64,000 nucleotides of DNA, taken from Porphyromonas loveana (GTDB lineage Bacteria > Bacteroidota > Bacteroidia > Bacteroidales > Porphyromonadaceae). The notes beneath the pieces were generated by a model, which saw nothing but the letters and a program-made list of their open reading frames with translations, was not told the origin of the DNA and did not search any database. Numbering within the stretch: position 1 is the stretch's first letter; each line of letters begins with the position of its first letter. This document shows positions 1 through 64,000 of the stretch, piece after piece. The stretch spans positions 62,395 through 126,394 of the forward strand of contig NZ_QEKY01000006.1 in NCBI RefSeq assembly GCF_003096695.1, read 5' to 3'. The position numbers and the translations under genes are program-made.

Positions 1-1512
1 TACTGGGAATAGCTTTCAGATTTAGTATCTTTGTTGTTATCGTACAGCAGTTTAAGTACTCCACCCGCTCATACGAGCACTGGGAATAGCTTTCAGATTT
101 AGTATCTTTGTTGTTATCGTACAGCGGGCGGGGCGGTTGTTTAACGTTCCAGTAGACTGGGAATAGCTTTCAGATTTAGTATCTTTGTTGTTATCGTACA
201 GCTGTCAACTTTCCCTATGAGTTTGACACAGAACTGGGAATAGCTTTCAGATTTAGTATCTTTGTTGTTATCGTACAGCTGTTCTGTTTTTTCTACGTGT
301 GTGCAATAAGACTGGGAATAGCTTTCAGATTTAGTATCTTTGTTGTTATCGTACAGCAACAGGCCTATTTATGAGACACTATTCACTACTGGGAATAGCT
401 TTCAGATTTAGTATCTTTGTTGTTATCGTACAGCAATTGGTTGATTGTATGGGAGTTAAAGAGCACTGGGAATAGCTTTCAGATTTAGTATCTTTGTTGT
501 TATCGTACAGCTGTCAACTCTCTCATAATTGTTCCTCTTTTACTGGGAATAGCTTTCAGATTTAGTATCTTTGTTGTTATCGTACAGCTGTAGAGCGTCC
601 GGAGCGCACCGTCGTGGAACTGGGAATAGCTTTCAGATTTAGTATCTTTGTTGTTATCGTACAGCAGTTTAAGTACTCCACCCGCTCATACGAGCACTGG
701 GAATAGCTTTCAGATTTAGTATCTTTGTTGTTATCGTACAGCCAGACTCCGCTGGGCGAGATCGCTGCTCGTACTGGGAATAGCTTTCAGATTTAGTATC
801 TTTGTTGTTATCGTACAGCAAGAGGAAAAAATATCGAAAACCGAATCGGACTGGGAATAGCTTTCAGATTTAGTATCTTTGTTGTTATCGTACAGCTCTA
901 TGCAAGAGTCCTTATTCGACAATCCTACTGGGAATAGCTTTCAGATTTAGTATCTTTGTTGTTATCGTACAGCAGACGGAGATTCTATTTTATCTCGTTC
1001 CTCACTGGGAATAGCTTTCAGATTTAGTATCTTTGTTGTTATCGTACAGCTCATGCGCATGGCAAGCATCTCACCAGGTAACTGGGAATAGCTTTCAGAT
1101 TTAGTATCTTTGTTGTTATCGTACAGCAATACTGGATGCGCAGAAGAGATTCGAAAGACTGGGAATAGCTTTCAGATTTAGTATCTTTGTTGTTATCGTA
1201 CAGCCTTGCGCAGGGAGATACGGAGAGCCTCTGCACTGGGAATAGCTTTCAGATTTAGTATCTTTGTTGTTATCGTACAGCATCTCGCAGACGATACGGA
1301 TGCCAAGGCGGACTGGGAATAGCTTTCAGATTTAGTATCTTTGTTGTTATCGTACAGCAACATTATGCAAAAGATTAAGATCGGCAACACTGGGAATAGC
1401 TTTCAGATTTAGTATCTTTGTTGTTATCGTACAGCCATTTGCCATTTTTTCTACAGCTTCGAGCGACTGGGAATAGCTTTCAGATTTAGTATCTTTGTTG
1501 TTATCGTACAGC
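1..1512 (+). CRISPR. Type II-C CRISPR array, 20 repeats, cut by left edge
   Basis: Twenty identical 47-nt repeats begin ACTGGGAATAGCTTTCAG and end TTGTTATCGTACAGC. They start at 2, 79, 156, 233, 311, 388, 465, 542, 619, 696, 773, 850, 927, 1004, 1081, 1158, 1235, 1312, 1389 and 1466. The 19 spacers are 30 nt, except the one at 280-310, which is 31 nt. Spacers 49-78 and 666-695 are identical. The array continues beyond the left edge. The 47/30 architecture and the internal TTAGTATCTTTG block resemble Bacteroides type II-C repeats. The plus strand is the guide strand, because the tracrRNA at 7381 is complementary to the plus-strand repeat. No leader is visible at the right end, and the last repeat is not degenerate. 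Confidence 0.98.
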
Positions 1513-1587
1513 AGATCCCCAGTAAGTATCTATGGCACAGCAATGTACGAAGCATATCAGCTCTCAAAAAAAGACTGTATGCAACCT

Positions 1588-1617
1588 AAAAGCCGAGAGT
1601 TTTCTCGGCTTTTTAGT
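1588..1617. terminator. Bidirectional terminator between CRISPR array and cas2
   Basis: Hairpin AAAAGCCGAGA, loop GTTT, TCTCGGCTTTT, followed by TAGTTTT on the plus strand and by a T-run on the minus strand. It can end both the plus-strand crRNA precursor and the minus-strand cas9-cas1-cas2 transcript, which fits convergent transcription. Confidence 0.75.
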
Positions 1618-1664
1618 TTTCTACAATATGGGCTGATGCCTTTGGGAGGAGAAGATTTATACCG

Positions 1665-2006
1665 TTAAAACAGTTCGAGTTGAAGAGGTGGCTGATAAAA
1701 CTCCCGCCCTTGGCCGCAGATGATTTCCATGGATGAAAACTGCTTATCTGTGATAGTCATCAAACCAATCTTACCTTTCTCTGGAATGGCAGACCGGACA
1801 CGCCGACAATGCGTGTCAGCATTCTCCCGACTGGCACAGTGTCTGATGTAAATGGAAAATTGGAACATTTCGAAGCCATCCTGCAGCAAGGTTTTCCTAA
1901 AAGAAGCAGCACGTTTCCGGTCTGCTGCTGTATCGGTTGGTAAATCGAAAAACACCATTACCCACATACTTCGATAGGCTGAATATCGTGATCTGTATTC
2001 GCTCAT
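1665..2006 (-). CDS. cas2: CRISPR-associated endoribonuclease Cas2
   Basis: A 113-residue protein of normal Cas2 size. It has the ferredoxin-like start WVMVFFDLPTDTAADRK, in which the Asp after VFF is the conserved metal-binding residue, and the FQFSIYIRHC segment typical of type II Cas2. With Cas1 it forms the spacer integrase. Its start abuts the cas1 stop (2007), so the two are translationally coupled. It is the last gene of the cas operon. The absence of csn2 or cas4 after it supports subtype II-C. An internal Met 14 is an alternative start, but the longer form matches the usual N-terminus of Bacteroidota homologues. Confidence 0.95.
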   Translation of the reverse strand: MSEYRSRYSAYRSMWVMVFFDLPTDTAADRKRAASFRKTLLQDGFEMFQFSIYIRHCASRENADTHCRRVRSAIPEKGKIGLMTITDKQFSSMEIICGQGREFYQPPLQLELF

Positions 2007-2945
2007 TTACAGTCGAGGATAGACCAATCTTCGCTCTTTTCCCGCAAAGCACCGATATAGTGATGTGGCACTATGATGAATGGCAATGCTCATAGGATGA
2101 GTCTTGCCATCAATAATGGTATCAATTACGGGCAAGCTTAGGAGCTGCTTTTTATGCTCTGTAGTAAGCGATGAAGGAAGATCGTTAACAGCGTTTTGGG
2201 TCATACGATAGACAAGCAGATCAACGTAGGGACGATAAGGCTCCATCAAGTCATCAGCCAAACAGAAGTGATTGTACTTATTGTGATGGAAAATACCCAC
2301 TGATGGCAATAAACCAGCTGTGGCTATCGCCCGAGCTGCCATCGCTCGAACTATGGCATATCCATAATTGAGTAGCTTGTTAGTCCAGTCGCCTTCTCTA
2401 TCTCTCTTGAAAGAAGGGAAAGAGGGAAAGATATTGGACCAATAGTATGCAGCAGCCCTTGCCTCAATATTGTCAGCATCTCCGGACTTTACCAACTCTA
2501 TCCACGCATGCATATTAGGGTGAGGCTCTCCCGTTGTTTGAGCGAGTGCCGCAGCCTGATTTGTTATTTTGGCACGGATGGTTTGCTGCCACAACTGCTT
2601 CTTGAGCGGAAGAGAGGCCTCTAATTGATCGTGTATGCGTTCGCTCAGTTCGGAGTGCCCGAGATAAGAGAGTAACATCCCCGTTGGATGGTGCGTCTCA
2701 TCACAACTAATAATAGCACAACCTTGACCGATCAGAGCAGACAGCAAGGCTTGTGTGATCGTGATTTGCTTATTATCCAACACGACTATACCCAAGTCCT
2801 CAATAGGGAAGGATTGCCGACTGCTCTTTTTCAGATGCTCCGGCAGAGTGTCTGTTAGCTCTACCTCCGGCAGCCTCACCTCCAATTGCCCCATCTTTAG
2901 TCCAAGATATGCAGGAGAGCCAAAGTATAAAGTTCGCTTAATCAT
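2007..2945 (-). CDS. cas1: CRISPR-associated endonuclease Cas1 (type II)
   Basis: 312 residues, typical of type II Cas1. It opens MIKRTLYFGSPAYLGLKMGQLEVR, the beta-strand N-terminal domain. Visible later are the GIVVLDNKQITITQALLSAL segment, the YYWSNIFPSF stretch of the alpha-helical domain, NKLLNYGYAIVRAMAARAI, and LPSVGIFHHNKYNHFCLADDLMEPYRP, which holds the conserved His and Asp of the metal site. It integrates new spacers with Cas2. It lies 14 bases after the cas9 stop and directly before cas2, so it is co-transcribed with both. Confidence 0.96.
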   Translation of the reverse strand: MIKRTLYFGSPAYLGLKMGQLEVRLPEVELTDTLPEHLKKSSRQSFPIEDLGIVVLDNKQITITQALLSALIGQGCAIISCDETHHPTGMLLSYLGHSELSERIHDQLEASLPLKKQLWQQTIRAKITNQAAALAQTTGEPHPNMHAWIELVKSGDADNIEARAAAYYWSNIFPSFPSFKRDREGDWTNKLLNYGYAIVRAMAARAIATAGLLPSVGIFHHNKYNHFCLADDLMEPYRPYVDLLVYRMTQNAVNDLPSSLTTEHKKQLLSLPVIDTIIDGKTHPMSIAIHHSATSLYRCFAGKERRLVYPRL

Positions 2946-2959
2946 TGACGCAACAATGC

Positions 2960-5900
2960 TTAGTATTCACCTACTGCAACGATTCGACCAAGATGATTGA
3001 CTCTAATTTTGACAAGCTGAGCCAAATCTTTTGCAGAACTAATTTGAACTTGAGTTACACCCCTCAGAAAAGAGGATTCTTTTTGACTACCAGAGACATA
3101 TTGCTGTTTGAACATATAGATTCTTACATATCCAACCTTTTGGCGAGTTTTGGAGATTGCTTGAACTCTAAAAATGTGTGGGGCAAGCTCTGCGTAATTA
3201 TCGGGGTTCATAATGTACTCCGGACTGAGGTCTTGGGGAACAAATGTCGTTCGTCTCTGGATCTTTCCAGTATCTATGTCCACCGTGTCCTCTTGCCGAG
3301 GTAATAGGAAGTACTCATTCTGTTTAATACTAAAAAGGAACTTCCATCCCAATGATTGATTTTTAACCTTATCAATGACTGGGAGATTCTGGTTTGACCT
3401 CTCTACCGCGTCAAAGAAACTAACGATGTCGTCCTCAATGCTGCCATCTGGTAGTGCATATACCGCTAAATGATGATTATTATCATTAGCCACATAGTCA
3501 ATAGGGCGACCAGCCTCGTGGATTGGCATGGCGTTATTCTTGCCTCTGATACGGACCGACTTGATGGCAATACCTTTTTCTTCATTCAACCAAATGGGAT
3601 TATTCTCTAAATCTGAGAATGCTTTCTCTTGTTGTCCATTATGCTTATTAAGTCTCTTTTCTAATATCCGTCTGATTCCTACGTCTATAACCTTATCAAG
3701 CTTGAGGTCTTTGTCAATCGGCTTCCGAAATACGAATCTATCGTCCAAAATCGTTTGCTTGACTTTCTTATCTGTGTATACAACGTTCATATTTTTATCC
3801 CTAAGCGGATTCTTCTCCATCGAATTCTTTCCTGTAAAGGCCAACTTAGGATCGCCGTTGAACTCTTGCAATCGTTCTGTCAAGATCGAACGAAGGAGGG
3901 GGGAGCTGACATATTGAATCTCCTCCATAGTCAATTTTGCTCCGATAGCAATCTCTTTTTCCTGATAGTAACGATTCTTGCCATACTTGGTTTCTAAATG
4001 CAATGCTCCACGAGGTGTCAAAGTCGTTTGTCGGATAGCCGTTTTGCGACCGGTCATTTTATCTCGGCCTGCAATGACATTGGTATTAGGAGTCGTTACT
4101 CTGCTTTTGACTTTGGTCGATATGATCACCCGAGAAAGAGCCTCTCTTGCTTGTGCTCTGATATTAGGCATGGGCAGGGCAAAACGCCCGTCTGATCCCA
4201 TGAGTTGAGAGCGAAGCTTCTTTAATAATTCTAGCTTTTGGCGTTTATCCGTCACATCCGATCCACTATCACCATTAAGATACTGCACATGCTTTCTGGT
4301 GGTCAAAGCTGTGACAAGGGCATCCATGGCATGGTGTCTATGGTCATTACGCTTGCTCCAGTCCTTGATAACCTTGATTGATTGACCATCCTTTCGTTCG
4401 ATCGTTTTAACAAGCTTCTCCTCGCCATTGGAAATGCGACTGTCTATCGATTCATAAATAGGCATATTAAGTTCTTTCATCGTATCAAGCAGCCCCCAGT
4501 CACGCCGCAGAATGGCTGTTATACTACCGTTGGTATGTACTATAGAAGGTGTTACTTGCAAAAGCATATCGGCAGCCAGCCGGATGATGTAACGCGTATT
4601 GGCAAGATCTCTATTGGTAAACTCATCGCTTAGATCCTTCTCGAGCAAGAGGAGCTTTTTGTATTTGGCAGGGCTGATCATTCTACTCTTTTTGAGTTCC
4701 TCTACTCGAAGTACATATTCGTTGGCTTGTTGGAATCCAAGAGTCCCCATATAGTCCAATGCAGTCTTGTTCCCCTTGTTCTTGTTCACAGCATTCAACT
4801 CCAACGTTTTGTTCGAGAAACTATCGTCATAGAACAGCGCCTTCGGAATGATATGCTCTATATCAAACTTAGGAGTGAATAACTCCTCAAGAGGGATATG
4901 CGTATTCGAATACAAGGTTTTATATCCCAGTGGCGCAAGCTCTTTCCATAGTCGATACTTGACGAGATCATTCTTAGAGGGATTATTAATTCCACATTTA
5001 ATTTTTATCTCCTCAAGGTAGAGCACATTGCGTTTGGCTGCCTCTGCGATAGACGCTGTCATTGCCTTACGCTGTTTGCTATTGGATTGCATATCACGAG
5101 CCATCTCAAGGCGAATTTCATCCGGATTTCCATATTCGGCTATATGGGCATTGATTACATGAACCATCTGGTTGAGGATTTTTTCCACAACAGGATTGCG
5201 CAATGTTCCCTTGCGGAGCAAAGGTAATTTGTCAATCAGCTTACGTTGGTTATTTTCCTCTTTTGTCGTCCAAGAACTATGACGATAACCGGCCAATTTA
5301 CAAGCTTGGTCATATTGATGTTCTGGTAAAAACGGGAGTATTTTGCGCATTGCCTTCGTACTTAGAGAGGCATACTCTTGTTCAAAACTCAATGACGCTA
5401 AAGGTGGACACAATTCAGGAGAAATACCGTATCGCTTGGACAAAGCTTTGCATAAGGATGTTATCCCCGTAGGCGAATTATCATCCTCTGAAGAATAGAG
5501 AAGATGCCACAAACTATAGTGAGGTTGTTTCCTTAGATCATCAGCAAAAGGATCAAAATGCAATAACTCGGAATTTATGCCCTCATTATTAAAGAATTGG
5601 CGAATGACATCTATCACTTGCTCGGGAGAAAGGGCAGGTTGTCCATTGGTGATTTTAGTTAGATTCTTTTCCCATTCGATCTGTTCTCCATCCGCCATCT
5701 CCTTCATGGTAAAGAATGCTCTCATCATCCTATTGTTAGTCCGATTTCCAAGCACTTCTCTAAAATTAAGCTTCCAAACATCCGAGTTGTATCCGAGAAT
5801 ATTCAGTATCTCATTCTCACTAAGGGAATCAAGGAGGTTGAGATAGCCAAATAATTTTTCTTTTGCCTCAAGGCAGAGAAATCCTCCTTGATCTGTCTTT

Positions 5901-7246
5901 TCGTCCTGCTGAAACAATTGCGCCTCCTGTTTATCCCATTTTCTAAGCCGTGAGACTTCGATCTGCCCTAATCGTTGCCATAATCTAAAGTGCTGAAAAA
6001 TAGGAGAGGACTTTGGAGCAACACGTAGACCTTCGGTGTATTTGCGTCCATTTCGCTCAATCTCATGGGACTCGAATTCACAGAATGCCAGTTCGGATTT
6101 CTTCGATTTAAGAGGGCGTTGATAGAAAATAATACGGTTTCGGATGGGAAGCTTAGCTTCTTTCGTTAAGACTTCCGGATAGAATTTCTCCTGCTGCGCC
6201 CAAATACGATCAAATTCGTCGAGATAGTCTTGTCGATAGAAGACTTCGCCCCTAACCCTGTCATGAGGATTTTTCTGCAACCTTTGGTATAAGTATTCTC
6301 CGATTGTTTGATCGTTGGCAAACAAAATGCGACTACGATCCCCTATGGCTCCCAAATAACTACTGCTGCCGTTGATTTGTTTGCAGACTGATATGATGGC
6401 AGCTATCGCCATTGGAATAGAGATAACGCCTGCAGCTGCTAAGCTTCGACATTCGTAAGAAAAGTATTTGTTGAGAATGCTTTTACGGAGTTTCTTTCCA
6501 TTGAGATAATCTTTGGGCAGCTCTGCTGGAGCAAGATTTGTCTTCGAGAATATGTGCTTTTCGAACTTTCCAGTCTTTAGATTTAGCAATGAGTCAAGCA
6601 AATCTTGCGTGAAAATGTTAGGATTTGTCTGTGCTTGGATATCCCAAATTTGCTTGAGTTCATTCGTGAGGTCAAAAATGTAGAAATCTATCTCAGCATA
6701 TTTCCCCTGAACATATCGGTCGAACATATATTGCCCCGGAGTCTTCTTGTTTCTGATTAACTCCTTTGTTACAGCCATGGCATCAACCAATTTGCCGTCT
6801 TCTTCTGCACTCTTGCCTGTTTTTCGATTGCTCTTGTAGCCCCTACGTTTATTGATTGTCAGAAGAACTCTGGCAAATTCTTCTAAAGAAACCTTTTCGG
6901 AAGCAGCTTTTGAGCGTATTCTAAGGAGTTCGTGCGTGTCTGAGATTGGCTTCTGAAGGATCTTCTCTCTATCTTCAATAATCCCTGTCTTTTGTAGATG
7001 CTGCAACAAGCTTGATCGGCGCTGTTTGTAGCGTTGGAGTCTGCGACGCATAGAGCGTTTTGTTGTCCGGTCAGTTGTTGGAGAACACGACAATCCTTTG
7101 TTGAAATTTTCCGCATCAGCCGAAGACAATACTGTTCGCGTACTCAGATAAACTATTTTAGTTTGTTCTTCGGGCCTCTCTCCTTCTAAGACATAGGCTC
7201 CTCCAATAGAAGTCGTTCCGAGGTCTAAACCAAGTATTTTTTTCAT
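2960..7246 (-). CDS. cas9: RNA-guided endonuclease Cas9, type II-C, large Bacteroidota form
   Basis: 1428 residues from the chosen start (MKKILGLDLGTTSIGG). An upstream in-frame Met at 7288 would add 14 residues ahead of the canonical RuvC-I start and is less likely. Domains in order: RuvC-I with catalytic Asp 8; arginine-rich bridge helix about 45-85 (KRSMRRRLQRYKQRR); a long recognition lobe; RuvC-II IRLEMARD with Glu 714; HNH motif FDIEHIIP with His 798, followed by the NKNKGNKT loop; RuvC-III DHRHHAMDALV with His 972 and Asp 975; and a C-terminal PAM-interacting region. All nuclease residues are present. It is longer than Neisseria or Campylobacter II-C Cas9 but of the size usual for Bacteroidota. 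First gene of cas9-cas1-cas2, divergent from the tracrRNA. Confidence 0.97.
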   Translation of the reverse strand: MKKILGLDLGTTSIGGAYVLEGERPEEQTKIVYLSTRTVLSSADAENFNKGLSCSPTTDRTTKRSMRRRLQRYKQRRSSLLQHLQKTGIIEDREKILQKPISDTHELLRIRSKAASEKVSLEEFARVLLTINKRRGYKSNRKTGKSAEEDGKLVDAMAVTKELIRNKKTPGQYMFDRYVQGKYAEIDFYIFDLTNELKQIWDIQAQTNPNIFTQDLLDSLLNLKTGKFEKHIFSKTNLAPAELPKDYLNGKKLRKSILNKYFSYECRSLAAAGVISIPMAIAAIISVCKQINGSSSYLGAIGDRSRILFANDQTIGEYLYQRLQKNPHDRVRGEVFYRQDYLDEFDRIWAQQEKFYPEVLTKEAKLPIRNRIIFYQRPLKSKKSELAFCEFESHEIERNGRKYTEGLRVAPKSSPIFQHFRLWQRLGQIEVSRLRKWDKQEAQLFQQDEKTDQGGFLCLEAKEKLFGYLNLLDSLSENEILNILGYNSDVWKLNFREVLGNRTNNRMMRAFFTMKEMADGEQIEWEKNLTKITNGQPALSPEQVIDVIRQFFNNEGINSELLHFDPFADDLRKQPHYSLWHLLYSSEDDNSPTGITSLCKALSKRYGISPELCPPLASLSFEQEYASLSTKAMRKILPFLPEHQYDQACKLAGYRHSSWTTKEENNQRKLIDKLPLLRKGTLRNPVVEKILNQMVHVINAHIAEYGNPDEIRLEMARDMQSNSKQRKAMTASIAEAAKRNVLYLEEIKIKCGINNPSKNDLVKYRLWKELAPLGYKTLYSNTHIPLEELFTPKFDIEHIIPKALFYDDSFSNKTLELNAVNKNKGNKTALDYMGTLGFQQANEYVLRVEELKKSRMISPAKYKKLLLLEKDLSDEFTNRDLANTRYIIRLAADMLLQVTPSIVHTNGSITAILRRDWGLLDTMKELNMPIYESIDSRISNGEEKLVKTIERKDGQSIKVIKDWSKRNDHRHHAMDALVTALTTRKHVQYLNGDSGSDVTDKRQKLELLKKLRSQLMGSDGRFALPMPNIRAQAREALSRVIISTKVKSRVTTPNTNVIAGRDKMTGRKTAIRQTTLTPRGALHLETKYGKNRYYQEKEIAIGAKLTMEEIQYVSSPLLRSILTERLQEFNGDPKLAFTGKNSMEKNPLRDKNMNVVYTDKKVKQTILDDRFVFRKPIDKDLKLDKVIDVGIRRILEKRLNKHNGQQEKAFSDLENNPIWLNEEKGIAIKSVRIRGKNNAMPIHEAGRPIDYVANDNNHHLAVYALPDGSIEDDIVSFFDAVERSNQNLPVIDKVKNQSLGWKFLFSIKQNEYFLLPRQEDTVDIDTGKIQRRTTFVPQDLSPEYIMNPDNYAELAPHIFRVQAISKTRQKVGYVRIYMFKQQYVSGSQKESSFLRGVTQVQISSAKDLAQLVKIRVNHLGRIVAVGEY

Positions 7247-7328
7247 CGTTTTAAAATTGTTTAGTATCAAATACATCTCAACTACCAAGGACTGAGAAGT
7301 AAAGACAGCGTTAATACAGCTGTTCGCA

Positions 7329-7359
7329 CAAAAATAAACAAATCATTTTGTTATTTCAA
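7329..7359 (-). promoter_or_regulatory. Probable cas9 operon promoter
   Basis: Read on the minus strand there is a -7 box TATTTTTG (7329-7336) with TTG (7357-7359) 20 bases upstream, matching the Bacteroidota promoter pattern. A start near 7322 would give a leader of about 75 nt. It overlaps the divergent tracrRNA promoter. Confidence 0.45.
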
Positions 7360-7377
7360 TAACTTGAAGTATATTTG
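7347..7377 (+). promoter_or_regulatory. tracrRNA promoter
   Basis: TTTG (7347-7350), 19 bases, then TATATTTG (7370-7377). This is an exact match to the Bacteroidota consensus TTTG-N19-TAnnTTTG. The predicted start, about 5 bases after the -7 box, falls at the first base of the anti-repeat. Confidence 0.75.
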
Positions 7378-7380
7378 CAG

Positions 7381-7476
7381 TACTAAATCTGAAGCTTTTC
7401 CCAACAAGGATTTTATTCCGTTGTGAAAACATTAAGAACAGGCTCTTCGAAGTTTTTCGGAGAGCTTCTTCTTTTT
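7381..7476 (+). ncRNA. tracrRNA of the type II-C CRISPR-Cas9 system
   Basis: The first 22 bases, TACTAAATCTGAAGCTTTTCCC, are an anti-repeat. TACTAAATCTGAA pairs perfectly over 13 bases with TTCAGATTTAGTA of the plus-strand repeat. After a short bulge, TTCCCA pairs with TGGGAA near the repeat start. Next comes a small nexus-like hairpin (ACAAGGA with TCCGTTGT, one bulge, 7403-7422), then a strong terminal hairpin (GCTCTTCGAA/TTCGGAGAGC, 7442-7465) and a TTCTTCTTTTT run ending near 7476. It guides RNase III processing and Cas9 loading. Length about 96 nt; ends are inferred. Confidence 0.88.
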
Positions 7477-7542
7477 GAGCCTTATACTCTTCAATGCTCT
7501 TAGTTCATTCGGCTCTGTCTGCAGATAAGTCTTTATTTGGCT

Positions 7543-7550
7543 TATCTTTG
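7543..7550 (+). promoter_or_regulatory. Probable nadBCA promoter (-7 box)
   Basis: TATCTTTG fits TAnnTTTG and is followed by CC. No clear -33 box is seen. A transcription start near 7556 argues for translation from the ATG at 7573 rather than from earlier in-frame starts. Confidence 0.45.
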
Positions 7551-7572
7551 CCGTCGTATGAAATTATCCGGA

Positions 7573-9108
7573 ATGAATCGGTATGATTATATCGTCGTAG
7601 GAGGAGGGCTGGCAGGTCTCTATACGGCTTTCAAAGCATCGAGGCTTGGGCGGGTCGCTCTTATTACCAAGGCTGATATCCATGAAAGCAATTCTTACTT
7701 TGCACAAGGGGGGATTGCTGCCGTCACGGCAGCCGACGATGCGCCCGTTGATCACTATAGCGATACGGTGGAAGCCGGTCGCGGACTCTGCGAAGACGAA
7801 GCTGTAAGGGTGCTTACGGAAGAAGCGCCTGCCCGCATCTCTGAGCTGATCGAATGGGGAATGCGCTTCGACACGGAAGCAGACGGGCATCTGGCTCTTG
7901 CTCTCGAAGGAGGGCACCATCACAAGCGCATCTTACACGCCGGCGGGGATTCGACCGGTAGGATGATCACCAGCTTCATGATCGATAGCGTTCTCGCCAC
8001 ACCTGAAATAGAGATTTTTGTCAATCATCAGGCGGTGGAACTCCTCATCGACAGCAATGGCTGTCGGGGAGTACGCACATGGGACTGGGATCAAAGTCAG
8101 GAGGTTGTCTTCTATGGCAAACACACGGTGATGGCTACCGGCGGATCGGCTGCCATCTACCGACGTTCCACCAATCCGCAGACAACGCTCGGCGACGGCA
8201 TCGCCCTCTGTTATCAAGCTGGCTGCGAAGTGAGAGACATGGAGTTCGTGCAGTTCCATCCGACAGCACTATACAACCCGGGTGGCGAAGCTTTCCTAAT
8301 CAGCGAAGCGGTCCGAGGCGAGGGAGCCCACTTATATAATAGTAAGGGCGAGCGTTTCATGCAAGGCGTTCACGAACTTGCCGAATTAGCCCCGCGCGAC
8401 ACCGTTGCCCGTCAGATCTTCATGGAGATGCGACGATTGGGCGACGAGTACGTTTATCTCGACCTGAGGCATTTGGATCCGGATATGATTCATAAACGTT
8501 TCCCCACGATCTGCGCCCGCTGCGCGGAGTTAGGGCTTGACATGACGGATCGAATTCCCGTGGCTCCTGCTGCACATTATACAGTGGGAGGTGTGAGTAC
8601 GGATCTGAACGGCTGTACGGCTGTGCCCCATCTCTATGCCGTTGGCGAAGTGGCATCGACCGGAATAATGGGCGCCAATAGGTTGGCCTCCAACTCGTTG
8701 ATCGAATGCCTTGTCTTCGGCCATCGTGTCGTGGAGGATACAGTAAGCAGAGCGTCTTCCGTCCACCTCGACAACCTGCCGAAGCAGGTTGCAGGCACAG
8801 AGCCGAAGGACGTGACGATCTATCATACCATCCGCGAGCAACTCTCCAAACTGATGACCCATCATGTGGGCATCATCCGAAACGAAGACGGATTGCTATC
8901 GGTTCGGAGCCGGATCGAAGAGCTCAGGCGGTCGCTCTGCGGAGTCAACGACCTCTATGCTTCCTTCGCGGAGCAACTCCTCATCGTCGCACAACTGATC
9001 GTGCAAGGCGCTCTGGACCGTCACGAAAGCAGAGGCGGACATTATCGGGAGGATTACCCCGAGACCAGAGATGCCTACCGCAAGCATTCGTCCTACTCGC
9101 TTGGTTGA
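7573..9108 (+). CDS. nadB: L-aspartate oxidase
   Basis: 511 residues. It oxidises L-aspartate to iminoaspartate, the first step of de novo NAD synthesis, with FAD and probably fumarate as acceptor in an anaerobe. The N-terminal FAD-binding fold shows YIVVGGGLAGLYTA. SNSYFAQGGIAAV, HPTALYNPGGEAFLISEAVRGEGA and APAAHYTVGGV are succinate dehydrogenase/aspartate oxidase family signatures, and the GANRLASNSLIECLVFG segment is characteristic of NadB. The C-terminal helical domain is intact. The ATG at 7573 (MNRYDYIVV) was chosen because the -7 box at 7543 lies inside longer versions. Followed 59 bases later by nadC. Confidence 0.95.
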   Translation: MNRYDYIVVGGGLAGLYTAFKASRLGRVALITKADIHESNSYFAQGGIAAVTAADDAPVDHYSDTVEAGRGLCEDEAVRVLTEEAPARISELIEWGMRFDTEADGHLALALEGGHHHKRILHAGGDSTGRMITSFMIDSVLATPEIEIFVNHQAVELLIDSNGCRGVRTWDWDQSQEVVFYGKHTVMATGGSAAIYRRSTNPQTTLGDGIALCYQAGCEVRDMEFVQFHPTALYNPGGEAFLISEAVRGEGAHLYNSKGERFMQGVHELAELAPRDTVARQIFMEMRRLGDEYVYLDLRHLDPDMIHKRFPTICARCAELGLDMTDRIPVAPAAHYTVGGVSTDLNGCTAVPHLYAVGEVASTGIMGANRLASNSLIECLVFGHRVVEDTVSRASSVHLDNLPKQVAGTEPKDVTIYHTIREQLSKLMTHHVGIIRNEDGLLSVRSRIEELRRSLCGVNDLYASFAEQLLIVAQLIVQGALDRHESRGGHYREDYPETRDAYRKHSSYSLG

Positions 9109-9167
9109 GAAAAAAAGGAGAAAGAACTAATCATAGTAAAGACCCCAATACATCCTATTACGAAGTT

Positions 9168-10010
9168 ATGACTCATGAAGAAATGCTCTTGGAACGACTG
9201 ATCGATCTGGCCATCGCCGAAGACATAGCCGATGGCGATATTTCCTCCAATGCGATCATTCCCCAGTCGGAAAAGGCTGTGGCTACCATGACAATGAAAG
9301 CCGATGGCGTTATCTCCGGCATGGAAGTGGCGCGTCGGGTCTTCGAGCGATTCGACACCGTTACTTGGACTCCATATGTGGCTGACGGCGACACGGTAAA
9401 GCGCGGACAGACCATTCTGCAGATAGAAGGCAGCTATCGGGCTTTGCTACAGGCCGAACGTCTGGCTCTCAACTTCCTACAGCGCATGAGCGGCATCGCC
9501 ACGATGACAGCACGCTATGCCGAAGCCATAGCCGGCACGCAGGTGCGACTGCTGGACACCAGAAAGACAGCTCCCGGGATGCGCATTACAGACAAGATGG
9601 CTGTTCGTCACGGCGGCGGGCACAATCATCGGATGGGGCTTTATGACATGATCATGCTCAAGGACAATCATGTGAAGATAGCCGGAGGCATAACTAAGGC
9701 GATCGAATCGGCCAGACGGGATCTGCCATTGTCGATCAAGCTGGAAGTGGAAACGTCCACACTCTCTCATGTAGAAGAAGCCGTGCAATGTGGTGCCGAC
9801 ATCATCATGCTGGACAATATGGACAACGACACCATGAAACGTGCTGTGGAGCTGATCGCCGGTCGTGCCAAGACGGAAGCCAGTGGCAATATGAACCTCG
9901 AACGCATCCGTAGCGTGGCAGAGACAGGGGTGGACTACATCAGCGTAGGCGCTCTGACCCATAGTGTGACAGCCATGGACATCAGTATGAACTTTCTTGT
10001 AGCACAATAA
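9168..10010 (+). CDS. nadC: Nicotinate-nucleotide pyrophosphorylase (carboxylating)
   Basis: 280 residues, the usual length. It converts quinolinate and PRPP to nicotinate mononucleotide, CO2 and pyrophosphate. Family hallmarks: the AEDIADGDISS N-terminus, ERLALNFLQRMSGIAT, LDTRKTAPGMR (quinolinate-binding Arg and Lys), KMAVRHGGGHNHRMGLYDMIMLKDNH, KLEVET, IMLDNM and TGVDYISVGALTHS of the barrel. The ATG at 9168 starts the family-typical N-terminus; the frame is open further upstream, but that sequence overlaps nadB and looks like no known domain. Middle gene of nadB-nadC-nadA, 10 bases before nadA. Confidence 0.95.
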   Translation: MTHEEMLLERLIDLAIAEDIADGDISSNAIIPQSEKAVATMTMKADGVISGMEVARRVFERFDTVTWTPYVADGDTVKRGQTILQIEGSYRALLQAERLALNFLQRMSGIATMTARYAEAIAGTQVRLLDTRKTAPGMRITDKMAVRHGGGHNHRMGLYDMIMLKDNHVKIAGGITKAIESARRDLPLSIKLEVETSTLSHVEEAVQCGADIIMLDNMDNDTMKRAVELIAGRAKTEASGNMNLERIRSVAETGVDYISVGALTHSVTAMDISMNFLVAQ

Positions 10011-10020
10011 GCAAACGACC

Positions 10021-10947
10021 ATGCAGACTAAAGAAATCATTCGTGAGATAGAGCGCCTCAAGAAAGAGAAGAATGCCATTATCTTGGCGCACTACTATGC
10101 ACGGCCGGAGGTGCAGGATATTGCAGACTACATAGGCGATTCGCTGGGGCTATCCCGTCAGGCGGCAGAGACCCAAGCCGATGTGATCCTCTTCTGTGGG
10201 GTGCACTTCATGGCTGAGACTGCTTCGATCATTTCTCCCGACAAGACGATCCTGACTCCTACCGAATACGCAGGATGTTCATTGGCGGAAGGAGCTTCGG
10301 CCAAAGGGCTGCAAAAGTGGAAGGAAAAGAACCCCGACGGTTTGGTCGTGAGCTACGTGAATACGACGGCCGAGGTAAAGGCATGGACGGACTACTGCTG
10401 TACCAGCAGCAATGCACTCAAAGTGGTGGAGAGCCTGCCGAAAGACAAGAAGATTCTCTTCGGGCCGGACAGGAATCTCGGTGCTTATATCCGAGAGAAG
10501 ACAGGACGTGACATGGAGCTATGGGATGCTGCCTGCTTCGTGCATGAGCGCATCAGCACGGAAGCCATTTTGGAGACTTTGGAGCTGTATCCGGATGCCG
10601 ACATCCTCATTCATCCCGAAAGCGCAGGCGCACATTCGCAAGAGGTATTGACTAACGAACGATGCTTTATGTACTCAACGGCGGGTATCCTCAAGCATGC
10701 TCGTGAGTCAGACAAGAAGCAATTTGTCATCGCAACTGAACCAGAGATTCTCCACTTCCTCCACAAAGAGAATACGGGCAAGACATTCATCCCCATCCAA
10801 CCGGAGAACCGCTGCTTCCACATGAAGCAGAGCGGTCTGTGGGAGGTATTGGAAGCATTGCGCCTCAATCGTTATGAGGTGAAGGTACCTGCAGACATCC
10901 GCGAAAAGGCTCTCTTCTCCATCGAACGAATGATGGCCATCGGATAA
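10021..10947 (+). CDS. nadA: Quinolinate synthase A
   Basis: 308 residues. This [4Fe-4S] enzyme condenses iminoaspartate (from NadB) with dihydroxyacetone phosphate to make quinolinate for NadC. Motifs: IILAHYYARPEVQDIADYIGDSLGLS, CGVHFMAETASI with the first cluster Cys, EYAGCSLAEG, YVNTTAEVKAWTDYCCTSSNA with the second, HPESAGAHSQEV, and NRCFHMK with the third. The cluster is oxygen-sensitive, which suits an anaerobe. Last gene of nadBCA; no clear terminator is seen before moxR. Confidence 0.95.
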   Translation: MQTKEIIREIERLKKEKNAIILAHYYARPEVQDIADYIGDSLGLSRQAAETQADVILFCGVHFMAETASIISPDKTILTPTEYAGCSLAEGASAKGLQKWKEKNPDGLVVSYVNTTAEVKAWTDYCCTSSNALKVVESLPKDKKILFGPDRNLGAYIREKTGRDMELWDAACFVHERISTEAILETLELYPDADILIHPESAGAHSQEVLTNERCFMYSTAGILKHARESDKKQFVIATEPEILHFLHKENTGKTFIPIQPENRCFHMKQSGLWEVLEALRLNRYEVKVPADIREKALFSIERMMAIG

Positions 10948-11053
10948 GGGCTTAAACCATAGAAGAATCCGTGTGTCCAAAATATCATAGTGGTGCATGT
11001 CGCCATTCAGACAAACGGAACAAAGAATTAATGAACAGATCATAGACAACCCA

Positions 11054-12049
11054 ATGAGTGAAACCATTGACATCAAAGCTCTCACCGAGCTGATAGAGCA
11101 GAAAAGCTCATTCGTGAATCTCATCTCGCGCGGCATGGCGCAGAATATCGTAGGGCAGAACCACTTAGTCGAATCCTTGCTGATCGGTCTCCTGGCCGAT
11201 GGTCACATATTGCTCGAAGGTGTTCCCGGACTGGCCAAGACGCTGGCCATAAAAACGCTGGCAGGACTGATTGATGCCAAGTACAATCGTATCCAGTTCA
11301 CCCCTGACCTATTGCCGGCCGACGTGGTGGGAACGATGATGTACAGCCAGAAGCGCGAAGAGTTCCAAGTGAAGCAGGGACCGATATTTGCCAACTTCAT
11401 CCTCGCCGATGAAATCAACCGTGCACCGGCCAAGGTGCAAAGTGCTCTGCTCGAAGCCATGCAGGAAAGACAGGTGACCATCGGTGAGACCACATACAAA
11501 CTGCCCGAACCATTCCTCGTCATGGCGACGCAGAATCCCATCGAACAGGAAGGCACCTACCAACTGCCCGAAGCACAGGTGGACCGTTTCATGATGAAGG
11601 TGCTGATAGACTATCCCGAGAAGAAAGAGGAAATGCAGATCATTCGTCAGAATATCGGCGGTGAATTGTCGGACATCCGTCCCGTCATCAATACGGCTGA
11701 AATACTGGAAGCTCGACGCGTGGTCAGACAGGTGTATTTGGACGAGAAGATCGAACGCTATATCGTTGACATTGTTTTTGCCACACGCTATCCTGAGCAG
11801 TTTGGTTTGAACGATCTGAAGGATATGATCAGCTTCGGTGCTTCGCCCCGTGCTTCCATCAATCTGGCTTTGGCCGCGAGAGCCTATGCTTTCATCAAAC
11901 ACAGAGGTTACGTAATTCCCGAAGATGTGCGTGCCGTATGCCACGACGTCATGCGCCATCGCATCGGCCTAAGCTACGAAGCCGAGGCCAACAACCTGAC
12001 GGCCGACGCTGTGATAAATGAAATACTGAACAAAGTAGAGGTACCCTAA
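11054..12049 (+). CDS. MoxR-family AAA+ ATPase
   Basis: 331 residues from the ATG at 11054 (MSETIDIKAL). A longer reading from 10997 is open but atypical. Walker A-like GVPGLAKT, Walker B ILADEINRAP, sensor 1 MATQNPIEQEGTYQLPEAQVDRF, the R-finger region and the C-terminal lid are all present. MoxR ATPases act as chaperone-like partners of VWA-domain proteins. The next five genes (DUF58, membrane protein, BatA, BatB, BatC) form the standard MoxR/VWA module, whose role in Bacteroidota is linked to envelope stress and aerotolerance. Begins the operon, 12 bases before the next gene. Confidence 0.93.
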   Translation: MSETIDIKALTELIEQKSSFVNLISRGMAQNIVGQNHLVESLLIGLLADGHILLEGVPGLAKTLAIKTLAGLIDAKYNRIQFTPDLLPADVVGTMMYSQKREEFQVKQGPIFANFILADEINRAPAKVQSALLEAMQERQVTIGETTYKLPEPFLVMATQNPIEQEGTYQLPEAQVDRFMMKVLIDYPEKKEEMQIIRQNIGGELSDIRPVINTAEILEARRVVRQVYLDEKIERYIVDIVFATRYPEQFGLNDLKDMISFGASPRASINLALAARAYAFIKHRGYVIPEDVRAVCHDVMRHRIGLSYEAEANNLTADAVINEILNKVEVP

Positions 12050-12060
12050 GGAAAAGACAG

Positions 12061-12933
12061 GTGCAGACGAACGACTTACTCAAGAAAGTTCGCCGGATCG
12101 AGATCAAAGCCCGCGGTCTCTCGCGACAGATCTTTGCCGGACAGTACCACTCTGCTTTCCGAGGCCGCGGTATGGCCTTCAGCGAAGTGCGCGAGTACAC
12201 GGTAGGGGATGATGTGCGAGACATCGACTGGAACGTCACGGCGCGTTATGCCCGCCCCTACGTTAAGGTATTCGAAGAGGAGCGAGAGCTGACGGTCATG
12301 CTCATGGTGGATATGTCCGGTTCGCTTTCTTTCGGTTCCGAGGTGGAGACCAAGCGAGAACTAACGGCCGAAGTGGCTGCGACGCTGGCATTCTCTGCCA
12401 TCCAAAACAACGATAAGATCGGAGTCCTTTTCTTCACCGATCGAATAGAAAAGTACATCCCGCCCGCCAAAGGCAAGAAACACATCCTCTATATCATCCG
12501 CGAGCTGCTGGAGTTCCATCCACAGAGTCATGCTACGGACCTTTCTGTTCCGCTTTCTTATCTGACGCGCTTGGTGAAGAAGCGCTGTACGGCTTTTCTC
12601 ATTTCGGACTTCTTGTCGGAAGTTGAGACGTACGAGCGCGCGCTGATGATGTCGGCTCGCAAACACGATATCGTGGCCATCAATATATTCGACCGCAGAG
12701 AGGTTGAGCTGCCCAATGTGGGCTTGATGCAGTTCCGCGATGCAGAGACAGGACAGACGCGTTGGATCGACACCTCGGATCGGGCTGTTCGTCACACCTA
12801 TTCGACTGCATACGACCATCATCGTGCAGCCCTTTCGGTTCTTCTGAAGCGTTGCGGCGTGGATTCGACAGAGATCCGCACGGGACAGGACTTCGTACAA
12901 CAGCTCCTCATCCTATTCAAAAAACGCTCATGA
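12061..12933 (+). CDS. DUF58 / VWA-like protein of the Bat operon
   Basis: 290 residues with a GTG start. Contains the DUF58 signature YTVGDDVRDIDWNVTARYARPYVKVFEEERE. A VWA-like fold follows with the MIDAS motif DMSGS (VDMSGSLSFGS), the SDFLSEVE segment and a C-terminal arm. Cytosolic; expected to work with the MoxR ATPase encoded upstream. The stop overlaps the next start by four bases (ATGA), so the genes are translationally coupled. The exact biochemical role is unknown in the family. Confidence 0.9.
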   Translation: MQTNDLLKKVRRIEIKARGLSRQIFAGQYHSAFRGRGMAFSEVREYTVGDDVRDIDWNVTARYARPYVKVFEEERELTVMLMVDMSGSLSFGSEVETKRELTAEVAATLAFSAIQNNDKIGVLFFTDRIEKYIPPAKGKKHILYIIRELLEFHPQSHATDLSVPLSYLTRLVKKRCTAFLISDFLSEVETYERALMMSARKHDIVAINIFDRREVELPNVGLMQFRDAETGQTRWIDTSDRAVRHTYSTAYDHHRAALSVLLKRCGVDSTEIRTGQDFVQQLLILFKKRS

Positions 12934-13889
12934 GACCATCTTATCTTTCTATACGCTTCCCGATCTTGCTACTTGTTTTCCTCGCAGCCTTTTCTTGGGC
13001 AGGAGCACAAGAACTGTCCATCACGAGCAAACTGGATCGGGCTGAGATGCAGATAGGCGAACAGGCAGTCATCGACATCACCATTCGCACAGCCGATCTG
13101 GATCATACCCATTTGCAAGTCCCGAACGACTCGTCGATGATGCAGATGGAAATCTTAGCCTTTGGCGTGACCGATACGGTGGAGGTGAAAGCTCCCATCG
13201 TGGAGATCAAGGCTCAGATGGTCATTACCTCCTTCGATTCGACCCTGCTGGAGATCCCTCCTTTCATCGTCACTGACGGACAGTCTCAGGCCATGACAAA
13301 GAGCCTGTTCCTCAAGGTGACCATGCCAGAGGTAGATATGTCCAACCCCGACTCCATATACGATATCAAGGAGCCGTGGGGAGTGCCGTACACGTTTACG
13401 GATCTATTGAACCTCCTACTCCGCCATCCCCTTACGTGGATTATTCTGGTTGTCTTCCTCGGTGCACTTGCTCACCATTTCTATAAGAAATACAAGGAAC
13501 GACAAGCTCTTCGACCGGAGAAAAAGCCCGACGAACCGACTCTGCCGGCCTATGACCGCGCCATTGCCGCGTTGGAAACCTTGCGACAGAAAAAGCTGGT
13601 GGAAGCAGGTCTCTTCAAAGAGTACTTTACTGAGCTGACCGATCTGTTGCGAGACTATATATCCGAGACGCGTCAGATTGATGCCCGTGAGATGACCAGC
13701 AGTGAGATACTGGAAGCATTGCAGCGCATCGAACTGCCGGAGAAAGAGCGTTTGCTCTTGCGCAGCATATTGCAGACGGCCGACTTGGCTAAGTTTGCCA
13801 AATACAAACCCATGCCCGGAGAGGATGCCGAAGCCATACGACAGGCTCGCGTTTTCCTTGACGAGGTGCATAACTTATGGGAGTCATGA
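12930..13889 (+). CDS. Membrane protein of the Bat operon, signal peptide plus one TM helix
   Basis: 319 residues. N-terminal signal peptide about 1-27 (ILLLVFLAAFSWAGAQ), a beta-rich periplasmic domain 28-150, a transmembrane helix about 166-184 (HPLTWIILVVFLGALAHHF), and a charged cytosolic part (190-319) containing LRDYISETRQIDAREMTSSEIL. In Bacteroidota such a protein usually sits between the DUF58 gene and batA. It resembles BatD in layout but is shorter. The ATGA overlap with the previous gene fixes the start at 12930. The next gene starts inside its last codons. Confidence 0.85.
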   Translation: MRPSYLSIRFPILLLVFLAAFSWAGAQELSITSKLDRAEMQIGEQAVIDITIRTADLDHTHLQVPNDSSMMQMEILAFGVTDTVEVKAPIVEIKAQMVITSFDSTLLEIPPFIVTDGQSQAMTKSLFLKVTMPEVDMSNPDSIYDIKEPWGVPYTFTDLLNLLLRHPLTWIILVVFLGALAHHFYKKYKERQALRPEKKPDEPTLPAYDRAIAALETLRQKKLVEAGLFKEYFTELTDLLRDYISETRQIDAREMTSSEILEALQRIELPEKERLLLRSILQTADLAKFAKYKPMPGEDAEAIRQARVFLDEVHNLWES

Positions 13890-14869
13890 CCTTTGCCTAT
13901 CCCGAATTGCTCTGGTTGCTACTCATGCTGCCGTTGATGGCAGCCTGGTACATACTGAGTGCACGCAAGAAGCAGGCGACAATGACGCTTCCCTCGCTCC
14001 ATCCCTTTGCCGGAGGTCGCAGGGGTATTCGCGTCTATTTACGTCATCTGCTCCCCGTGCTGAGAATCCTCTGTGTCGGCTTTGTGATCATTGCATTGGC
14101 GCGCCCGCAGAATACCAATAGCTGGCAGAAAGACTCCATCGAGGGGATCGACATCATGTTGGCGATGGACGTATCGGGCAGTATGCAGGCGATGGACTTC
14201 AAGCCCAATCGCTTGGAGGCGGCCAAAGATGTAGCCATCACCTTTATCAATAACCGCCCGAACGACAATATCGGCATGGTTACATTTGCCGGAGAGAGTT
14301 TCACTCAGTGTCCGCTCACGACTGACCACACCGTTCTGCTCAATATGGTGCAAGACCTGCAGATGGGCGTGTTGGACGACGGCACGGCCATCGGCATGGG
14401 ATTGGCCACGGCAGTCAATCGGCTCAAGGACAGTAAGGCCAAGAGTCGTGTCGTAATCCTACTAACGGACGGCTCCAACAATATGGGCGACATCACGCCC
14501 CGTATGGCTGCTGATATAGCCAAGACCTTCGGTATCCGCGTTTATACCGTAGGAGTCGGAACGCGAGGCGAAGCCCCGTTCCCCATTCAGACCGAGTTTG
14601 GCGTACGAATCCAAAATGTTCCCGTTGATATTGACGAACCCACATTGGACGGCATCGCCGAGGTGTCGGGAGGGAAATACTTCCGCGCCGTTGACAACAA
14701 GACACTGAATGAAATCTACAAGGAAATCGACAAGCTGGAGAAGACGCGACTCATGACGAAGAGCTTCAAGGCTTATGAAGAGAAATACCTCGCTTACGCC
14801 CTTGTGGCTTTCTTCCTCCTATTAGCAGAGTTCCTCTTGCGTAATACGATCCTCCGCACCAATCCGTAA
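13886..14869 (+). CDS. batA: BatA, VWA-domain inner-membrane protein
   Basis: 327 residues from the ATG at 13886, which overlaps the preceding stop (ATGA); another ATG lies 9 bases upstream. Two N-terminal membrane helices (LLWLLLMLPLMAAWYI and ILCVGFVIIALA) precede a periplasmic VWA domain with MIDAS DVSGSMQAMDFKPNR, FAGESFTQCPLT and LLTDGSNNMGD. A C-terminal membrane helix (YALVAFFLLLAEFLL) follows. Domain order and context match BatA of the Bacteroides aerotolerance operon. The VWA domain probably mediates metal-dependent binding to partner Bat proteins. Confidence 0.9.
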   Translation: MTFAYPELLWLLLMLPLMAAWYILSARKKQATMTLPSLHPFAGGRRGIRVYLRHLLPVLRILCVGFVIIALARPQNTNSWQKDSIEGIDIMLAMDVSGSMQAMDFKPNRLEAAKDVAITFINNRPNDNIGMVTFAGESFTQCPLTTDHTVLLNMVQDLQMGVLDDGTAIGMGLATAVNRLKDSKAKSRVVILLTDGSNNMGDITPRMAADIAKTFGIRVYTVGVGTRGEAPFPIQTEFGVRIQNVPVDIDEPTLDGIAEVSGGKYFRAVDNKTLNEIYKEIDKLEKTRLMTKSFKAYEEKYLAYALVAFFLLLAEFLLRNTILRTNP

Positions 14870-14892
14870 AACCTATTCACAGATTGCTCTCC

Positions 14893-15912
14893 ATGTACAG
14901 ATTCTATTCGCCGGAATATCTATATCTCCTATTGCTCATCCCCTTGCTCATGGGCGTGGGCTTCTACGCTTTCCGCAAGAGACGAGCGCAAGAGAGACGC
15001 TTCGCCGAACTTCCCCTGCTCAAAACTCTCAAGCCTGAATCCAGTACGAAGCGTCGCATCTGGCGGAATGGCTTTCTGCTTCTGGCTCTCGTTTTCACGA
15101 TCGGAATGCTTGCCCGTCCGCAAGTCAGCGCCCGACAAGATGTACCCAAGGAAGAGAAAGGCATCGAAGCGATGATCTGCCTGGACATATCTAACTCTAT
15201 GCTTTGCGAGGATGTCAAGCCCAATAGGCTCAGCTTCGCCAAGCAAGTACTCGGCCGCCTCTTCGACGTCATGCGGAACGACAAAGTGGGGTTGGTCGTC
15301 TTTGCAGGAAATGCTTACACCCAAATCCCCATTACGACCGACTTGTCGGCTGCGAAGCAATTCCTCTCGGACATCAGTCCGAGCATGGTCACGGCTCAGG
15401 GAACGGCCATCGGTGCTGCCGTGGATTTAGCCTCGAAGTCATTCTCTGACAATAAAGAAATAGGCAAGACCATCATCGTTCTCACCGATGGAGAAAACCA
15501 CGAAGGCGATGTGCTCGAAGCCGTAGGCCGGGCCAGAGAAGCCGGCATAAGGGTAAACGTCGTAGGGCTTGGCACATCGGAAGGTGCGCCCATCCCTTAT
15601 GAAGGAGGCTATCTCAAAGACGAAGGAGGCAATCCGGTAGTTACCAAGTTCGACGAACAGATGTGCAAAGAGATCGCGACAGCCGGCGACGGCACGTTCT
15701 TCTCCGGACAGAGTGCATCGGCTCTCGTGCGGGCTGTGGAGAGTCAGCTGGACAAACTCCCCAAAGCTGTTCTCACATCTTCGGCCTCTTCCGGTTACCG
15801 CGAGGTATATGGATGGTTCGGCTTGGCTGCTCTGGTCTGCCTGTTGTTGGAATTCGCCATTCAGGAGCGCAAGAGTCGCTTCTTCAGTAAGCTCAAACTG
15901 TTTGACCGATGA
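14893..15912 (+). CDS. batB: BatB, VWA-domain inner-membrane protein
   Basis: 339 residues. The frame also has an upstream TTG (14884), but MYRFYSPEYLYLLLLIPLLMG from the ATG at 14893 is the family start. Two N-terminal membrane helices, then a VWA domain with MIDAS DISNS (CLDISNSMLCEDVKPNRL), VFAGNAYTQIPITTD and IIVLTDGENHEGD, and a C-terminal helix (WFGLAALVCLLLEFAI). Paralogue of the preceding BatA. Stop and batC start overlap by four bases. Confidence 0.9.
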   Translation: MYRFYSPEYLYLLLLIPLLMGVGFYAFRKRRAQERRFAELPLLKTLKPESSTKRRIWRNGFLLLALVFTIGMLARPQVSARQDVPKEEKGIEAMICLDISNSMLCEDVKPNRLSFAKQVLGRLFDVMRNDKVGLVVFAGNAYTQIPITTDLSAAKQFLSDISPSMVTAQGTAIGAAVDLASKSFSDNKEIGKTIIVLTDGENHEGDVLEAVGRAREAGIRVNVVGLGTSEGAPIPYEGGYLKDEGGNPVVTKFDEQMCKEIATAGDGTFFSGQSASALVRAVESQLDKLPKAVLTSSASSGYREVYGWFGLAALVCLLLEFAIQERKSRFFSKLKLFDR

Positions 15913-16649
15913 CACATATACGACATCTCATAGTGGGAGTCCTGCTCCTCCTATTATCTGTAGCACAGTTGGCATCGCAGAACATTCGCGAGGATGTGCG
16001 CCGCGCCCGCAAGGTGTATCGCAATCATCAGTATGCCAATGCCGAAGTGGTTTACAGAAAAGCTTTGGCACAAGACAGCACCTTCACCGAAGCCCGTTTC
16101 GGACTGGCGGGTGCACAGTATGCACAAGGACGTACCGACGAAGCTCTCCAAGAATATACGGCACTCATGCAAGATCCTACCCTCTCGCCCAAGCGCCGAG
16201 CCGAACTCATGCACAATCTCGGCAATGCACTGATGAAAAAGAAAGACTACCGACAGAGTGTGGAGGCTTACAAACATTCGCTGCGACTGAATCCGACCGA
16301 CGACGAAACGCGCTACAATCTTGCACTGGCCATGAAGCTACTGCGCAACCAGCAACAACAAGGCGGTGGAGGCGATGACAATCAAGAGCAGAACCAAAAC
16401 AGCAACCAAGACAAAAATCAGCAGCAGAACAACCCAAACAATAATCAGGGTCAGCAGCAGCCACAGCCTGCCAAGCAGGACAATACGCAACAGAACAAAC
16501 AGGACCGACAGAATGAAATGAGTCGGGAGAGTGCCGAGAAGATTCTGAAAGCCTACGAACAAGACGAGGAAAAAACTCGCGAAAAGGTGGAACAGATGCG
16601 TAAGCTGCAAGTGAAGCAACAAAAGGGCGGCTCTACCAAGAAGTGGTAA
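15909..16649 (+). CDS. batC: BatC, exported TPR protein with Gln/Asn-rich tail
   Basis: 246 residues. Signal peptide (LIVGVLLLLLSVAQLASQ), then about three tetratricopeptide repeats (residues 25-140), with NAEVVYRKALAQDSTFTEARFGLAGAQYAQGRTDEALQEY and LMHNLGNALMKKKDYRQSVEAYKHSLRLNPTDDETRYNLALA segments. A low-complexity Gln/Asn-rich linker follows (about 150-200), then a charged helical end (ESAEKILKAYEQDEEKTREKV). TPR proteins of this locus scaffold the Bat complex in the periplasm. It is the last gene of the operon; a strong terminator follows, so BatD and BatE, often next, are absent here. Confidence 0.88.
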   Translation: MTHIRHLIVGVLLLLLSVAQLASQNIREDVRRARKVYRNHQYANAEVVYRKALAQDSTFTEARFGLAGAQYAQGRTDEALQEYTALMQDPTLSPKRRAELMHNLGNALMKKKDYRQSVEAYKHSLRLNPTDDETRYNLALAMKLLRNQQQQGGGGDDNQEQNQNSNQDKNQQQNNPNNNQGQQQPQPAKQDNTQQNKQDRQNEMSRESAEKILKAYEQDEEKTREKVEQMRKLQVKQQKGGSTKKW

Positions 16650-16670
16650 AGCGACTTCTCTTCCGAAGAC

Positions 16671-16710
16671 AAAGCCCGTGAGCAGAGAATGCTCACGGGC
16701 TTTGTTATTA
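16671..16710 (+). terminator. Rho-independent terminator of the moxR-bat operon
   Basis: AAAGCCCGTGAGCA, loop GAGAA, TGCTCACGGGCTTT, then GTTATT. The 14-bp stem is perfect. It lies 21 bases after the batC stop. Confidence 0.85.
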
Positions 16711-16750
16711 ATCGCTCCCAGCAATGGGGCAGCAATTTTATCATTTCTCT

Positions 16751-17356
16751 TTATGGAAAAGCATTTCTTATCCCCATACCACTATAGTAATAGCCCAATC
16801 GCTGAAAGGCATAGTAATTTGCCCCATATTCCAATGTGCCGGGTGTGTGATAAGAAGCTCTAAACCCCGGTTTTATTACATATTCTTTGACGATACGGCC
16901 GTAGAATTCGACCACGCCCACGTCACTGATTTGAGCCAGATGTCCCGTTTCGTGCTGCAACAAATATCTGTCATAATGAAGATTTCCGGTTCGTTTGACA
17001 GCAACATGGCGCCCTAAAGTTATTCCGGATCCATTACGCATAAAAACAGATCCTCGCCTATAAACTTGTGCGAAGCCTTCCAATGCGCCATACTTCGTGT
17101 CAGGGATAAAGGTTGCCCCTAATACCACTATCCGCAATCCGGCCATCCCCATGGTCAAAGCAACTCCAATGAGAACTCCTTCCCATAGATAAACGGCATC
17201 TTGCTCCGCAGCGGCCATCATCGCTCCGCCAATGAGTCCGACAGTAAGGCCTTTCAGGATGGAATGACCCAGCTCACACATCGCGTTTTTAAGAGAACCG
17301 CCGACAATACCGATAAAACCACCGATAGCCGCACTCATGCTGCCAAAATGCGTCAT
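16751..17356 (-). CDS. Unrecognised membrane protein with HExxH motif
   Basis: 201 residues; I do not recognise the family. The first ~85 residues are hydrophobic and glycine-rich (AAIGGFIGIVGGSLKNAMCELG, then LKGLTVGLIGGAMMAAA and WEGVLIGVALTMGMAGLRIVVLG), suggesting two or three glycine-zipper-like membrane segments. The second half is soluble, with the zinc-metalloprotease-like motif HETGH (LLQHETGHLAQ) near residue 140 and a downstream GTLEYGANYYAF segment whose Glu could be a third metal ligand. A glycine-zipper head followed by an HExxH tail recalls C-terminal modules of polymorphic toxins, but here it is free-standing with no recognisable immunity gene. No operon partner; it is convergent with batC. 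Confidence 0.75.
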   Translation of the reverse strand: MTHFGSMSAAIGGFIGIVGGSLKNAMCELGHSILKGLTVGLIGGAMMAAAEQDAVYLWEGVLIGVALTMGMAGLRIVVLGATFIPDTKYGALEGFAQVYRRGSVFMRNGSGITLGRHVAVKRTGNLHYDRYLLQHETGHLAQISDVGVVEFYGRIVKEYVIKPGFRASYHTPGTLEYGANYYAFQRLGYYYSGMGIRNAFP

Positions 17357-17827
17357 TGTTTAGTATAAAACTACTCAAGTAACAAAACAAAATTAGGTTG
17401 GTAAAGTAAGCATATTTTATCATCAAGCTCAATAGAGCTGATGTACATGATCGTTGTTCGCCTCTCCACATTTTAGGTACCGAAAAAGTTTTCAACACCG
17501 AAGAGCCAGGCAGATTTATTTGGATTCGTTCCAAATAAACAGCCTTTTGATGGTCGCTCGGGCAGCAAAACGAGGTCGAAATCAGTCTTCCGAAAACGGA
17601 TGGTAATAATTGGGGAGTTCGGATGCAACATTTATAGATATCACTTCCAATCTTTATAAAGATCGATTGTAAACTTTACGATATTAGAATACGAACTACG
17701 CTACTACCCATATTCTTTGCAGGGAGCGTTGATGGATCTTTATTGGGATGAAATACCCGAAGAGCTGAAACAAGAACTGCTCAAGCAAGTCGGAAAGTGA
17801 AAGAAATGGACAGGTATCAGATTCCGA
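17357..17827. other. Intergenic stretch, no convincing gene
   Basis: About 470 bases of AT-rich sequence between the HExxH gene and the chromate transporters. A short plus-strand open segment, 17660-17799, ends in MDLYWDEIPEELKQELLKQVGK. It has no good start or promoter and may be the tail of a decayed gene. Nothing else is recognised. Confidence 0.4.
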
Positions 17828-18427
17828 TCAGAAGCCGTAGATCAGCAGACCTGCCAAGCCGGCTATCAGAATCGTCACGATGGGATGGAGCCAACGGCGA
17901 ACGGTGGCGAGAAATGCAAAGGCAAAAAGGAGGACGCTCCAAAGATCGACAAAGTTTTCTCGGACGATTACTTGGTCCAGGGTAAGCCCCTTTTCCGGCG
18001 TAGCCAGCAACACCGTAAGAAAAGCCGGATGAAACATAAGTAAGAGGGCAGCAGAAGCAATCAGCCCCACCGTGGCGGGGCGAATGACACGGAAAGCCGC
18101 ATCGACATAAGCATTGCGACGGAAGCGGGCAAAGAAAGCGGAGAGGATGAGTACCAAAACGAAGGAGGGCAGGCTCACGGCTACCGTAGCGACAACCGAT
18201 CCCCACACACTCCCCGTGACGGTGTAGCCGATATAGGTAGCACTATTGATCCCGATGGGGCCGGGGGTCATTTGGCTGATGGCAACAATGTCGGTAAATT
18301 CTTGAGCCGTTATCCAGCCGTATCGATGGACCACTTCGTCTTGGATAAGCGACAGCATGGCATACCCCCCACCGAAACCGAAAAGACCGATCTTGATATA
18401 TACCCAGAATAGCTGCAAGAATATCAT
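17828..18427 (-). CDS. Chromate transporter, half-size CHR protein
   Basis: 199 residues from the Met at 18427 (MIFLQLFWVYIKIGLFGFGGGYAML). The frame is open upstream but overlaps the partner gene. CHR-domain signatures: FGFGGGYAMLSLIQDEVV, AISQMTPGPIGINSATYIGY and several hydrophobic helices, with about six membrane spans. Short CHR proteins work as pairs of opposite topology in the inner membrane and export or take up chromate-like anions (chromate against sulfate in characterised members); the natural substrate here is unknown. Second gene of a two-gene operon, 19 bases after the first. Confidence 0.9.
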   Translation of the reverse strand: MIFLQLFWVYIKIGLFGFGGGYAMLSLIQDEVVHRYGWITAQEFTDIVAISQMTPGPIGINSATYIGYTVTGSVWGSVVATVAVSLPSFVLVLILSAFFARFRRNAYVDAAFRVIRPATVGLIASAALLLMFHPAFLTVLLATPEKGLTLDQVIVRENFVDLWSVLLFAFAFLATVRRWLHPIVTILIAGLAGLLIYGF

Positions 18428-18446
18428 GAGACGTGAGAAAGGATGT

Positions 18447-19004
18447 TCAAGACCGCATCCTGCGGATACGATACTCAATGAAACGACTATAGAGGATACC
18501 TGCCACGGCAGCGCCCAACACAATCCAAATGGGAGAAACACCCATCAACCAAACAAGGATGGCAGAGAGGATGGGAATCCAAAGGGAAATGGGCTTCATC
18601 TTCATGGATCGCCACGTAGTAATGACCGGAGCTGCGATCATGGCAATAACGGCCGGACGAAGTCCGCGGAAGATGGCTGCCACATACTGATTGTCTTGAA
18701 TCCGCGTAAAGAACATGGCAATGGCCAAAATAATCAGGAAAGAAGGCAGAATGGTACCGAGGGCGCAGACAGCTGCTCCGGCATAGCATTTGAGCCGATA
18801 GCCGACGAAGATAGAGATATTGACAGCGAAGATGCCAGGGAGTGACTGAGCAGCAGCAAAGATGTCGAGAAATTCCTCTTCAGTGAGCCAGTGGTGCTTG
18901 TCCACGATCTCCGCTTGGATCAGCGGCAGCATGGCATAGCCTCCGCCGAATGTAAATCCGCCGATACGGAAGAAGGTAAGGAAGAGGGTTGTATATGGAT
19001 TCAC
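18447..19004 (-). CDS. Chromate transporter, half-size CHR protein (partner)
   Basis: About 185 residues. Same family as the next gene: FTFGGGYAMLPLIQAEIVDKHHWLTEEEFLDIFAAAQSLPGIFAVNISIFVGY, then four or so further helices. No ATG precedes the conserved region. A GTG at 19004 (giving NPYTTLFLTFFRIGG) or a TTG at 19010 are the options; the TTG lies in the T-run of the por terminator, so I prefer GTG. Together the two halves make one bipartite ChrA transporter. Confidence 0.85.
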   Translation of the reverse strand: MNPYTTLFLTFFRIGGFTFGGGYAMLPLIQAEIVDKHHWLTEEEFLDIFAAAQSLPGIFAVNISIFVGYRLKCYAGAAVCALGTILPSFLIILAIAMFFTRIQDNQYVAAIFRGLRPAVIAMIAAPVITTWRSMKMKPISLWIPILSAILVWLMGVSPIWIVLGAAVAGILYSRFIEYRIRRMRS

Positions 19005-19010
19005 AAACAA

Positions 19011-19043
19011 AAAAGGTGCGCCTTGGCATGACGCACCCCTATA
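19011..19043 (-). terminator. Terminator of the por operon
   Basis: On the minus strand GGGTGCGTCATGCC...GGCGCACC followed by TTTTTTG, directly after the porN stop and directly before the chromate-transporter start. Confidence 0.7.
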
Positions 19044-19054
19044 TTTTGAAATAA

Positions 19055-20131
19055 TTACTTACGACGACGAACCGAGCGCGTAGCTGTTCTGGTAGCTTTG
19101 GACGACTTCTGTTCTTTGGGGGCTACTGCAGGCTGTGTACTATCTTCTTTCTGTCCACGAGTACGACTGGTGATATTCCTACCACTGCTTCTCTCGCGAG
19201 CCTTTGCCGTTTTCTTGTCCACTGTCTGCTGCATCCACGAGGAGTCTTGCATCACATAGAGTCCGTCACGGAACCCATGCAATTCTTTATCAATACGCTT
19301 GCTCTCCATCTTCATAGAGTCAGGCGTGGGACAGTATTCGGCCAATGCCCGATTGAGTAAATTCTCGGTCTTGACAATATCTCCTTTGTAGAGATTGAGA
19401 CGGAAGAAGTCGTCAACCGTAGAGCTACGCGTATTATTGCGGTCGCTGAGCATCACACGCGCACGGGCGATGTAGGGACGAATGTTTTCGTAAGGGATCC
19501 AAAAGAGAGGCTGATTGCGCTCTTCGCCTATCTCATCACGACCTGTCATAATGGGACAAATGGCTTGGATCTTGACATCCACATCACTATTGGTAGGTGT
19601 GAAGTACCATTCCTCCTTCACATAATATGCTCTCACTTCGGCTGAGGGCACATCGCTATCGGCCACCCGGAAGAGCTCTACATTCTTATTGGTGCTGGGT
19701 TGATAATAGATGCCGAAGCGGTCGAGAAACTCTTGGAACTTGATCTTGTACTGATCAGTAAAGGACTCATACCCATCCAGATACTCATAGGCATCGAGCA
19801 TATTGCGATTGAGCAGGCCGAATATCGTACTGAAAAGATTCTGACGATCGCCCACCGGTCGAGGGGGATAATAGAGGACTGCATTAGAGTCTTCCATAAG
19901 ATCGACACGACGGTAGACCACTCGTTTCCATGGAGCATTGTCCGTGTTTTGGGTGAGACGGCGATTATACTCCTGTGCACGAGTAGAGAGAGAAGTCGTC
20001 TGCTGCGTCTCCGCATTGCGCGGGGCACGCCCCACTTGCGGAGAGCGGTTGGTCACGTTTTCCTGTGCAACGGAAGCAAGAACAGCCGCTGCCGAGAGGA
20101 TCGTTCCTATGATTACATGAGAAATTTTCAT
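19055..20131 (-). CDS. porN: T9SS periplasmic ring protein PorN (GldN)
   Basis: 358 residues from the ATG at 20131 (MKISHVIIGTILSAAAVLASVAQ, signal peptide); a GTG two codons upstream is less likely. Body typical of GldN/PorN: RAQEYNRRLTQNTDNAPWKRVVYRRVDL, EYLDGYESFTDQYKIKFQEFLDRFGIYY and FWIPYENIRPYIARARVML. PorN associates with the lipoprotein PorK in the large periplasmic ring of the type IX secretion system. The C-terminal ~60 residues are basic and low in complexity (KKTAKARERSSGR, TRTATRSVRRRK). Last gene of porPKLMN, 9 bases after porM. Confidence 0.95.
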   Translation of the reverse strand: MKISHVIIGTILSAAAVLASVAQENVTNRSPQVGRAPRNAETQQTTSLSTRAQEYNRRLTQNTDNAPWKRVVYRRVDLMEDSNAVLYYPPRPVGDRQNLFSTIFGLLNRNMLDAYEYLDGYESFTDQYKIKFQEFLDRFGIYYQPSTNKNVELFRVADSDVPSAEVRAYYVKEEWYFTPTNSDVDVKIQAICPIMTGRDEIGEERNQPLFWIPYENIRPYIARARVMLSDRNNTRSSTVDDFFRLNLYKGDIVKTENLLNRALAEYCPTPDSMKMESKRIDKELHGFRDGLYVMQDSSWMQQTVDKKTAKARERSSGRNITSRTRGQKEDSTQPAVAPKEQKSSKATRTATRSVRRRK

Positions 20132-20140
20132 AAACACCTA

Positions 20141-21694
<1,554 letters not shown>

Positions 21695-22624
21695 TTATAA
21701 GGGCGTAGAACCGGTCGTTGAAGAGGGGGTGGAACCAAAATTGCCGGGCATGCCGGGAAGACCTACATTGGATGTCAAGGCTTGCAGCAGACGTGCATAT
21801 ACCTCGTTGAGCTGAGAGAGCTGACGCGCCATGCGCTCGTTCTCGTTACGGAACGAAGAGCTGTCAACAACAGTACTGTCATACATATCTCGGATATGGG
21901 ACAAGCCACGATTGATACGATCGATCGTTTCAATCTGAGAGCTGATGCTCTTCAACTGTATTTCGTAGATGGTATTCAGTCCGGTGATATTGCGGCTGAG
22001 GTTTTCCATCTGTTCTACGTATGACTGTGAGTTGATGCGCAGACCTTCTTGCTCTGCCTGCATCTGCTCATAACTTTCGGTCATAGCTGCGGCTGTACGG
22101 CCGATGCGTGCAAGTTGTTCGCCTGCCTCGGCGAGTTTATCGATTCCTTCGCTTAGACGCTGAATCTGCTCCTCAGGCAAGAGTCCGGCCAGTTGCGATT
22201 GGAACTGAGTAGTCGGCTGTGCCGGTTGTTCCTGTGCGCGCACTCCACCAGCATATGCGGCAGTACGAGCGGTAATGTTTCCCACTCTGGTTGCTGCCTC
22301 CTCTGCTTTTCGCTGGAGATATTCGCGGCGTTGCTCCATCTCTTCGCGATCCATCGGATTGTTGGAATCAAGCTCAGGAAATACATCTTCCCAACGGTAT
22401 TCCATCGTCGGCTTTTCGAACCCTGAGATAAAGAATACCAAAAATTCGGTTACCATCCCGATGAACAACATTTCGTTACCCATCGGCAAGTGAAGCAACT
22501 TAAAGAGAGCTCCTAAGATCACAATAGCGGCGCCCCAACTATAAACGATATTGAGAAGTCGGCGACCTCGGTTACTGGCCAAAAACATCTCAAGGAGGTT
22601 CTTGTATCTTCTATAATGATTCAT
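21695..22624 (-). CDS. porL: T9SS motor protein PorL (GldL)
   Basis: 309 residues. Two membrane helices near the N-terminus: IVYSWGAAIVILGALFKLLHL, then NEMLFIGMVTEFLVFFISGF. Glu 60 within the second corresponds to the conserved membrane glutamate needed for proton-driven rotation in GldL. A long cytosolic coiled-coil region (about 165-285) follows, with a Thr/Ser/Gly/Pro-rich end. Complete relative to the family. Starts 31 bases after the porK stop. Confidence 0.96.
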   Translation of the reverse strand: MNHYRRYKNLLEMFLASNRGRRLLNIVYSWGAAIVILGALFKLLHLPMGNEMLFIGMVTEFLVFFISGFEKPTMEYRWEDVFPELDSNNPMDREEMEQRREYLQRKAEEAATRVGNITARTAAYAGGVRAQEQPAQPTTQFQSQLAGLLPEEQIQRLSEGIDKLAEAGEQLARIGRTAAAMTESYEQMQAEQEGLRINSQSYVEQMENLSRNITGLNTIYEIQLKSISSQIETIDRINRGLSHIRDMYDSTVVDSSSFRNENERMARQLSQLNEVYARLLQALTSNVGLPGMPGNFGSTPSSTTGSTPL

Positions 22625-22655
22625 GACGATTGTTTTTCTTGTTTGAAAGTTGGGT

Positions 22656-24134
22656 TTATTTACTTCTGGTACTGCGACGAGAGCTTCTGGTCGCCTTTCC
22701 TGGTGAGAACGCGATAGAGGTGCGAACGCAACGGAATCCGACGTAAGAGCGTCCTACATTTTGGTACTCCTGCGTGCGAGTTGCCGAACGGATGAAACGG
22801 GCAACGTCCTTCCATGAGCCTCCACGTACAACTTTTTGTTTGAGAATGTACGGATCTGTAAGAGCAGCTTTGTATTCCAACTCAGGATTGATGTCGGACA
22901 TCTGCTTGAGTCCCGATTCGGAGAAGGCTGTACTCGTCCACTCGGCAACGTTACCAGCCATATCATATAGTCCGAAATCATTGGGAGAGAAACTCGACAC
23001 ACGAGAAGGGATCAAGTGGCCATCGGCCGTATAGTCACCCTCGCCGGGTTTGAAGTTGCCGAGGAAACAGCCACGGCCGGTTCTTAGGTCTTCAGAACTC
23101 CATGGATACTTATTGTTAGAATCGCCCATACGCGCTGCATACTCCCACTCAGCTTCGGTCGGAAGGCGGAAGTCATCCATCACCTGTCCGGCAGGCAGGC
23201 GGACACCTTTCTTGAAGAACTCCGAACGCCATGCACAGAAAGCCTGTGCTTGCTCCCAAGAAATACCGACTACAGGATAGTCGTCATAACCCGGGTGGTT
23301 GAAGTACATACGAGTATAAATTTCGGTACGAGCATTGGGGAAGTCGTTTACCCAACAAGTCTCATCCGGATAGATCGGCACGATGTAGGTATTGAGGAAA
23401 TCGTATTCGCTGCTTAACGGACGTGTGAGCGTCTCACTAATGATATTGCCACTATCATCTATATAGGCTGTATCCTTGGATATCATCACGACAGCATTAG
23501 GATCTACCGTTATATCCGTATTCAGATTACGTTTCGAGGCCTTGAGTTGATGCTCACGCATGGCTGCAGAACGATAGTCATAGACTTCGTAGCGATAGAC
23601 CATCTGTTCCGGATCGAGTTTGCGCTCACGCGTTACTGGATTAGTATAATAAACGCTATTCATGGCCGCAATCTCTTCTTCCGAAGCGCGCCGTTCTGAA
23701 GGTAGAGGCTTATTCCAGTCGAGATACGGAGTCACAGGTTCACCAAAGCGATCTTCTGTAATCTTGTATTCTTCGTTCCCGCCGTATGCAGGATCGGCCA
23801 AACGTTCTCTAATGATGGAGTCTCTGACATAGTAAACAAACTGGCGGTACTGGGCATTGGTAATCTCTGTTCTATCCATCCAGAAAGCATCGACTGAGAT
23901 AGAACGGGTTTCGGCAGGAACACCCCACAGGCTGTCTGCCTCCTTGTTACCCAATACAATACTGCCTCGCGGCACCTGTACCATCCCGAAGGGAGAAGGT
24001 TCGTTCCACGAAGTCAGCTTGGCACCTGTCAACTCTCCTCCGACAGCACGCTTAGAAGAACCACAAGAGGAAATAGCCAAAGCCCCAAACAGCAAAAAGC
24101 CTGCAAGAGCGAAAATCCTTTTCTTTCTACACAT
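22656..24134 (-). CDS. porK: T9SS lipoprotein PorK (GldK), FGE-like
   Basis: 492 residues. Lipoprotein signal peptide with lipobox ISSC at about residues 21-24 (FGALAISSCGSSKR). The mature part has a formylglycine-generating-enzyme-like (sulfatase-modifying factor) fold: PRGSIVLGNKEADSLWGVPAE, FWMDRTEITNAQYRQFV, DYPVVGISWEQAQAFCAWRSEF, DFRLPTEAEWEYAARMG, NDFGLYDMAGNVAEW and VVRGGSWKD. PorK and PorN build the outer-membrane-tethered ring of T9SS. No catalytic role is known. C-terminus Ser/Arg-rich. Confidence 0.96.
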   Translation of the reverse strand: MCRKKRIFALAGFLLFGALAISSCGSSKRAVGGELTGAKLTSWNEPSPFGMVQVPRGSIVLGNKEADSLWGVPAETRSISVDAFWMDRTEITNAQYRQFVYYVRDSIIRERLADPAYGGNEEYKITEDRFGEPVTPYLDWNKPLPSERRASEEEIAAMNSVYYTNPVTRERKLDPEQMVYRYEVYDYRSAAMREHQLKASKRNLNTDITVDPNAVVMISKDTAYIDDSGNIISETLTRPLSSEYDFLNTYIVPIYPDETCWVNDFPNARTEIYTRMYFNHPGYDDYPVVGISWEQAQAFCAWRSEFFKKGVRLPAGQVMDDFRLPTEAEWEYAARMGDSNNKYPWSSEDLRTGRGCFLGNFKPGEGDYTADGHLIPSRVSSFSPNDFGLYDMAGNVAEWTSTAFSESGLKQMSDINPELEYKAALTDPYILKQKVVRGGSWKDVARFIRSATRTQEYQNVGRSYVGFRCVRTSIAFSPGKATRSSRRSTRSK

Positions 24135-24189
24135 ACATTATTTATATATCTGCTTCATTACTGTCTCTGGTCCGATATAGCAACTCGGC

Positions 24190-25140
24190 TCAGAGAAAAC
24201 GAATGCTTTTATATTTTGCATCTCGATTCTTGGCAGGACTGAGGGGGAAGGAATAGCTCACTAATAATTCGTGGCTCCCCCATGAAGCCTTTGCCAATGC
24301 CGAAGTAGGCCATTCAAAGGCATATCCGGCATAAAGTTTGCCTAATTGCATCCCCAGATGTACTCCCACGGCTTGTGTAGGGCGGTACATCAACGAAACA
24401 AAAAAGCGATTATCATACGACATCCCCATCGTTACATCCAAACGAGAACTATAGCCGTCTGTAGCAGCAAAGATAGAAGGATGCCATGCAAATAACGAGA
24501 AATCGGAACGTATATTGTATCCGGCAAGGAGATAATAATGCCTTGGCAGATCCAAAATGTATTGTTCCGTGAGAGGAATGGCCGGAGCAGTCAAACGAGT
24601 GGAACTAAATCCGACATACAAATTCTTGCGCTGATAATACACTCCTGCAGCAGCATCAAACGACTTGCCGTTCACTTTCGTCAAAGGAATAGCAGGATCG
24701 TTTTCAGTCTCCAATACTACTCCCGTGCCATCAAAAGCAGTATTGACAAATCCCGCCTGTATAGCCACAGACAAGTCTCCTCCAAATAGCTTTTGCTTGA
24801 AGGCATACTGCCCCATCAATTCGTTCACGGAGAAAAGTCCCACCGTTTGGGTCACGACACGTACACCCACCCCATGCTCGCGATCCATAAAACGAATCGG
24901 CGCATCAGCAAGGAGTACAAAGCTCTTCGCACTTCCGGGCATCCCCTCCCATTGCCTATTGTGCAGAGCTGTGATGAAGACATCCTTACGCATGCCGGCA
25001 TAGGCGGGATTGTAATAGCTATATGCTCGGTCGTACTGAGCCAACAACAGATCGTTTTGAGCTACAAGATCCTGTGCTCCTATGATTAACAATAGGAGGG
25101 CAACAAGAGTGTAATAGTGTTTAACCAAGACCTGCTTCAC
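24190..25140 (-). CDS. porP: T9SS outer-membrane protein PorP (PorP/SprF family)
   Basis: About 316 residues. The open frame reaches to a TTG at 25167, but that would put the start inside the terminator hairpin at 25155-25184. The GTG at 25140 gives a clean signal peptide (KQVLVKHYYTLVALLLLIIGAQDLVAQ). PorP/SprF signatures: QYDRAYSYYNPAYAGMRKDVFITALHNRQWEGMPGSAKSF, LSVAIQAGFVNTAFDG, and ending in a beta-barrel with an aromatic C-terminus. First gene of porPKLMN. It is needed for T9SS secretion and links the trans-envelope machinery to surface components. Confidence 0.93.
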   Translation of the reverse strand: MKQVLVKHYYTLVALLLLIIGAQDLVAQNDLLLAQYDRAYSYYNPAYAGMRKDVFITALHNRQWEGMPGSAKSFVLLADAPIRFMDREHGVGVRVVTQTVGLFSVNELMGQYAFKQKLFGGDLSVAIQAGFVNTAFDGTGVVLETENDPAIPLTKVNGKSFDAAAGVYYQRKNLYVGFSSTRLTAPAIPLTEQYILDLPRHYYLLAGYNIRSDFSLFAWHPSIFAATDGYSSRLDVTMGMSYDNRFFVSLMYRPTQAVGVHLGMQLGKLYAGYAFEWPTSALAKASWGSHELLVSYSFPLSPAKNRDAKYKSIRFL

Positions 25141-25154
25141 GGAGGTAAAACGAA

Positions 25155-25184
25155 GCCCCGTGTGCAATTATTGCACATACGGGG
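25155..25184 (-). terminator. Hairpin between the DUF2795 gene and porP
   Basis: CCCCGTGTGCAAT/ATTGCACATACGGGG, a long stem followed on the minus strand by TTCGTTTT. It probably terminates or attenuates transcription from the DUF2795 gene into the por operon, and it argues against the upstream TTG start for porP. Confidence 0.6.
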
Positions 25185-25214
25185 CGCATTCGTCAAACTA
25201 AGAGTCCAAAATTT

Positions 25215-25436
25215 CTAATACTCTTCTTCGTTAAAGAAAAAGTCTTCGTTGCTCGGATAGTCCGGCCAGATATCTTCGATGGATTCATAAATTTCGCCTT
25301 CATCCTCCATCTCCTGCAAGTTCTCGATAACTTCAAGCGGAGCTCCCGAACGTTGCGCGTAGTCGATCAACTCATCCTTACTTGCAGGCCAAGGAGCATC
25401 TTCCAGCTTAGAGGCTAATTCTAATGTCCAGTACAT
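25215..25436 (-). CDS. DUF2795-family small acidic protein
   Basis: 73 residues, very acidic. Contains MYWTLELASKLEDAPWPASKDELIDYAQRSGAPLEVIENLQEMEDEGE, the DUF2795 pattern (a short helical domain), and ends in a Phe/Glu-rich tail (NEDFFFNEEEY). Function unknown. Single gene with its own promoter at 25525 and a downstream hairpin. Confidence 0.85.
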   Translation of the reverse strand: MYWTLELASKLEDAPWPASKDELIDYAQRSGAPLEVIENLQEMEDEGEIYESIEDIWPDYPSNEDFFFNEEEY

Positions 25437-25524
25437 AATAGTAGTCAGCTTTTTTGTCCTATTGATTCTTATTCTTTTGCTTTATACAGGAGGTTTTCAG
25501 CCTACCTTTTTGCTAAAATATGCG

Positions 25525-25532
25525 CAAAAATA
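25525..25532 (-). promoter_or_regulatory. Promoter -7 box of the DUF2795 gene
   Basis: On the minus strand TATTTTTG followed by CGCA. Fits TAnnTTTG. No clear -33 box. Leader about 80 nt. It may also feed the por operon past the 25155 hairpin. Confidence 0.45.
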
Positions 25533-25601
25533 GAAGAATTCTCTGATTAACAAGCATTCTCAGGCCAAAAGCCTTTATTGAAATCGCTCTGATTCGACCC
25601 A

Positions 25602-25645
25602 AAAAGAAAGAGCTGTCTCACCCTATTCGGTGCGACAGCTCTCTC
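25602..25645 (-). terminator. Terminator of pnp
   Basis: On the minus strand AGAGCTGTCGCACC...GGGTGAGACAGCTCT followed by TTCTTTTT, 25 bases after the pnp stop. Confidence 0.8.
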
Positions 25646-25670
25646 GTATCGGACTATTGAGATATAGTAC

Positions 25671-27887
25671 TTAGTTGCGGTGTTCGCGGTTGTCTCTACG
25701 CTCGCCACGTCCGCCCTCACGACCGCCTTCGCGTCGCTCACGACGTTCTCTCGGCTGTGTTTCTACGTAACCTTCCGGTTTGGGAAGGAGCGCCTTGCGG
25801 CTGAGCTTGAACTTACCGGTCTTAGGATCTACATCCAGAAGCTTAACTTCGATGGCTTCACCCTCTTTCAAGTTGGTCTCTTCGATCGTTTCGAAGCGCT
25901 TCCAATCTACCTCTGAGATGTGCAAGAGACCTTCCTTTCCCGGGAGAAACTCTACGAAGCAACCGTATGGCATCACGCTCGTGATCTTACCAGGATAGGT
26001 CTCTCCTACCTCAGGCATAGCAACGATACCCTTGATCATACCGATAGCAGCATCGATACAAGCCTTGTTCGTACCGCTGATTTCGATAATGCCCATACCA
26101 TCCACTTCTTCGATATTGACCGTGGCACCACTCTTCTCTTGGATACCTTGGATGATCTTTCCACCCGGACCAATAACAGCTCCGATGAATTCCTTGCCGA
26201 TACGCATCTTCTCAATACGCGGTGCATGAGGCTTGAGGTCGTCTCTTGTCTCCGGCTGAGCCTCCAACATCTTGCCAAGGATGTGCAGACGTCCCTGCTT
26301 AGCTTGTTCCAAAGCATTCTCCAAGATTTCATAGCTCAGACCATCCACCTTGATATCCATCTGGGTAGCGGTGATACCATCCTTGGTTCCTGTTACCTTG
26401 AAGTCCATATCGCCCAAGTGGTCCTCATCCCCCAAGATATCTGACAGGATGGCGTAGTTCTTGCCCTTGTTTTCAGAGATCAAACCCATGGCAATACCCG
26501 AAACCGGTTTACGAATCGCTACACCGGCATCACGAAGAGCTAATGTTCCGGCACATACTGTGGCCATGGAAGAAGAACCGTTCGATTCCAAGATATCGCT
26601 GATGATACGCACTACATAAGGATAGTCAGCCGGCATTACGCGCTTGAGCGCACGGTGAGCCAAATTGCCGTGACCGATCTCACGACGTCCTACACCTCTC
26701 TGCGGACGAGCCTCGCCAGTTGAGAAAGGAGGGAAGTTATAGTGGAGGAGGAATCGCTCTTTGGAATAGTTGAGCACATCGTCTACAAGCTTTTCGTCAC
26801 TCTTGGTTCCGAGCGTAACAGTCGTGAGCGACTGCGTTTCACCACGCGTAAATATCGCAGAACCATGAGGGCCGGGCAGACAGTCTGTCTCGATCCAGAT
26901 CGGACGCACCTCCGTCGTTTTACGACCATCGAGACGTTTGCCTTCGTCGAGGATAGCACGGCGCATGGCTTCCTTCTCCACATCGTGGTAGTAGCGACCG
27001 ATCATTTCGGCTTTCTCTGCCAACTCTTCTTCGGAGTATTGAGTCTTAAATTCTTCTACAATCTGAGCAAAAGCTTCACCACGTTCGTGCTTGCCAGTAC
27101 CACTTGTAGCCACGGCATAAGCCTTGGCATAGCACTCATCGTGCACTTTCTTGCGCAGGTCATCATCGTTCACCTCGTGGCAGTATTCGCGCTTCGTCAG
27201 CTTACCTACAGCCTCGGACAGCTCCAGCTGAGCACGACACTGTACTTTGATTGCTTCATGCGCTACGCGGATACCTTCGAGCATATCGGCTTCCTGCACT
27301 TCGTCCATTTCTCCTTCGACCATCATGATGTTATCGATCGTGGCACCCACCATAAGGTCGATGTCGGCCGAAGCAAGCTGTTCGAAAGTAGGATTGACGA
27401 TGAATTTGCCATCCACGCGTGCTACACGCACCTCACTAATAGGACCGTTGAACGGTATATCGGATACGGCGAGCGCAGCCGAGGCAGCCAAACCGGCCAA
27501 TGCATCGGGCATATCTTCACCATCGGAAGAGAACAGGATCACATTCACAAAGACCTCGGCATGATAGTCGTCCGGGAAGAGAGGACGCAATGCACGGTCC
27601 ACGAGACGACAAGTCAGGATCTCATAATCCGAAGCCTTGCCTTCGCGGCGGGTAAACCCTCCGGGGAATCGGCCTATGGCAGAATACTTCTCTTTGTACT
27701 CCACCTGAAGAGGCATGAAGTCGCAGCCGGGGTTAGCATCTTTGGCTGCACAAACTGTGGCGAGCAACACCGTATTGCCCATCGTGACTGTAACGGCACC
27801 GTCGGCCTGCTTGGCCAGTTTGCCGGTCTCGATCTTGATGGAACGGCCGTCCCCCAAATCGATAGTCTTACTTACTACATTAAGCAT
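25671..27887 (-). CDS. pnp: Polyribonucleotide nucleotidyltransferase (PNPase)
   Basis: 738 residues, the usual length. Phosphorolytic 3'-5' exoribonuclease in RNA decay. Two RNase PH-like domains ([27 protein letters not shown], and [15 protein letters not shown] with [16 protein letters not shown]), the catalytic-region [15 protein letters not shown], then a KH domain ([28 protein letters not shown]) and an S1 domain ([28 protein letters not shown]). It ends in an Arg/Gly/Glu-rich tail ([16 protein letters not shown]) that may bind RNA. Monocistronic by its flanking promoter and terminator. Confidence 0.97.
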
Positions 27888-27926
27888 AAGTCTTTAGTTT
27901 CTTATATAACTCTATTGTATCGGTCG

Positions 27927-27934
27927 CAAAAGTA
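27927..27934 (-). promoter_or_regulatory. Promoter -7 box of pnp
   Basis: On the minus strand TACTTTTG followed by CGACC. Fits TAnnTTTG; -33 box weak. Leader about 33 nt. Confidence 0.45.
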
Positions 27935-27999
27935 CACAAAAGGGATAGATAATTAACAGAAATACAAGCGAATAATTACCTATTCTACCTCATCTTATA

Positions 28000-28031
28000 T
28001 AAAAATGGAGGTGCAGAACTGCCACACCTCC
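28000..28031 (-). terminator. Terminator of malQ
   Basis: On the minus strand GGAGGTG/CACCTCC with a 9-base central part, then a TTTTT run, 30 bases after the malQ stop. Confidence 0.65.
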
Positions 28032-28061
28032 CCTACATATGCTATAAAGTATCTCTGTTAG

Positions 28062-30752
28062 TTATCGACCCGAGGCTCGGATCAGCGCACTTATCGCCTC
28101 GTTCAGCTCCTTACAATCGGCCGTCAAAGCCTCCACTGTCATCGGCATTCGATAACACCAATAGTGGTGCGAATCCTCCGGATGATTGATTTGTTCGCTC
28201 TCGGGTGGCACCATTCGTTGCAGATCGACAGAGAGAGCCATCCAATCCGACAGCGGGAAGATGGCCAACATAGAGGCAGCCTTGAGATGACGCATCAGTA
28301 TGCGACGAGCCAAATCCGGAGTACAAACTTCGGGCGCGCTCCCCTCTTCTCCCAACACTTGCGTATAATAACGTTGGCGCAATGCCTCATTCTGCTGCCA
28401 CCACAAACGCATAGGCGGCATATCGTGGGTAGACGTTGTGCAGACGGAGCAATAGGGTTGTCGCTCCATGTCGGCGAAGTCTTGTCCCAAATTCTTGGGA
28501 GTTCTTTCCAGCACGAGGGACAAGAGTTGCAATTGCTCCATCACTTCCGGGACGGCAGGAGGGATCATTCCCAAATCCTCTGCACAGACCAGCATATCGG
28601 TCGAGGACAATAAAGGAATGAGATGCGAGAGAGCTGTCTCCTTCCAAAGCGCATCATTACGCTTGTAGAAGTAGTCCTCTGACATCCGTTGCCAAACCCT
28701 TTTCTCTTCGATATTGAGATGCGAATAGCGCAATGTGCGCTCAAACGAGATGCGGGGATGGAAGGAACCCGGCTTCTCCGGGTCGATCACAAAGCACACC
28801 TCCGTGGCCACGCGCATCAGTCCTGCGATGGTGTCGTTCCCGCCCGGGACTGAATCGGGATCTAATGCCAGGATATCGGTCTGATAAAAGCACTTCAGAT
28901 CAAGGGTGAAATAATTCACACCGAAAGGACGGAGATAGCCGACAAGCACCTCTCCGGCATAGCGTCCGAAGACGCGCTGCAGGTCATCCGCATGGATGAG
29001 AGGGAGCGTGCAGAACTGTCGATCGAAGGGGAATCCGTATTCCTTGATCTCTTTCTCGGTGAGGGGCAAAGCCGGATTGAAATGCCCCAGCAGTCCGGAT
29101 ACTTGCTTCGTCGGCACCTCCCAAATACGGAAGAAACCCAGAATGTGATCAATGCGGAAAGCTTTGAAATAGGCTGCCATGCCTTCGAAACGCTTACGCC
29201 ACCAAGCAAATCCATTCCGACTCATCACATCCCATCGATAAATGGGGAATCCCCAGTTCTGTCCCTCCTCGGCAAACTGATCGGGAGGAGCTCCTGCCGC
29301 GTGCTCCGTATCGAAGAGCGCTGGCTCCAACCACACCTCCGCACTATGGGAGCTGACTCCGATGGGGATGTCTCCTTTGAGAAGAATGCCTTTGTGCTCG
29401 GCATAGAGGGTAACGGCTTGGAGCTGTTCGTGCAGCAAGAACTGCACGAATCGGTAGTAGTTCATCTCGCTCTTGAGCTCGGGTGCAGCCGCCAAACGCT
29501 CTATCTGCGCTCGATCCCAAGTGTACTCCTGCCACAAATGCAGGGGCAGACCATCGTACTTGTCTCGCAAATAGCAGTAGGCCACATAAGAATCCAACCA
29601 GTCGGCAGACAAAGAAACGAACTGACGGAATGCTTTCTTACGCATCACGGCTGCCCCTTCCTGACGGTAGAGAGCATGCAGATACTCCTCTTTGAGAGCC
29701 AAGACAGCGGGATAATCCGTCTGTTCCCGCACGCTAAGCTCCTGCGCTCTTCGGATCAGCTCGTTCCACAAGGCCTCATCTTTGAGCCGAGGCAGTGCAT
29801 CTATGTGTATATAGATCGGATGGAGCGCCATGACCGATACTATATTATAGGGATAGGAATCGCGGATTGTGCGAGTATAAGTGGTATCGTTGATGGGGAG
29901 GAGTTGCAGCATATGTTGGCGAGTTGCTGCTGCCCAGTCCACCATCTGATGCAGGGCACCGAAGTCGCCTATGCCCCAGTCATTCTCGCTACGCAATCCA
30001 AAGAGCGGAATCACCGTGCCGGCATAGCGTGGCATATAGTCCCCTTCCCGGAAGCAAAGCCCGGCCAAATAAACAGCGCCATAGGCCTCAGCTGATTCAA
30101 ACCGATATATCCTATTAGCTCCTTCTTCCCATCGAATGTCCGAGAAGTCGTCCCTTCCTCTGATAAAAAACTTATACTCCAAGGTCGGAGGCAGCTCGTC
30201 CTTCTCCAACGTCACCGACCATTCGCCCTGCCCGAGATGGTGCATCACGCGTGCATCCTGCACCGACCATTCGCCCAATGCGAGGGCATTGCCCGTCATG
30301 TATATCTTGTCATCGGGATGGACGCAAGGTGCATATAGCTGCATTACCACCTTCACGCCTTCTTTCTTCGACTTGGGAGCACGATCCATTCGCCCCTCAT
30401 GACGGAAAAATACATCGTAGAAAGCCGAGCTGTAGAAAGGGGCATTCTTCGGACGATCGATCCACCTGTCATCCATGAGCACCCGTTTATAGCTGTGATC
30501 CAAGACCAAGTGGTGCATCCGCTTCCACTCCTTGTGTACGAGTCTGCCCTCGGCGTCACGCACCAGATAGTAGTAAGCGATATCCTTGCGGCGGCCATCG
30601 ACCGTCACTCGCCCTTCCCATCTGTCATCACTCGTGGCCGTCAGCTCCAAAGCCAGAGCCTCATCCCAGTTGCCCAGCTCGACAGAAGAACCGGATATGC
30701 AGAGACGTTGCCCCCACTCTGCTCTATAGTTGATCGAAAAAACTATCTCCAT
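28062..30752 (-). CDS. malQ: 4-alpha-glucanotransferase (amylomaltase) with N-terminal starch-binding modules
   Basis: 896 residues. The start is fixed by AGGAGG on the minus strand just before the ATG at 30752. Two carbohydrate-binding (CBM20-like) modules occupy about 1-105 (VFSINYRAEWGQRLCISGSSVELGNWDEA) and about 125-240 (VKVVMQLYAPCVHPDDKIYMTGNALALGEWSV). The GH77 catalytic domain follows: NDWGIGDFGALHQMVDWAA, LLPINDTT, KGILLKGDIPIGVS, FRIDHILGFFRIWEVP (nucleophile Asp), CAEDLGMIP (acid Glu) and STHDMPPMRLWW. It transfers alpha-1,4-glucan segments in glycogen or maltodextrin metabolism. It has the extended length of the plant DPE2-like type. Probably co-transcribed with the gene upstream (41-base gap). 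Confidence 0.95.
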   Translation of the reverse strand: MEIVFSINYRAEWGQRLCISGSSVELGNWDEALALELTATSDDRWEGRVTVDGRRKDIAYYYLVRDAEGRLVHKEWKRMHHLVLDHSYKRVLMDDRWIDRPKNAPFYSSAFYDVFFRHEGRMDRAPKSKKEGVKVVMQLYAPCVHPDDKIYMTGNALALGEWSVQDARVMHHLGQGEWSVTLEKDELPPTLEYKFFIRGRDDFSDIRWEEGANRIYRFESAEAYGAVYLAGLCFREGDYMPRYAGTVIPLFGLRSENDWGIGDFGALHQMVDWAAATRQHMLQLLPINDTTYTRTIRDSYPYNIVSVMALHPIYIHIDALPRLKDEALWNELIRRAQELSVREQTDYPAVLALKEEYLHALYRQEGAAVMRKKAFRQFVSLSADWLDSYVAYCYLRDKYDGLPLHLWQEYTWDRAQIERLAAAPELKSEMNYYRFVQFLLHEQLQAVTLYAEHKGILLKGDIPIGVSSHSAEVWLEPALFDTEHAAGAPPDQFAEEGQNWGFPIYRWDVMSRNGFAWWRKRFEGMAAYFKAFRIDHILGFFRIWEVPTKQVSGLLGHFNPALPLTEKEIKEYGFPFDRQFCTLPLIHADDLQRVFGRYAGEVLVGYLRPFGVNYFTLDLKCFYQTDILALDPDSVPGGNDTIAGLMRVATEVCFVIDPEKPGSFHPRISFERTLRYSHLNIEEKRVWQRMSEDYFYKRNDALWKETALSHLIPLLSSTDMLVCAEDLGMIPPAVPEVMEQLQLLSLVLERTPKNLGQDFADMERQPYCSVCTTSTHDMPPMRLWWQQNEALRQRYYTQVLGEEGSAPEVCTPDLARRILMRHLKAASMLAIFPLSDWMALSVDLQRMVPPESEQINHPEDSHHYWCYRMPMTVEALTADCKELNEAISALIRASGR

Positions 30753-30792
30753 GTGCCTCCTCACATCGCCCTCATGCTACTATCCGCCCATA

Positions 30793-31884
30793 CTACTTCA
30801 TCTCCTCATAGGCATAGGCTGCAAAGGTGCCCAACCAATGATCGCCGCCATAGTTGCTGCGGAATATCTGCTGCATCCCCTGCTCGTAGTGCACGACTGC
30901 GGCCTCTCGCAATTGTCGCGCCACCGCACTATCGGCAGCAAATGACTTGGCAATGGCAGCCATACACCATGCTCGCGAAAAGGATAGCCCCACCAAATGG
31001 ACGATGTGATAGTCGTTCAGATCCGACACGATAGGCGGGACACAAAGATGGGCCAAGCCTGCCGGTGTGAAAAACTGCCCGAACCACTCGGCGTATGCCT
31101 CGGCAGGCATCACTCTTCTCATCAGATCGGCCTCCATGAGAGAGGGCGAGAAGAAATCCGTCGGGTTCGGCTCCCAATCGGCGGGCACAGCCTTGTCGCG
31201 GGCATATATGTCCATCGCTTTCTGACGCAGCTGCTGCTCGAAGTCGCGCTCTCCCGTAGCGACAGCCCAGTCGAGAGCAAAGCTCATACCAAATGCCGAA
31301 TTAGAATGCGTACCGATACGATCGGCATAGGTCATCTTGGGAAGGTAGGCTTTCCACCTCGCCACGATAGCCTCCGTGAGCGGAGCCATATCTCTGTGCC
31401 ATCGGTCGGCCTGTGCAGCGAGCGAGGGAGCAGTCGCAGGATCAGTCGCGAGGCGTAACAGCTCCTCATCCAGCTTCAACAGCCAAGCCCAACCATAAGT
31501 ACGCTCAAAGGAAGCCCCCCCGGGACGATCGAAATAGGCAGCTTCGGTTCTGAGCTTCTCTGCCGTGAACGAATGATCCAAAGCCGCCACTATACTGTCC
31601 CGTATGGCTATATCCGGAGCTTTGCGCAGCGTATGCACCAGCATCCAATGGCTGTGCACGCTACTATGCCAGTCGAACGATCCATAGAAAACAGGGTGTA
31701 GCTCCGAGGGCGTGAGTCGGGCATCGGCCTCGTCATTGATGACCTGACCGGTCTTGTTGGGGTATTCCACCCCTATACTTTTGAGAGGCATACGAGCCAA
31801 GCGCAACAGTGTAGCGACATCTTGCGCCCGACTCCCCATGGCAGAAGAGAGCAAGAGGAAGATGAGAACGGCAACTTTTTTCAT
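30793..31884 (-). CDS. Exported DUF2891-family protein
   Basis: 363 residues from the ATG at 31884 (MKKVAVLIFLLLSSAMGSRAQ, signal peptide). The frame stays open upstream to 32073, but that stretch is AT-rich intergenic repeat sequence. Family features: HPVFYGSFDWHSSVHSHWMLVHTLRK, RTYGWAWLLKLDEELL, GTHSNSAFGMSFALDWA and HPGG-like helices of an alpha/alpha toroid. DUF2891 has no established function; the fold and conserved His/Trp suggest a glycan-related enzyme (inference). Periplasmic. Its stop is 40 bases before malQ, so the two may be one unit. Confidence 0.88.
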   Translation of the reverse strand: MKKVAVLIFLLLSSAMGSRAQDVATLLRLARMPLKSIGVEYPNKTGQVINDEADARLTPSELHPVFYGSFDWHSSVHSHWMLVHTLRKAPDIAIRDSIVAALDHSFTAEKLRTEAAYFDRPGGASFERTYGWAWLLKLDEELLRLATDPATAPSLAAQADRWHRDMAPLTEAIVARWKAYLPKMTYADRIGTHSNSAFGMSFALDWAVATGERDFEQQLRQKAMDIYARDKAVPADWEPNPTDFFSPSLMEADLMRRVMPAEAYAEWFGQFFTPAGLAHLCVPPIVSDLNDYHIVHLVGLSFSRAWCMAAIAKSFAADSAVARQLREAAVVHYEQGMQQIFRSNYGGDHWLGTFAAYAYEEMK

Positions 31885-31908
31885 AATTTGTCGGGGGATT
31901 TTTGCACA

Positions 31909-31916
31909 CAAATGTA
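31909..31916 (-). promoter_or_regulatory. Promoter -7 box of the DUF2891-malQ unit
   Basis: On the minus strand TACATTTG, fits TAnnTTTG. Predicted leader about 18 nt. Supports the 31884 start. Confidence 0.4.
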
Positions 31917-32308
31917 CGGAATTGGGAGCGACGCAGCGTTGTCCCCGAATTTTTCGGGCAAGAAAACGAGAAAAACCTGCACCAAAATCGGCGAAAATTC
32001 GCGCCATTTTCATTTTGTTTTGGCGCAAGTTTTTTTCCGAAATGGCGCCAAAATGAAAAAGAAATGGCGCCATGTTTTTTGGCAGCTTATGTGAGAAAAA
32101 ACTCAGGCCATAACCAAACAGATCCCATTATTCGCCGATCCCGATTCCTCCGCCACAAGAATTGTACTCCATCCTCCCCATCGGGCAAGAGCATCAGAAA
32201 GGGTAAAGAGCAAGGCGCTGAGGCGGAGAGTGAGGGAACGTACTTACGTACGCGACCGAAACCGACTGCCGAAAGCAACGCAGCTATTTGCCCTTTATCA
32301 CACACCTA
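31917..32308. repeat. Intergenic AT-rich stretch with GGCGCC/GCGCCA motif cluster
   Basis: About 390 bases without a gene. Between 31990 and 32080 the sequence alternates T- and A-runs with GCGCCATTTTCATTTTG, TTTTGGCGC, AATGGCGCCAAAATG and AATGGCGCCATG, forming imperfect inverted repeats. Similar clusters lie at 43138-43240 and 52518-52605. Further right, 32240-32260 holds GTACTTACGTACG, a small hairpin-capable motif downstream of hmuV. No clear terminator for the hmu operon is seen. Confidence 0.5.
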
Positions 32309-32635
32309 CTATTCTTCGGGGACATATATAATCTCCCCACTCTCCAACTGATAAGCCACTCCCACACGTTTGCCTTTGGATCCGTCACCCTCGGACGACG
32401 TTTCGGACGGAGTGTATTTCTCCACCTTGTCACCTTTCTTGATCAAGATCTCCATCTGCTCCGTACCCGGATTTTTGACGATGGTGTAGTCTTCCTTGCT
32501 GAAAACCTCAGTCATATTGAACTTCGTTACCAATGCCACCATCAGCGCCACGGCAAACACCATGGCCACATCGAAGAGATTGGAGACGAGTGAGGAAGGA
32601 TCGGGTTCTTCCTCATAGAAGCGTCTTCTGGGCAT
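32309..32635 (-). CDS. hmuV: HmuV, small membrane protein of the heme-uptake operon (DUF2149)
   Basis: 108 residues. One transmembrane helix near the N-terminus (LFDVAMVFAVALMVALVTKF), then a periplasmic part ending SGEIIYVPEE. Topology and pairing with the ExbB-like HmuU suggest an ExbD-like partner, though sequence similarity to ExbD is not evident. Last gene of hmuYRSTUV, 2 bases after hmuU. Confidence 0.85.
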   Translation of the reverse strand: MPRRRFYEEEPDPSSLVSNLFDVAMVFAVALMVALVTKFNMTEVFSKEDYTIVKNPGTEQMEILIKKGDKVEKYTPSETSSEGDGSKGKRVGVAYQLESGEIIYVPEE

Positions 32636-32637
32636 GG

Positions 32638-33219
32638 CTATCGAGAGAGTTTTTCGTTGATGTAATCGAGTCGGATGAGGTCGTTGCGATTATAGCCACG
32701 CATAACATGGACAGCCATATAACCGACAGCAGAGGCAAACATACCGAGCACCGTCGTGGCAAAAGCCACCTGCATATTATAAGCCATAGACCCGATGTCA
32801 CCCGTCGAGAGACCTACAAGAGCAGGCCCCATCGGGATGAGCGTCCCCATGAGACCGAGTATGGGGCCGAACTTACTCAGGATCTTCGCCGTGCTAAGTC
32901 GCTGCTCTCCGAGGAGTTCATAGTGCCCGATGAGAAGATTGCGACGTGCAGGATCGGCATCAAGCACGGCAATGAGCGTGCGTTCGAATGGAGCATCCGG
33001 ACGCAAAGCTGCCTGCGTGCGTAGTGCATCCAAGTCGAGGGTGGAACTATTCTCCACCAGCGGAGCGAAGGTTTCCTGACGACGACGATAGCTCTGCCAC
33101 GTACCGAAGAGCGTCCCCAGCAGCAGGAGCGATTTGACGAAGAGATAAATCAATCCCGCGATAACGGGGACGAGCAGGCCGTTAGAGACCCAAAACATGA
33201 GATTAGAGAGGAGATTCAT
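32638..33219 (-). CDS. hmuU: HmuU, MotA/TolQ/ExbB-family proton channel protein
   Basis: 193 residues. Membrane helices near 12-35 (LLVPVIAGLIYLFVKSLLLLGTLFG) and in the second half. The MotA/TolQ/ExbB signature is KFGPILGLMGTLIPMGPALVGLSTGD followed by MAYNMQVAFATTVLGMFASAVGYMAVHV. It probably harnesses proton flow to power another Hmu component: TonB-type energisation of HmuR, or the CobN-like HmuS. Between hmuT (36-base gap) and hmuV (2-base gap). Confidence 0.92.
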   Translation of the reverse strand: MNLLSNLMFWVSNGLLVPVIAGLIYLFVKSLLLLGTLFGTWQSYRRRQETFAPLVENSSTLDLDALRTQAALRPDAPFERTLIAVLDADPARRNLLIGHYELLGEQRLSTAKILSKFGPILGLMGTLIPMGPALVGLSTGDIGSMAYNMQVAFATTVLGMFASAVGYMAVHVMRGYNRNDLIRLDYINEKLSR

Positions 33220-33255
33220 TCTGAATATCGCGTTAGCTAATTAGTTATTGGTTTG

Positions 33256-33930
33256 TTATTTATTCCTACGGATGCGTTGCCAGAGACGCGGCACGAGGTA
33301 ACCCACAGTCGCACCACAGAGGACAATGAGAAGAAGCCAGAGCGTCTGCCACCAATCGGTGGATGTACTTACGTTCCTCACGGCAGAGTCAGGATGCAAC
33401 ACTCCGGCTGCCACGACAAAGACGAAGGTGCAAAGCGAAAGCAGAACCATCGGTTCGCGCAGGCTTCCGCGCTGCAAGCCGAGAACTTGCCACAAGCAGG
33501 GAGCCATGATGCTCAGGGCAGCGACGATGGCTGCCACAACCACAGAGACTGCCGCAAAGGAGTAGCCGGGCAGCACATAGAAGAGGCTTAGACGCAGATA
33601 GAAGAGCGTGGGGAAAAAGAGAAGTGGAGGCAGATGGCGTGTCCATGTGCGAAAACAACGAGTGGATGTGGGTTTATGAGTGCAGATGTAAACGACATAG
33701 AGGAGGTCGATCATGACTGCAAGAGATACATTCTGCAAAGCTTCTGCAGAGTAGAGCATCCCCTCCACCTCATCACGGCTCACATGCTGCGTGACGACAT
33801 GCACGACAGTCAAGAAAAGGACGTAAGCGACTGCATGCAACACACGAACGAGGAGGGAACGGTGTATTCCCTCCTCGAACAGGTACTTGAGCGATGCCAG
33901 CAGGGCGATCGTTAGGAGTACTTCTCTCAT
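33256..33930 (-). CDS. hmuT: HmuT, multi-span membrane protein of the heme-uptake operon
   Basis: 224 residues with about six hydrophobic helices: VLLTIALLASLKYLFE, VLHAVAYVLFLTVVHVV, LAVMIDLLYVVYI, LLFFPTLFYLRLSLFYVL, FAAVSVVVAAIVAALSIMAPCLW and LLLIVLCGATVGYLVP. No catalytic motif is recognised. The start overlaps the hmuS stop by four bases (ATGA), so it is tightly coupled to hmuS and is probably its inner-membrane partner. Confidence 0.85.
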   Translation of the reverse strand: MREVLLTIALLASLKYLFEEGIHRSLLVRVLHAVAYVLFLTVVHVVTQHVSRDEVEGMLYSAEALQNVSLAVMIDLLYVVYICTHKPTSTRCFRTWTRHLPPLLFFPTLFYLRLSLFYVLPGYSFAAVSVVVAAIVAALSIMAPCLWQVLGLQRGSLREPMVLLSLCTFVFVVAAGVLHPDSAVRNVSTSTDWWQTLWLLLIVLCGATVGYLVPRLWQRIRRNK

Positions 33931-36900
33931 TCTCTACCTTTTCTACGCTTGGCCACCAGGAAGATGATGAGGATAATGACCACAAGAGCCACCCCCACAG
34001 GCAGCAGATAAGACGTGGCAGAAGTGGTGTCGGAATCGGAAGAGAGCGTCTCTTTTTTCAGCCGTTGCCCTTTGGCTCCGTCTTTTACAGCTGCTTGGCG
34101 TGCTTCTGCCACCTTATTGTCATAGGATTGCTTCTGTGCGCCACTCAGTCGCTCGCCGATGAAAGCGCGGAGTTTGGCATTGTCACAGACAAATCCGCTA
34201 CAGCCGGCTCCGGCCTCGGCCATAGAGGCTGCGTGCATCTCAGCGAGGGTGCGGAGCTGTTCGGGCGAAGCCTTCCAAAGCCCCTTACGGGCAGTCTCCA
34301 TCATTACGGCGGTGAGCTCTTGGAGAGCAGCAGGATTTTGCGTGCGGAAGAACTCTTGTACACCCAATCCTTTCTCGTCACGGATATAGGTTGCATAGAT
34401 GTCTTCCCACAGTTCCTTGTCGATGGCAGCTGGCTTCATGACGTTCCAGCCGTATGTATTACGGATGGTTTCGGCTATACCGTTAGCGGCATTGGCTCCT
34501 TCCTTGAGCTGTTCTTGTATATAGGTCGGATTGAGGATGGTCGTACGCGCTTCTACCCCGATGGCTTGCTTGAGCTCTTGGACACGGGTCTTATGCTTCG
34601 AACGGAGATCGTTGAAGTAGGCATCCGGATCTTTTCCCGTCACTTGACGTACAGTCAGCGACAGACCTCCCATAAACTCATACACATGGTCGAGACTGAG
34701 GGCTCCCCATGTATTGCTTTGGCGTGGCTGTACGACGACATCGACGTTCTGCAAGGCTGCTTCGAACATGCCTTGTTGAAAATCGCCCCAGCGGCCTTCC
34801 ATTCCGTAGATAGCTCCCATGTTGTTGAGATAGGTATCCGCTATTTCTTTCTCTGTCTCCCAGCGGTCGCCACTTTCCACCATGCCTTGGATGCCGGTTC
34901 CATAGTTACCATTGACACCGCCAAACACACGTTGTGTGGCGAGCATGCGTGCGTCTGCGGGAGAAAGCCCCTTTTCAAGCAGTACTTTCTCGGCATCGAC
35001 GGCTCCGCGCACGACTTCGTTGTCTCGTTCGGACTTCTGCGACGCGGCAAGGTCTACAGCCTTTTGGATGAGATAGAGACGCGAAGCGGCGAGATCGCGT
35101 AGCTGACCGGAGGTTTGCACAACGACGTCTATACGCTTGCGACCGAGCTCTTCGAGCGGGATGAGTCGGATGTCTTGGACACGCCCCATGCGGTCGCGCA
35201 CCGGTTCGGTACCGAGCAGGTAAAGAATCTCAGCTATCGTGGCGCCTTCGCTCTCGATGAAGCTGCTACTCCAAAGGGTGAAGCTCACTTTGGAGGGGAG
35301 CTTACCATCGTGATTGCGGGCATAGTCGGCCAGCATGTCTTCGGCCAGTTTCTTTCCTTTCTCCCACGCAGCTGCAGAAGGCGTAGCCTCGGCGTTGATG
35401 GCAAAGAGGTTGCGTCCGGTTGGCAAAGTCTCCGGATTGGCGATAAAGTCTCCACCCGGTGTAGGCGATGTATAACCGCCGGCAAGGGCGTTCATCATTG
35501 CTTTCAGCTCAAGCTGCGGACTATTTCGCAACGACTCGTAGTAGTGAGGTATGCGTGCAATGGCGAGTTTGAGTTCATTGATGGTCACAGCCATCGCCTT
35601 ATTTTCAGCAGAGATAGAGGCCTTGTCAGGAGCAGGCTTACCGCTCTGAGGACGCGTCGAGTGTATAGAGGGTGCAGCGGATTTTTCCATTCGGCCCGAG
35701 TGTGTAGCGGGCATCGAGTCGGCAGTAGCGTGCGCCTTACCTTCCGAAGCCTTTCTCTTGCTCGCCCCCATCGCACGCATAGCCGCCATGGCCGCAGAGT
35801 CGGGGCCGGAGCCACCTTCGGCTTTCATACGGGCAGCCATCGCTCGCATGGCAGCTATCTGAGAAGAGTCGGGTCCTTGACCGCCGGCTGCTCGCATCTG
35901 CTCGCCCATCTTGCGCATCATGGCCATCTCGGAAGAGGTGGGCATTCGACCGCCTGCAGCTGCCATCATCTGCTCATGCATCGACGCGCCTATGGCTGCT
36001 GCGGCATCAACCACTGCTGCAGATTGGGCGACTTCGGCCTGTGTCACGCTCAACATTCTGAGTGCAGCATCCACATCTACCGGACGACCACCCATATAGC
36101 GTTCGACAAGAGCTTGGGCAGGACGACGGTAATGAAGCGAGAAGAAACGCTCGCTGTCCTGTTGCTTCTGCGTGTATACCCCCCGCTCGCGATCCAATGC
36201 CGCCAATGCGTATGCAATGGGATCCGAGGCAATGAGGAGGACAGAGGAACGTATTTTCTCTTCCGGGAAAGGAATACCGGTCTTGTACATCCCTCCGGGG
36301 ATTTTGCTCACGGCCAATTCTTCTGCAAAGTCAGAAAGAGAAGCGATCTGCTCACGTGTATAAGGCACGCTAAGAGCCGAATCCAACTTGAGATCACGGT
36401 GGTAACCACTACGCACTGCCAACGCTTTGATACGAAGAGCCAGGGCTGTATCGTCGGTCTCTTGCCCCAGATAACGATCGGTTAGGTTCAAGAATTCGCT
36501 CACCTGTCCCCTCATTCGTGTTTCGATAAAGGGGGGAGCAAGATAGGATACAGTAGCTGCATAGCTTCTACGCTTGGCTATCATGCCTTCGCCTACATTG
36601 GCGATGGTATAATAATAGATGTGAGGCAAGTCATTGACGAGACGATCGGTCCAATCTTCTGACGAAAGTGCGATTTGCTTACCGGGTATGAATTCCAGAC
36701 TTCCATGCGTACCGAAGTGCATCAACACATCTGCTTTGAATGCTTTCTGCGTCCACAGATATGATGCTACATAGGAATAAGGGGGTACGGGATTGGACCC
36801 ATGCACGGCTTTAAAGTCGTTGGTTCCTGTGCTTTGGATGGGCTGCGGGAGAAGGACTATGTTCCCAAATTGGACACGCGTCACGCCGATACCCTTCTTT

Positions 36901-38336
36901 CCTTGCCTCTCCATGGCAAAGTATTCGCCGGGGGCTTCCCCATATCGCTCGTGCAAAAGCTGGATTTGACGAGGCGTAAGCACTTCTTGCATCCACCGAC
37001 TAAGATCATCAACCGGCACGAATGCAGGATAACCACTGCTGGCAAACTTTGCCAGATTGCCTTCGGCATAACTATTAAATATGGCCCCCTGCGTCATCAT
37101 CATGCGGGCAAAGGTGGCTTCGTCCTGCGGTAGTCCGGTAAGATCATAGCCCTCGCTCTGCATATGACGGAGCGTATTATAAAGAGAAGGCAGTGTCTCT
37201 ATACCTTGTGCTACGAGACTATTCTGCCCCGGTCCTTTGAAATAATAGATAGCCACACGCTTGTCTTTGTTCGGTTTACTCTTAAGAGCAATGTATTTAT
37301 TAACCAAATTGGTGAAAACTTCCAACCGTCCGGGTATCGTCTTGAAGAGTTGCAATCCCGTTTTCTCGTCCTTTTCAAGCGCAACGAGAGCAAACGGCAC
37401 CATGGCTCCGTCCAATTCGGGCGTAGAAACGCTCTGAGCGAGGAATCCGCCGATCATACCTTGCTGATTTTCTTCCCACTCTTCGCGCAAACTTCCGATA
37501 GTAAGCGGAGCAAGTACAGGTATATTTTGTTTACGCAACCAGGCCTCCGCTTCTGTAGAGCGCCCAGCAGCAAGACGACCATGAGGCATGTAAATCAAAA
37601 TGTGCGGGTCGATGCTCTCTAAAAACTCAAGTCGCTTCGATCCGGCCGAGAAGGGAAAAACGTTGAGACCACTCTTCTCCAACGCAGCAACTATCTCGTC
37701 AATGTGTTCTCGATTGGAATTAAACGGATTGCCAAAACCGACCAAAAGAGCTACACGCGGAGCTCCTTCGCGATAACCATGCGAGCGATAATACTCCATA
37801 TACTCGTCTTTGGATTCGAAGACATACTCGTCTGTTTTGCCGAAAAATAGATCGTTGGCATATTCGATGGGCGCGCCAATCTTACCTTCACGCAGGGGTT
37901 TTTCGAGAATCTCTTGACGCAAATAGTTGAAGCCGGACTTGTAGTTTTTAGCCCCGCCATAGCTAAAGTATCGGGAGAGGACTTCGGCCTTTGCGCTGTC
38001 AATGGAGCATAAATTGTTCTCCGGATTCGTAGCCATGAGAACGAGGTAAGGGATTTTCTTTTCGTCCAATCCGGTGATCTGTGCACGATCTTCCTCACTC
38101 CATTTAGCTCCCATGCCGAAGCACAGAACAGCATCGTACTTCTTCAGCGTCGAAAGATCATCGACGACATCGACACTTACATTTTTAGCATCGGCCGACA
38201 AGCTCATACGAGCAACCATGAATTGTGGGAAATTGACCAACGCCACACGCGAGGGCTGGGGACGCAGCAGCCAAAATGCTACGGCTATAGCCAATAGCAC
38301 AACGACAACTATGGGGGTAATGAGTTTCTTTTTCAT
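33927..38336 (-). CDS. hmuS: HmuS, CobN/magnesium-chelatase-like heme-processing protein
   Basis: 1469 residues. N-terminal membrane anchor (ITPIVVVVLLAIAVAFWLL) and a C-terminal transmembrane helix (SYLLPVGVALVVIILIIFLVA) flank a periplasm-facing CobN-type large-subunit body. LMHFGTHGSLEFIPGKQIALS (about 538-558) is a chelatase signature. Relatives in Bacteroidota have been proposed to remove iron from heme anaerobically, the reverse of metal insertion. An insertion at about 780-905 carries three tandem 23-residue Met-rich repeats (792-860), followed by a Ser/Ala/Lys/Pro-rich linker. Third gene of hmuYRSTUV. The HmuU/HmuV pair may energise it (inference). Confidence 0.94.
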   Translation of the reverse strand: MKKKLITPIVVVVLLAIAVAFWLLRPQPSRVALVNFPQFMVARMSLSADAKNVSVDVVDDLSTLKKYDAVLCFGMGAKWSEEDRAQITGLDEKKIPYLVLMATNPENNLCSIDSAKAEVLSRYFSYGGAKNYKSGFNYLRQEILEKPLREGKIGAPIEYANDLFFGKTDEYVFESKDEYMEYYRSHGYREGAPRVALLVGFGNPFNSNREHIDEIVAALEKSGLNVFPFSAGSKRLEFLESIDPHILIYMPHGRLAAGRSTEAEAWLRKQNIPVLAPLTIGSLREEWEENQQGMIGGFLAQSVSTPELDGAMVPFALVALEKDEKTGLQLFKTIPGRLEVFTNLVNKYIALKSKPNKDKRVAIYYFKGPGQNSLVAQGIETLPSLYNTLRHMQSEGYDLTGLPQDEATFARMMMTQGAIFNSYAEGNLAKFASSGYPAFVPVDDLSRWMQEVLTPRQIQLLHERYGEAPGEYFAMERQGKKGIGVTRVQFGNIVLLPQPIQSTGTNDFKAVHGSNPVPPYSYVASYLWTQKAFKADVLMHFGTHGSLEFIPGKQIALSSEDWTDRLVNDLPHIYYYTIANVGEGMIAKRRSYAATVSYLAPPFIETRMRGQVSEFLNLTDRYLGQETDDTALALRIKALAVRSGYHRDLKLDSALSVPYTREQIASLSDFAEELAVSKIPGGMYKTGIPFPEEKIRSSVLLIASDPIAYALAALDRERGVYTQKQQDSERFFSLHYRRPAQALVERYMGGRPVDVDAALRMLSVTQAEVAQSAAVVDAAAAIGASMHEQMMAAAGGRMPTSSEMAMMRKMGEQMRAAGGQGPDSSQIAAMRAMAARMKAEGGSGPDSAAMAAMRAMGASKRKASEGKAHATADSMPATHSGRMEKSAAPSIHSTRPQSGKPAPDKASISAENKAMAVTINELKLAIARIPHYYESLRNSPQLELKAMMNALAGGYTSPTPGGDFIANPETLPTGRNLFAINAEATPSAAAWEKGKKLAEDMLADYARNHDGKLPSKVSFTLWSSSFIESEGATIAEILYLLGTEPVRDRMGRVQDIRLIPLEELGRKRIDVVVQTSGQLRDLAASRLYLIQKAVDLAASQKSERDNEVVRGAVDAEKVLLEKGLSPADARMLATQRVFGGVNGNYGTGIQGMVESGDRWETEKEIADTYLNNMGAIYGMEGRWGDFQQGMFEAALQNVDVVVQPRQSNTWGALSLDHVYEFMGGLSLTVRQVTGKDPDAYFNDLRSKHKTRVQELKQAIGVEARTTILNPTYIQEQLKEGANAANGIAETIRNTYGWNVMKPAAIDKELWEDIYATYIRDEKGLGVQEFFRTQNPAALQELTAVMMETARKGLWKASPEQLRTLAEMHAASMAEAGAGCSGFVCDNAKLRAFIGERLSGAQKQSYDNKVAEARQAAVKDGAKGQRLKKETLSSDSDTTSATSYLLPVGVALVVIILIIFLVAKRRKGRE

Positions 38337-38369
38337 TGTCTAAGTGTATTTTCTATCGCTGTTATTTCC

Positions 38370-40310
38370 TTAGAATGTGACCCGAAGCATTCCATATAGG
38401 ATGCGACCGGGTGAAATCGGTGAGTTGAAAACCAAAGCTTTGGGTTTGTAATCAAAGAGGTTCTCAGCCCCGATGTGGAGGGTATAGTGGCCAAAGAATT
38501 GATTCTCTACGTCGAGTCGGCTGATGGCATAGCCCGGATATTTCACCTCTTGGAAGAGTTCTTCGCTATCCAAGCGCGCAGTTTTAAGAACGGAAAGGAA
38601 GCGTGTGAAGAGATTGGCTGAAAGCTTGTAATCCTTCGTGAAGCGATGTCCATAAGTAAGTGCTGCCGTCGCCGCATGAGGACGAGTGTTGGAGAGCTTC
38701 ATAGTGTCGCCCTCCTTGTCCGTTGCTTTGCGACGATCGTAAGTATAAGAGTACGAGGCGCGGAGAGCAAAACCGTAAGGAAGCGTCACATTAGCCTGTG
38801 CTTCGAATCCGAATATGCGCGTCACCCCGGCAACATTGGCGTAGACCAAATCAGTTCCTCGGTAAACAAAGTCGATTCTATTGCGCACATGATTGTAGAA
38901 AGCAGTGCCGACGAGTGTCAGTTTGTTCCAACGACCTTCTGCAGAATATGAGAGCATCCGACTCTTCTCGGGTTGAAGCTCGGGATTGCCATAGATGAAG
39001 AAAGCACCGTGATTAAAGAAGAAGAATAGCTCTTGGAGCGAGGGGGCACGGTATCCCTCTCCATAAGAAAGGCGATGTGCCACACCTCCGGTCTTGTACA
39101 TAGCCGACAAGCGAGACGTATAGTGCGAGCCATAACCAGAATGCTTGTCCAAACGTCCTCCATAGCTGAGCATAAAGCGAGGAGTAACCTTATAGATATA
39201 CTGTCCGTATAGAATCTTATTATCCACAGACTTCTCCCCCGGGTCGGTCGGAGAAGAGAGCCGAGGAGAAGCAACCAAGTCATGAATGTACTCAGCACCG
39301 ATGTTGACGATGTGTACATCGGAGAGATTTAGATTGTACTGAGCACGCAAGTGATGCATATCTTCGTCGAAAATGGAGCGTTTCTTCTTGTCGGGAGTCT
39401 GGATGAGACAAGTGTCACGCTGGTATTTGTCGTAGTGATACGAAATCTCCACATCCGAAGACGGACTGATCTGCCACTTACTGCCCGCCTTGATATCGTA
39501 TGAATTATAGAGGAAGTCTATCTTATCCGTCCAATGCTGGGTGCGCAGATTGACAAGCCCGCCAAGGTGGAAGGAAAGCTTATCCGTGGGAGTGAAGACA
39601 AATTTCTGATTGACATTCCATGTCGTATTGCCTGCCACATTAAGTTCTTGTTCGAACTGATCGGCCAGCGTATAACCGGCATCGGTACGATACTGGGCAC
39701 TCGTTTGACTGGCTATCATTCCCCGTTTGACGCCTGCTGACACATCATACTTCTGTCCTGCGCGGGAATCCAAACGAGCAGAAGCCGACACATGTAGCGG
39801 ACTTTTGGCCGAACGCGTGATGATATTGATCACTCCGCCGATGGCATTAGAGCCGTAGAGAGCTGAAGATGCTCCACGCAAGACTTCAATACGTTCGATA
39901 TCGTCCGGATTGATGCGTTCGAAATCAATTCCACTGGTCGAACCCGTCGTGATCAGCTCTCCATCGACGAGGAAAAGCATAGAGCTTTCGTCAAATCCCT
40001 GCGCATTGAATTGGTCACGTGAACCATGCTTTGTAAATTCGACTCCGGGCAGGATATACTGCAATATATCGGCAAAAGAAGATGGCGCGATGGCCTTGAT
40101 ATCTTTCGCCTTGAACACTTTGGTGGGTACTGGTACATCCTTGAGTAACCGCGTAGTACGACTGCCTGTCACCACCACGTCGTCTAAGTCTATTCGCTCC
40201 GATATAATCGTGTCCGAAGGATGAATCGGAGGATTCACGGCATGGGCACATACCCCCATACCAAAGAAAAGCAGGCCGGTGAGGGCCTGCTTAATAATTA
40301 CACTCTTCAT
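38370..40310 (-). CDS. hmuR: HmuR, TonB-dependent heme/hemoglobin receptor
   Basis: 646 residues. Signal peptide (QALTGLLFFGMGVCAHA), a plug domain with the TonB-box-like start DVVVTGSRTTRLLKDVP, IERIEVLRGASSALYGSNAIGGVINIIT, then a 22-strand-type barrel ending LYGMLRVTF. His 95 (FTKHGSRDQ) and His 434 (FFNHGAF), plus YRAP (420-423) and NPEL (442-445), fall at the positions reported as functional in P. gingivalis HmuR. It takes heme from HmuY at the outer membrane. Starts 12 bases after hmuY. Confidence 0.96.
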   Translation of the reverse strand: MKSVIIKQALTGLLFFGMGVCAHAVNPPIHPSDTIISERIDLDDVVVTGSRTTRLLKDVPVPTKVFKAKDIKAIAPSSFADILQYILPGVEFTKHGSRDQFNAQGFDESSMLFLVDGELITTGSTSGIDFERINPDDIERIEVLRGASSALYGSNAIGGVINIITRSAKSPLHVSASARLDSRAGQKYDVSAGVKRGMIASQTSAQYRTDAGYTLADQFEQELNVAGNTTWNVNQKFVFTPTDKLSFHLGGLVNLRTQHWTDKIDFLYNSYDIKAGSKWQISPSSDVEISYHYDKYQRDTCLIQTPDKKKRSIFDEDMHHLRAQYNLNLSDVHIVNIGAEYIHDLVASPRLSSPTDPGEKSVDNKILYGQYIYKVTPRFMLSYGGRLDKHSGYGSHYTSRLSAMYKTGGVAHRLSYGEGYRAPSLQELFFFFNHGAFFIYGNPELQPEKSRMLSYSAEGRWNKLTLVGTAFYNHVRNRIDFVYRGTDLVYANVAGVTRIFGFEAQANVTLPYGFALRASYSYTYDRRKATDKEGDTMKLSNTRPHAATAALTYGHRFTKDYKLSANLFTRFLSVLKTARLDSEELFQEVKYPGYAISRLDVENQFFGHYTLHIGAENLFDYKPKALVFNSPISPGRILYGMLRVTF

Positions 40311-40322
40311 TTCCCTCTTGCG

Positions 40323-40967
40323 TTACTTGACGGGGTAGGTATAAGTAAAGGTGATGACCCCTTTCTTGAGCTCGGCGTCCTGATAATCCGTGAACTGCAC
40401 TTTGGCAATCTTACCATCGGCACCACGTACGAAGAAGACTTTTTTGCTCAATTTGTACGTAGGACCTGCAGGGCCGTGAGAGAACTCCAGCCAACCGCCC
40501 TGCGTAAAACCCTGTGGGCTCTTCACACCCGTTACAACTTCGTTGAAACCCTGCTCCTCGTACTCCATTTCATGGCCATTGGGCCCCATTGTATACTTGA
40601 CAGTAATGCGACCGAGGATATCTGCAATATAACCTTCAGAGGGAATAGTTGTAGCCTGCGCAAGGTCTGTCACACCAGAGTAGAGCGCACCTCCTTGTCC
40701 CTTGCCACTCTTACCTCCATTGAGACGCACATCGTAACGGTGGAGAGCCATGTCCCATGTGAGATCGTTTTGGTAGTCTGTCACTTGTACTACCTCGCCC
40801 TTAGCGAAAGAGAAGTACTGCCAAGTCTCATACGCGGAAGCATCAATGGTTACGGTTTTGGTTACTGCTTCCGGCGTCGGCGGCACATTGGGCTCATCAT
40901 TGCCACATGAAGAAAAGGCCACAAGAAAGCTAAGCGCACAGAGTGCGGGGTAAATTGTTTTTTTCAT
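40323..40967 (-). CDS. hmuY: HmuY, heme-binding lipoprotein hemophore
   Basis: 214 residues. Lipoprotein signal with lipobox FSSC (LVAFSSCGNDEPN). Mature all-beta HmuY domain. The two heme-iron ligands known in P. gingivalis HmuY (His134, His166) correspond here to His 132 (GPNGHEMEY) and His 164 (LEFSHGPAG). It extracts heme from host hemoproteins and passes it to HmuR. By comparison with the P. gingivalis sequence as I remember it, the N-terminal half is clearly diverged while the C-terminal 60 residues are nearly identical. First gene of the operon; probably iron/heme-regulated. Confidence 0.96.
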   Translation of the reverse strand: MKKTIYPALCALSFLVAFSSCGNDEPNVPPTPEAVTKTVTIDASAYETWQYFSFAKGEVVQVTDYQNDLTWDMALHRYDVRLNGGKSGKGQGGALYSGVTDLAQATTIPSEGYIADILGRITVKYTMGPNGHEMEYEEQGFNEVVTGVKSPQGFTQGGWLEFSHGPAGPTYKLSKKVFFVRGADGKIAKVQFTDYQDAELKKGVITFTYTYPVK

Positions 40968-41004
40968 AATTATCTGATCTCATGTTTTGTTTCTGATCCG
41001 GTTG

Positions 41005-41035
41005 CAAAACTATCTCATCAAAAAAGTCCGCACAA
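41005..41035 (-). promoter_or_regulatory. hmu operon promoter
   Basis: On the minus strand TTG (41033-41035), 20 bases, then TAGTTTTG (41005-41012). A leader of about 32 nt precedes hmuY. No confident Fur-type operator could be picked out by eye. Confidence 0.6.
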
Positions 41036-41129
41036 TCCCTCCTAATAGGTATTTCCTCGAAGCCGTCATACTAAATGGTGGGTATTATCGTGGTTTTCGA
41101 AGAAGACTCCCCATCTTTCGGCGGTCCTA

Positions 41130-41256
41130 ATCGGCAAAAAGCCCTGTAATTTTCTTCGCAGGGCAAAAACCGGAATCACCTCTCTCCCCTTTCCACGCAA
41201 AAAGGGAAAGGGGCTGTGCCACATGATACACCCATGCGACACAGCCCCCCTTTAGG
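41130..41256 (-). terminator. Two terminator hairpins after the T9SS cargo gene
   Basis: On the minus strand the first hairpin is AAAGGGGGGCTGTG/CACAGCCCCTTT (41207-41253), followed by a TTTTT run. The second is GCCCTG/CAGGGC (41136-41165), also followed by TTTTT. Together they isolate the cargo gene from hmuY. Confidence 0.7.
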
Positions 41257-41274
41257 GATTGGGCACCCGACCGA

Positions 41275-42804
41275 TTAGTGAGTCAATACTATCTTGAAGA
41301 ACTCAGTCTTGCCTTCACGTGTTACAGCAGCAATATACACACCCGTATTGAGATGCTCGAGGTTCAGAGAATTCGCCACTGCAGTGGCTTGAACCGGACT
41401 CTTTCCATTCATGTCAATGATGCGGACATCGCAGGGCCTGTCCTCATTAATGTAGAGCATCTTGCCGTTAGTGTACACCCGGAATACATTGTTCTGCAAC
41501 GGAGTCTCCACCGAAGTAGGTGTATTCAATGTCTTATCCAGACGGTAATAGTGATTTTTGTACTGATTTGAAGGCGTTTTGAGGGTGAAAGCCAATGTCT
41601 TGCCGTCGTAGCTCAGCGCAGGGTTGCCCACTGTAACTCTTAGACCGTCGGAATACATGGGTTCGAGCGTGAGTCCGTACTCGGCTTTGAGCCATTTGTC
41701 AAAAGCCACAGGCTCTGCAACTCCGGGCGTATATACCACGTTATGGTTGATGCCATCAATGAATTCATTGACCAGGAAAGCCGTACCATTGTCGGCAACG
41801 AGATATGTTTTGGTCATGAAGTATTCGACCAGCGTGTAGGAGTCGTCTTCGACAGAGAGCAAAAGAGGTTGGCTGCCCTTATTGGGATCGCCGGTGAAAA
41901 GATTGGCACCGATGACTTTGCCATGATTGTCCATTATGGGATAGCCATTGATAGCCTGACCGGTGAAGAACGCACTTGCCAATGTATTCCACTCCTGGAC
42001 GGCAGCTTCGTATTGTGCCATCTGTTGGTTATACTCGGGTGTCCCCTCTTCTGCAGTCACGATTTCTTCTTGTACAGGAGGATTGCCCGGGCTGGGCAGG
42101 TCCAGATTGAAGCAGAGAGCTTCACCCTTGATCTGGTACTCGTATTCGTCTTGGGCGTTGCGCTTCCACACGATGGGAAAAACAAATTTGCTAAGCCCGT
42201 CCACCATGTGTCCGAGAACGACGGAGCCGTCTTGCGATACTGCCATGGGATCCACATGAAATACTTCTGACTCCGTCCAACAATCGTGCTGAGGCTTGAC
42301 CAACTTACGATACTGATATGTACCGTCCTCCTGACGCTCATAGAGGAAAGCATCCGAAATGAGCGTGAAGTCCGGCAGCATATTGGTGTACGAATTGACG
42401 GCATACTTGCCGTCTGCCGTTACGTGACGGAGCCATCCGCCTTCAAAGCCATCTGGTTTGGGCAGATCGGTCCACTCTCCATCCTTGTAGAGACCATATT
42501 TGATGCCCGATGTCGTCACTCTCGAGGCCCAGAAGCTACCATCTTCGTTAATGGCCACAAGATAGACGGGAGTGTCGCTATTGCCGAGAGTGATCACAGT
42601 CTGATTAGCCTCGGTGTCATAGATATTAGTCACACCGGAGAGCCATCCCCCCATGTAACGTCCGTTAGGAGATACATGGTTGACTGGGTAATTAATTTCG
42701 CTACCGAGTTGATGGTGCGAAGATGCTTGTGTAGCATTTTGCGCAAGTACCAAGTCTGGCAGCATGGTGCACAACGCGCACACAGAAAGAAGTATTCTTT
42801 TCAT
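41275..42804 (-). CDS. Secreted protein with type IX secretion C-terminal signal
   Basis: 509 residues from the ATG at 42804 (MKRILLSVCALCTMLPDLVLAQ, signal peptide); the upstream open extension has no features. The body has WD/Kelch-like repeated strands (VSPNGRYMGGWLSGVTNIY, VAINEDGSFWASRV, VTADGKYAVNSY, VSQDGSVVLGHMVDG), suggesting a beta-propeller. The last ~80 residues form a type A T9SS sorting domain: VYTNGKMLYINEDRPCDVRI, DMNGKSPVQ, LNTGVYIAAVTREGKTEFFKIVL. It is therefore expected to be exported through the Por machinery encoded in this window and attached to the surface or released. Function unknown. Confidence 0.88.
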   Translation of the reverse strand: MKRILLSVCALCTMLPDLVLAQNATQASSHHQLGSEINYPVNHVSPNGRYMGGWLSGVTNIYDTEANQTVITLGNSDTPVYLVAINEDGSFWASRVTTSGIKYGLYKDGEWTDLPKPDGFEGGWLRHVTADGKYAVNSYTNMLPDFTLISDAFLYERQEDGTYQYRKLVKPQHDCWTESEVFHVDPMAVSQDGSVVLGHMVDGLSKFVFPIVWKRNAQDEYEYQIKGEALCFNLDLPSPGNPPVQEEIVTAEEGTPEYNQQMAQYEAAVQEWNTLASAFFTGQAINGYPIMDNHGKVIGANLFTGDPNKGSQPLLLSVEDDSYTLVEYFMTKTYLVADNGTAFLVNEFIDGINHNVVYTPGVAEPVAFDKWLKAEYGLTLEPMYSDGLRVTVGNPALSYDGKTLAFTLKTPSNQYKNHYYRLDKTLNTPTSVETPLQNNVFRVYTNGKMLYINEDRPCDVRIIDMNGKSPVQATAVANSLNLEHLNTGVYIAAVTREGKTEFFKIVLTH

Positions 42805-42880
42805 ACTCTTTTGTTTTGTAATGTTATTATCATATGCTATTTCTCTACCGTTTTCGTCTGACGCTATGCTTGCGCAGTGC

Positions 42881-42912
42881 CAAAGATAAATATCTTTTCC
42901 TCTTACAAACAA
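42881..42912 (-). promoter_or_regulatory. Promoter of the T9SS cargo gene
   Basis: On the minus strand TATCTTTG (42881-42888), with TTG 21 bases upstream (42910-42912) or TTTG 17 bases upstream. Leader about 70 nt. Confidence 0.5.
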
Positions 42913-43659
42913 CTCATTTCGCGATCAAAACCAAGACGAAACATCCCCCTTCCTCCTCCGCAGATCTCACCAGGACTTGCATCCGGCGACGTTTGCCCTT
43001 CGCCTTTGATACACTCCATTCTCTGAGGACAAGCATGCTCCGGCATCGTATGGCCCCCTCTGTAAAAATTTATGCAGATATGTTACAAACTTACACCCGC
43101 ATAAACTCTCGAAAGAACTCGGGCCAAAAAGAAATTATTTTGGCGCCATTTGTTTAAAATTTATGCGCCAAATCAGAAACATTCTGGCGCGATTTTTTCG
43201 GATTTTAGGCGCCAGATTCACCAGATTTTCCGCGCACAAATTCGAGAAACACATTTCACCTCTCTCAAAGCATCGAAGAGTGTTAAAAAAGACGACACAC
43301 CACCGGTCTTTTCTTCTATGTCCCCTTGTTATGTACATACACTACGATAATGTGCAGCCTCTCCGGCCACCGGAGCACCCATCATTACGTCTACTGTTCT
43401 TTTGGCGTGTGCATTCCTTCCTCTTCGGCAAGACAATAATTGAGGAGGCCTGCTATGAACTATCCCCACTATTGCATGTGTTCCAAATTTGTACATCTAT
43501 AGCTCCGAAAAAATATGATTCCGAAAGAAAGCCGATCAACCTCTATTTATTGGTACTACCGAACGACAGGCTTATCGTTCTCGACCCCATTGACGCGAGT
43601 TTTGGGGGACAAAATCGCGCAAAAAAAGAGCTTTTGGGCAAAAATCCATTGAAAAACAA
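42913..43659. repeat. Long intergenic stretch with GGCGCC/GCGCCA clusters
   Basis: Nearly 750 bases without a convincing gene. 43138-43240 holds TTTTGGCGCCATTTG, TATGCGCCAAATC, TCTGGCGCGATTTTTTCG and TTTTAGGCGCCAGATTC in alternating orientation. 43597-43680 has a weaker version (TTTTGGGGG, AATCGCGC, TTTTGGCG). 43361-43375 is a CTCCGG-CCA-CCGGAG hairpin. A 254-codon plus-strand frame (43163-43927) spans this but is AT-rich, featureless and overlaps the M16 gene, so I do not call it. Confidence 0.5.
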
Positions 43660-43667
43660 TACTTTTG
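43660..43667 (+). promoter_or_regulatory. Promoter -7 box of the M16 protease gene
   Basis: TACTTTTG followed by GCG. TTTG at 43633-43636 is 23 bases upstream, longer than ideal. Leader about 40 nt. Confidence 0.45.
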
Positions 43668-43712
43668 GCGAAATAAACCGTGCAACCAACAAACAAAAAA
43701 CAACGAAAACTT

Positions 43713-46538
43713 ATGCAACTAAGAAAATTTTTGTCGCTGAGCCTTGCGCTCTCTTCATGCCTCCTGCCTCTGAAGATGACAGCCCAGCAAGCTCAGCCGT
43801 TGCCCACCGATCCGGCTGTCCGCATCGGAAAACTCGACAACGGACTCACTTACTTCATTCGTCACAACGAGAATCCCAAAGATCGTGCCGACTTCTTCAT
43901 CGCACAGAAGGTAGGCTCTATCCTTGAAGAGGATCATCAAGCCGGTTTGGCTCACTTCTTGGAACACATGGCGTTCAACGGCACCAAGAACTTCCCCGGC
44001 AAGAACTTGATCAACTATCTGGAGACAATCGGTGTACGCTTCGGCTATAATCTGAACGCATCCACCGGCTTCGACAAGACGGAATACACCATCATGGATG
44101 TCCCCACGACCCGCCAAGGGATCGTGGACTCCTGCTTGCTCATCCTGCACGACTGGAGCAACAACATCACTCTCGATGGCAAGGAAATCGACGAAGAGCG
44201 TGGTGTCATCCACGAAGAGTGGCGTGCTCGTCGCAATGCACAGCTGCGTTTGTTCGAGGCCATCCTCACCAAGGCTCTCCCCGGCAACAAGTATGCTCAG
44301 CGCATGCCCATCGGCACGATGGAAGTGGTGGACAACTTCCCCCACGAAGCACTCCGCGACTACTATAAAAAATGGTATCGTCCCGATCTCCAGGGTCTGG
44401 TTATCGTAGGGGACATCGACGTGGACTATGTAGAAAACAAGATCAAGGAAATGTTCAAGGATGTACCTGCACCGGTGAATCCTGCCGAACGCTTCGAAAT
44501 ACCCGTGGATGACAACGACGAACCCATCGTAGCCATCGCCACGGATGCAGAAGCAACAACCACCCAGTTGTCTATCAGCTTCAAGAGCGACCCCACTCCT
44601 CGTGAGGTACGTGGTTCTATCTTCGGCCTTGTAGAAGACTACATGAAACAGATCATCATGACGGCCGTAAACGAACGTCTGTCTGAGATCACCCACAAGC
44701 CCAACGCTCCTTTCTTGAGCGCCAGCGCTTTCTTCTCTCCTTTCATGTACATCGCGCAGACCAAGGATGCTTTCAACTTTGCAGCCACCGTGCGTGAAGG
44801 CGAAGCTGACAAGGCCATGACCGCCTTGGCAGCTGAGATAGAAAGTCTGCGTCAGTTCGGTCTGACGAAGGGTGAATACGACCGTGCCCGCACCAATGTA
44901 CTCAAGCAGTACGAAAACCAATACAATGAACGCGACAAGCGTAAGAACAACGCTTATGCCAACGAATACTCTACTTACTTCACCGATGGTGGCTACATCC
45001 CGGGCATCGAGGTAGAATATCAAACAGTCAATGCCTTTGCTCCGCAGTTGCCCCTTGAAGCGGTAAACCAAGCTATCGCCCAACTCATTGATCCCGCCAA
45101 GAATGCTGTCGTAACGCTCACGGGGCCATCTAAGGCAGAAGCAAAAATACCAAGTGAGGCTAACTTCCTCGCTGCATTCAAGGCTGCACGCCAGCAAAAA
45201 GTAGAAGCCAAGAAGGATGAGGTGTCGGATCAGAAACTCATGGAGCAAGCACCCAAGGCAGGTAAAATCATTTCTGAGAAGAAAGATCAAAAATTCGGCA
45301 CCACGGAGCTTATCCTAAGCAACAGCATCAAGGTATATCTCAAGAGCACTGACTTCAAATCCAATGAGATACTCATGAGTGCTGTCAGCCCCGGTGGTCT
45401 CCTCAGCAGCAAGAATGCCCCCACACAGGCTACAATGGGTTCATTTATGAATATCGGTGGTCTGGGCAACTTCAACGCTATTCAGCTCGACAAGGTGCTA
45501 ACCGGCCGTTCAGCTTCGGTAAAGCCCAATTTGGCCATGCTGAGCGAAGGTCTCTCAGGCAAAACTACAGTAGAAGACATGGAGACATTCTTCCAGCTGA
45601 TCTACCTCCAGATGACTGCCAATCGCAAAGATCCCGAGGCATTTAAGGCTACACAAGAAAAACTCTTCAACAGCCTGAAGAATCAAGAGGCTAACCCGAT
45701 GTCTACTCTGATGGATTCAGTGCGTCACACCATCTACGGAGACAATCCGTTGACAAAGTCGCTTAAAGCTGCCGATATCGAGAAGATCAATTACGATCAA
45801 GTGATGAGCTGCTATCAAGAACGCTTTGCAGATGCGGGCGACTTCATGTTCTTCTTTGTGGGTAATATCGACGAAGCTAAGATGAAACCGCTCATCGAAA
45901 CATATCTGGCCTCACTGCCCAATCTCAAACGCGGCGACAAAAAGAATATCGCTCAGGTGCCGGCCATCCGCACAGGACTCATCGATAATAAGTTCCGGAA
46001 AGCAATGGATACACCTACATCTACAATATTCGATCTCGTTTCCGGTAAGGTAGAGTACACACTCAAGAACGACATCCTCATGGAGATTTTCTCAGCAGTG
46101 ATGGATCAGGTGTATACTGCCACCGTGCGCGAGAAAGAAGGTGGAGCTTACTCGGTATCTGCTTTCGGAGGACTGGAACAATATCCGCAGCCCACAGCTA
46201 TGATGCAGATTTTCTTCCCGACCGATCCGGCCCGTGCCGAAGAGATGAATGCTATCGTATTTGCCGAACTGGAAAAAGTGGCAAAGGAAGGTCCTAACGT
46301 AGAATACTTCAACAAGACAGTAGAAAATATGAACAAGCAGTACAATGAAAACCTGCGTGAAAATAGCTTCTGGCTCAGTGGTATGCAAGCATACAGCTTC
46401 GAAGGAAACGACTTTGTCTCTGACTATCTGACCGTACTGAACAGTCTCAAACCTGCTGACTTGCAAAAGTTCGTTGCCGACATCCTCAAGCAAAACAACC
46501 GTTCGGTTGTAATGATGAGCCCCGAGGCAGCGAACTAA
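43713..46538 (+). CDS. M16-family zinc protease (pitrilysin/insulinase type), exported
   Basis: 941 residues from the ATG at 43713 ([25 protein letters not shown]). Signal peptide; LSSC could serve as a lipobox but the TAQ|Q cleavage site is more likely. The N-terminal M16 domain has the inverted zinc motif HFLEH (His 81, Glu 84, His 85), the downstream Glu in [12 protein letters not shown], and [14 protein letters not shown]. The C-terminal inactive M16 domain includes [22 protein letters not shown]. It degrades peptides in the periplasm or at the surface, fitting an asaccharolytic lifestyle. Monocistronic. Confidence 0.94.
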
Positions 46539-46582
46539 GACAGGAACGTGCCCTGTCCCGCTTGGGATAGAACTAAAATAAC

Positions 46583-46626
46583 TTAAGAGGGTGTGCCGAG
46601 CTTTTTGCTTCGACACACCCTCTTAA
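46583..46626 (+). terminator. Terminator of the M16 protease gene
   Basis: TTAAGAGGGTGTG(C)CGAGC, loop TTTTT, GCTTCGACACACCCTCTTAA followed by AATTT. A long near-perfect stem, 44 bases after the stop. Confidence 0.75.
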
Positions 46627-46714
46627 AATTTGCAAGGTGAGCATTTTTACTTTCAAACTTGTGGTTTTTTCGCTGATTTAGGCGAAATATCTCAACAAAA
46701 ACCTCTGAAAACCA

Positions 46715-46743
46715 TTGCACAGAAGAAAAAATCGTTACTTTTG
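46715..46743 (+). promoter_or_regulatory. Promoter of the HU gene
   Basis: TTG (46715-46717), 18 bases, then TACTTTTG (46736-46743). Leader about 119 nt. The rest of the 46627-46867 interval shows nothing else. Confidence 0.5.
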
Positions 46744-46867
46744 GCTTATTCATTTACCCATAGTTCTCATACTTAGTCACAGTTTGTCCACTACATTCTG
46801 CGCTTAATTGATCGGACTGGTGATATGAATCGAACTAAATTTTTGTCAAACTAATAATTGTGAAAAG

Positions 46868-47134
46868 ATGAACAAGACAGATTTTATTGCAGCTGTAGCT
46901 GAAAAAGCGAACCTGACAAAGGCAGACGCTCAGAGAGCCGTAAATGCATTTGCAGAAGTTGTTGCTGACCAAATGAACGCCGGTGAGAAGATTGCTCTCA
47001 TTGGGTTCGGAACTTTCTCCGTGAGCGAACGTGCAGCTCGTAAGGGTATCAACCCCAAGACTAAGAAAGCCATCTCCATCCCTGCTCGAAAGGTGGTTCG
47101 TTTCAAGGCCGGCTCTGCATTGGACCTTAAGTAA
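46868..47134 (+). CDS. hup: HU-family DNA-binding protein
   Basis: 88 residues, the full HU length. MNKTDFIAAVAEKANLTKADAQRAVNAFAEVV (helical dimer part), IGFGTFSVSERAARKGINPKTKKAISIPARKVVRFKAGSAL (beta arm with the GINPKT tip and conserved Pro). Basic nucleoid protein that bends DNA. Single gene with its own promoter and terminator. In P. gingivalis HU proteins also influence capsule and biofilm matrix, but nothing in the context points to a special role. Confidence 0.95.
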   Translation: MNKTDFIAAVAEKANLTKADAQRAVNAFAEVVADQMNAGEKIALIGFGTFSVSERAARKGINPKTKKAISIPARKVVRFKAGSALDLK

Positions 47135-47154
47135 TCTTTGATTAAGTATTGAGC

Positions 47155-47193
47155 AACGAAGCTACTGCTCAGAGCAGTAGCTTCGTTGTTTTA
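47155..47193 (+). terminator. Terminator of the HU gene
   Basis: AACGAAGCTACTGCTC/AGAGCAGTAGCTTCGTT with a perfect stem and GTTTT after it. Confidence 0.85.
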
Positions 47194-47313
47194 TTCTAAG
47201 GGGATAGAGGTGTGATGATCGTCATTGGCGCATCACGCCGACCTTTCCCGATTATAGTTTCACAGAAATAGGTTCGAAGGAGCTCTTCCTCTCGTGCCAT
47301 AAGACAAAATAAG

Positions 47314-47880
47314 ATGAGACTTCTCCGCATTACCATAGCACTATGCCTATCGCTTTCTTTCGTGACAACCCTCACAGCACAGGACTCTAAGTGGTGGGCT
47401 AACATCCATGTCGGAAGAGAATTTTTCGGCCATTCGGCAGAAGAATTAAAGCGAGGCTGGAATGGAGGTATCGAGCTTAGATATTATTTGTCCGGATCCC
47501 TCTATCTTTTGGGCACGATGAACTACGGACTTGCCTCTACATCTTTTTCGTCCGGCTACTACGACGATAATGGCAATAATGCCACCGCCCGTCTCAAACG
47601 TCACAGCATCTTACCGGCAGTAGGTGCAGGATACGAATACCTGTGGGGCGATTATTATTCTTGTTATATGCAGGGAGGTGTAGGTTATGGGATGGAATGC
47701 ACGACTATTTCCTACCCAAATAAAGAGACCCTTTGGGCAAAGCGTTTCGGTTGGCTCTTAGAAACAGGTGGAGACTACTTCATTCGTGAGAATCTTGCGA
47801 TGGGCGTTTCTGTTGCTCACCTCCGAGTGGGCTTAAGAAACAACTGGACTGTCAATCTCAAATGCTCCATACCATTATAA
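47314..47880 (+). CDS. Small outer-membrane beta-barrel protein
   Basis: 188 residues. Signal peptide (ITIALCLSLSFVTTLTAQ). The rest alternates in beta-strand fashion with aromatic girdle residues (GGIELRYYLSGSLYLLGTMNYGLAS, AVGAGYEYLWGDYYSCYMQGGVGYG, FGWLLETGGDYFIRENLAMGVSVAHLRVG), consistent with an eight-stranded barrel (OmpX/OmpA-like or PorT-like). No named family is recognised. Single gene ended by the shared hairpin at 47936. Confidence 0.82.
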   Translation: MRLLRITIALCLSLSFVTTLTAQDSKWWANIHVGREFFGHSAEELKRGWNGGIELRYYLSGSLYLLGTMNYGLASTSFSSGYYDDNGNNATARLKRHSILPAVGAGYEYLWGDYYSCYMQGGVGYGMECTTISYPNKETLWAKRFGWLLETGGDYFIRENLAMGVSVAHLRVGLRNNWTVNLKCSIPL

Positions 47881-47935
47881 TAAGGAGAGTCAAAAGAATT
47901 CTCTTCCAAGCCCATGAGATGCGGAAGAGTGGATA

Positions 47936-47972
47936 AAGAAAAAACGGATGCCGTATGGCACCCGTTTTTTTG
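47936..47972. terminator. Bidirectional terminator between the barrel gene and tRNA-Arg
   Basis: AAAAAACGGATGCC, loop GTAT, GGCACCCGTTTTTTT: a symmetrical hairpin with T-runs on both strands. It serves the plus-strand barrel gene and the minus-strand tRNA. Confidence 0.8.
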
Positions 47973-48046
47973 TGACCCGGGCGGGATTCAAACCCGCGAC
48001 CTTCAGAACCGGAATCTGACGCTCTATTCAGCTAAGCTACCAGGCC
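47973..48046 (-). tRNA. tRNA-Arg (anticodon CCG)
   Basis: On the minus strand, 74 bases. Acceptor arms GGCCTGG and CCGGGTC with discriminator A; D-arm GCTTAGCTGAATAGAGC. The anticodon stem TCAGA/TCTGA closes loop TTCCGGT, giving anticodon CCG. T-arm GCGGGTTTGAATCCCGC. CCA is not encoded. Confidence 0.95.
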
Positions 48047-48056
48047 TCTTGCGCGG

Positions 48057-48064
48057 CAAAAGTA
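48057..48064 (-). promoter_or_regulatory. Promoter -7 box of tRNA-Arg
   Basis: On the minus strand TACTTTTG followed by CCGCGC, about 10 bases before the tRNA 5' end. Confidence 0.55.
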
Positions 48065-48104
48065 AGCATTTCTTTCTGTTTGTCACGCCTATAGTGTCAG
48101 TTCC

Positions 48105-48851
48105 TCACCGCTTACGGCGGAAGATAAAGCTCAAATGCTTGAAGATAGACTTCTTACTTCCGTAATAATGCTTCATGATGACGAAACGTTCTATGAGCGA
48201 AGCCTTGTGATTCTTTCGCGTGACACCTCCTCGGTCGTCCAGAGAATGTATTAGGATCATCTCCGTATTGACCACATTGCGTGAAGCCTGCAAAATACGG
48301 ATGCACCAGTCAAAGTCCGCAGAGAATCGGTATTTCATATTGTAAGGAGGTGCCACCAATCGCTTGGCGATGAACGCCTGATGACAGACAAGCATCCCAT
48401 TTGAGAAATCACGCCACCCCAATTCATGAGGAGGACGGAGCCGTCGCAGTCCTTTTTCCCGACCGGTGGTATCTACTAATAATGTATCTCCGTAGAGAAC
48501 ATCTGGCAATCCCATGGGAGAATCTTTGATGCCATTGACTATCGTTTCGAGGAGTTCGGGCGAAGGGAGCTCGTCACCGGCATTGACAAACCAAACGTAG
48601 TCGCCAGTGGCTATGCGCAATCCTTTATTCATCGCGTCATATAATCCCTTATCCGGCTCACTGATGAGCCGAATACTCGGAGACAGTGAGCGAACCACCT
48701 CGGCGGTATTATCGGGAGAATCCCCATCTACTACTATATACTCAACGTGTGAGTATGTCTGCGCAAGCACGCTTTTTACGGTCTTTTCAATGATATCTTG
48801 CGCTTTATAACAGACCGTAATAATCGAAAAAACGGGATTGTTATCTTCCAT
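48105..48851 (-). CDS. Family 2 glycosyltransferase
   Basis: 248 residues. GT-A fold signature: FSIITVCYKAQDIIEKTVKSVLAQTY, VEYIVVDGDSPDNTAEVV, LISEPDKGLYDAMNKGLRIATGDYVWFVNAGDEL (metal-binding acidic motif NAGD in place of DxD). The acceptor part has RFSADFDWCIRIL, with a catalytic-type Asp. A basic C-terminus (KHLSFIFRRKR) may touch the membrane. Similar enzymes (WcaA/colanic-acid type) build surface polysaccharide or LPS. It lies 146 bases after porT on the same strand; co-transcription is possible but unproven. Confidence 0.92.
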   Translation of the reverse strand: MEDNNPVFSIITVCYKAQDIIEKTVKSVLAQTYSHVEYIVVDGDSPDNTAEVVRSLSPSIRLISEPDKGLYDAMNKGLRIATGDYVWFVNAGDELPSPELLETIVNGIKDSPMGLPDVLYGDTLLVDTTGREKGLRRLRPPHELGWRDFSNGMLVCHQAFIAKRLVAPPYNMKYRFSADFDWCIRILQASRNVVNTEMILIHSLDDRGGVTRKNHKASLIERFVIMKHYYGSKKSIFKHLSFIFRRKR

Positions 48852-48997
48852 TTTTATCCAAAATAACCAATGCCTATGTCGAAGCCGTCAACCTACGACA
48901 AGCTTCAATGCTGATCACATTTTATTTACTGACGATAAACCACCACTCTCCGTTCTTTGTTCGCTAAGCATTGGTATGGGAAAGTCTGGGAGTTGGT

Positions 48998-49738
48998 TTA
49001 TTCAAAGTTGAACGTAAGCATGATCATTCTCGTCTGAGCTCTGTCGATCGACTGGGTGTATATGATTTTGGGATCATCTACGAGGTCGGGACGATCGTGC
49101 GTAATCACATCGGGGAATCCGAAGCTGAATCGCAACTCAGGACAGAACTTGAAATAACGAAGATAGAAATCGCAGCCAATCCCGATCTGCACGCCATAGT
49201 CGTTGGACTTGGTATAAATCTCAAGTCCTTTCTTTCGTCCAAGCTCCATAGTCCAGTATGGGCCACCGATCAGGTAAGGGCGGAAGTTATTCAGACGTCG
49301 CGAACTATATTTCAGCAAGAGAGGGAACTCCAGATAGTTCGATCGAACACTGAATGAGGCGACAGCTTTTTCCCCGTCAGAGTAAACAAATTGTTTGTCA
49401 CCGAAGTGAAGTGTGGGCAGAACACGTAGGTTGAGATTAGACATGAGGAACATATCGCCGATCACTCCGACGGAGAAGCCCGGCGAGTAGTTAGATATCT
49501 GTGCATAAATGGGGCCGGCAGTACTGCCCTCCGGGACGAATCCATTATTATTGATAGCCAAGTCTTGCACATGCATCCCCACATGAAAGCCCAGATGATA
49601 GCGTTTGAAATCGGCATACGGGCGGTTCTGCACTTTCTCCGTCTGAGCCTGCAGTGCTTGCGTGAACAAGAGGCCGAGCAGACACATCAGCAAGAGACTG
49701 ATTCTCTTCGGGAAACGAGATGTATATCGAGAGGTCAT
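48998..49738 (-). CDS. porT: T9SS outer-membrane protein PorT
   Basis: 246 residues. Signal peptide (ISLLLMCLLGLLFTQALQAQ), then a beta-barrel of the PorT (outer-membrane beta-barrel) family: YHLGFHVGMHVQDLAINNNGF, SPGFSVGVIGDMFLMSNLNLRVLPTLHFG, YLEFPLLLKYSSRRLNNFRPYLIGG, ending MIMLTFNFE. PorT (SprT in gliding relatives) is essential for gingipain secretion through T9SS. It is divergent from upp with nearly touching -7 boxes. Confidence 0.94.
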   Translation of the reverse strand: MTSRYTSRFPKRISLLLMCLLGLLFTQALQAQTEKVQNRPYADFKRYHLGFHVGMHVQDLAINNNGFVPEGSTAGPIYAQISNYSPGFSVGVIGDMFLMSNLNLRVLPTLHFGDKQFVYSDGEKAVASFSVRSNYLEFPLLLKYSSRRLNNFRPYLIGGPYWTMELGRKKGLEIYTKSNDYGVQIGIGCDFYLRYFKFCPELRFSFGFPDVITHDRPDLVDDPKIIYTQSIDRAQTRMIMLTFNFE

Positions 49739-49794
49739 CTACAGAAAAGTCTTCTATTCTTGAAATTAGTGCGTAGAACTAACGTGTTATGGAG

Positions 49795-49813
49795 CAAAGA
49801 TATTGTATTTTTG
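49795..49813. promoter_or_regulatory. Back-to-back promoters of porT (minus) and upp (plus)
   Basis: Minus strand TATCTTTG (49795-49802) for porT and plus strand TATTTTTG (49806-49813) for upp, separated by three bases. Both fit TAnnTTTG; the -33 boxes are weak. Each promoter's upstream region lies in the start region of the other. Confidence 0.55.
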
Positions 49814-49876
49814 CGCGAATTGGCGCGTAAAAACGATTGAGGCGCCTTCGCATAACTCACCTCATAAAGAGCAAAA

Positions 49877-50527
49877 ATGGAAGTAATACACTTAGGTGCC
49901 GGACACTCCCTTCTCAATCGATTTGTCATGGAGATGCGCGATGTCACCGTCCAAAACGATCGATTGCGCTTCCGTCGCAACATTGAGCGCGTAGGCGAAG
50001 TAATGGCCTATGAGATCAGCAAACAAATGACACAGATAAAGCGCACTGTCACCACCCCATTGGGAGAGTGCCAATGTCTTGTTCCCGGAGATAAGGTCGT
50101 GCTGGCCACTATCCTGCGTGCAGGACTCCCCTTCCACCAAGGGTTCCTAAACTACTTCGACTATTGTGAGAACGCCTTTGTCTCCGCCTATCGGAAGTAC
50201 AAGGATCGGCTCAACTTCGATATTCACATCGAATACATCGCTGCTCCGGACATTACAGGGAAGACCTTGATCATATCCGATCCCATGCTCGCCACAGGAA
50301 GCTCCATGGAATTGGCCTACCAAGCTCTCCTCACCAAGGGTACTCCCGCACATATTCATATCGCCAGCATTATTGCCAGCCAACAGGCATTGGACTACGT
50401 ACGCAGCGTCATGCCGGAGAATACGACCATCTGGCTGGCAGCTCTTGATCCTACAATAGACGAGCATTCGTACATCGTGCCGGGCTTAGGCGACGCCGGT
50501 GACTTGGCCTATGGCGAGAAGCTCTGA
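49877..50527 (+). CDS. upp: Uracil phosphoribosyltransferase
   Basis: 216 residues. It makes UMP from uracil and PRPP in pyrimidine salvage. Family features: ATILRAGLPFHQGFLNYFD (flexible loop), DPMLATGSSMELAYQALL (PRPP-binding motif) and LDPTIDEHSYIVPGLGDAGDLAYG (uracil-binding C-terminus). Complete. Its last 17 bases overlap the next gene, so the two are translationally coupled. Confidence 0.95.
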   Translation: MEVIHLGAGHSLLNRFVMEMRDVTVQNDRLRFRRNIERVGEVMAYEISKQMTQIKRTVTTPLGECQCLVPGDKVVLATILRAGLPFHQGFLNYFDYCENAFVSAYRKYKDRLNFDIHIEYIAAPDITGKTLIISDPMLATGSSMELAYQALLTKGTPAHIHIASIIASQQALDYVRSVMPENTTIWLAALDPTIDEHSYIVPGLGDAGDLAYGEKL

Positions 50528-52406
50528 GCCTCGCACCATAGAACTATTGGCTCCGGCTAAGGATCTCGCCATCGGGAAGGCCGCCATCCTCCACGGTGCC
50601 GATGCTGTATATATAGGTGCACCCGCGTTTGGAGCTCGCGCTTCGGCCGGTGTGTCCGTCGAGGACATCGGAGAGCTGGTACGCTTTGCGCGACTCTACC
50701 GTGCCAAGGTCTATGTGGCGCTCAATACCATCCTCTATGACGAGGAACTAACCGAGGCCGAACGCCTCTGTCACGAGCTCTACCGCGTGGGGGTCGATGC
50801 TCTCATCGTGCAGGACATGGCTCTCTCCCGCCTCGACCTGCCACCCATAGCCCTCCATGCCAGCACACAGTGCGACATACGCACCGCCGAGAAGGTACAT
50901 CTATTCGAATCTTTGGGCTACGAGCAAGTCGTCTTGGCTCGCGAGCTTTCCCTCCCCGAGATACGCAGCATAGCCGACCAGACCTCTGTGGCGTTGGAAG
51001 CCTTCGTCCACGGAGCCCTCTGTGTGAGCCTAAGCGGGCAGTGCTACCTGTCCGAAGCCGTGACCGGTCGGAGTGCCAATCGAGGAGCTTGCGCACAGCT
51101 CTGCCGACTACCCTACACCATGATCGATGCCGACGGGCGCATCATCCGTAGCGAGCAGCACCTCCTGTCACTCAAGGATCTGAATCGCTCCGCGGAGTTG
51201 GAGTCCATGCTCGAAGCCGGCATCTCCTCTTTCAAAATCGAAGGCCGACTCAAAGGCATCTCCTACGTCAAGAATGTGACGGCACATTACCGTCGTCTGC
51301 TGGACGAATTGCTCAGCCGCTACCCCGATCGCTACCGCAGAGCTTCGCGCGGGCGCAGCGCCCTTGCCTTCCATCCTGCTCCGGAGAAGAGCTTCAATCG
51401 CGGCTTCACCGATCTGCTCCTCAGCGGCAAGCGTGACGCTTCGACACTGATCACGCCCGAATCCAACAAAAGTCGCGGAGCTCACATAGGCCGTGTTTCC
51501 ACAGTAGATCGCGACCGAATAGGCATCCACCTCCAAACCGATAACTCAAATGGCCCAACGGCCCTGTCCAATGGCGACGGCCTATACCTAATCCATCCCG
51601 ACGGCAGCATGAGCGGCACGCGTGTGAACGTAGTACTGCCGGACGGACGACTACAGGTGGACAATCCTGTCGGCATCGCAAAGGGGACCGAAGTCTTCCG
51701 CAACTACGACATCCGCTTCGAGAAAGCCCTGTCGCAGGAGCAGTCGGCCGTCCGCCTCCTCCCCGTCTCACTCACACTGAGCGATTGTCCCTCGGGCTTT
51801 ACTCTCACGATCGAATCTGAGGGTTATCCTTCGGCGACAGCCATGATCGAGGCTGCACACGAACCGGCCAACCGCTTCGACGAAGAGCAATTACGGAAGA
51901 ATCTCTCCAAACTCGGTGGCACTCCACTCGAAGCCACATCCGTAAGCATCCGAATGAGTGGCAACTACTTCATCCCTCTCTCACTCATCGGACAGCTCAG
52001 GCGAAGAGCAGTAGAAGTCTTTGTGACGGCTGCGTCAGCCCTTCCCGAGCGTAACGAGGAGCAGACTGCCCCCCGTCGCACGCCCAAGCCCCCTACCCCG
52101 TCGGAGGATGGCCGTCGCTCCCTGTCCTTCCTCTCGAACGTGGCGAACCGCGAAGCCGAAGCCTTCTACCGCGAAATGGGATACACCTCCATTCAACCGG
52201 CTTTCGAGCGCAAACATGTACGTTCGGCCCCCCTTATGTTTTCCAAGCACTGCCTGCGCTACCATCTGGGCTACTGTCCCGTTTTTCAGCGGGAAGTCTC
52301 ACCCTACCGCGAGCCGTACTACCTGCTCCGCGATGAGACGCGTCTGAGACTGGAGTTCGACTGCAAGCACTGTCAGATGCTTGTCTATCTGGATGACGTG
52401 GGCTGA
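50511..52406 (+). CDS. U32-family peptidase-like protein (RlhA/TrhP relatives)
   Basis: 631 residues from the ATG at 50511 (MARSSEPRTIELLAPAKDL), which overlaps upp. The N-terminal U32 barrel has LLAPAKDLAIGKAAILHGADAVYIG, HASTQCDIRT and the U32 signature EAFVHGALCVSLSGQCYLSEAVTGRSANRGACAQLCR with its cluster of cysteines. SFKIEGRLKGISYVKNVTAHYR follows. The C-terminal collagenase-like part ends with a Cys-rich segment (CLRYHLGYCPVF, FDCKHCQM). Characterised relatives hydroxylate rRNA or tRNA rather than cut proteins, and P. gingivalis PrtC belongs to this superfamily. Substrate here unknown. Confidence 0.92.
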   Translation: MARSSEPRTIELLAPAKDLAIGKAAILHGADAVYIGAPAFGARASAGVSVEDIGELVRFARLYRAKVYVALNTILYDEELTEAERLCHELYRVGVDALIVQDMALSRLDLPPIALHASTQCDIRTAEKVHLFESLGYEQVVLARELSLPEIRSIADQTSVALEAFVHGALCVSLSGQCYLSEAVTGRSANRGACAQLCRLPYTMIDADGRIIRSEQHLLSLKDLNRSAELESMLEAGISSFKIEGRLKGISYVKNVTAHYRRLLDELLSRYPDRYRRASRGRSALAFHPAPEKSFNRGFTDLLLSGKRDASTLITPESNKSRGAHIGRVSTVDRDRIGIHLQTDNSNGPTALSNGDGLYLIHPDGSMSGTRVNVVLPDGRLQVDNPVGIAKGTEVFRNYDIRFEKALSQEQSAVRLLPVSLTLSDCPSGFTLTIESEGYPSATAMIEAAHEPANRFDEEQLRKNLSKLGGTPLEATSVSIRMSGNYFIPLSLIGQLRRRAVEVFVTAASALPERNEEQTAPRRTPKPPTPSEDGRRSLSFLSNVANREAEAFYREMGYTSIQPAFERKHVRSAPLMFSKHCLRYHLGYCPVFQREVSPYREPYYLLRDETRLRLEFDCKHCQMLVYLDDVG

Positions 52407-52747
52407 TCGGCCGCTTTCTGCCCTGATGGTACGACACCGCGTTTTTACGTCTTATTAACATTCCGATTGACGACGGAGCAATTTCAGAAAAATTGCAGGC
52501 CAAAATCCTGTCCATTATGGCGCGAGAAATTATTTTTTTTCGCGCCATTTATTTTTCTTTTTGGCGCGTATTCAAAAAAAATTTGGCGTGTGTTTTTTCG
52601 CCAATATGCCCATGTCCCCGAAAGGGGATGTCTAAACTCTTTTTCCGACAACAATACTTAACGCTTTTCGCTGCGTCTCAACCTTCGTTGTTAATAAGTT
52701 TTTTCCGTTCAAGTACAAGAAAGTCTTATTCTTTAGGGGGTAATAGC
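52407..52747. repeat. Intergenic stretch with a GGCGC motif cluster ahead of the dcw operon
   Basis: About 340 bases without a gene. 52515-52605 has TTATGGCGCGAG, TTTTTCGCGCCATTTA, CTTTTTGGCGCGTATTC, AATTTGGCGTGTG and TTTTTTCGCC, alternating with long T- or A-runs, like 31990-32080 and 43138-43240. No terminator for the U32 gene is evident. Confidence 0.5.
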
Positions 52748-52755
52748 TAACTTTG
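52748..52755 (+). promoter_or_regulatory. Promoter -7 box of the dcw operon
   Basis: TAACTTTG fits TAnnTTTG; no clear -33 box. Leader about 49 nt to rsmH. The nine dcw genes downstream have gaps of at most 25 bases, so they are probably one transcript. Confidence 0.45.
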
Positions 52756-52809
52756 AAGCGTCTCTATAGCATCATGACCACAAGCGAAAAGAAGAGAGAA
52801 TAGTCCTGT

Positions 52810-53745
52810 ATGTATAATCCTGATAAAGAGAACGTTTATCACATTCCGGTGATGTTGGAAGAATGTTTGGAGGGATTGTCAATCCGTCCGGACGGACGCT
52901 ATGTGGACGTAACCTTCGGCGGAGGCGGCCACTCGCGCGCCATCGTAGAACGATTGGGCGCACAGGGGAGATTGTACGGCTTCGACCAAGATGCCGATGC
53001 CTCTCGCAATGCACTCGACGACGATCGGTTTGTCTTTGTGGCCTCCAACTTCCGTTACCTCGGGAACTTCATGGATTATTACGGAGAAGACCATATAGAC
53101 GGCATACTGGCAGACCTGGGTGTCTCGTCACATCACTTCGATGAGGAAGAGCGCGGCTTCAGTTTCCGGTCAGAGACACCGTTGTTAGACATGCGCATGA
53201 ACGCCCGTGCCGGCAAGAGTGCAGCGACCATCCTCAACGAATACGAAGCAGATGCACTGGCCGATCTCTTCTATCACTACGGCGAACTGAAGCAGGCACG
53301 CCGCATAGCAGCCTCCGTGGTCCAACACCGAGCGGCCACATCGGGCGGCCTACAGACTGTGGGGCAACTACTGGAAGCTGTACGCCCACTCGTGTCGCCC
53401 CGTGAGGTGAAGAAGCAGCTGGCTTGTATCTTCCAAGCCCTGCGCATAGAAGTGAACGATGAGCTGGGAGCACTGGAGCAGATGCTGCACGCTGCTCTTG
53501 ACTGCCTACGTCCGGGCGGTCGTCTCGTAGTGATGACGTATCACTCGCTGGAAGACAGGATCGTGAAGAATTTCCTACGCTACGGAAGCGTGCAGGCTCC
53601 CGACGATGACCATCTGCGGCTCTACGGAGCACCGACCAGTCCGTGGCGCACAATCACGCGCAAGCCCGTCACAGCCTCAGCGGACGAGCTATCCGCAAAC
53701 CCCCGTTCACGAAGTGCCAAACTGAGAATAGCAGAAAAAATATAA
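52810..53745 (+). CDS. rsmH: 16S rRNA (cytosine1402-N4)-methyltransferase
   Basis: 311 residues (MraW). S-adenosylmethionine-dependent. Start YHIPVMLEECLEGLSI; SAM motif YVDVTFGGGGHSRAIVE; DGILADLGVSSHHFDEEERGFSFR; LDMRMN; then FQALRIEVNDELGALEQML and GGRLVVMTYHSLEDRIVKNFLR; end NPRSRSAKLRIAEKI. First gene of the dcw cluster here; mraZ, which usually precedes it, is absent. Its stop overlaps the ftsL start (TAATG). Confidence 0.97.
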   Translation: MYNPDKENVYHIPVMLEECLEGLSIRPDGRYVDVTFGGGGHSRAIVERLGAQGRLYGFDQDADASRNALDDDRFVFVASNFRYLGNFMDYYGEDHIDGILADLGVSSHHFDEEERGFSFRSETPLLDMRMNARAGKSAATILNEYEADALADLFYHYGELKQARRIAASVVQHRAATSGGLQTVGQLLEAVRPLVSPREVKKQLACIFQALRIEVNDELGALEQMLHAALDCLRPGGRLVVMTYHSLEDRIVKNFLRYGSVQAPDDDHLRLYGAPTSPWRTITRKPVTASADELSANPRSRSAKLRIAEKI

Positions 53746-54215
53746 TGACCGACACAACGAAACATTATATAGACGACGAGGAAGATATCCTCTATGATGA
53801 GACTCCTCCCCAAGAGGGGGAGATTCAGGCTGATGAGTCGGCTCCTCAGCCCACGGCCCAACCCACGAATCAGAAGCGAAAGAACACCTTTTGGGGCGTG
53901 ATGGGGGGGTCTTTTCTGGAGCATCCCTGGGTAGCAAGCAACTTGAGATTGGGATTGGTACTCGTGTTCATGTCCATAGTCAACATCTGGAACGGCTATG
54001 AAGCCATTGATCAAGTGCGCCAGATAGGCCGCCTGGAAGAGCAAGTGCGAGACTATCGCTACCGAGCCTTGTTCAAAGCTTCGGAAGTTACCGCCATGAG
54101 TCAGAAGCTAAACGTGGAGAAAGCCATCCAAGAGCAAAACCTCGCGCTGACACTCTCACAGGTGCCTCCGTATATTCTCTATCGTCCCACCGGCAGCACC
54201 GACAAGAAAAAATAA
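53745..54215 (+). CDS. ftsL: FtsL-like cell-division protein
   Basis: 156 residues from the ATG in TAATG. An acidic cytosolic head (DDEEDILYDETPPQEGEIQADES, about residues 10-40), one transmembrane helix about 70-88 (LRLGLVLVFMSIVNIWNGY), then a short periplasmic coiled coil (IGRLEEQVRDYRYRALFKASEVTAMSQKLNVEKAI). It matches the FtsL-like protein of Bacteroidota dcw clusters; sequence identity to proteobacterial FtsL is low. Expected to work in the divisome with FtsI. 9 bases before ftsI. Confidence 0.88.
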   Translation: MTDTTKHYIDDEEDILYDETPPQEGEIQADESAPQPTAQPTNQKRKNTFWGVMGGSFLEHPWVASNLRLGLVLVFMSIVNIWNGYEAIDQVRQIGRLEEQVRDYRYRALFKASEVTAMSQKLNVEKAIQEQNLALTLSQVPPYILYRPTGSTDKKK

Positions 54216-54224
54216 GCCACAGCC

Positions 54225-56426
54225 ATGAAAAGGGAAGAGAGAAACAATCCGGTGGTCAACAAGGCCGTGAGACACTATCGCATCGTAGGTGCGATCATGA
54301 TTCTGGTATTACTCGTTGTCTTTGCAAAGGTTCTGAAGACGATCTTTGTTGAGGGCGACAAATGGCGCGCTATAGGGGAGACACTACACCGCCCCGAACC
54401 TGTGGATCTGGCTCCCATCCGAGGCAATATATACGCTGCAGACGGACGCGCAGTAGCCATCACTGCTCCGTACTATCGTCTCTACTTCGACTTTCAGGCA
54501 GAGCCCATCAAACTCCTCAAGCCGGACAGTTTGAACAAACTTCTCGACACCCTTGCACTGAGCATCAGCCGCAAGCTATCGACTTCATCTGAGAGCATAC
54601 GTCCTGCCGACCTGAAGAAAAACTGGCGACAGGGCATGGCTAAGAAAAGCCGCTACTGGCCGGTGATCAATAAGGACATATCCTACCTGCAGATGAAGGA
54701 GCTATACGATATGCCTCCATTGGCAGCCGTACCTCGCAAAGGCCTCGGCCCCATCCCCCGCAGCATTCGGCCTGAAGAGAAAGCCAAGCGCATGATGCCT
54801 TTCGGCTCGCTCGGCAGTCGCACCATCGGCAGTGTTTATGGCTCGATGGATGAAGGGCTCTCACAAGGGAAAAACGGCATTGAGCTACACTATGACTCCC
54901 TGCTCAGAGGCGAGATTGGCAAGGGATCGCGCATCTATGTGGGCGGGCGGCGCATCTTGAATACGATAGATCCGCCCAAGCGAGGCTGCGACGTGTACAC
55001 AACGCTGGATATGGATATGCAGAGCATCGTGGAGGTAGAGCTTCGCAATAAGCTCGAAGAGGTGATGGGAGAGAGCGGCACCGCAATCCTGATGGAGGTG
55101 GCAACGGGACAGATCAAGGCTATCACCAATCTCCAACGCACAGCATCAGGCGGCTACATAGAGGCCAAGAACTATGCCGTATCGGATATGTCGGAGCCGG
55201 GCTCTACGTTCAAGACTGTCTCGATGATGGTCGCTCTCGATGCCGGAGTCGTACATCCGAATGATATTATCGAGACAGGTAATGGTCTCTTCTCCGTGGG
55301 CAAACGCGTAGTGCGCGACCACAATGCACACAAAGGCGGATACGGCTCGATCACAGCAGCGCAGACCATCTGGTATTCCAGCAACGTGGGCGTGTCCAAA
55401 ATAATCCTCAAAGGTTTCGCTCACGACCCGGACAAGTATGTGGAAGCTGTACGACGCACCGGCATCACTGACAAATTCGATCTGGAAATTCCGGGCGAAG
55501 CTCCCGCCGTTGTGCGCAAGCGCGCCGACAATCCCGACCGTTGGTACGGCACTACACTGGCATGGATGTCATTCGGATATGAGACACAGATCCCTCCCAT
55601 CCACACGTTGGCTTTCTACAATGCCATCGCCAATGGCGGGCGCTTGATGCGTCCCTATTTCGTAACCAAAGTGATGGACAAGGGCGAAGTGATTCGGGAG
55701 AATAAACCCACCGTCATGCGCGACTCCATCTGCAAGAGATCTACTCTGCTGGCCATACAGGATATGCTCACCAATGTCGTGACCAAAGGCACCGGAGCAC
55801 CCGTCAAGAGCCCGACTGTGAACATCAGCGGAAAGACGGGTACGGCACAGATATCACAGGGCAAGGGGGGGTACCATGCAGGTGGCACGATGCACTTAGT
55901 TTCCTTCTGCGGCTACTTCCCCACTGAGAATCCGCGCTACACCTGCATGGTCGTGGTGCGTGGCCCCCGCGGTGTGTATCCGTCGGGTGGTGGTGTGTCC
56001 GGGGCAGTGGTACGCCAAATAGCAGAAAAACTGCTTGCCATTCAAGAGCCTGAACCCTTCGATACGGTGAGTCCGTTACCAAACATCAAGCTCTTACCCT
56101 GGGTGAGTGCCGGACAACGAGAGCCAATCGTATCCACCTTACAGGCTCTGAAGGTCCCCATCAAAGACGTTTCAGCATCGGGCAAAAGCAGATGGATACG
56201 CCCTACGGAGGAAAACGAAAAGATCGGACTGAGAGTCATGAGCCAAGCACAACGAGGCGTAATGCCCAATGTAATCGGCCTCTCGGCTCAGGATGCGCTC
56301 TATATGCTCCAACTATCAGGACTCAAGGTGAGGACTAACGGATGGGGACACGTAGTGAGACAATCCATTAACTACGGAACGAAAGTGAGCCAGGGACAGA
56401 CTGTAGTAATAGACCTATCAATGTAA
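54225..56426 (+). CDS. ftsI: Penicillin-binding protein, septal transpeptidase with PASTA domain
   Basis: 733 residues. Transmembrane helix near the N-terminus (IVGAIMILVLLVVFAKVL), dimerisation domain (PIRGNIYAADGRAVAIT), then the transpeptidase domain. The active-site motifs are SxxK in SEPGSTFKTVS, SxN in WYSSNVGVSK and KTG in ISGKTGTAQ. A C-terminal PASTA domain (MPNVIGLSAQDALYMLQLSGLKV, SQGQTVVIDL) is present. It cross-links septal peptidoglycan; FtsW, encoded downstream, supplies the glycan polymerase. Confidence 0.96.
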   Translation: MKREERNNPVVNKAVRHYRIVGAIMILVLLVVFAKVLKTIFVEGDKWRAIGETLHRPEPVDLAPIRGNIYAADGRAVAITAPYYRLYFDFQAEPIKLLKPDSLNKLLDTLALSISRKLSTSSESIRPADLKKNWRQGMAKKSRYWPVINKDISYLQMKELYDMPPLAAVPRKGLGPIPRSIRPEEKAKRMMPFGSLGSRTIGSVYGSMDEGLSQGKNGIELHYDSLLRGEIGKGSRIYVGGRRILNTIDPPKRGCDVYTTLDMDMQSIVEVELRNKLEEVMGESGTAILMEVATGQIKAITNLQRTASGGYIEAKNYAVSDMSEPGSTFKTVSMMVALDAGVVHPNDIIETGNGLFSVGKRVVRDHNAHKGGYGSITAAQTIWYSSNVGVSKIILKGFAHDPDKYVEAVRRTGITDKFDLEIPGEAPAVVRKRADNPDRWYGTTLAWMSFGYETQIPPIHTLAFYNAIANGGRLMRPYFVTKVMDKGEVIRENKPTVMRDSICKRSTLLAIQDMLTNVVTKGTGAPVKSPTVNISGKTGTAQISQGKGGYHAGGTMHLVSFCGYFPTENPRYTCMVVVRGPRGVYPSGGGVSGAVVRQIAEKLLAIQEPEPFDTVSPLPNIKLLPWVSAGQREPIVSTLQALKVPIKDVSASGKSRWIRPTEENEKIGLRVMSQAQRGVMPNVIGLSAQDALYMLQLSGLKVRTNGWGHVVRQSINYGTKVSQGQTVVIDLSM

Positions 56427-56435
56427 TTTGAAAGA

Positions 56436-57899
56436 ATGAAGCTCGAACATTATATAGCTGAGTTGCACCCGACTGCCGTCCACGGCAATACAGGTCAAGA
56501 GATCGGGGAAGTGGTATCAGACTCTCGCAAGGCGACCGCCGGTTCGCTCTTCGTTGCCGTGCGTGGCACACAGGCCGACGGGCACACTTATATACCACAG
56601 GCAATCGCTCAGGGAGCAACAGCTTTTGTCGTAGAGGTCTTGCCGTCAGAAATGCCGGAGGATTGCTGCTTCATCTGCGTTGGTGATACGGCGGAAGCCT
56701 TGGCTTCTCTGGCATCAACACACTATGGCCACCCTTCGCGAGCACTCACCCTCATTGGTGTGACCGGCACCAATGGGAAGACGACTGTAGCTACACTACT
56801 CTACCGTCTCTTCCGCCAACTCGGGTACAAAGTCGGGCTGGTGAGCACCGTATGCAACTATATTGAAGAGCTTGCTGTACCGGCTACACATACTACCCCG
56901 GAGCCCCTGGCGCTAAATGCCCTCTTTCGACAGATGGTAGATGCCGGCTGTACGTATGCATTTATGGAGGTCAGCTCGCATGCTGCCGCACAGAAACGAA
57001 TTGGTGCCCTCGACTTCGATGGCGGCATTTTTACCAATCTCACCAGAGACCACCTCGATTATCATGGGACTGTACTCGAGTATCTGCGTGCCAAAAAGAG
57101 TTTTTTCGATGGTCTTGACACCCGCGCTTTTGCACTCGTGAACGCCGATGACAAGAATGGACTAACCATGGTTCAGAATACTCAAGCCCGTATAAAAACC
57201 TACGCACTGAAAACTCTGGCAGACTACCGTGCCAAAATAGCAGAAAGGCATATCGACGGAATGGACATGTATATAGGGGATACGGAAGTATTTGTCCGCT
57301 TGGTTGGCGACTTCAACGCCTATAACCTCCTCTCAGTCTATGGCGCAGCTTGCGAACTGGGACAAGACAAGGACGAGGTGCTCCGCATTCTATCGGGTTT
57401 GACCTCTGTAGATGGTCGATTCCAAACCTTTACTGCACCCCAAGGTTACGTGGCGATCGTGGACTATGCGCACACGCCGGATGCACTCGTCAACGTATTA
57501 GAAACCATCCGACCGTTAGCCAAAGGATGCAAGGTAATCACTGTCGTAGGAGCCGGCGGCAATCGGGACAAGGGCAAACGTCCGATTATGGCTCAGGAAG
57601 CAGCCCGCAGGAGTGAGCGGCTTATCTTGACCTCGGACAATCCTCGCGATGAAGAGCCGGAAGAAATTATCAGAGAGATGGCTGTGGGTCTGTCAGTCGA
57701 AGACAGAAAAAAGACCTTGCTCATCACAGACAGAGCCGAAGCCATACGCACGGCTTGTATGTTGGCAGAGAAAGGTGACTTCATTTTGATTGCAGGAAAA
57801 GGGCATGAGACCTATCAAGAGGTACGTGGTGTCAAGCACCACTTTGATGACAGGGAAGTAGTGTGCAACGCTATGTCCGGAGAAACCACTCTTCAATAA
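56436..57899 (+). CDS. murE: UDP-N-acetylmuramoyl-tripeptide synthetase
   Basis: 487 residues. ATP-binding [39 protein letters not shown] at the N-terminus and [11 protein letters not shown] in the central domain. [17 protein letters not shown] and [12 protein letters not shown] lie in the C-terminal domain. The DNPR motif marks the diaminopimelate-adding type, so the third stem-peptide residue is probably DAP. It adds this residue to UDP-MurNAc-L-Ala-D-Glu. No murF follows in this cluster. 9 bases after ftsI. Confidence 0.96.
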
Positions 57900-57914
57900 A
57901 GCATTATAGGAGTT

Positions 57915-59174
57915 ATGTTGTACTATTTATTCGATATTCTGAACGAGCTACACGTCCCGGGGGCGCGTCTGCTTCACTATGTGTCGTTTCGATCGGCAGT
58001 GGCTATTATTTTGGCTTTGCTCTTGGCCACTGTTATCGGCAATCGCATTATCGAACGTCTGCGCAAAGCACAGATTGGAGAAACCATCCGTGATCTCGGA
58101 TTGGAAGGACAGCTCAGCAAGAAAGGAACCCCCACTATGGGAGGCTTGATCATCATCATTTCCATTCTGGTCCCGACGCTCCTGCTCGCGCGGCTTGACA
58201 ACGTGTACATCCTACTCATGCTCGTAACGACAGTGCTATTGGGTGCATTGGGTTTTTTAGACGACTACATCAAAGTTTTTCGCAAGAATAAAGAAGGGTT
58301 GCACGGGCGCTACAAGATCATCGGACAGGTGGCGCTCGGCTTTATCATTGGTCTCGTTCTCTATATGAATCCGGCTGTGGTAATCAAAGAGAACACCGAG
58401 GTGCTTAGAGACGGACAAGTCCAGCACGTACACTTCAGCAAAGAAGAAGTGAAATCAACTAAAACAACAATTCCCTTCGTCAAGAACAACAATTTCGACT
58501 ACGCCGATCTCCTTCCTTTTAAAGGTAAGACGAAGATTGTGTTTGGATGGATTCTCTTCGTCTGCGTAGCGGTATTTGTCGTCACTTTTATCTCAAACTG
58601 TGCCAATCTGACAGACGGATTAGACGGATTGGCTACAGGCTCATCCGCGATTATCGGAGTGGTATTAGCCATTTTTGCTTATGTCTCCTCACACATTGAG
58701 ATGGCCACATACCTAAACATCATGTTCATCCCCGGAGCCGAGGAGCTAACCATCTTTGCCTCGGCATTCGTGGGTGCAACAATTGGATTTCTATGGTACA
58801 ATGCCTATCCGGCACAAGTATTTATGGGAGATACAGGCAGCCTGACGCTGGGAGGCATCATTGCTGTCTTTGCACTGATCATCCGCAAAGAGATGTTGCT
58901 TCCGATCCTTTGTTTCGTGTTTATAATAGAGGGACTTTCCGTCATGATACAAGTAGCCTACTTCAAGCTGACGAAAATGAGGACTGGCAAAGGACATCGC
59001 ATTTTTAAGATGACCCCGCTGCATCACCATTTCCAAAAACAAGGCAATGCAGGGATAGATGCATGGTTGCAGAAACCATTACGAGCCATGCCGGAATCTA
59101 AGATTACAGTTCGCTTCTGGTTGGTAGGTATCATCATGGCTGCCATAACAATAGCTACGCTGAAGATGCGATAG
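57915..59174 (+). CDS. mraY: Phospho-N-acetylmuramoyl-pentapeptide transferase
   Basis: 419 residues, about ten membrane helices. It makes lipid I on undecaprenyl phosphate. Motifs: KKGTPTMGGLIIIISI, FLDDYIKVFRKNKEGLHGRYK (catalytic DD), NLTDGLDGLATGSS, WYNAYPAQVFMGDTGSL and MTPLHHHFQKQG. Longer than the usual 360 residues because of an insert near 145-190 (VIKENTEVLRDGQVQHVHFSKEEVKS), as seen in Bacteroidota. 24 bases before murD. Confidence 0.96.
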   Translation: MLYYLFDILNELHVPGARLLHYVSFRSAVAIILALLLATVIGNRIIERLRKAQIGETIRDLGLEGQLSKKGTPTMGGLIIIISILVPTLLLARLDNVYILLMLVTTVLLGALGFLDDYIKVFRKNKEGLHGRYKIIGQVALGFIIGLVLYMNPAVVIKENTEVLRDGQVQHVHFSKEEVKSTKTTIPFVKNNNFDYADLLPFKGKTKIVFGWILFVCVAVFVVTFISNCANLTDGLDGLATGSSAIIGVVLAIFAYVSSHIEMATYLNIMFIPGAEELTIFASAFVGATIGFLWYNAYPAQVFMGDTGSLTLGGIIAVFALIIRKEMLLPILCFVFIIEGLSVMIQVAYFKLTKMRTGKGHRIFKMTPLHHHFQKQGNAGIDAWLQKPLRAMPESKITVRFWLVGIIMAAITIATLKMR

Positions 59175-59198
59175 ACAACCTAAAAAGAGCCTAAAGAA

Positions 59199-60551
59199 AT
59201 GATAGAATCAAGATATGATATAGTTGTGCTTGGTGCCGGAGAGAGTGGTGTGGGAGCTGCATTGCTTGCACAAGCTATGGGGCTGAGTGTCTTCGTCTCG
59301 GACTATGGTCGCATAGCACCAAACTATCGCGAAGAACTTGATCGGCATGCTATCCGCTACGAGGAAGGACAGCATAGCGAAGGAGTGATCCTACAAGCCG
59401 GAGAGATAATCAAGAGTCCGGGTATTCCTAACACAGCTCCAATCGTCTGCAAGCTATGCGCACAAGGAACGAGCATCGTGTCTGAAATAGAATTTGCAGG
59501 ACGTTATACAGATGCTTACATGGTATGTATAACAGGAAGTAATGGAAAGACAACAACCACGATGTGGCTATACCACACGCTTCGGAAAGCAGGATTGGAC
59601 GTAGGGCTCGCCGGCAATGTTGGTTATAGTTTGGCTCGACAAGTGGCTTACGACCCTCACGCCTATTATGTCATAGAGCTCAGTAGTTTTCAGCTGGACA
59701 ATATGTATGATTTCAGAGCGAATGTGGCGATCCTGCTGAATATAACGCCAGATCATTTGGATCGGTACGACCACCAGTTCGAGCTATATGCCGAAGCTAA
59801 AATGAGGATAACACAGAATCAACGTTCTGAAGACTTCTTCATCTACTGGGAGGAAGATCCTTTCATAAGTAAGTGGCTGAAAGAGCATGGTGCAACAGCC
59901 TGTTGCCTACCTTTTGCGATGAAACAACAGTCCAATCAGACGACTGCATGGATCAATAACAAGAACGAATTAGTAGTTACGAATCTTAATTCTCCTTTTG
60001 CTATGGAAGAGGAACTATTGGTGCTTTCCGGCATGCATAACCGACACAATGCAATGGCTACGTCAATTGCCGCTAAGGCTATGAATATCAAGAATGAGGT
60101 TATCCGTGAAGCATTGCAAGACTTCAAAAACGTACCTCATCGATTGGAGAAAATCGCACGAGTAAAAGGTGTGGATTACATCAATGATTCTAAAGCCACG
60201 AATGTCAATTCCACTTGGTATGCTTTGGAAAGTGTGAAAACCAAGGTTATCCTCATTTTGGGAGGAACAGACAAAGGGAATGACTACACAGATATTGAAA
60301 GCTTGGTACTGTCCAAAGTAGATGGACTTATCTTCCTCGGAGTAGACAATACCAAACTACATAAGTTCTTCGACGGGAAGATTGCTCGCATTGCTGACGC
60401 TCGATCCATGCAAGAAGCTGTCTCATTGGCTTATAAAATGGCATCTAAAGGAGATACTGTGCTTCTATCCCCAGCTTGCGCTAGCTTCGATTTATTCCGC
60501 AACTATGAGGATAGAGGCGATCAATTCCGTCATGAAGTGTTGAATCTATGA
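59199..60551 (+). CDS. murD: UDP-N-acetylmuramoylalanine-D-glutamate ligase
   Basis: 450 residues. N-terminal Rossmann-like domain (YDIVVLGAGESGVGAALLAQ), ATP-binding CITGSNGKTTTTMWLYH, ELSSFQLDNM, LNITPDHLDRY, then GVDYINDSKATNVNSTWYALE, LILGGTDKGNDY and LLSPACASFDLFRNYEDRGDQF. Adds D-glutamate to UDP-MurNAc-L-alanine in the cytosol. Between mraY and ftsW, 13 bases before ftsW. Confidence 0.96.
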   Translation: MIESRYDIVVLGAGESGVGAALLAQAMGLSVFVSDYGRIAPNYREELDRHAIRYEEGQHSEGVILQAGEIIKSPGIPNTAPIVCKLCAQGTSIVSEIEFAGRYTDAYMVCITGSNGKTTTTMWLYHTLRKAGLDVGLAGNVGYSLARQVAYDPHAYYVIELSSFQLDNMYDFRANVAILLNITPDHLDRYDHQFELYAEAKMRITQNQRSEDFFIYWEEDPFISKWLKEHGATACCLPFAMKQQSNQTTAWINNKNELVVTNLNSPFAMEEELLVLSGMHNRHNAMATSIAAKAMNIKNEVIREALQDFKNVPHRLEKIARVKGVDYINDSKATNVNSTWYALESVKTKVILILGGTDKGNDYTDIESLVLSKVDGLIFLGVDNTKLHKFFDGKIARIADARSMQEAVSLAYKMASKGDTVLLSPACASFDLFRNYEDRGDQFRHEVLNL

Positions 60552-60564
60552 CACCCATTGGGAT

Positions 60565-61812
60565 ATGATTTGGAAAAAACTGTTTCAAGGAGATAAAACC
60601 CTCTGGGTAATATTCTTCTTTCTTGTCGTCATTTCGCTAGTCGAGGTCTATAGTGCTTCAAGCACTTTGGCCTATCAGGGAAGGATGATGACCCCTATTC
60701 TGAAGCATACGGCATTTGTCATTCTATCCATTGGAACTATCATTGTTGTCTCACGTTTCAATGCTGTTACACTGAAATACATGGGAGGGGGATTATACTT
60801 TATATCCTTGGGCTTGCTAATCATCGCTGCATTCAGTGGAACAAGTATCAATGGAGCCTCTCGATGGATTCCATTGCCTTTCGGGCTTACATTCCAGCCA
60901 TCTGAAGTGATGAAGATTGCTTTAGTTATGGTTGCGGCTTTCGTATATACGCTATTAGGGCATGTATCTGCAAAAAAACGCTTTGCATGGTTTCTGGTTC
61001 TAACTGCGGTCCCTTTACTAATAATCGCGAAGGACAATCTATCGACAGCCATTCTCATTGCCGTTTTCTTCTTCTTTATCTCATGGATAGGATCCGCTCC
61101 AAGCAAGTACCTCTTTTGGCTCTGTGTAGTCGGCTTGGGTACAGCTCTCCTTGCTTATCTCTTGTTGCTTACACTACCGGGAGAAACCCTAAGCAAAATC
61201 TCGAATCGTGCACCGACATGGAAAAACAGAATAGTCAGTGACCCCGCTCTCAAAGAGATGACTCCAGCGCAACGGGACTCCATGATGTACGTGATCACTG
61301 ATGACAATTTCCAAGAGTCACATGCAAAAATAGCTATCGCTCGCGGAGGCCTCTTCGGGGTACTACCAGGAAACAGTATAGAAAGAGATATCCTGCCACA
61401 AGCATTCTCTGACTATATCTATGCGATCATCATCGAAGAGATGGGATTTATTTTCGGGGGAGTACTTATCCCTCTGGCCTACTTCATCCTTTTTTTTAGG
61501 CTTGCTCAATTAGCACAACGAGTCAATAGCCGTTATGAAGGGATGTTATTGATGGGCTTTGGTCTACTATACCTGTTACAAGCGATGTTTAACTTCATCG
61601 TGGCATCAGGCATCATCGTGACAGGACAGACACTCCCGCTTATCAGTAAAGGGGGAACTTCCTATCTGATCACTAGCTTGGCCTTTGGAATCTTGATGAG
61701 TATATCACGTAGGATATCACAAGAGAACGAGAAAGATGCAGACGAACCAATGATAATTGAGGCGGAAGCTACTGAACTAAACGAACAAGAACCGAATATC
61801 GAAGGTGTATGA
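60565..61812 (+). CDS. ftsW: FtsW, SEDS-family septal glycan polymerase
   Basis: 415 residues, ten or so membrane helices. SEDS signatures: VEVYSAS, GGLYFISLGLLIIAAFSGTSINGASRWIPLPFGLTFQPSEVMKIALVM (catalytic-region Asp/Glu environment), SHAKIAIARGGLFGVLPGN and IIVTGQTLPLISKGGTSYLITSLAFGILMSISR. The C-terminal tail is acidic. Pairs with FtsI in septal wall synthesis. Its stop overlaps murG by four bases. Confidence 0.95.
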   Translation: MIWKKLFQGDKTLWVIFFFLVVISLVEVYSASSTLAYQGRMMTPILKHTAFVILSIGTIIVVSRFNAVTLKYMGGGLYFISLGLLIIAAFSGTSINGASRWIPLPFGLTFQPSEVMKIALVMVAAFVYTLLGHVSAKKRFAWFLVLTAVPLLIIAKDNLSTAILIAVFFFFISWIGSAPSKYLFWLCVVGLGTALLAYLLLLTLPGETLSKISNRAPTWKNRIVSDPALKEMTPAQRDSMMYVITDDNFQESHAKIAIARGGLFGVLPGNSIERDILPQAFSDYIYAIIIEEMGFIFGGVLIPLAYFILFFRLAQLAQRVNSRYEGMLLMGFGLLYLLQAMFNFIVASGIIVTGQTLPLISKGGTSYLITSLAFGILMSISRRISQENEKDADEPMIIEAEATELNEQEPNIEGV

Positions 61813-62948
61813 AGGATGAACTATCAAAACTAAACATCCAACCTCGTTTTATCATAAGTGGAGGAGGAACAGGCGGACATATTTTCCCCGCCGTATCAAT
61901 TGCCGATGCTCTTCGTCGTCGATATCCGCAGTGTGAGATACTCTTTGTCGGAGCAGAAGGACGAATGGAGATGGAGCGTGTGCCTCGTGCCGGTTATGAA
62001 ATTGTAGGCTTACCTGTCAGAGGGATCGACAGAAAGAATCTACTATCGAATTACAAAGTGGGCATTGCTCTATTCCGTAGCATGAGGTTAGCTAATAAAA
62101 CCATTAGGAATTTCCGTCCGGATGTTGTAATTGGTGTTGGAGGCTATGCCAGTGGACCGATCTTAAGCAAAGCTCATTCGTTTGGAATACCAACACTCGT
62201 GCAAGAACAAAACAGCTATGCCGGCGTAACAAATAAATTACTAAGCCGTGGCACAGAGAAGATTTGTGTTGCATATCCTGAAATGGAGCGCTTCTTCCCC
62301 GCCGAAAAGTTAGTCTTTACAGGAAACCCCATCCGACCTGAAATAGAATTTGGGAGACCAGAGCGAGCAGAAGCATTACGACACTTCGGGTTTGACCAAA
62401 ACGAACATCCTGTCGTTTTGGTCGTTGGAGGAAGTTTGGGGGCTTTGACCATCAACAATAGTATTACAGACAAACTGGGCAAATGGGCCGAAAGTGGAGT
62501 ACGCCTCATCTGGCAAACGGGCAAGAACTACATTGAGACTGCAAAAAAAGCTGTCGAAAAGTATCCAAGCCTCAAGTGTTATGTCAATGACTTCATTACC
62601 AGAATGGACTATGCATACAGCGCTGCAGATTTGGTTGTTTCGCGAGCCGGTGCATGTTCCATATCTGAGCTTTGTCTTTTGGGCAAACCAACTATCCTTG
62701 TTCCCTCTCCCAATGTGGCAGAAGATCACCAAACGAAGAACGCATTAGCCCTATCCACTCGTGATGCTGCTGTAATGATACCTGATGCAAAAGCAGGTGA
62801 ACTGTTGGTTAATACGGCATTGTCATTAGTGCGCAACCCCGAAGAATTGAGATCGCTCAGCGAGCAGATACGAACACTTGCCAAGCCACAGGCAGCTGAT
62901 CGCATTGTAGATGAGATTGTGAAATTAGTTCAAAAGCGAAAAGCATAG
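61809..62948 (+). CDS. murG: UDP-GlcNAc:lipid I N-acetylglucosaminyltransferase
   Basis: 379 residues. GT28 family, peripheral inner membrane. ISGGGTGGHIFPAVSIADAL (first GGTGGH loop), VGAEGRMEMERVPRAGYEIVGLPVRGIDRK, VIGVGGYASGPI, LVQEQNSYAGVTNKLLS, VLVVGGSLGALTINNSI, VVSRAGACSISELCLLGKPTILVPSPNVAEDHQTKNA. It converts lipid I to lipid II. ATGA overlap with ftsW; murC starts 5 bases after its stop. Confidence 0.96.
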   Translation: MKDELSKLNIQPRFIISGGGTGGHIFPAVSIADALRRRYPQCEILFVGAEGRMEMERVPRAGYEIVGLPVRGIDRKNLLSNYKVGIALFRSMRLANKTIRNFRPDVVIGVGGYASGPILSKAHSFGIPTLVQEQNSYAGVTNKLLSRGTEKICVAYPEMERFFPAEKLVFTGNPIRPEIEFGRPERAEALRHFGFDQNEHPVVLVVGGSLGALTINNSITDKLGKWAESGVRLIWQTGKNYIETAKKAVEKYPSLKCYVNDFITRMDYAYSAADLVVSRAGACSISELCLLGKPTILVPSPNVAEDHQTKNALALSTRDAAVMIPDAKAGELLVNTALSLVRNPEELRSLSEQIRTLAKPQAADRIVDEIVKLVQKRKA

Positions 62949-62953
62949 GAGCA

Positions 62954-64000
62954 TGAAACGGGTCTATTTCATCGGCATTGGAGGTATTGGGATGAGTGCT
63001 GTCGCACGCTATTTCGATGCAAAAGGGTTCGGAGTATGCGGATATGATCTGACTCCAAGCCCTATAACGGATCAACTAATCAAGGAAGGTATTGACGTAC
63101 ACTTCTCTGAAGATCTGAATAAGATACCCCAGGAGTTCTTTTCTCCTGCTGATACGCTGATAGTCTACACACCAGCCATACCTGCCGAGCATATAGAGTT
63201 ATCCTTCTTTGTAGCCAACGGCTATCGCGTCATCAAGCGAGCCGAGATACTCGGAGAGATAACTCGGATGGAGAGAGCCCTATGTGTCGCAGGTACACAT
63301 GGCAAAACCACAACATCTACTCTGCTAGCACATTTACTTCGACAGAGCCATGTCGATTGCAATGCTTTCCTCGGAGGAATATCCAACAACTACCACTCCA
63401 ATCTTTTGCTGTCAGACAAGAGTGATTTGGCCGTTGTAGAAGCTGATGAATTCGACCGATCTTTTCACAAACTAACGCCTTACATGGCCATCATTACTTC
63501 TGCAGATCCTGATCACTTAGACATATATGGAACCGCAGCAAACTATCGCGAAAGCTTCGAACACTTCACTTCACTCATACAACCTAATGGAGTACTATTG
63601 CTCAAAGCCGGAGCACCAGTAGCTCCACGACTAGCAGAAGGAGTACGTCTGTTTACATATTCTTGCGACGATATACGGGCAGACTATTATGCATCGGACA
63701 TTAGTATTCGAGAAGGACGTATGTTTTTCTCATGGCACTATCCTGAAGGTTGTCTCAGGGATGTAGAACTCGGTGTGCCTGTTCGCATCAACGTAGAGAA
63801 TGCCGTTGCAGCTATGGCCATTGCACACCTCAATGGAATCACTCTTAATGAGCTACGCGTAGGAATAGCTTCTTTCAGAGGATCGCATCGTCGGTTTGAA
63901 AAGGTTTTAGAGACAGAGCGTGTTACCCTCATTGACGACTATGCACATCATCCTGTGGAGCTGGATGCTGCTATCAACTCCGTGAGAGAGTTGTATGCAG
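62954..64000 (+). CDS. murC: UDP-N-acetylmuramate-L-alanine ligase, cut by the right edge
   Basis: 349 codons visible with no stop before the window end; the full protein is about 450-460 residues. MKRVYFIGIGGIGMSAVARYF (N-terminal nucleotide loop), GTHGKTTTSTLLAHLL (ATP-binding), VVEADEFDRSFHKLTP, DPDHLDIYG, RINVENAVAAMAIAHLNGI, FRGSHRRFEKV and LIDDYAHHPVEL are all present. Adds L-alanine to UDP-MurNAc. Continues the dcw operon. Confidence 0.96.

Follow-up and report, generated by a model that had tools for sequence, protein, structure and literature searches.

The general rule for most CRISPR types is transcription of the array from a promoter in the leader. A 2013 study by Zhang reportedly found a promoter in each repeat, and no leader promoter, in Neisseria meningitidis, and the type II-C repeat of Campylobacter jejuni measures 36 nt. 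Promoters within II-C repeats are already known in Campylobacter: the excerpts of the original report describe a promoter in each C. jejuni repeat, with the start drawn within each spacer (Dugar 2013, PMC3656092). Among Bacteroidota, repeat-encoded transcription has been proposed for Flavobacterium columnare and F. psychrophilum from a TTG at a distance of 33 or 35 bp ahead of every spacer, the excerpted papers also giving, for the former, eight reads within the array that run toward the leader and, for the latter, transcription of both halves of an IS-split array (PMC8092290, PMC10309648), while no leader was assignable in the excerpted account of the B. fragilis II-C system (PMC5704556). The literature searched yielded no Bacteroidota II-C array with mapped 5' ends, and a partial search, mostly outside subscription journals, yielded no statement that II-C repeats carry TAnnTTTG.

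The locus analyzed herein lies in a 64,000-nt stretch of Porphyromonas loveana DNA (the window), where each repeat probably drives transcription of the spacer that follows it, with Bacteroidota signals but otherwise in the manner of Campylobacter; on sequence comparison, the probability of this reading is put at roughly 0.8. The 47-nt repeat would be a two-part module, the first ~24 nt of which would pair with the tracrRNA and serve the spacer before it as guide scaffold, whereas the last ~22-25 nt would provide the TAnnTTTG -7 element of the Bacteroidota primary sigma factor together with the first transcribed bases; the -33 element would be the triplet spanning repeat positions 2-4, which is TTG in most species but CTG in the window. 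With the box centred on -7, as the excerpted study of B. thetaiotaomicron places it (PMC7366714), transcription would start at about repeat positions 35-37, leaving 11-13 nt to the spacer; the initial annotation had supposed a start in the last ~8-10 repeat bases. Each crRNA would begin with those 11-13 nt of repeat. In the same study, B. thetaiotaomicron VPI-5482 itself has no CRISPR array, either by annotation or by search. Because each spacer is proposed to have its own promoter, no leader promoter would be needed, and transcripts from the last repeat would end at a hairpin (1588-1613) before cas2. Use of the sigma factor, actual transcription, the start site and later trimming are what we infer; the argument is built on the box itself, on how well it is conserved and how it is spaced, on its lying beyond the tracrRNA duplex, and on its survival in the oldest repeat. 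The relevant features of the window are as follows.

2..1512, + strand: part of the CRISPR array in the window, 20 repeats of 47 nt and 19 spacers of 30-31 nt
3..5, + strand: CTG, weak -33-like triplet of the first window repeat (repeat positions 2-4), 20 nt before the box
26..33, + strand: -7 box TATCTTTG of the first window repeat; the last copy is at 1490-1497
37, + strand: start of transcription predicted for the first unit, at about repeat position 36 (+/-1-2) with a box centred on -7
1588..1613, + strand: terminator-like hairpin and T run, 75 nt beyond the end of the array; putative function
1665..2006, - strand: cas2 (TIGR01573, E 2.7e-20)
2007..2945, - strand: cas1, type II (TIGR03639, 285 bits, cut-off 120)
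2960..7243, - strand: cas9, 1427 aa (TIGR01865, 480 bits, cut-off 100)
7348..7350, + strand: TTG, -33-like element of the tracrRNA gene by sequence, 19 nt before its -7 box
7370..7377, + strand: TATATTTG, -7 box of the tracrRNA gene by sequence
7380..7482, + strand: predicted tracrRNA, with anti-repeat 7380-7394 against repeat positions 13-27; probable ends

The adjacent cas9, type II cas1 and cas2 genes on the - strand make up a type II-C gene set; no other - strand ORF of at least 80 aa is listed between 1665 and 7288, csn2 and cas4 being apparently absent. Beyond cas9, on the + strand, the promoter-like sequence TTG-N19-TATATTTG stands directly before the tracrRNA gene, the predicted product of which folds at -31.5 kcal/mol (z -4.06) with stable 3' hairpins; an Rfam search of positions 1-12000 gave no matches. 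Pairing between repeat positions 13-27 and the anti-repeat at 7380-7394(+) identifies the + strand as the guide strand. An identical 30-nt spacer occurs twice (49-78 and 666-695) and has a match, at 2 mismatches, in a tail gene from a Porphyromonas phage record, the spacer at 897-926 matches a Porphyromonas gingivalis phage record with 2 mismatches, and a spacer upstream of the window (L009:3287) matches a P. gingivalis phage record with 1 mismatch. A PAM check on 3 distinct spacers with protospacers in P. gingivalis phages gave no clear common motif alongside, so that the orientation of the array rests on the tracrRNA. The same genome also holds a second Cas1 over the I-B cut-off (G000:C11:51627-52634; L264, L271); the array next to it has 30-nt repeats that lack the box.

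The 20 window repeats, from 2-48 to 1466-1512, are identical, and the whole array, which continues upstream of the window, has 37 repeats in the contig stretch read. At the guide-strand 5' end, opposite the cas2 side, the first repeat differs at two positions (3 and 15); this may be the oldest, degenerate end, with new spacers probably entering at the cas2 side. As the initial annotation had stated, an exact TAnnTTTG, here TATCTTTG, occupies repeat positions 25-32 on the guide strand (20/20 window repeats), and CTG lies 20 nt before it at repeat positions 2-4; the -33 position is thus CTG, not TTG, in the window. Further copies of TATCTTTG are found in the window at 7543(+), 24468(-), 42881(-) and 49795(-). 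Taken alone, the window is weak evidence, because 20 identical copies count once and the repeat is T-rich, 5.2% (mononucleotide) and 6.0% (dinucleotide) of its shuffled copies containing TAnnTTTG.

Cas9 loci for comparison were sought at two levels, across the phylum (395 genomes) and across the order (393 genomes). The phylum search placed 65 genomes over the cut-off, from which 55 long regions were taken, the order search matched 141 genomes, from which 60 regions were taken, picked by eye for array room, and a Cas9 alignment search of genome contigs gave the best 80 of 533 confirmed loci; short loci L010-L039, and locus L308, which was obtained after counting, stand outside the counts. The 196 loci (155 with and 41 without a usable array; 162 with a tracrRNA candidate) hold 146 distinct repeats, 115 of them long (at least 43 nt) and 31 short (36 nt). 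Identical repeats were counted once, and repeats were oriented independently of the box by matching their first 16-18 nt to GTTGTGAATTGCTTTC (at least 8/16). Side observations from this set are 36-nt arrays ~43-101 nt from a candidate cas9 ORF of 1430-1527 aa, with no room for cas1/cas2 between them (L061, L062, L068, L070), and single array-oriented repeat copies apart from the detected array (L110:18236-18283, L163:18537-18583), perhaps old remnants.

Poor conservation among related II-C repeats was not seen. TAnnTTTG is the commonest XXnnXXXX pattern from position 18 on in an unbiased ranking, with 69/115 distinct long repeats containing it exactly (shuffle mean 2.4, max 9, 300 trials) and 1/115 on the reverse strand; it starts at position 23-27 in 68 long repeats and occurs in 31/64 representatives at 80% identity (shuffle mean 1.5). 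At least five of its six fixed bases are present at start 22-28 in 99/115 long repeats, the shuffle mean being 10.7. The exact box is found in 29/54 named loci with long arrays, including Riemerella anatipestifer L143, a species whose repeats were given no promoter in the excerpts of an earlier study (PMC5006608). Porphyromonadaceae locus L163 has it too, and the block TTAGTATCTTTG, which the initial annotation had ascribed to Bacteroides II-C repeats, is indeed present in Bacteroides-labelled loci L154 and L162. Exact copies are absent from 46/115 long repeats, from same-genus locus L186, from same-family locus L308 and from 27/31 short repeats (present in 4/31); the box is a trait of the long repeats and not of the phylum's 36-nt II-C repeats. 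Box state underwent at least 19 changes on a FastTree Cas9 tree of 114. None of 38 distinct repeats beside I-B/I-C-type Cas1 (60 Bacteroidota loci, both strands) has TAnnTTTG, these repeats of 29-33 nt offering fewer positions than 47 nt. Separately, 16/31 short repeats have TAnnTT or ATATT as their last bases, possibly a repeat-end promoter box of the Campylobacter kind.

Descent alone does not explain the box, because the following 12 nt have diverged to a mean pairwise identity of 0.31, near random (30 representatives). The distance from box to repeat end is 16 nt in 42/69 repeats, which makes a measured position for acquisition possible: TATCTTTG might be an adaptation signal, a repeat-internal ruler or anchor for Cas1-Cas2 during repeat copying. 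In other types, Cas1-Cas2 complexes rely on motifs within the repeat, and such signals would be required in the leader-side repeat of every growing array. Nevertheless, the distance is 8-17 nt in the other 27 repeats and the box start varies over 23-27, the oldest repeat takes no part in acquisition yet mostly keeps the box, and ordinary promoters share both the motif and its spacing. This explanation is judged quite unlikely.

The comparison with ordinary promoters employs spacing re-derived from 1163 intergenic segments. Upstream of intergenic TAnnTTTG boxes in the 196 loci (308 boxes), TTG peaks at gaps of 18, 19 and 20 nt, with 13, 19 and 31 occurrences, and falls to 2-10 at the other 17 gaps; the corresponding counts before tracrRNA boxes (133 boxes) are 14, 29 and 35. 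Repeats have TTG at positions 2-4 in 112/115 distinct long sequences, and the gap between this TTG and the box is 18-22 nt in 66/69 exact-box repeats. The spacing in repeats matches that of the ordinary and tracrRNA promoters of the same loci. TTG at positions 2-4 is weak evidence by itself, as pairing with the tracrRNA also needs TTG there.

Pairing raises the further possibility that the motif is an RNA element serving tracrRNA pairing or processing. The TA of the box and the preceding G often pair with the tracrRNA 5' end, the duplex stopping at the box's T in 20/63 cases; TTTG, however, lies outside the duplex in 51/63 loci when the earliest possible tracrRNA start is assumed, the overlap is limited to 1-2 bases in 10 of the other 12, and the repeat by itself has no unusual fold (z 0.00). 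An RNA role is accordingly hardly credible as the main reason for the motif. Covariation of repeat and tracrRNA boxes at their eighth base was considered and set aside: Fisher's test gave 6e-5, but 7 independent pairs, too few to reach 0.05 once phylogeny is taken into account, gave a median p of 0.375.

Another explanation is that one long precursor is made from an upstream leader promoter, with the repeat motif kept for some other reason or by descent. For the VI-B arrays of P. gingivalis, the excerpts of their description place the start a long way upstream (PMC13187072), and boxes occur in the 200 nt upstream of 18/97 long arrays on the sense strand, against a shuffle mean of 11.3 (max 18), with full promoter-like sites upstream of 4 (shuffle mean 1.0, max 5). 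Because upstream boxes exceed the shuffle mean, some of the arrays could have an extra promoter upstream. The sense sites are nevertheless no commoner than antisense ones (18 vs 21 boxes; 4 vs 7 full sites), TAnnTTTG is absent from the 970 nt before the window's array, and the divergence of the tail after the box speaks against the box being kept by descent alone. Transcription solely as one long precursor is regarded as very unlikely, and promoters within the repeats remain the preferred reading.

The oldest repeat offers a further line of evidence. In a II-C array the oldest repeat comes first, and its 5' half is the scaffold for no spacer. Across 58 box-bearing arrays, this repeat has 0.192 substitutions per site before the box (260/1352), 0.013 in TTTG (3/232) and 0.016 in the tail (14/903), with 0.002-0.004 for internal repeats in the same analysis; the count uses the longest detected block, such that split arrays, the window's included, give a mid-array repeat and add zeros to all regions alike. 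The test was repeated, in the breakpoint and TTG analyses, after walking to the array end. Under a breakpoint model, 55/99 long arrays have a partial first unit, of which 47 lost at most 23 nt and 8 lost more (6/52 beyond 23 vs 15/38 expected, p 1.3e-5). Examples of extra half repeats are those of L044, L153 and L214. Among 32 partial extra units whose array repeat has the exact box, 24 retain it, the units without it being those of L114, L136, L154, L177, L211, L225, L229 and L231; the extra unit of L230 keeps the box with a diverged tail. Re-creation of a -33 TTG in truncated extra repeats was also considered and is not convincing (TTG at a gap of 17-22 in 8/32).

Retention of the inner part of the oldest repeat goes beyond what a promoter would call for, in that tail conservation equals that of the box (0.016 vs 0.013) and exceeds the need of a bare promoter. 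Among 11 Cas12a control arrays, 2 of which lack a readable end at the end of the stretch, the outer edge is replaced and the inner kept in L296, L297 and L301, and L295 is irregular. Since the terminal repeats of Cas12a arrays, a small set, also show it, inner-half retention is not unique to II-C; to our knowledge, these terminal repeats have no promoter role. In the excerpts of a recent study, mutations of the II-C extra repeat concentrate in the first 15 nt and are read as suppression of extraneous crRNA, with promoter retention suggested in the discussion (Feussner 2025, PMC12080349). The crRNA-suppression and promoter-retention readings fit together. By a narrow balance of probability, long Bacteroidota II-C repeats may be bipartite, with a scaffold half and a promoter half, and the extra repeat may shed the scaffold half, removing a useless extraneous crRNA, while surviving as a promoter-only half that keeps the oldest spacer transcribed. 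Neither the Bacteroidota box nor box-bounded breakpoints appear in those excerpts (Feussner 2025, PMC12080349); both are features of the present analysis.

Promoters embedded in the repeats and built on the Bacteroidota -7 consensus, as the initial annotation had proposed, are thus favoured by the comparative evidence, albeit as a prediction from sequence. If true, the arrangement would explain leader-free guide-RNA production in a large group of Cas9 systems from gut, oral and aquatic Bacteroidota, may help to account for the ~11 nt by which their repeats exceed 36-nt ones and for the mainly one-sided decay of the oldest repeat, and predicts a constant repeat-derived 5' end of native crRNAs.

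Among described systems, Neisseria meningitidis is alike in having a promoter in each repeat (here predicted) and no leader promoter. Its repeat promoters follow a sigma-70 type consensus within a 36-nt repeat; here the consensus is that of Bacteroidota. The Flavobacterium proposals, in the excerpts of both papers, name only TTG in the repeats and no box (PMC8092290, PMC10309648), and the F. columnare repeats are 36 nt, a length at which repeats of the present set mostly lack TAnnTTTG (27/31). Campylobacter jejuni, as described in the excerpts of its report (PMC3656092), shares one promoter per repeat (here predicted), singly transcribed crRNAs, a set of only three cas genes and a tracrRNA. 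Unlike C. jejuni, in which a -10 box occupies the 3' part of the repeat, the present array has a Bacteroidota -7 box at positions 25-32 of a 47-nt repeat, and its transcripts are predicted to start inside the repeat.
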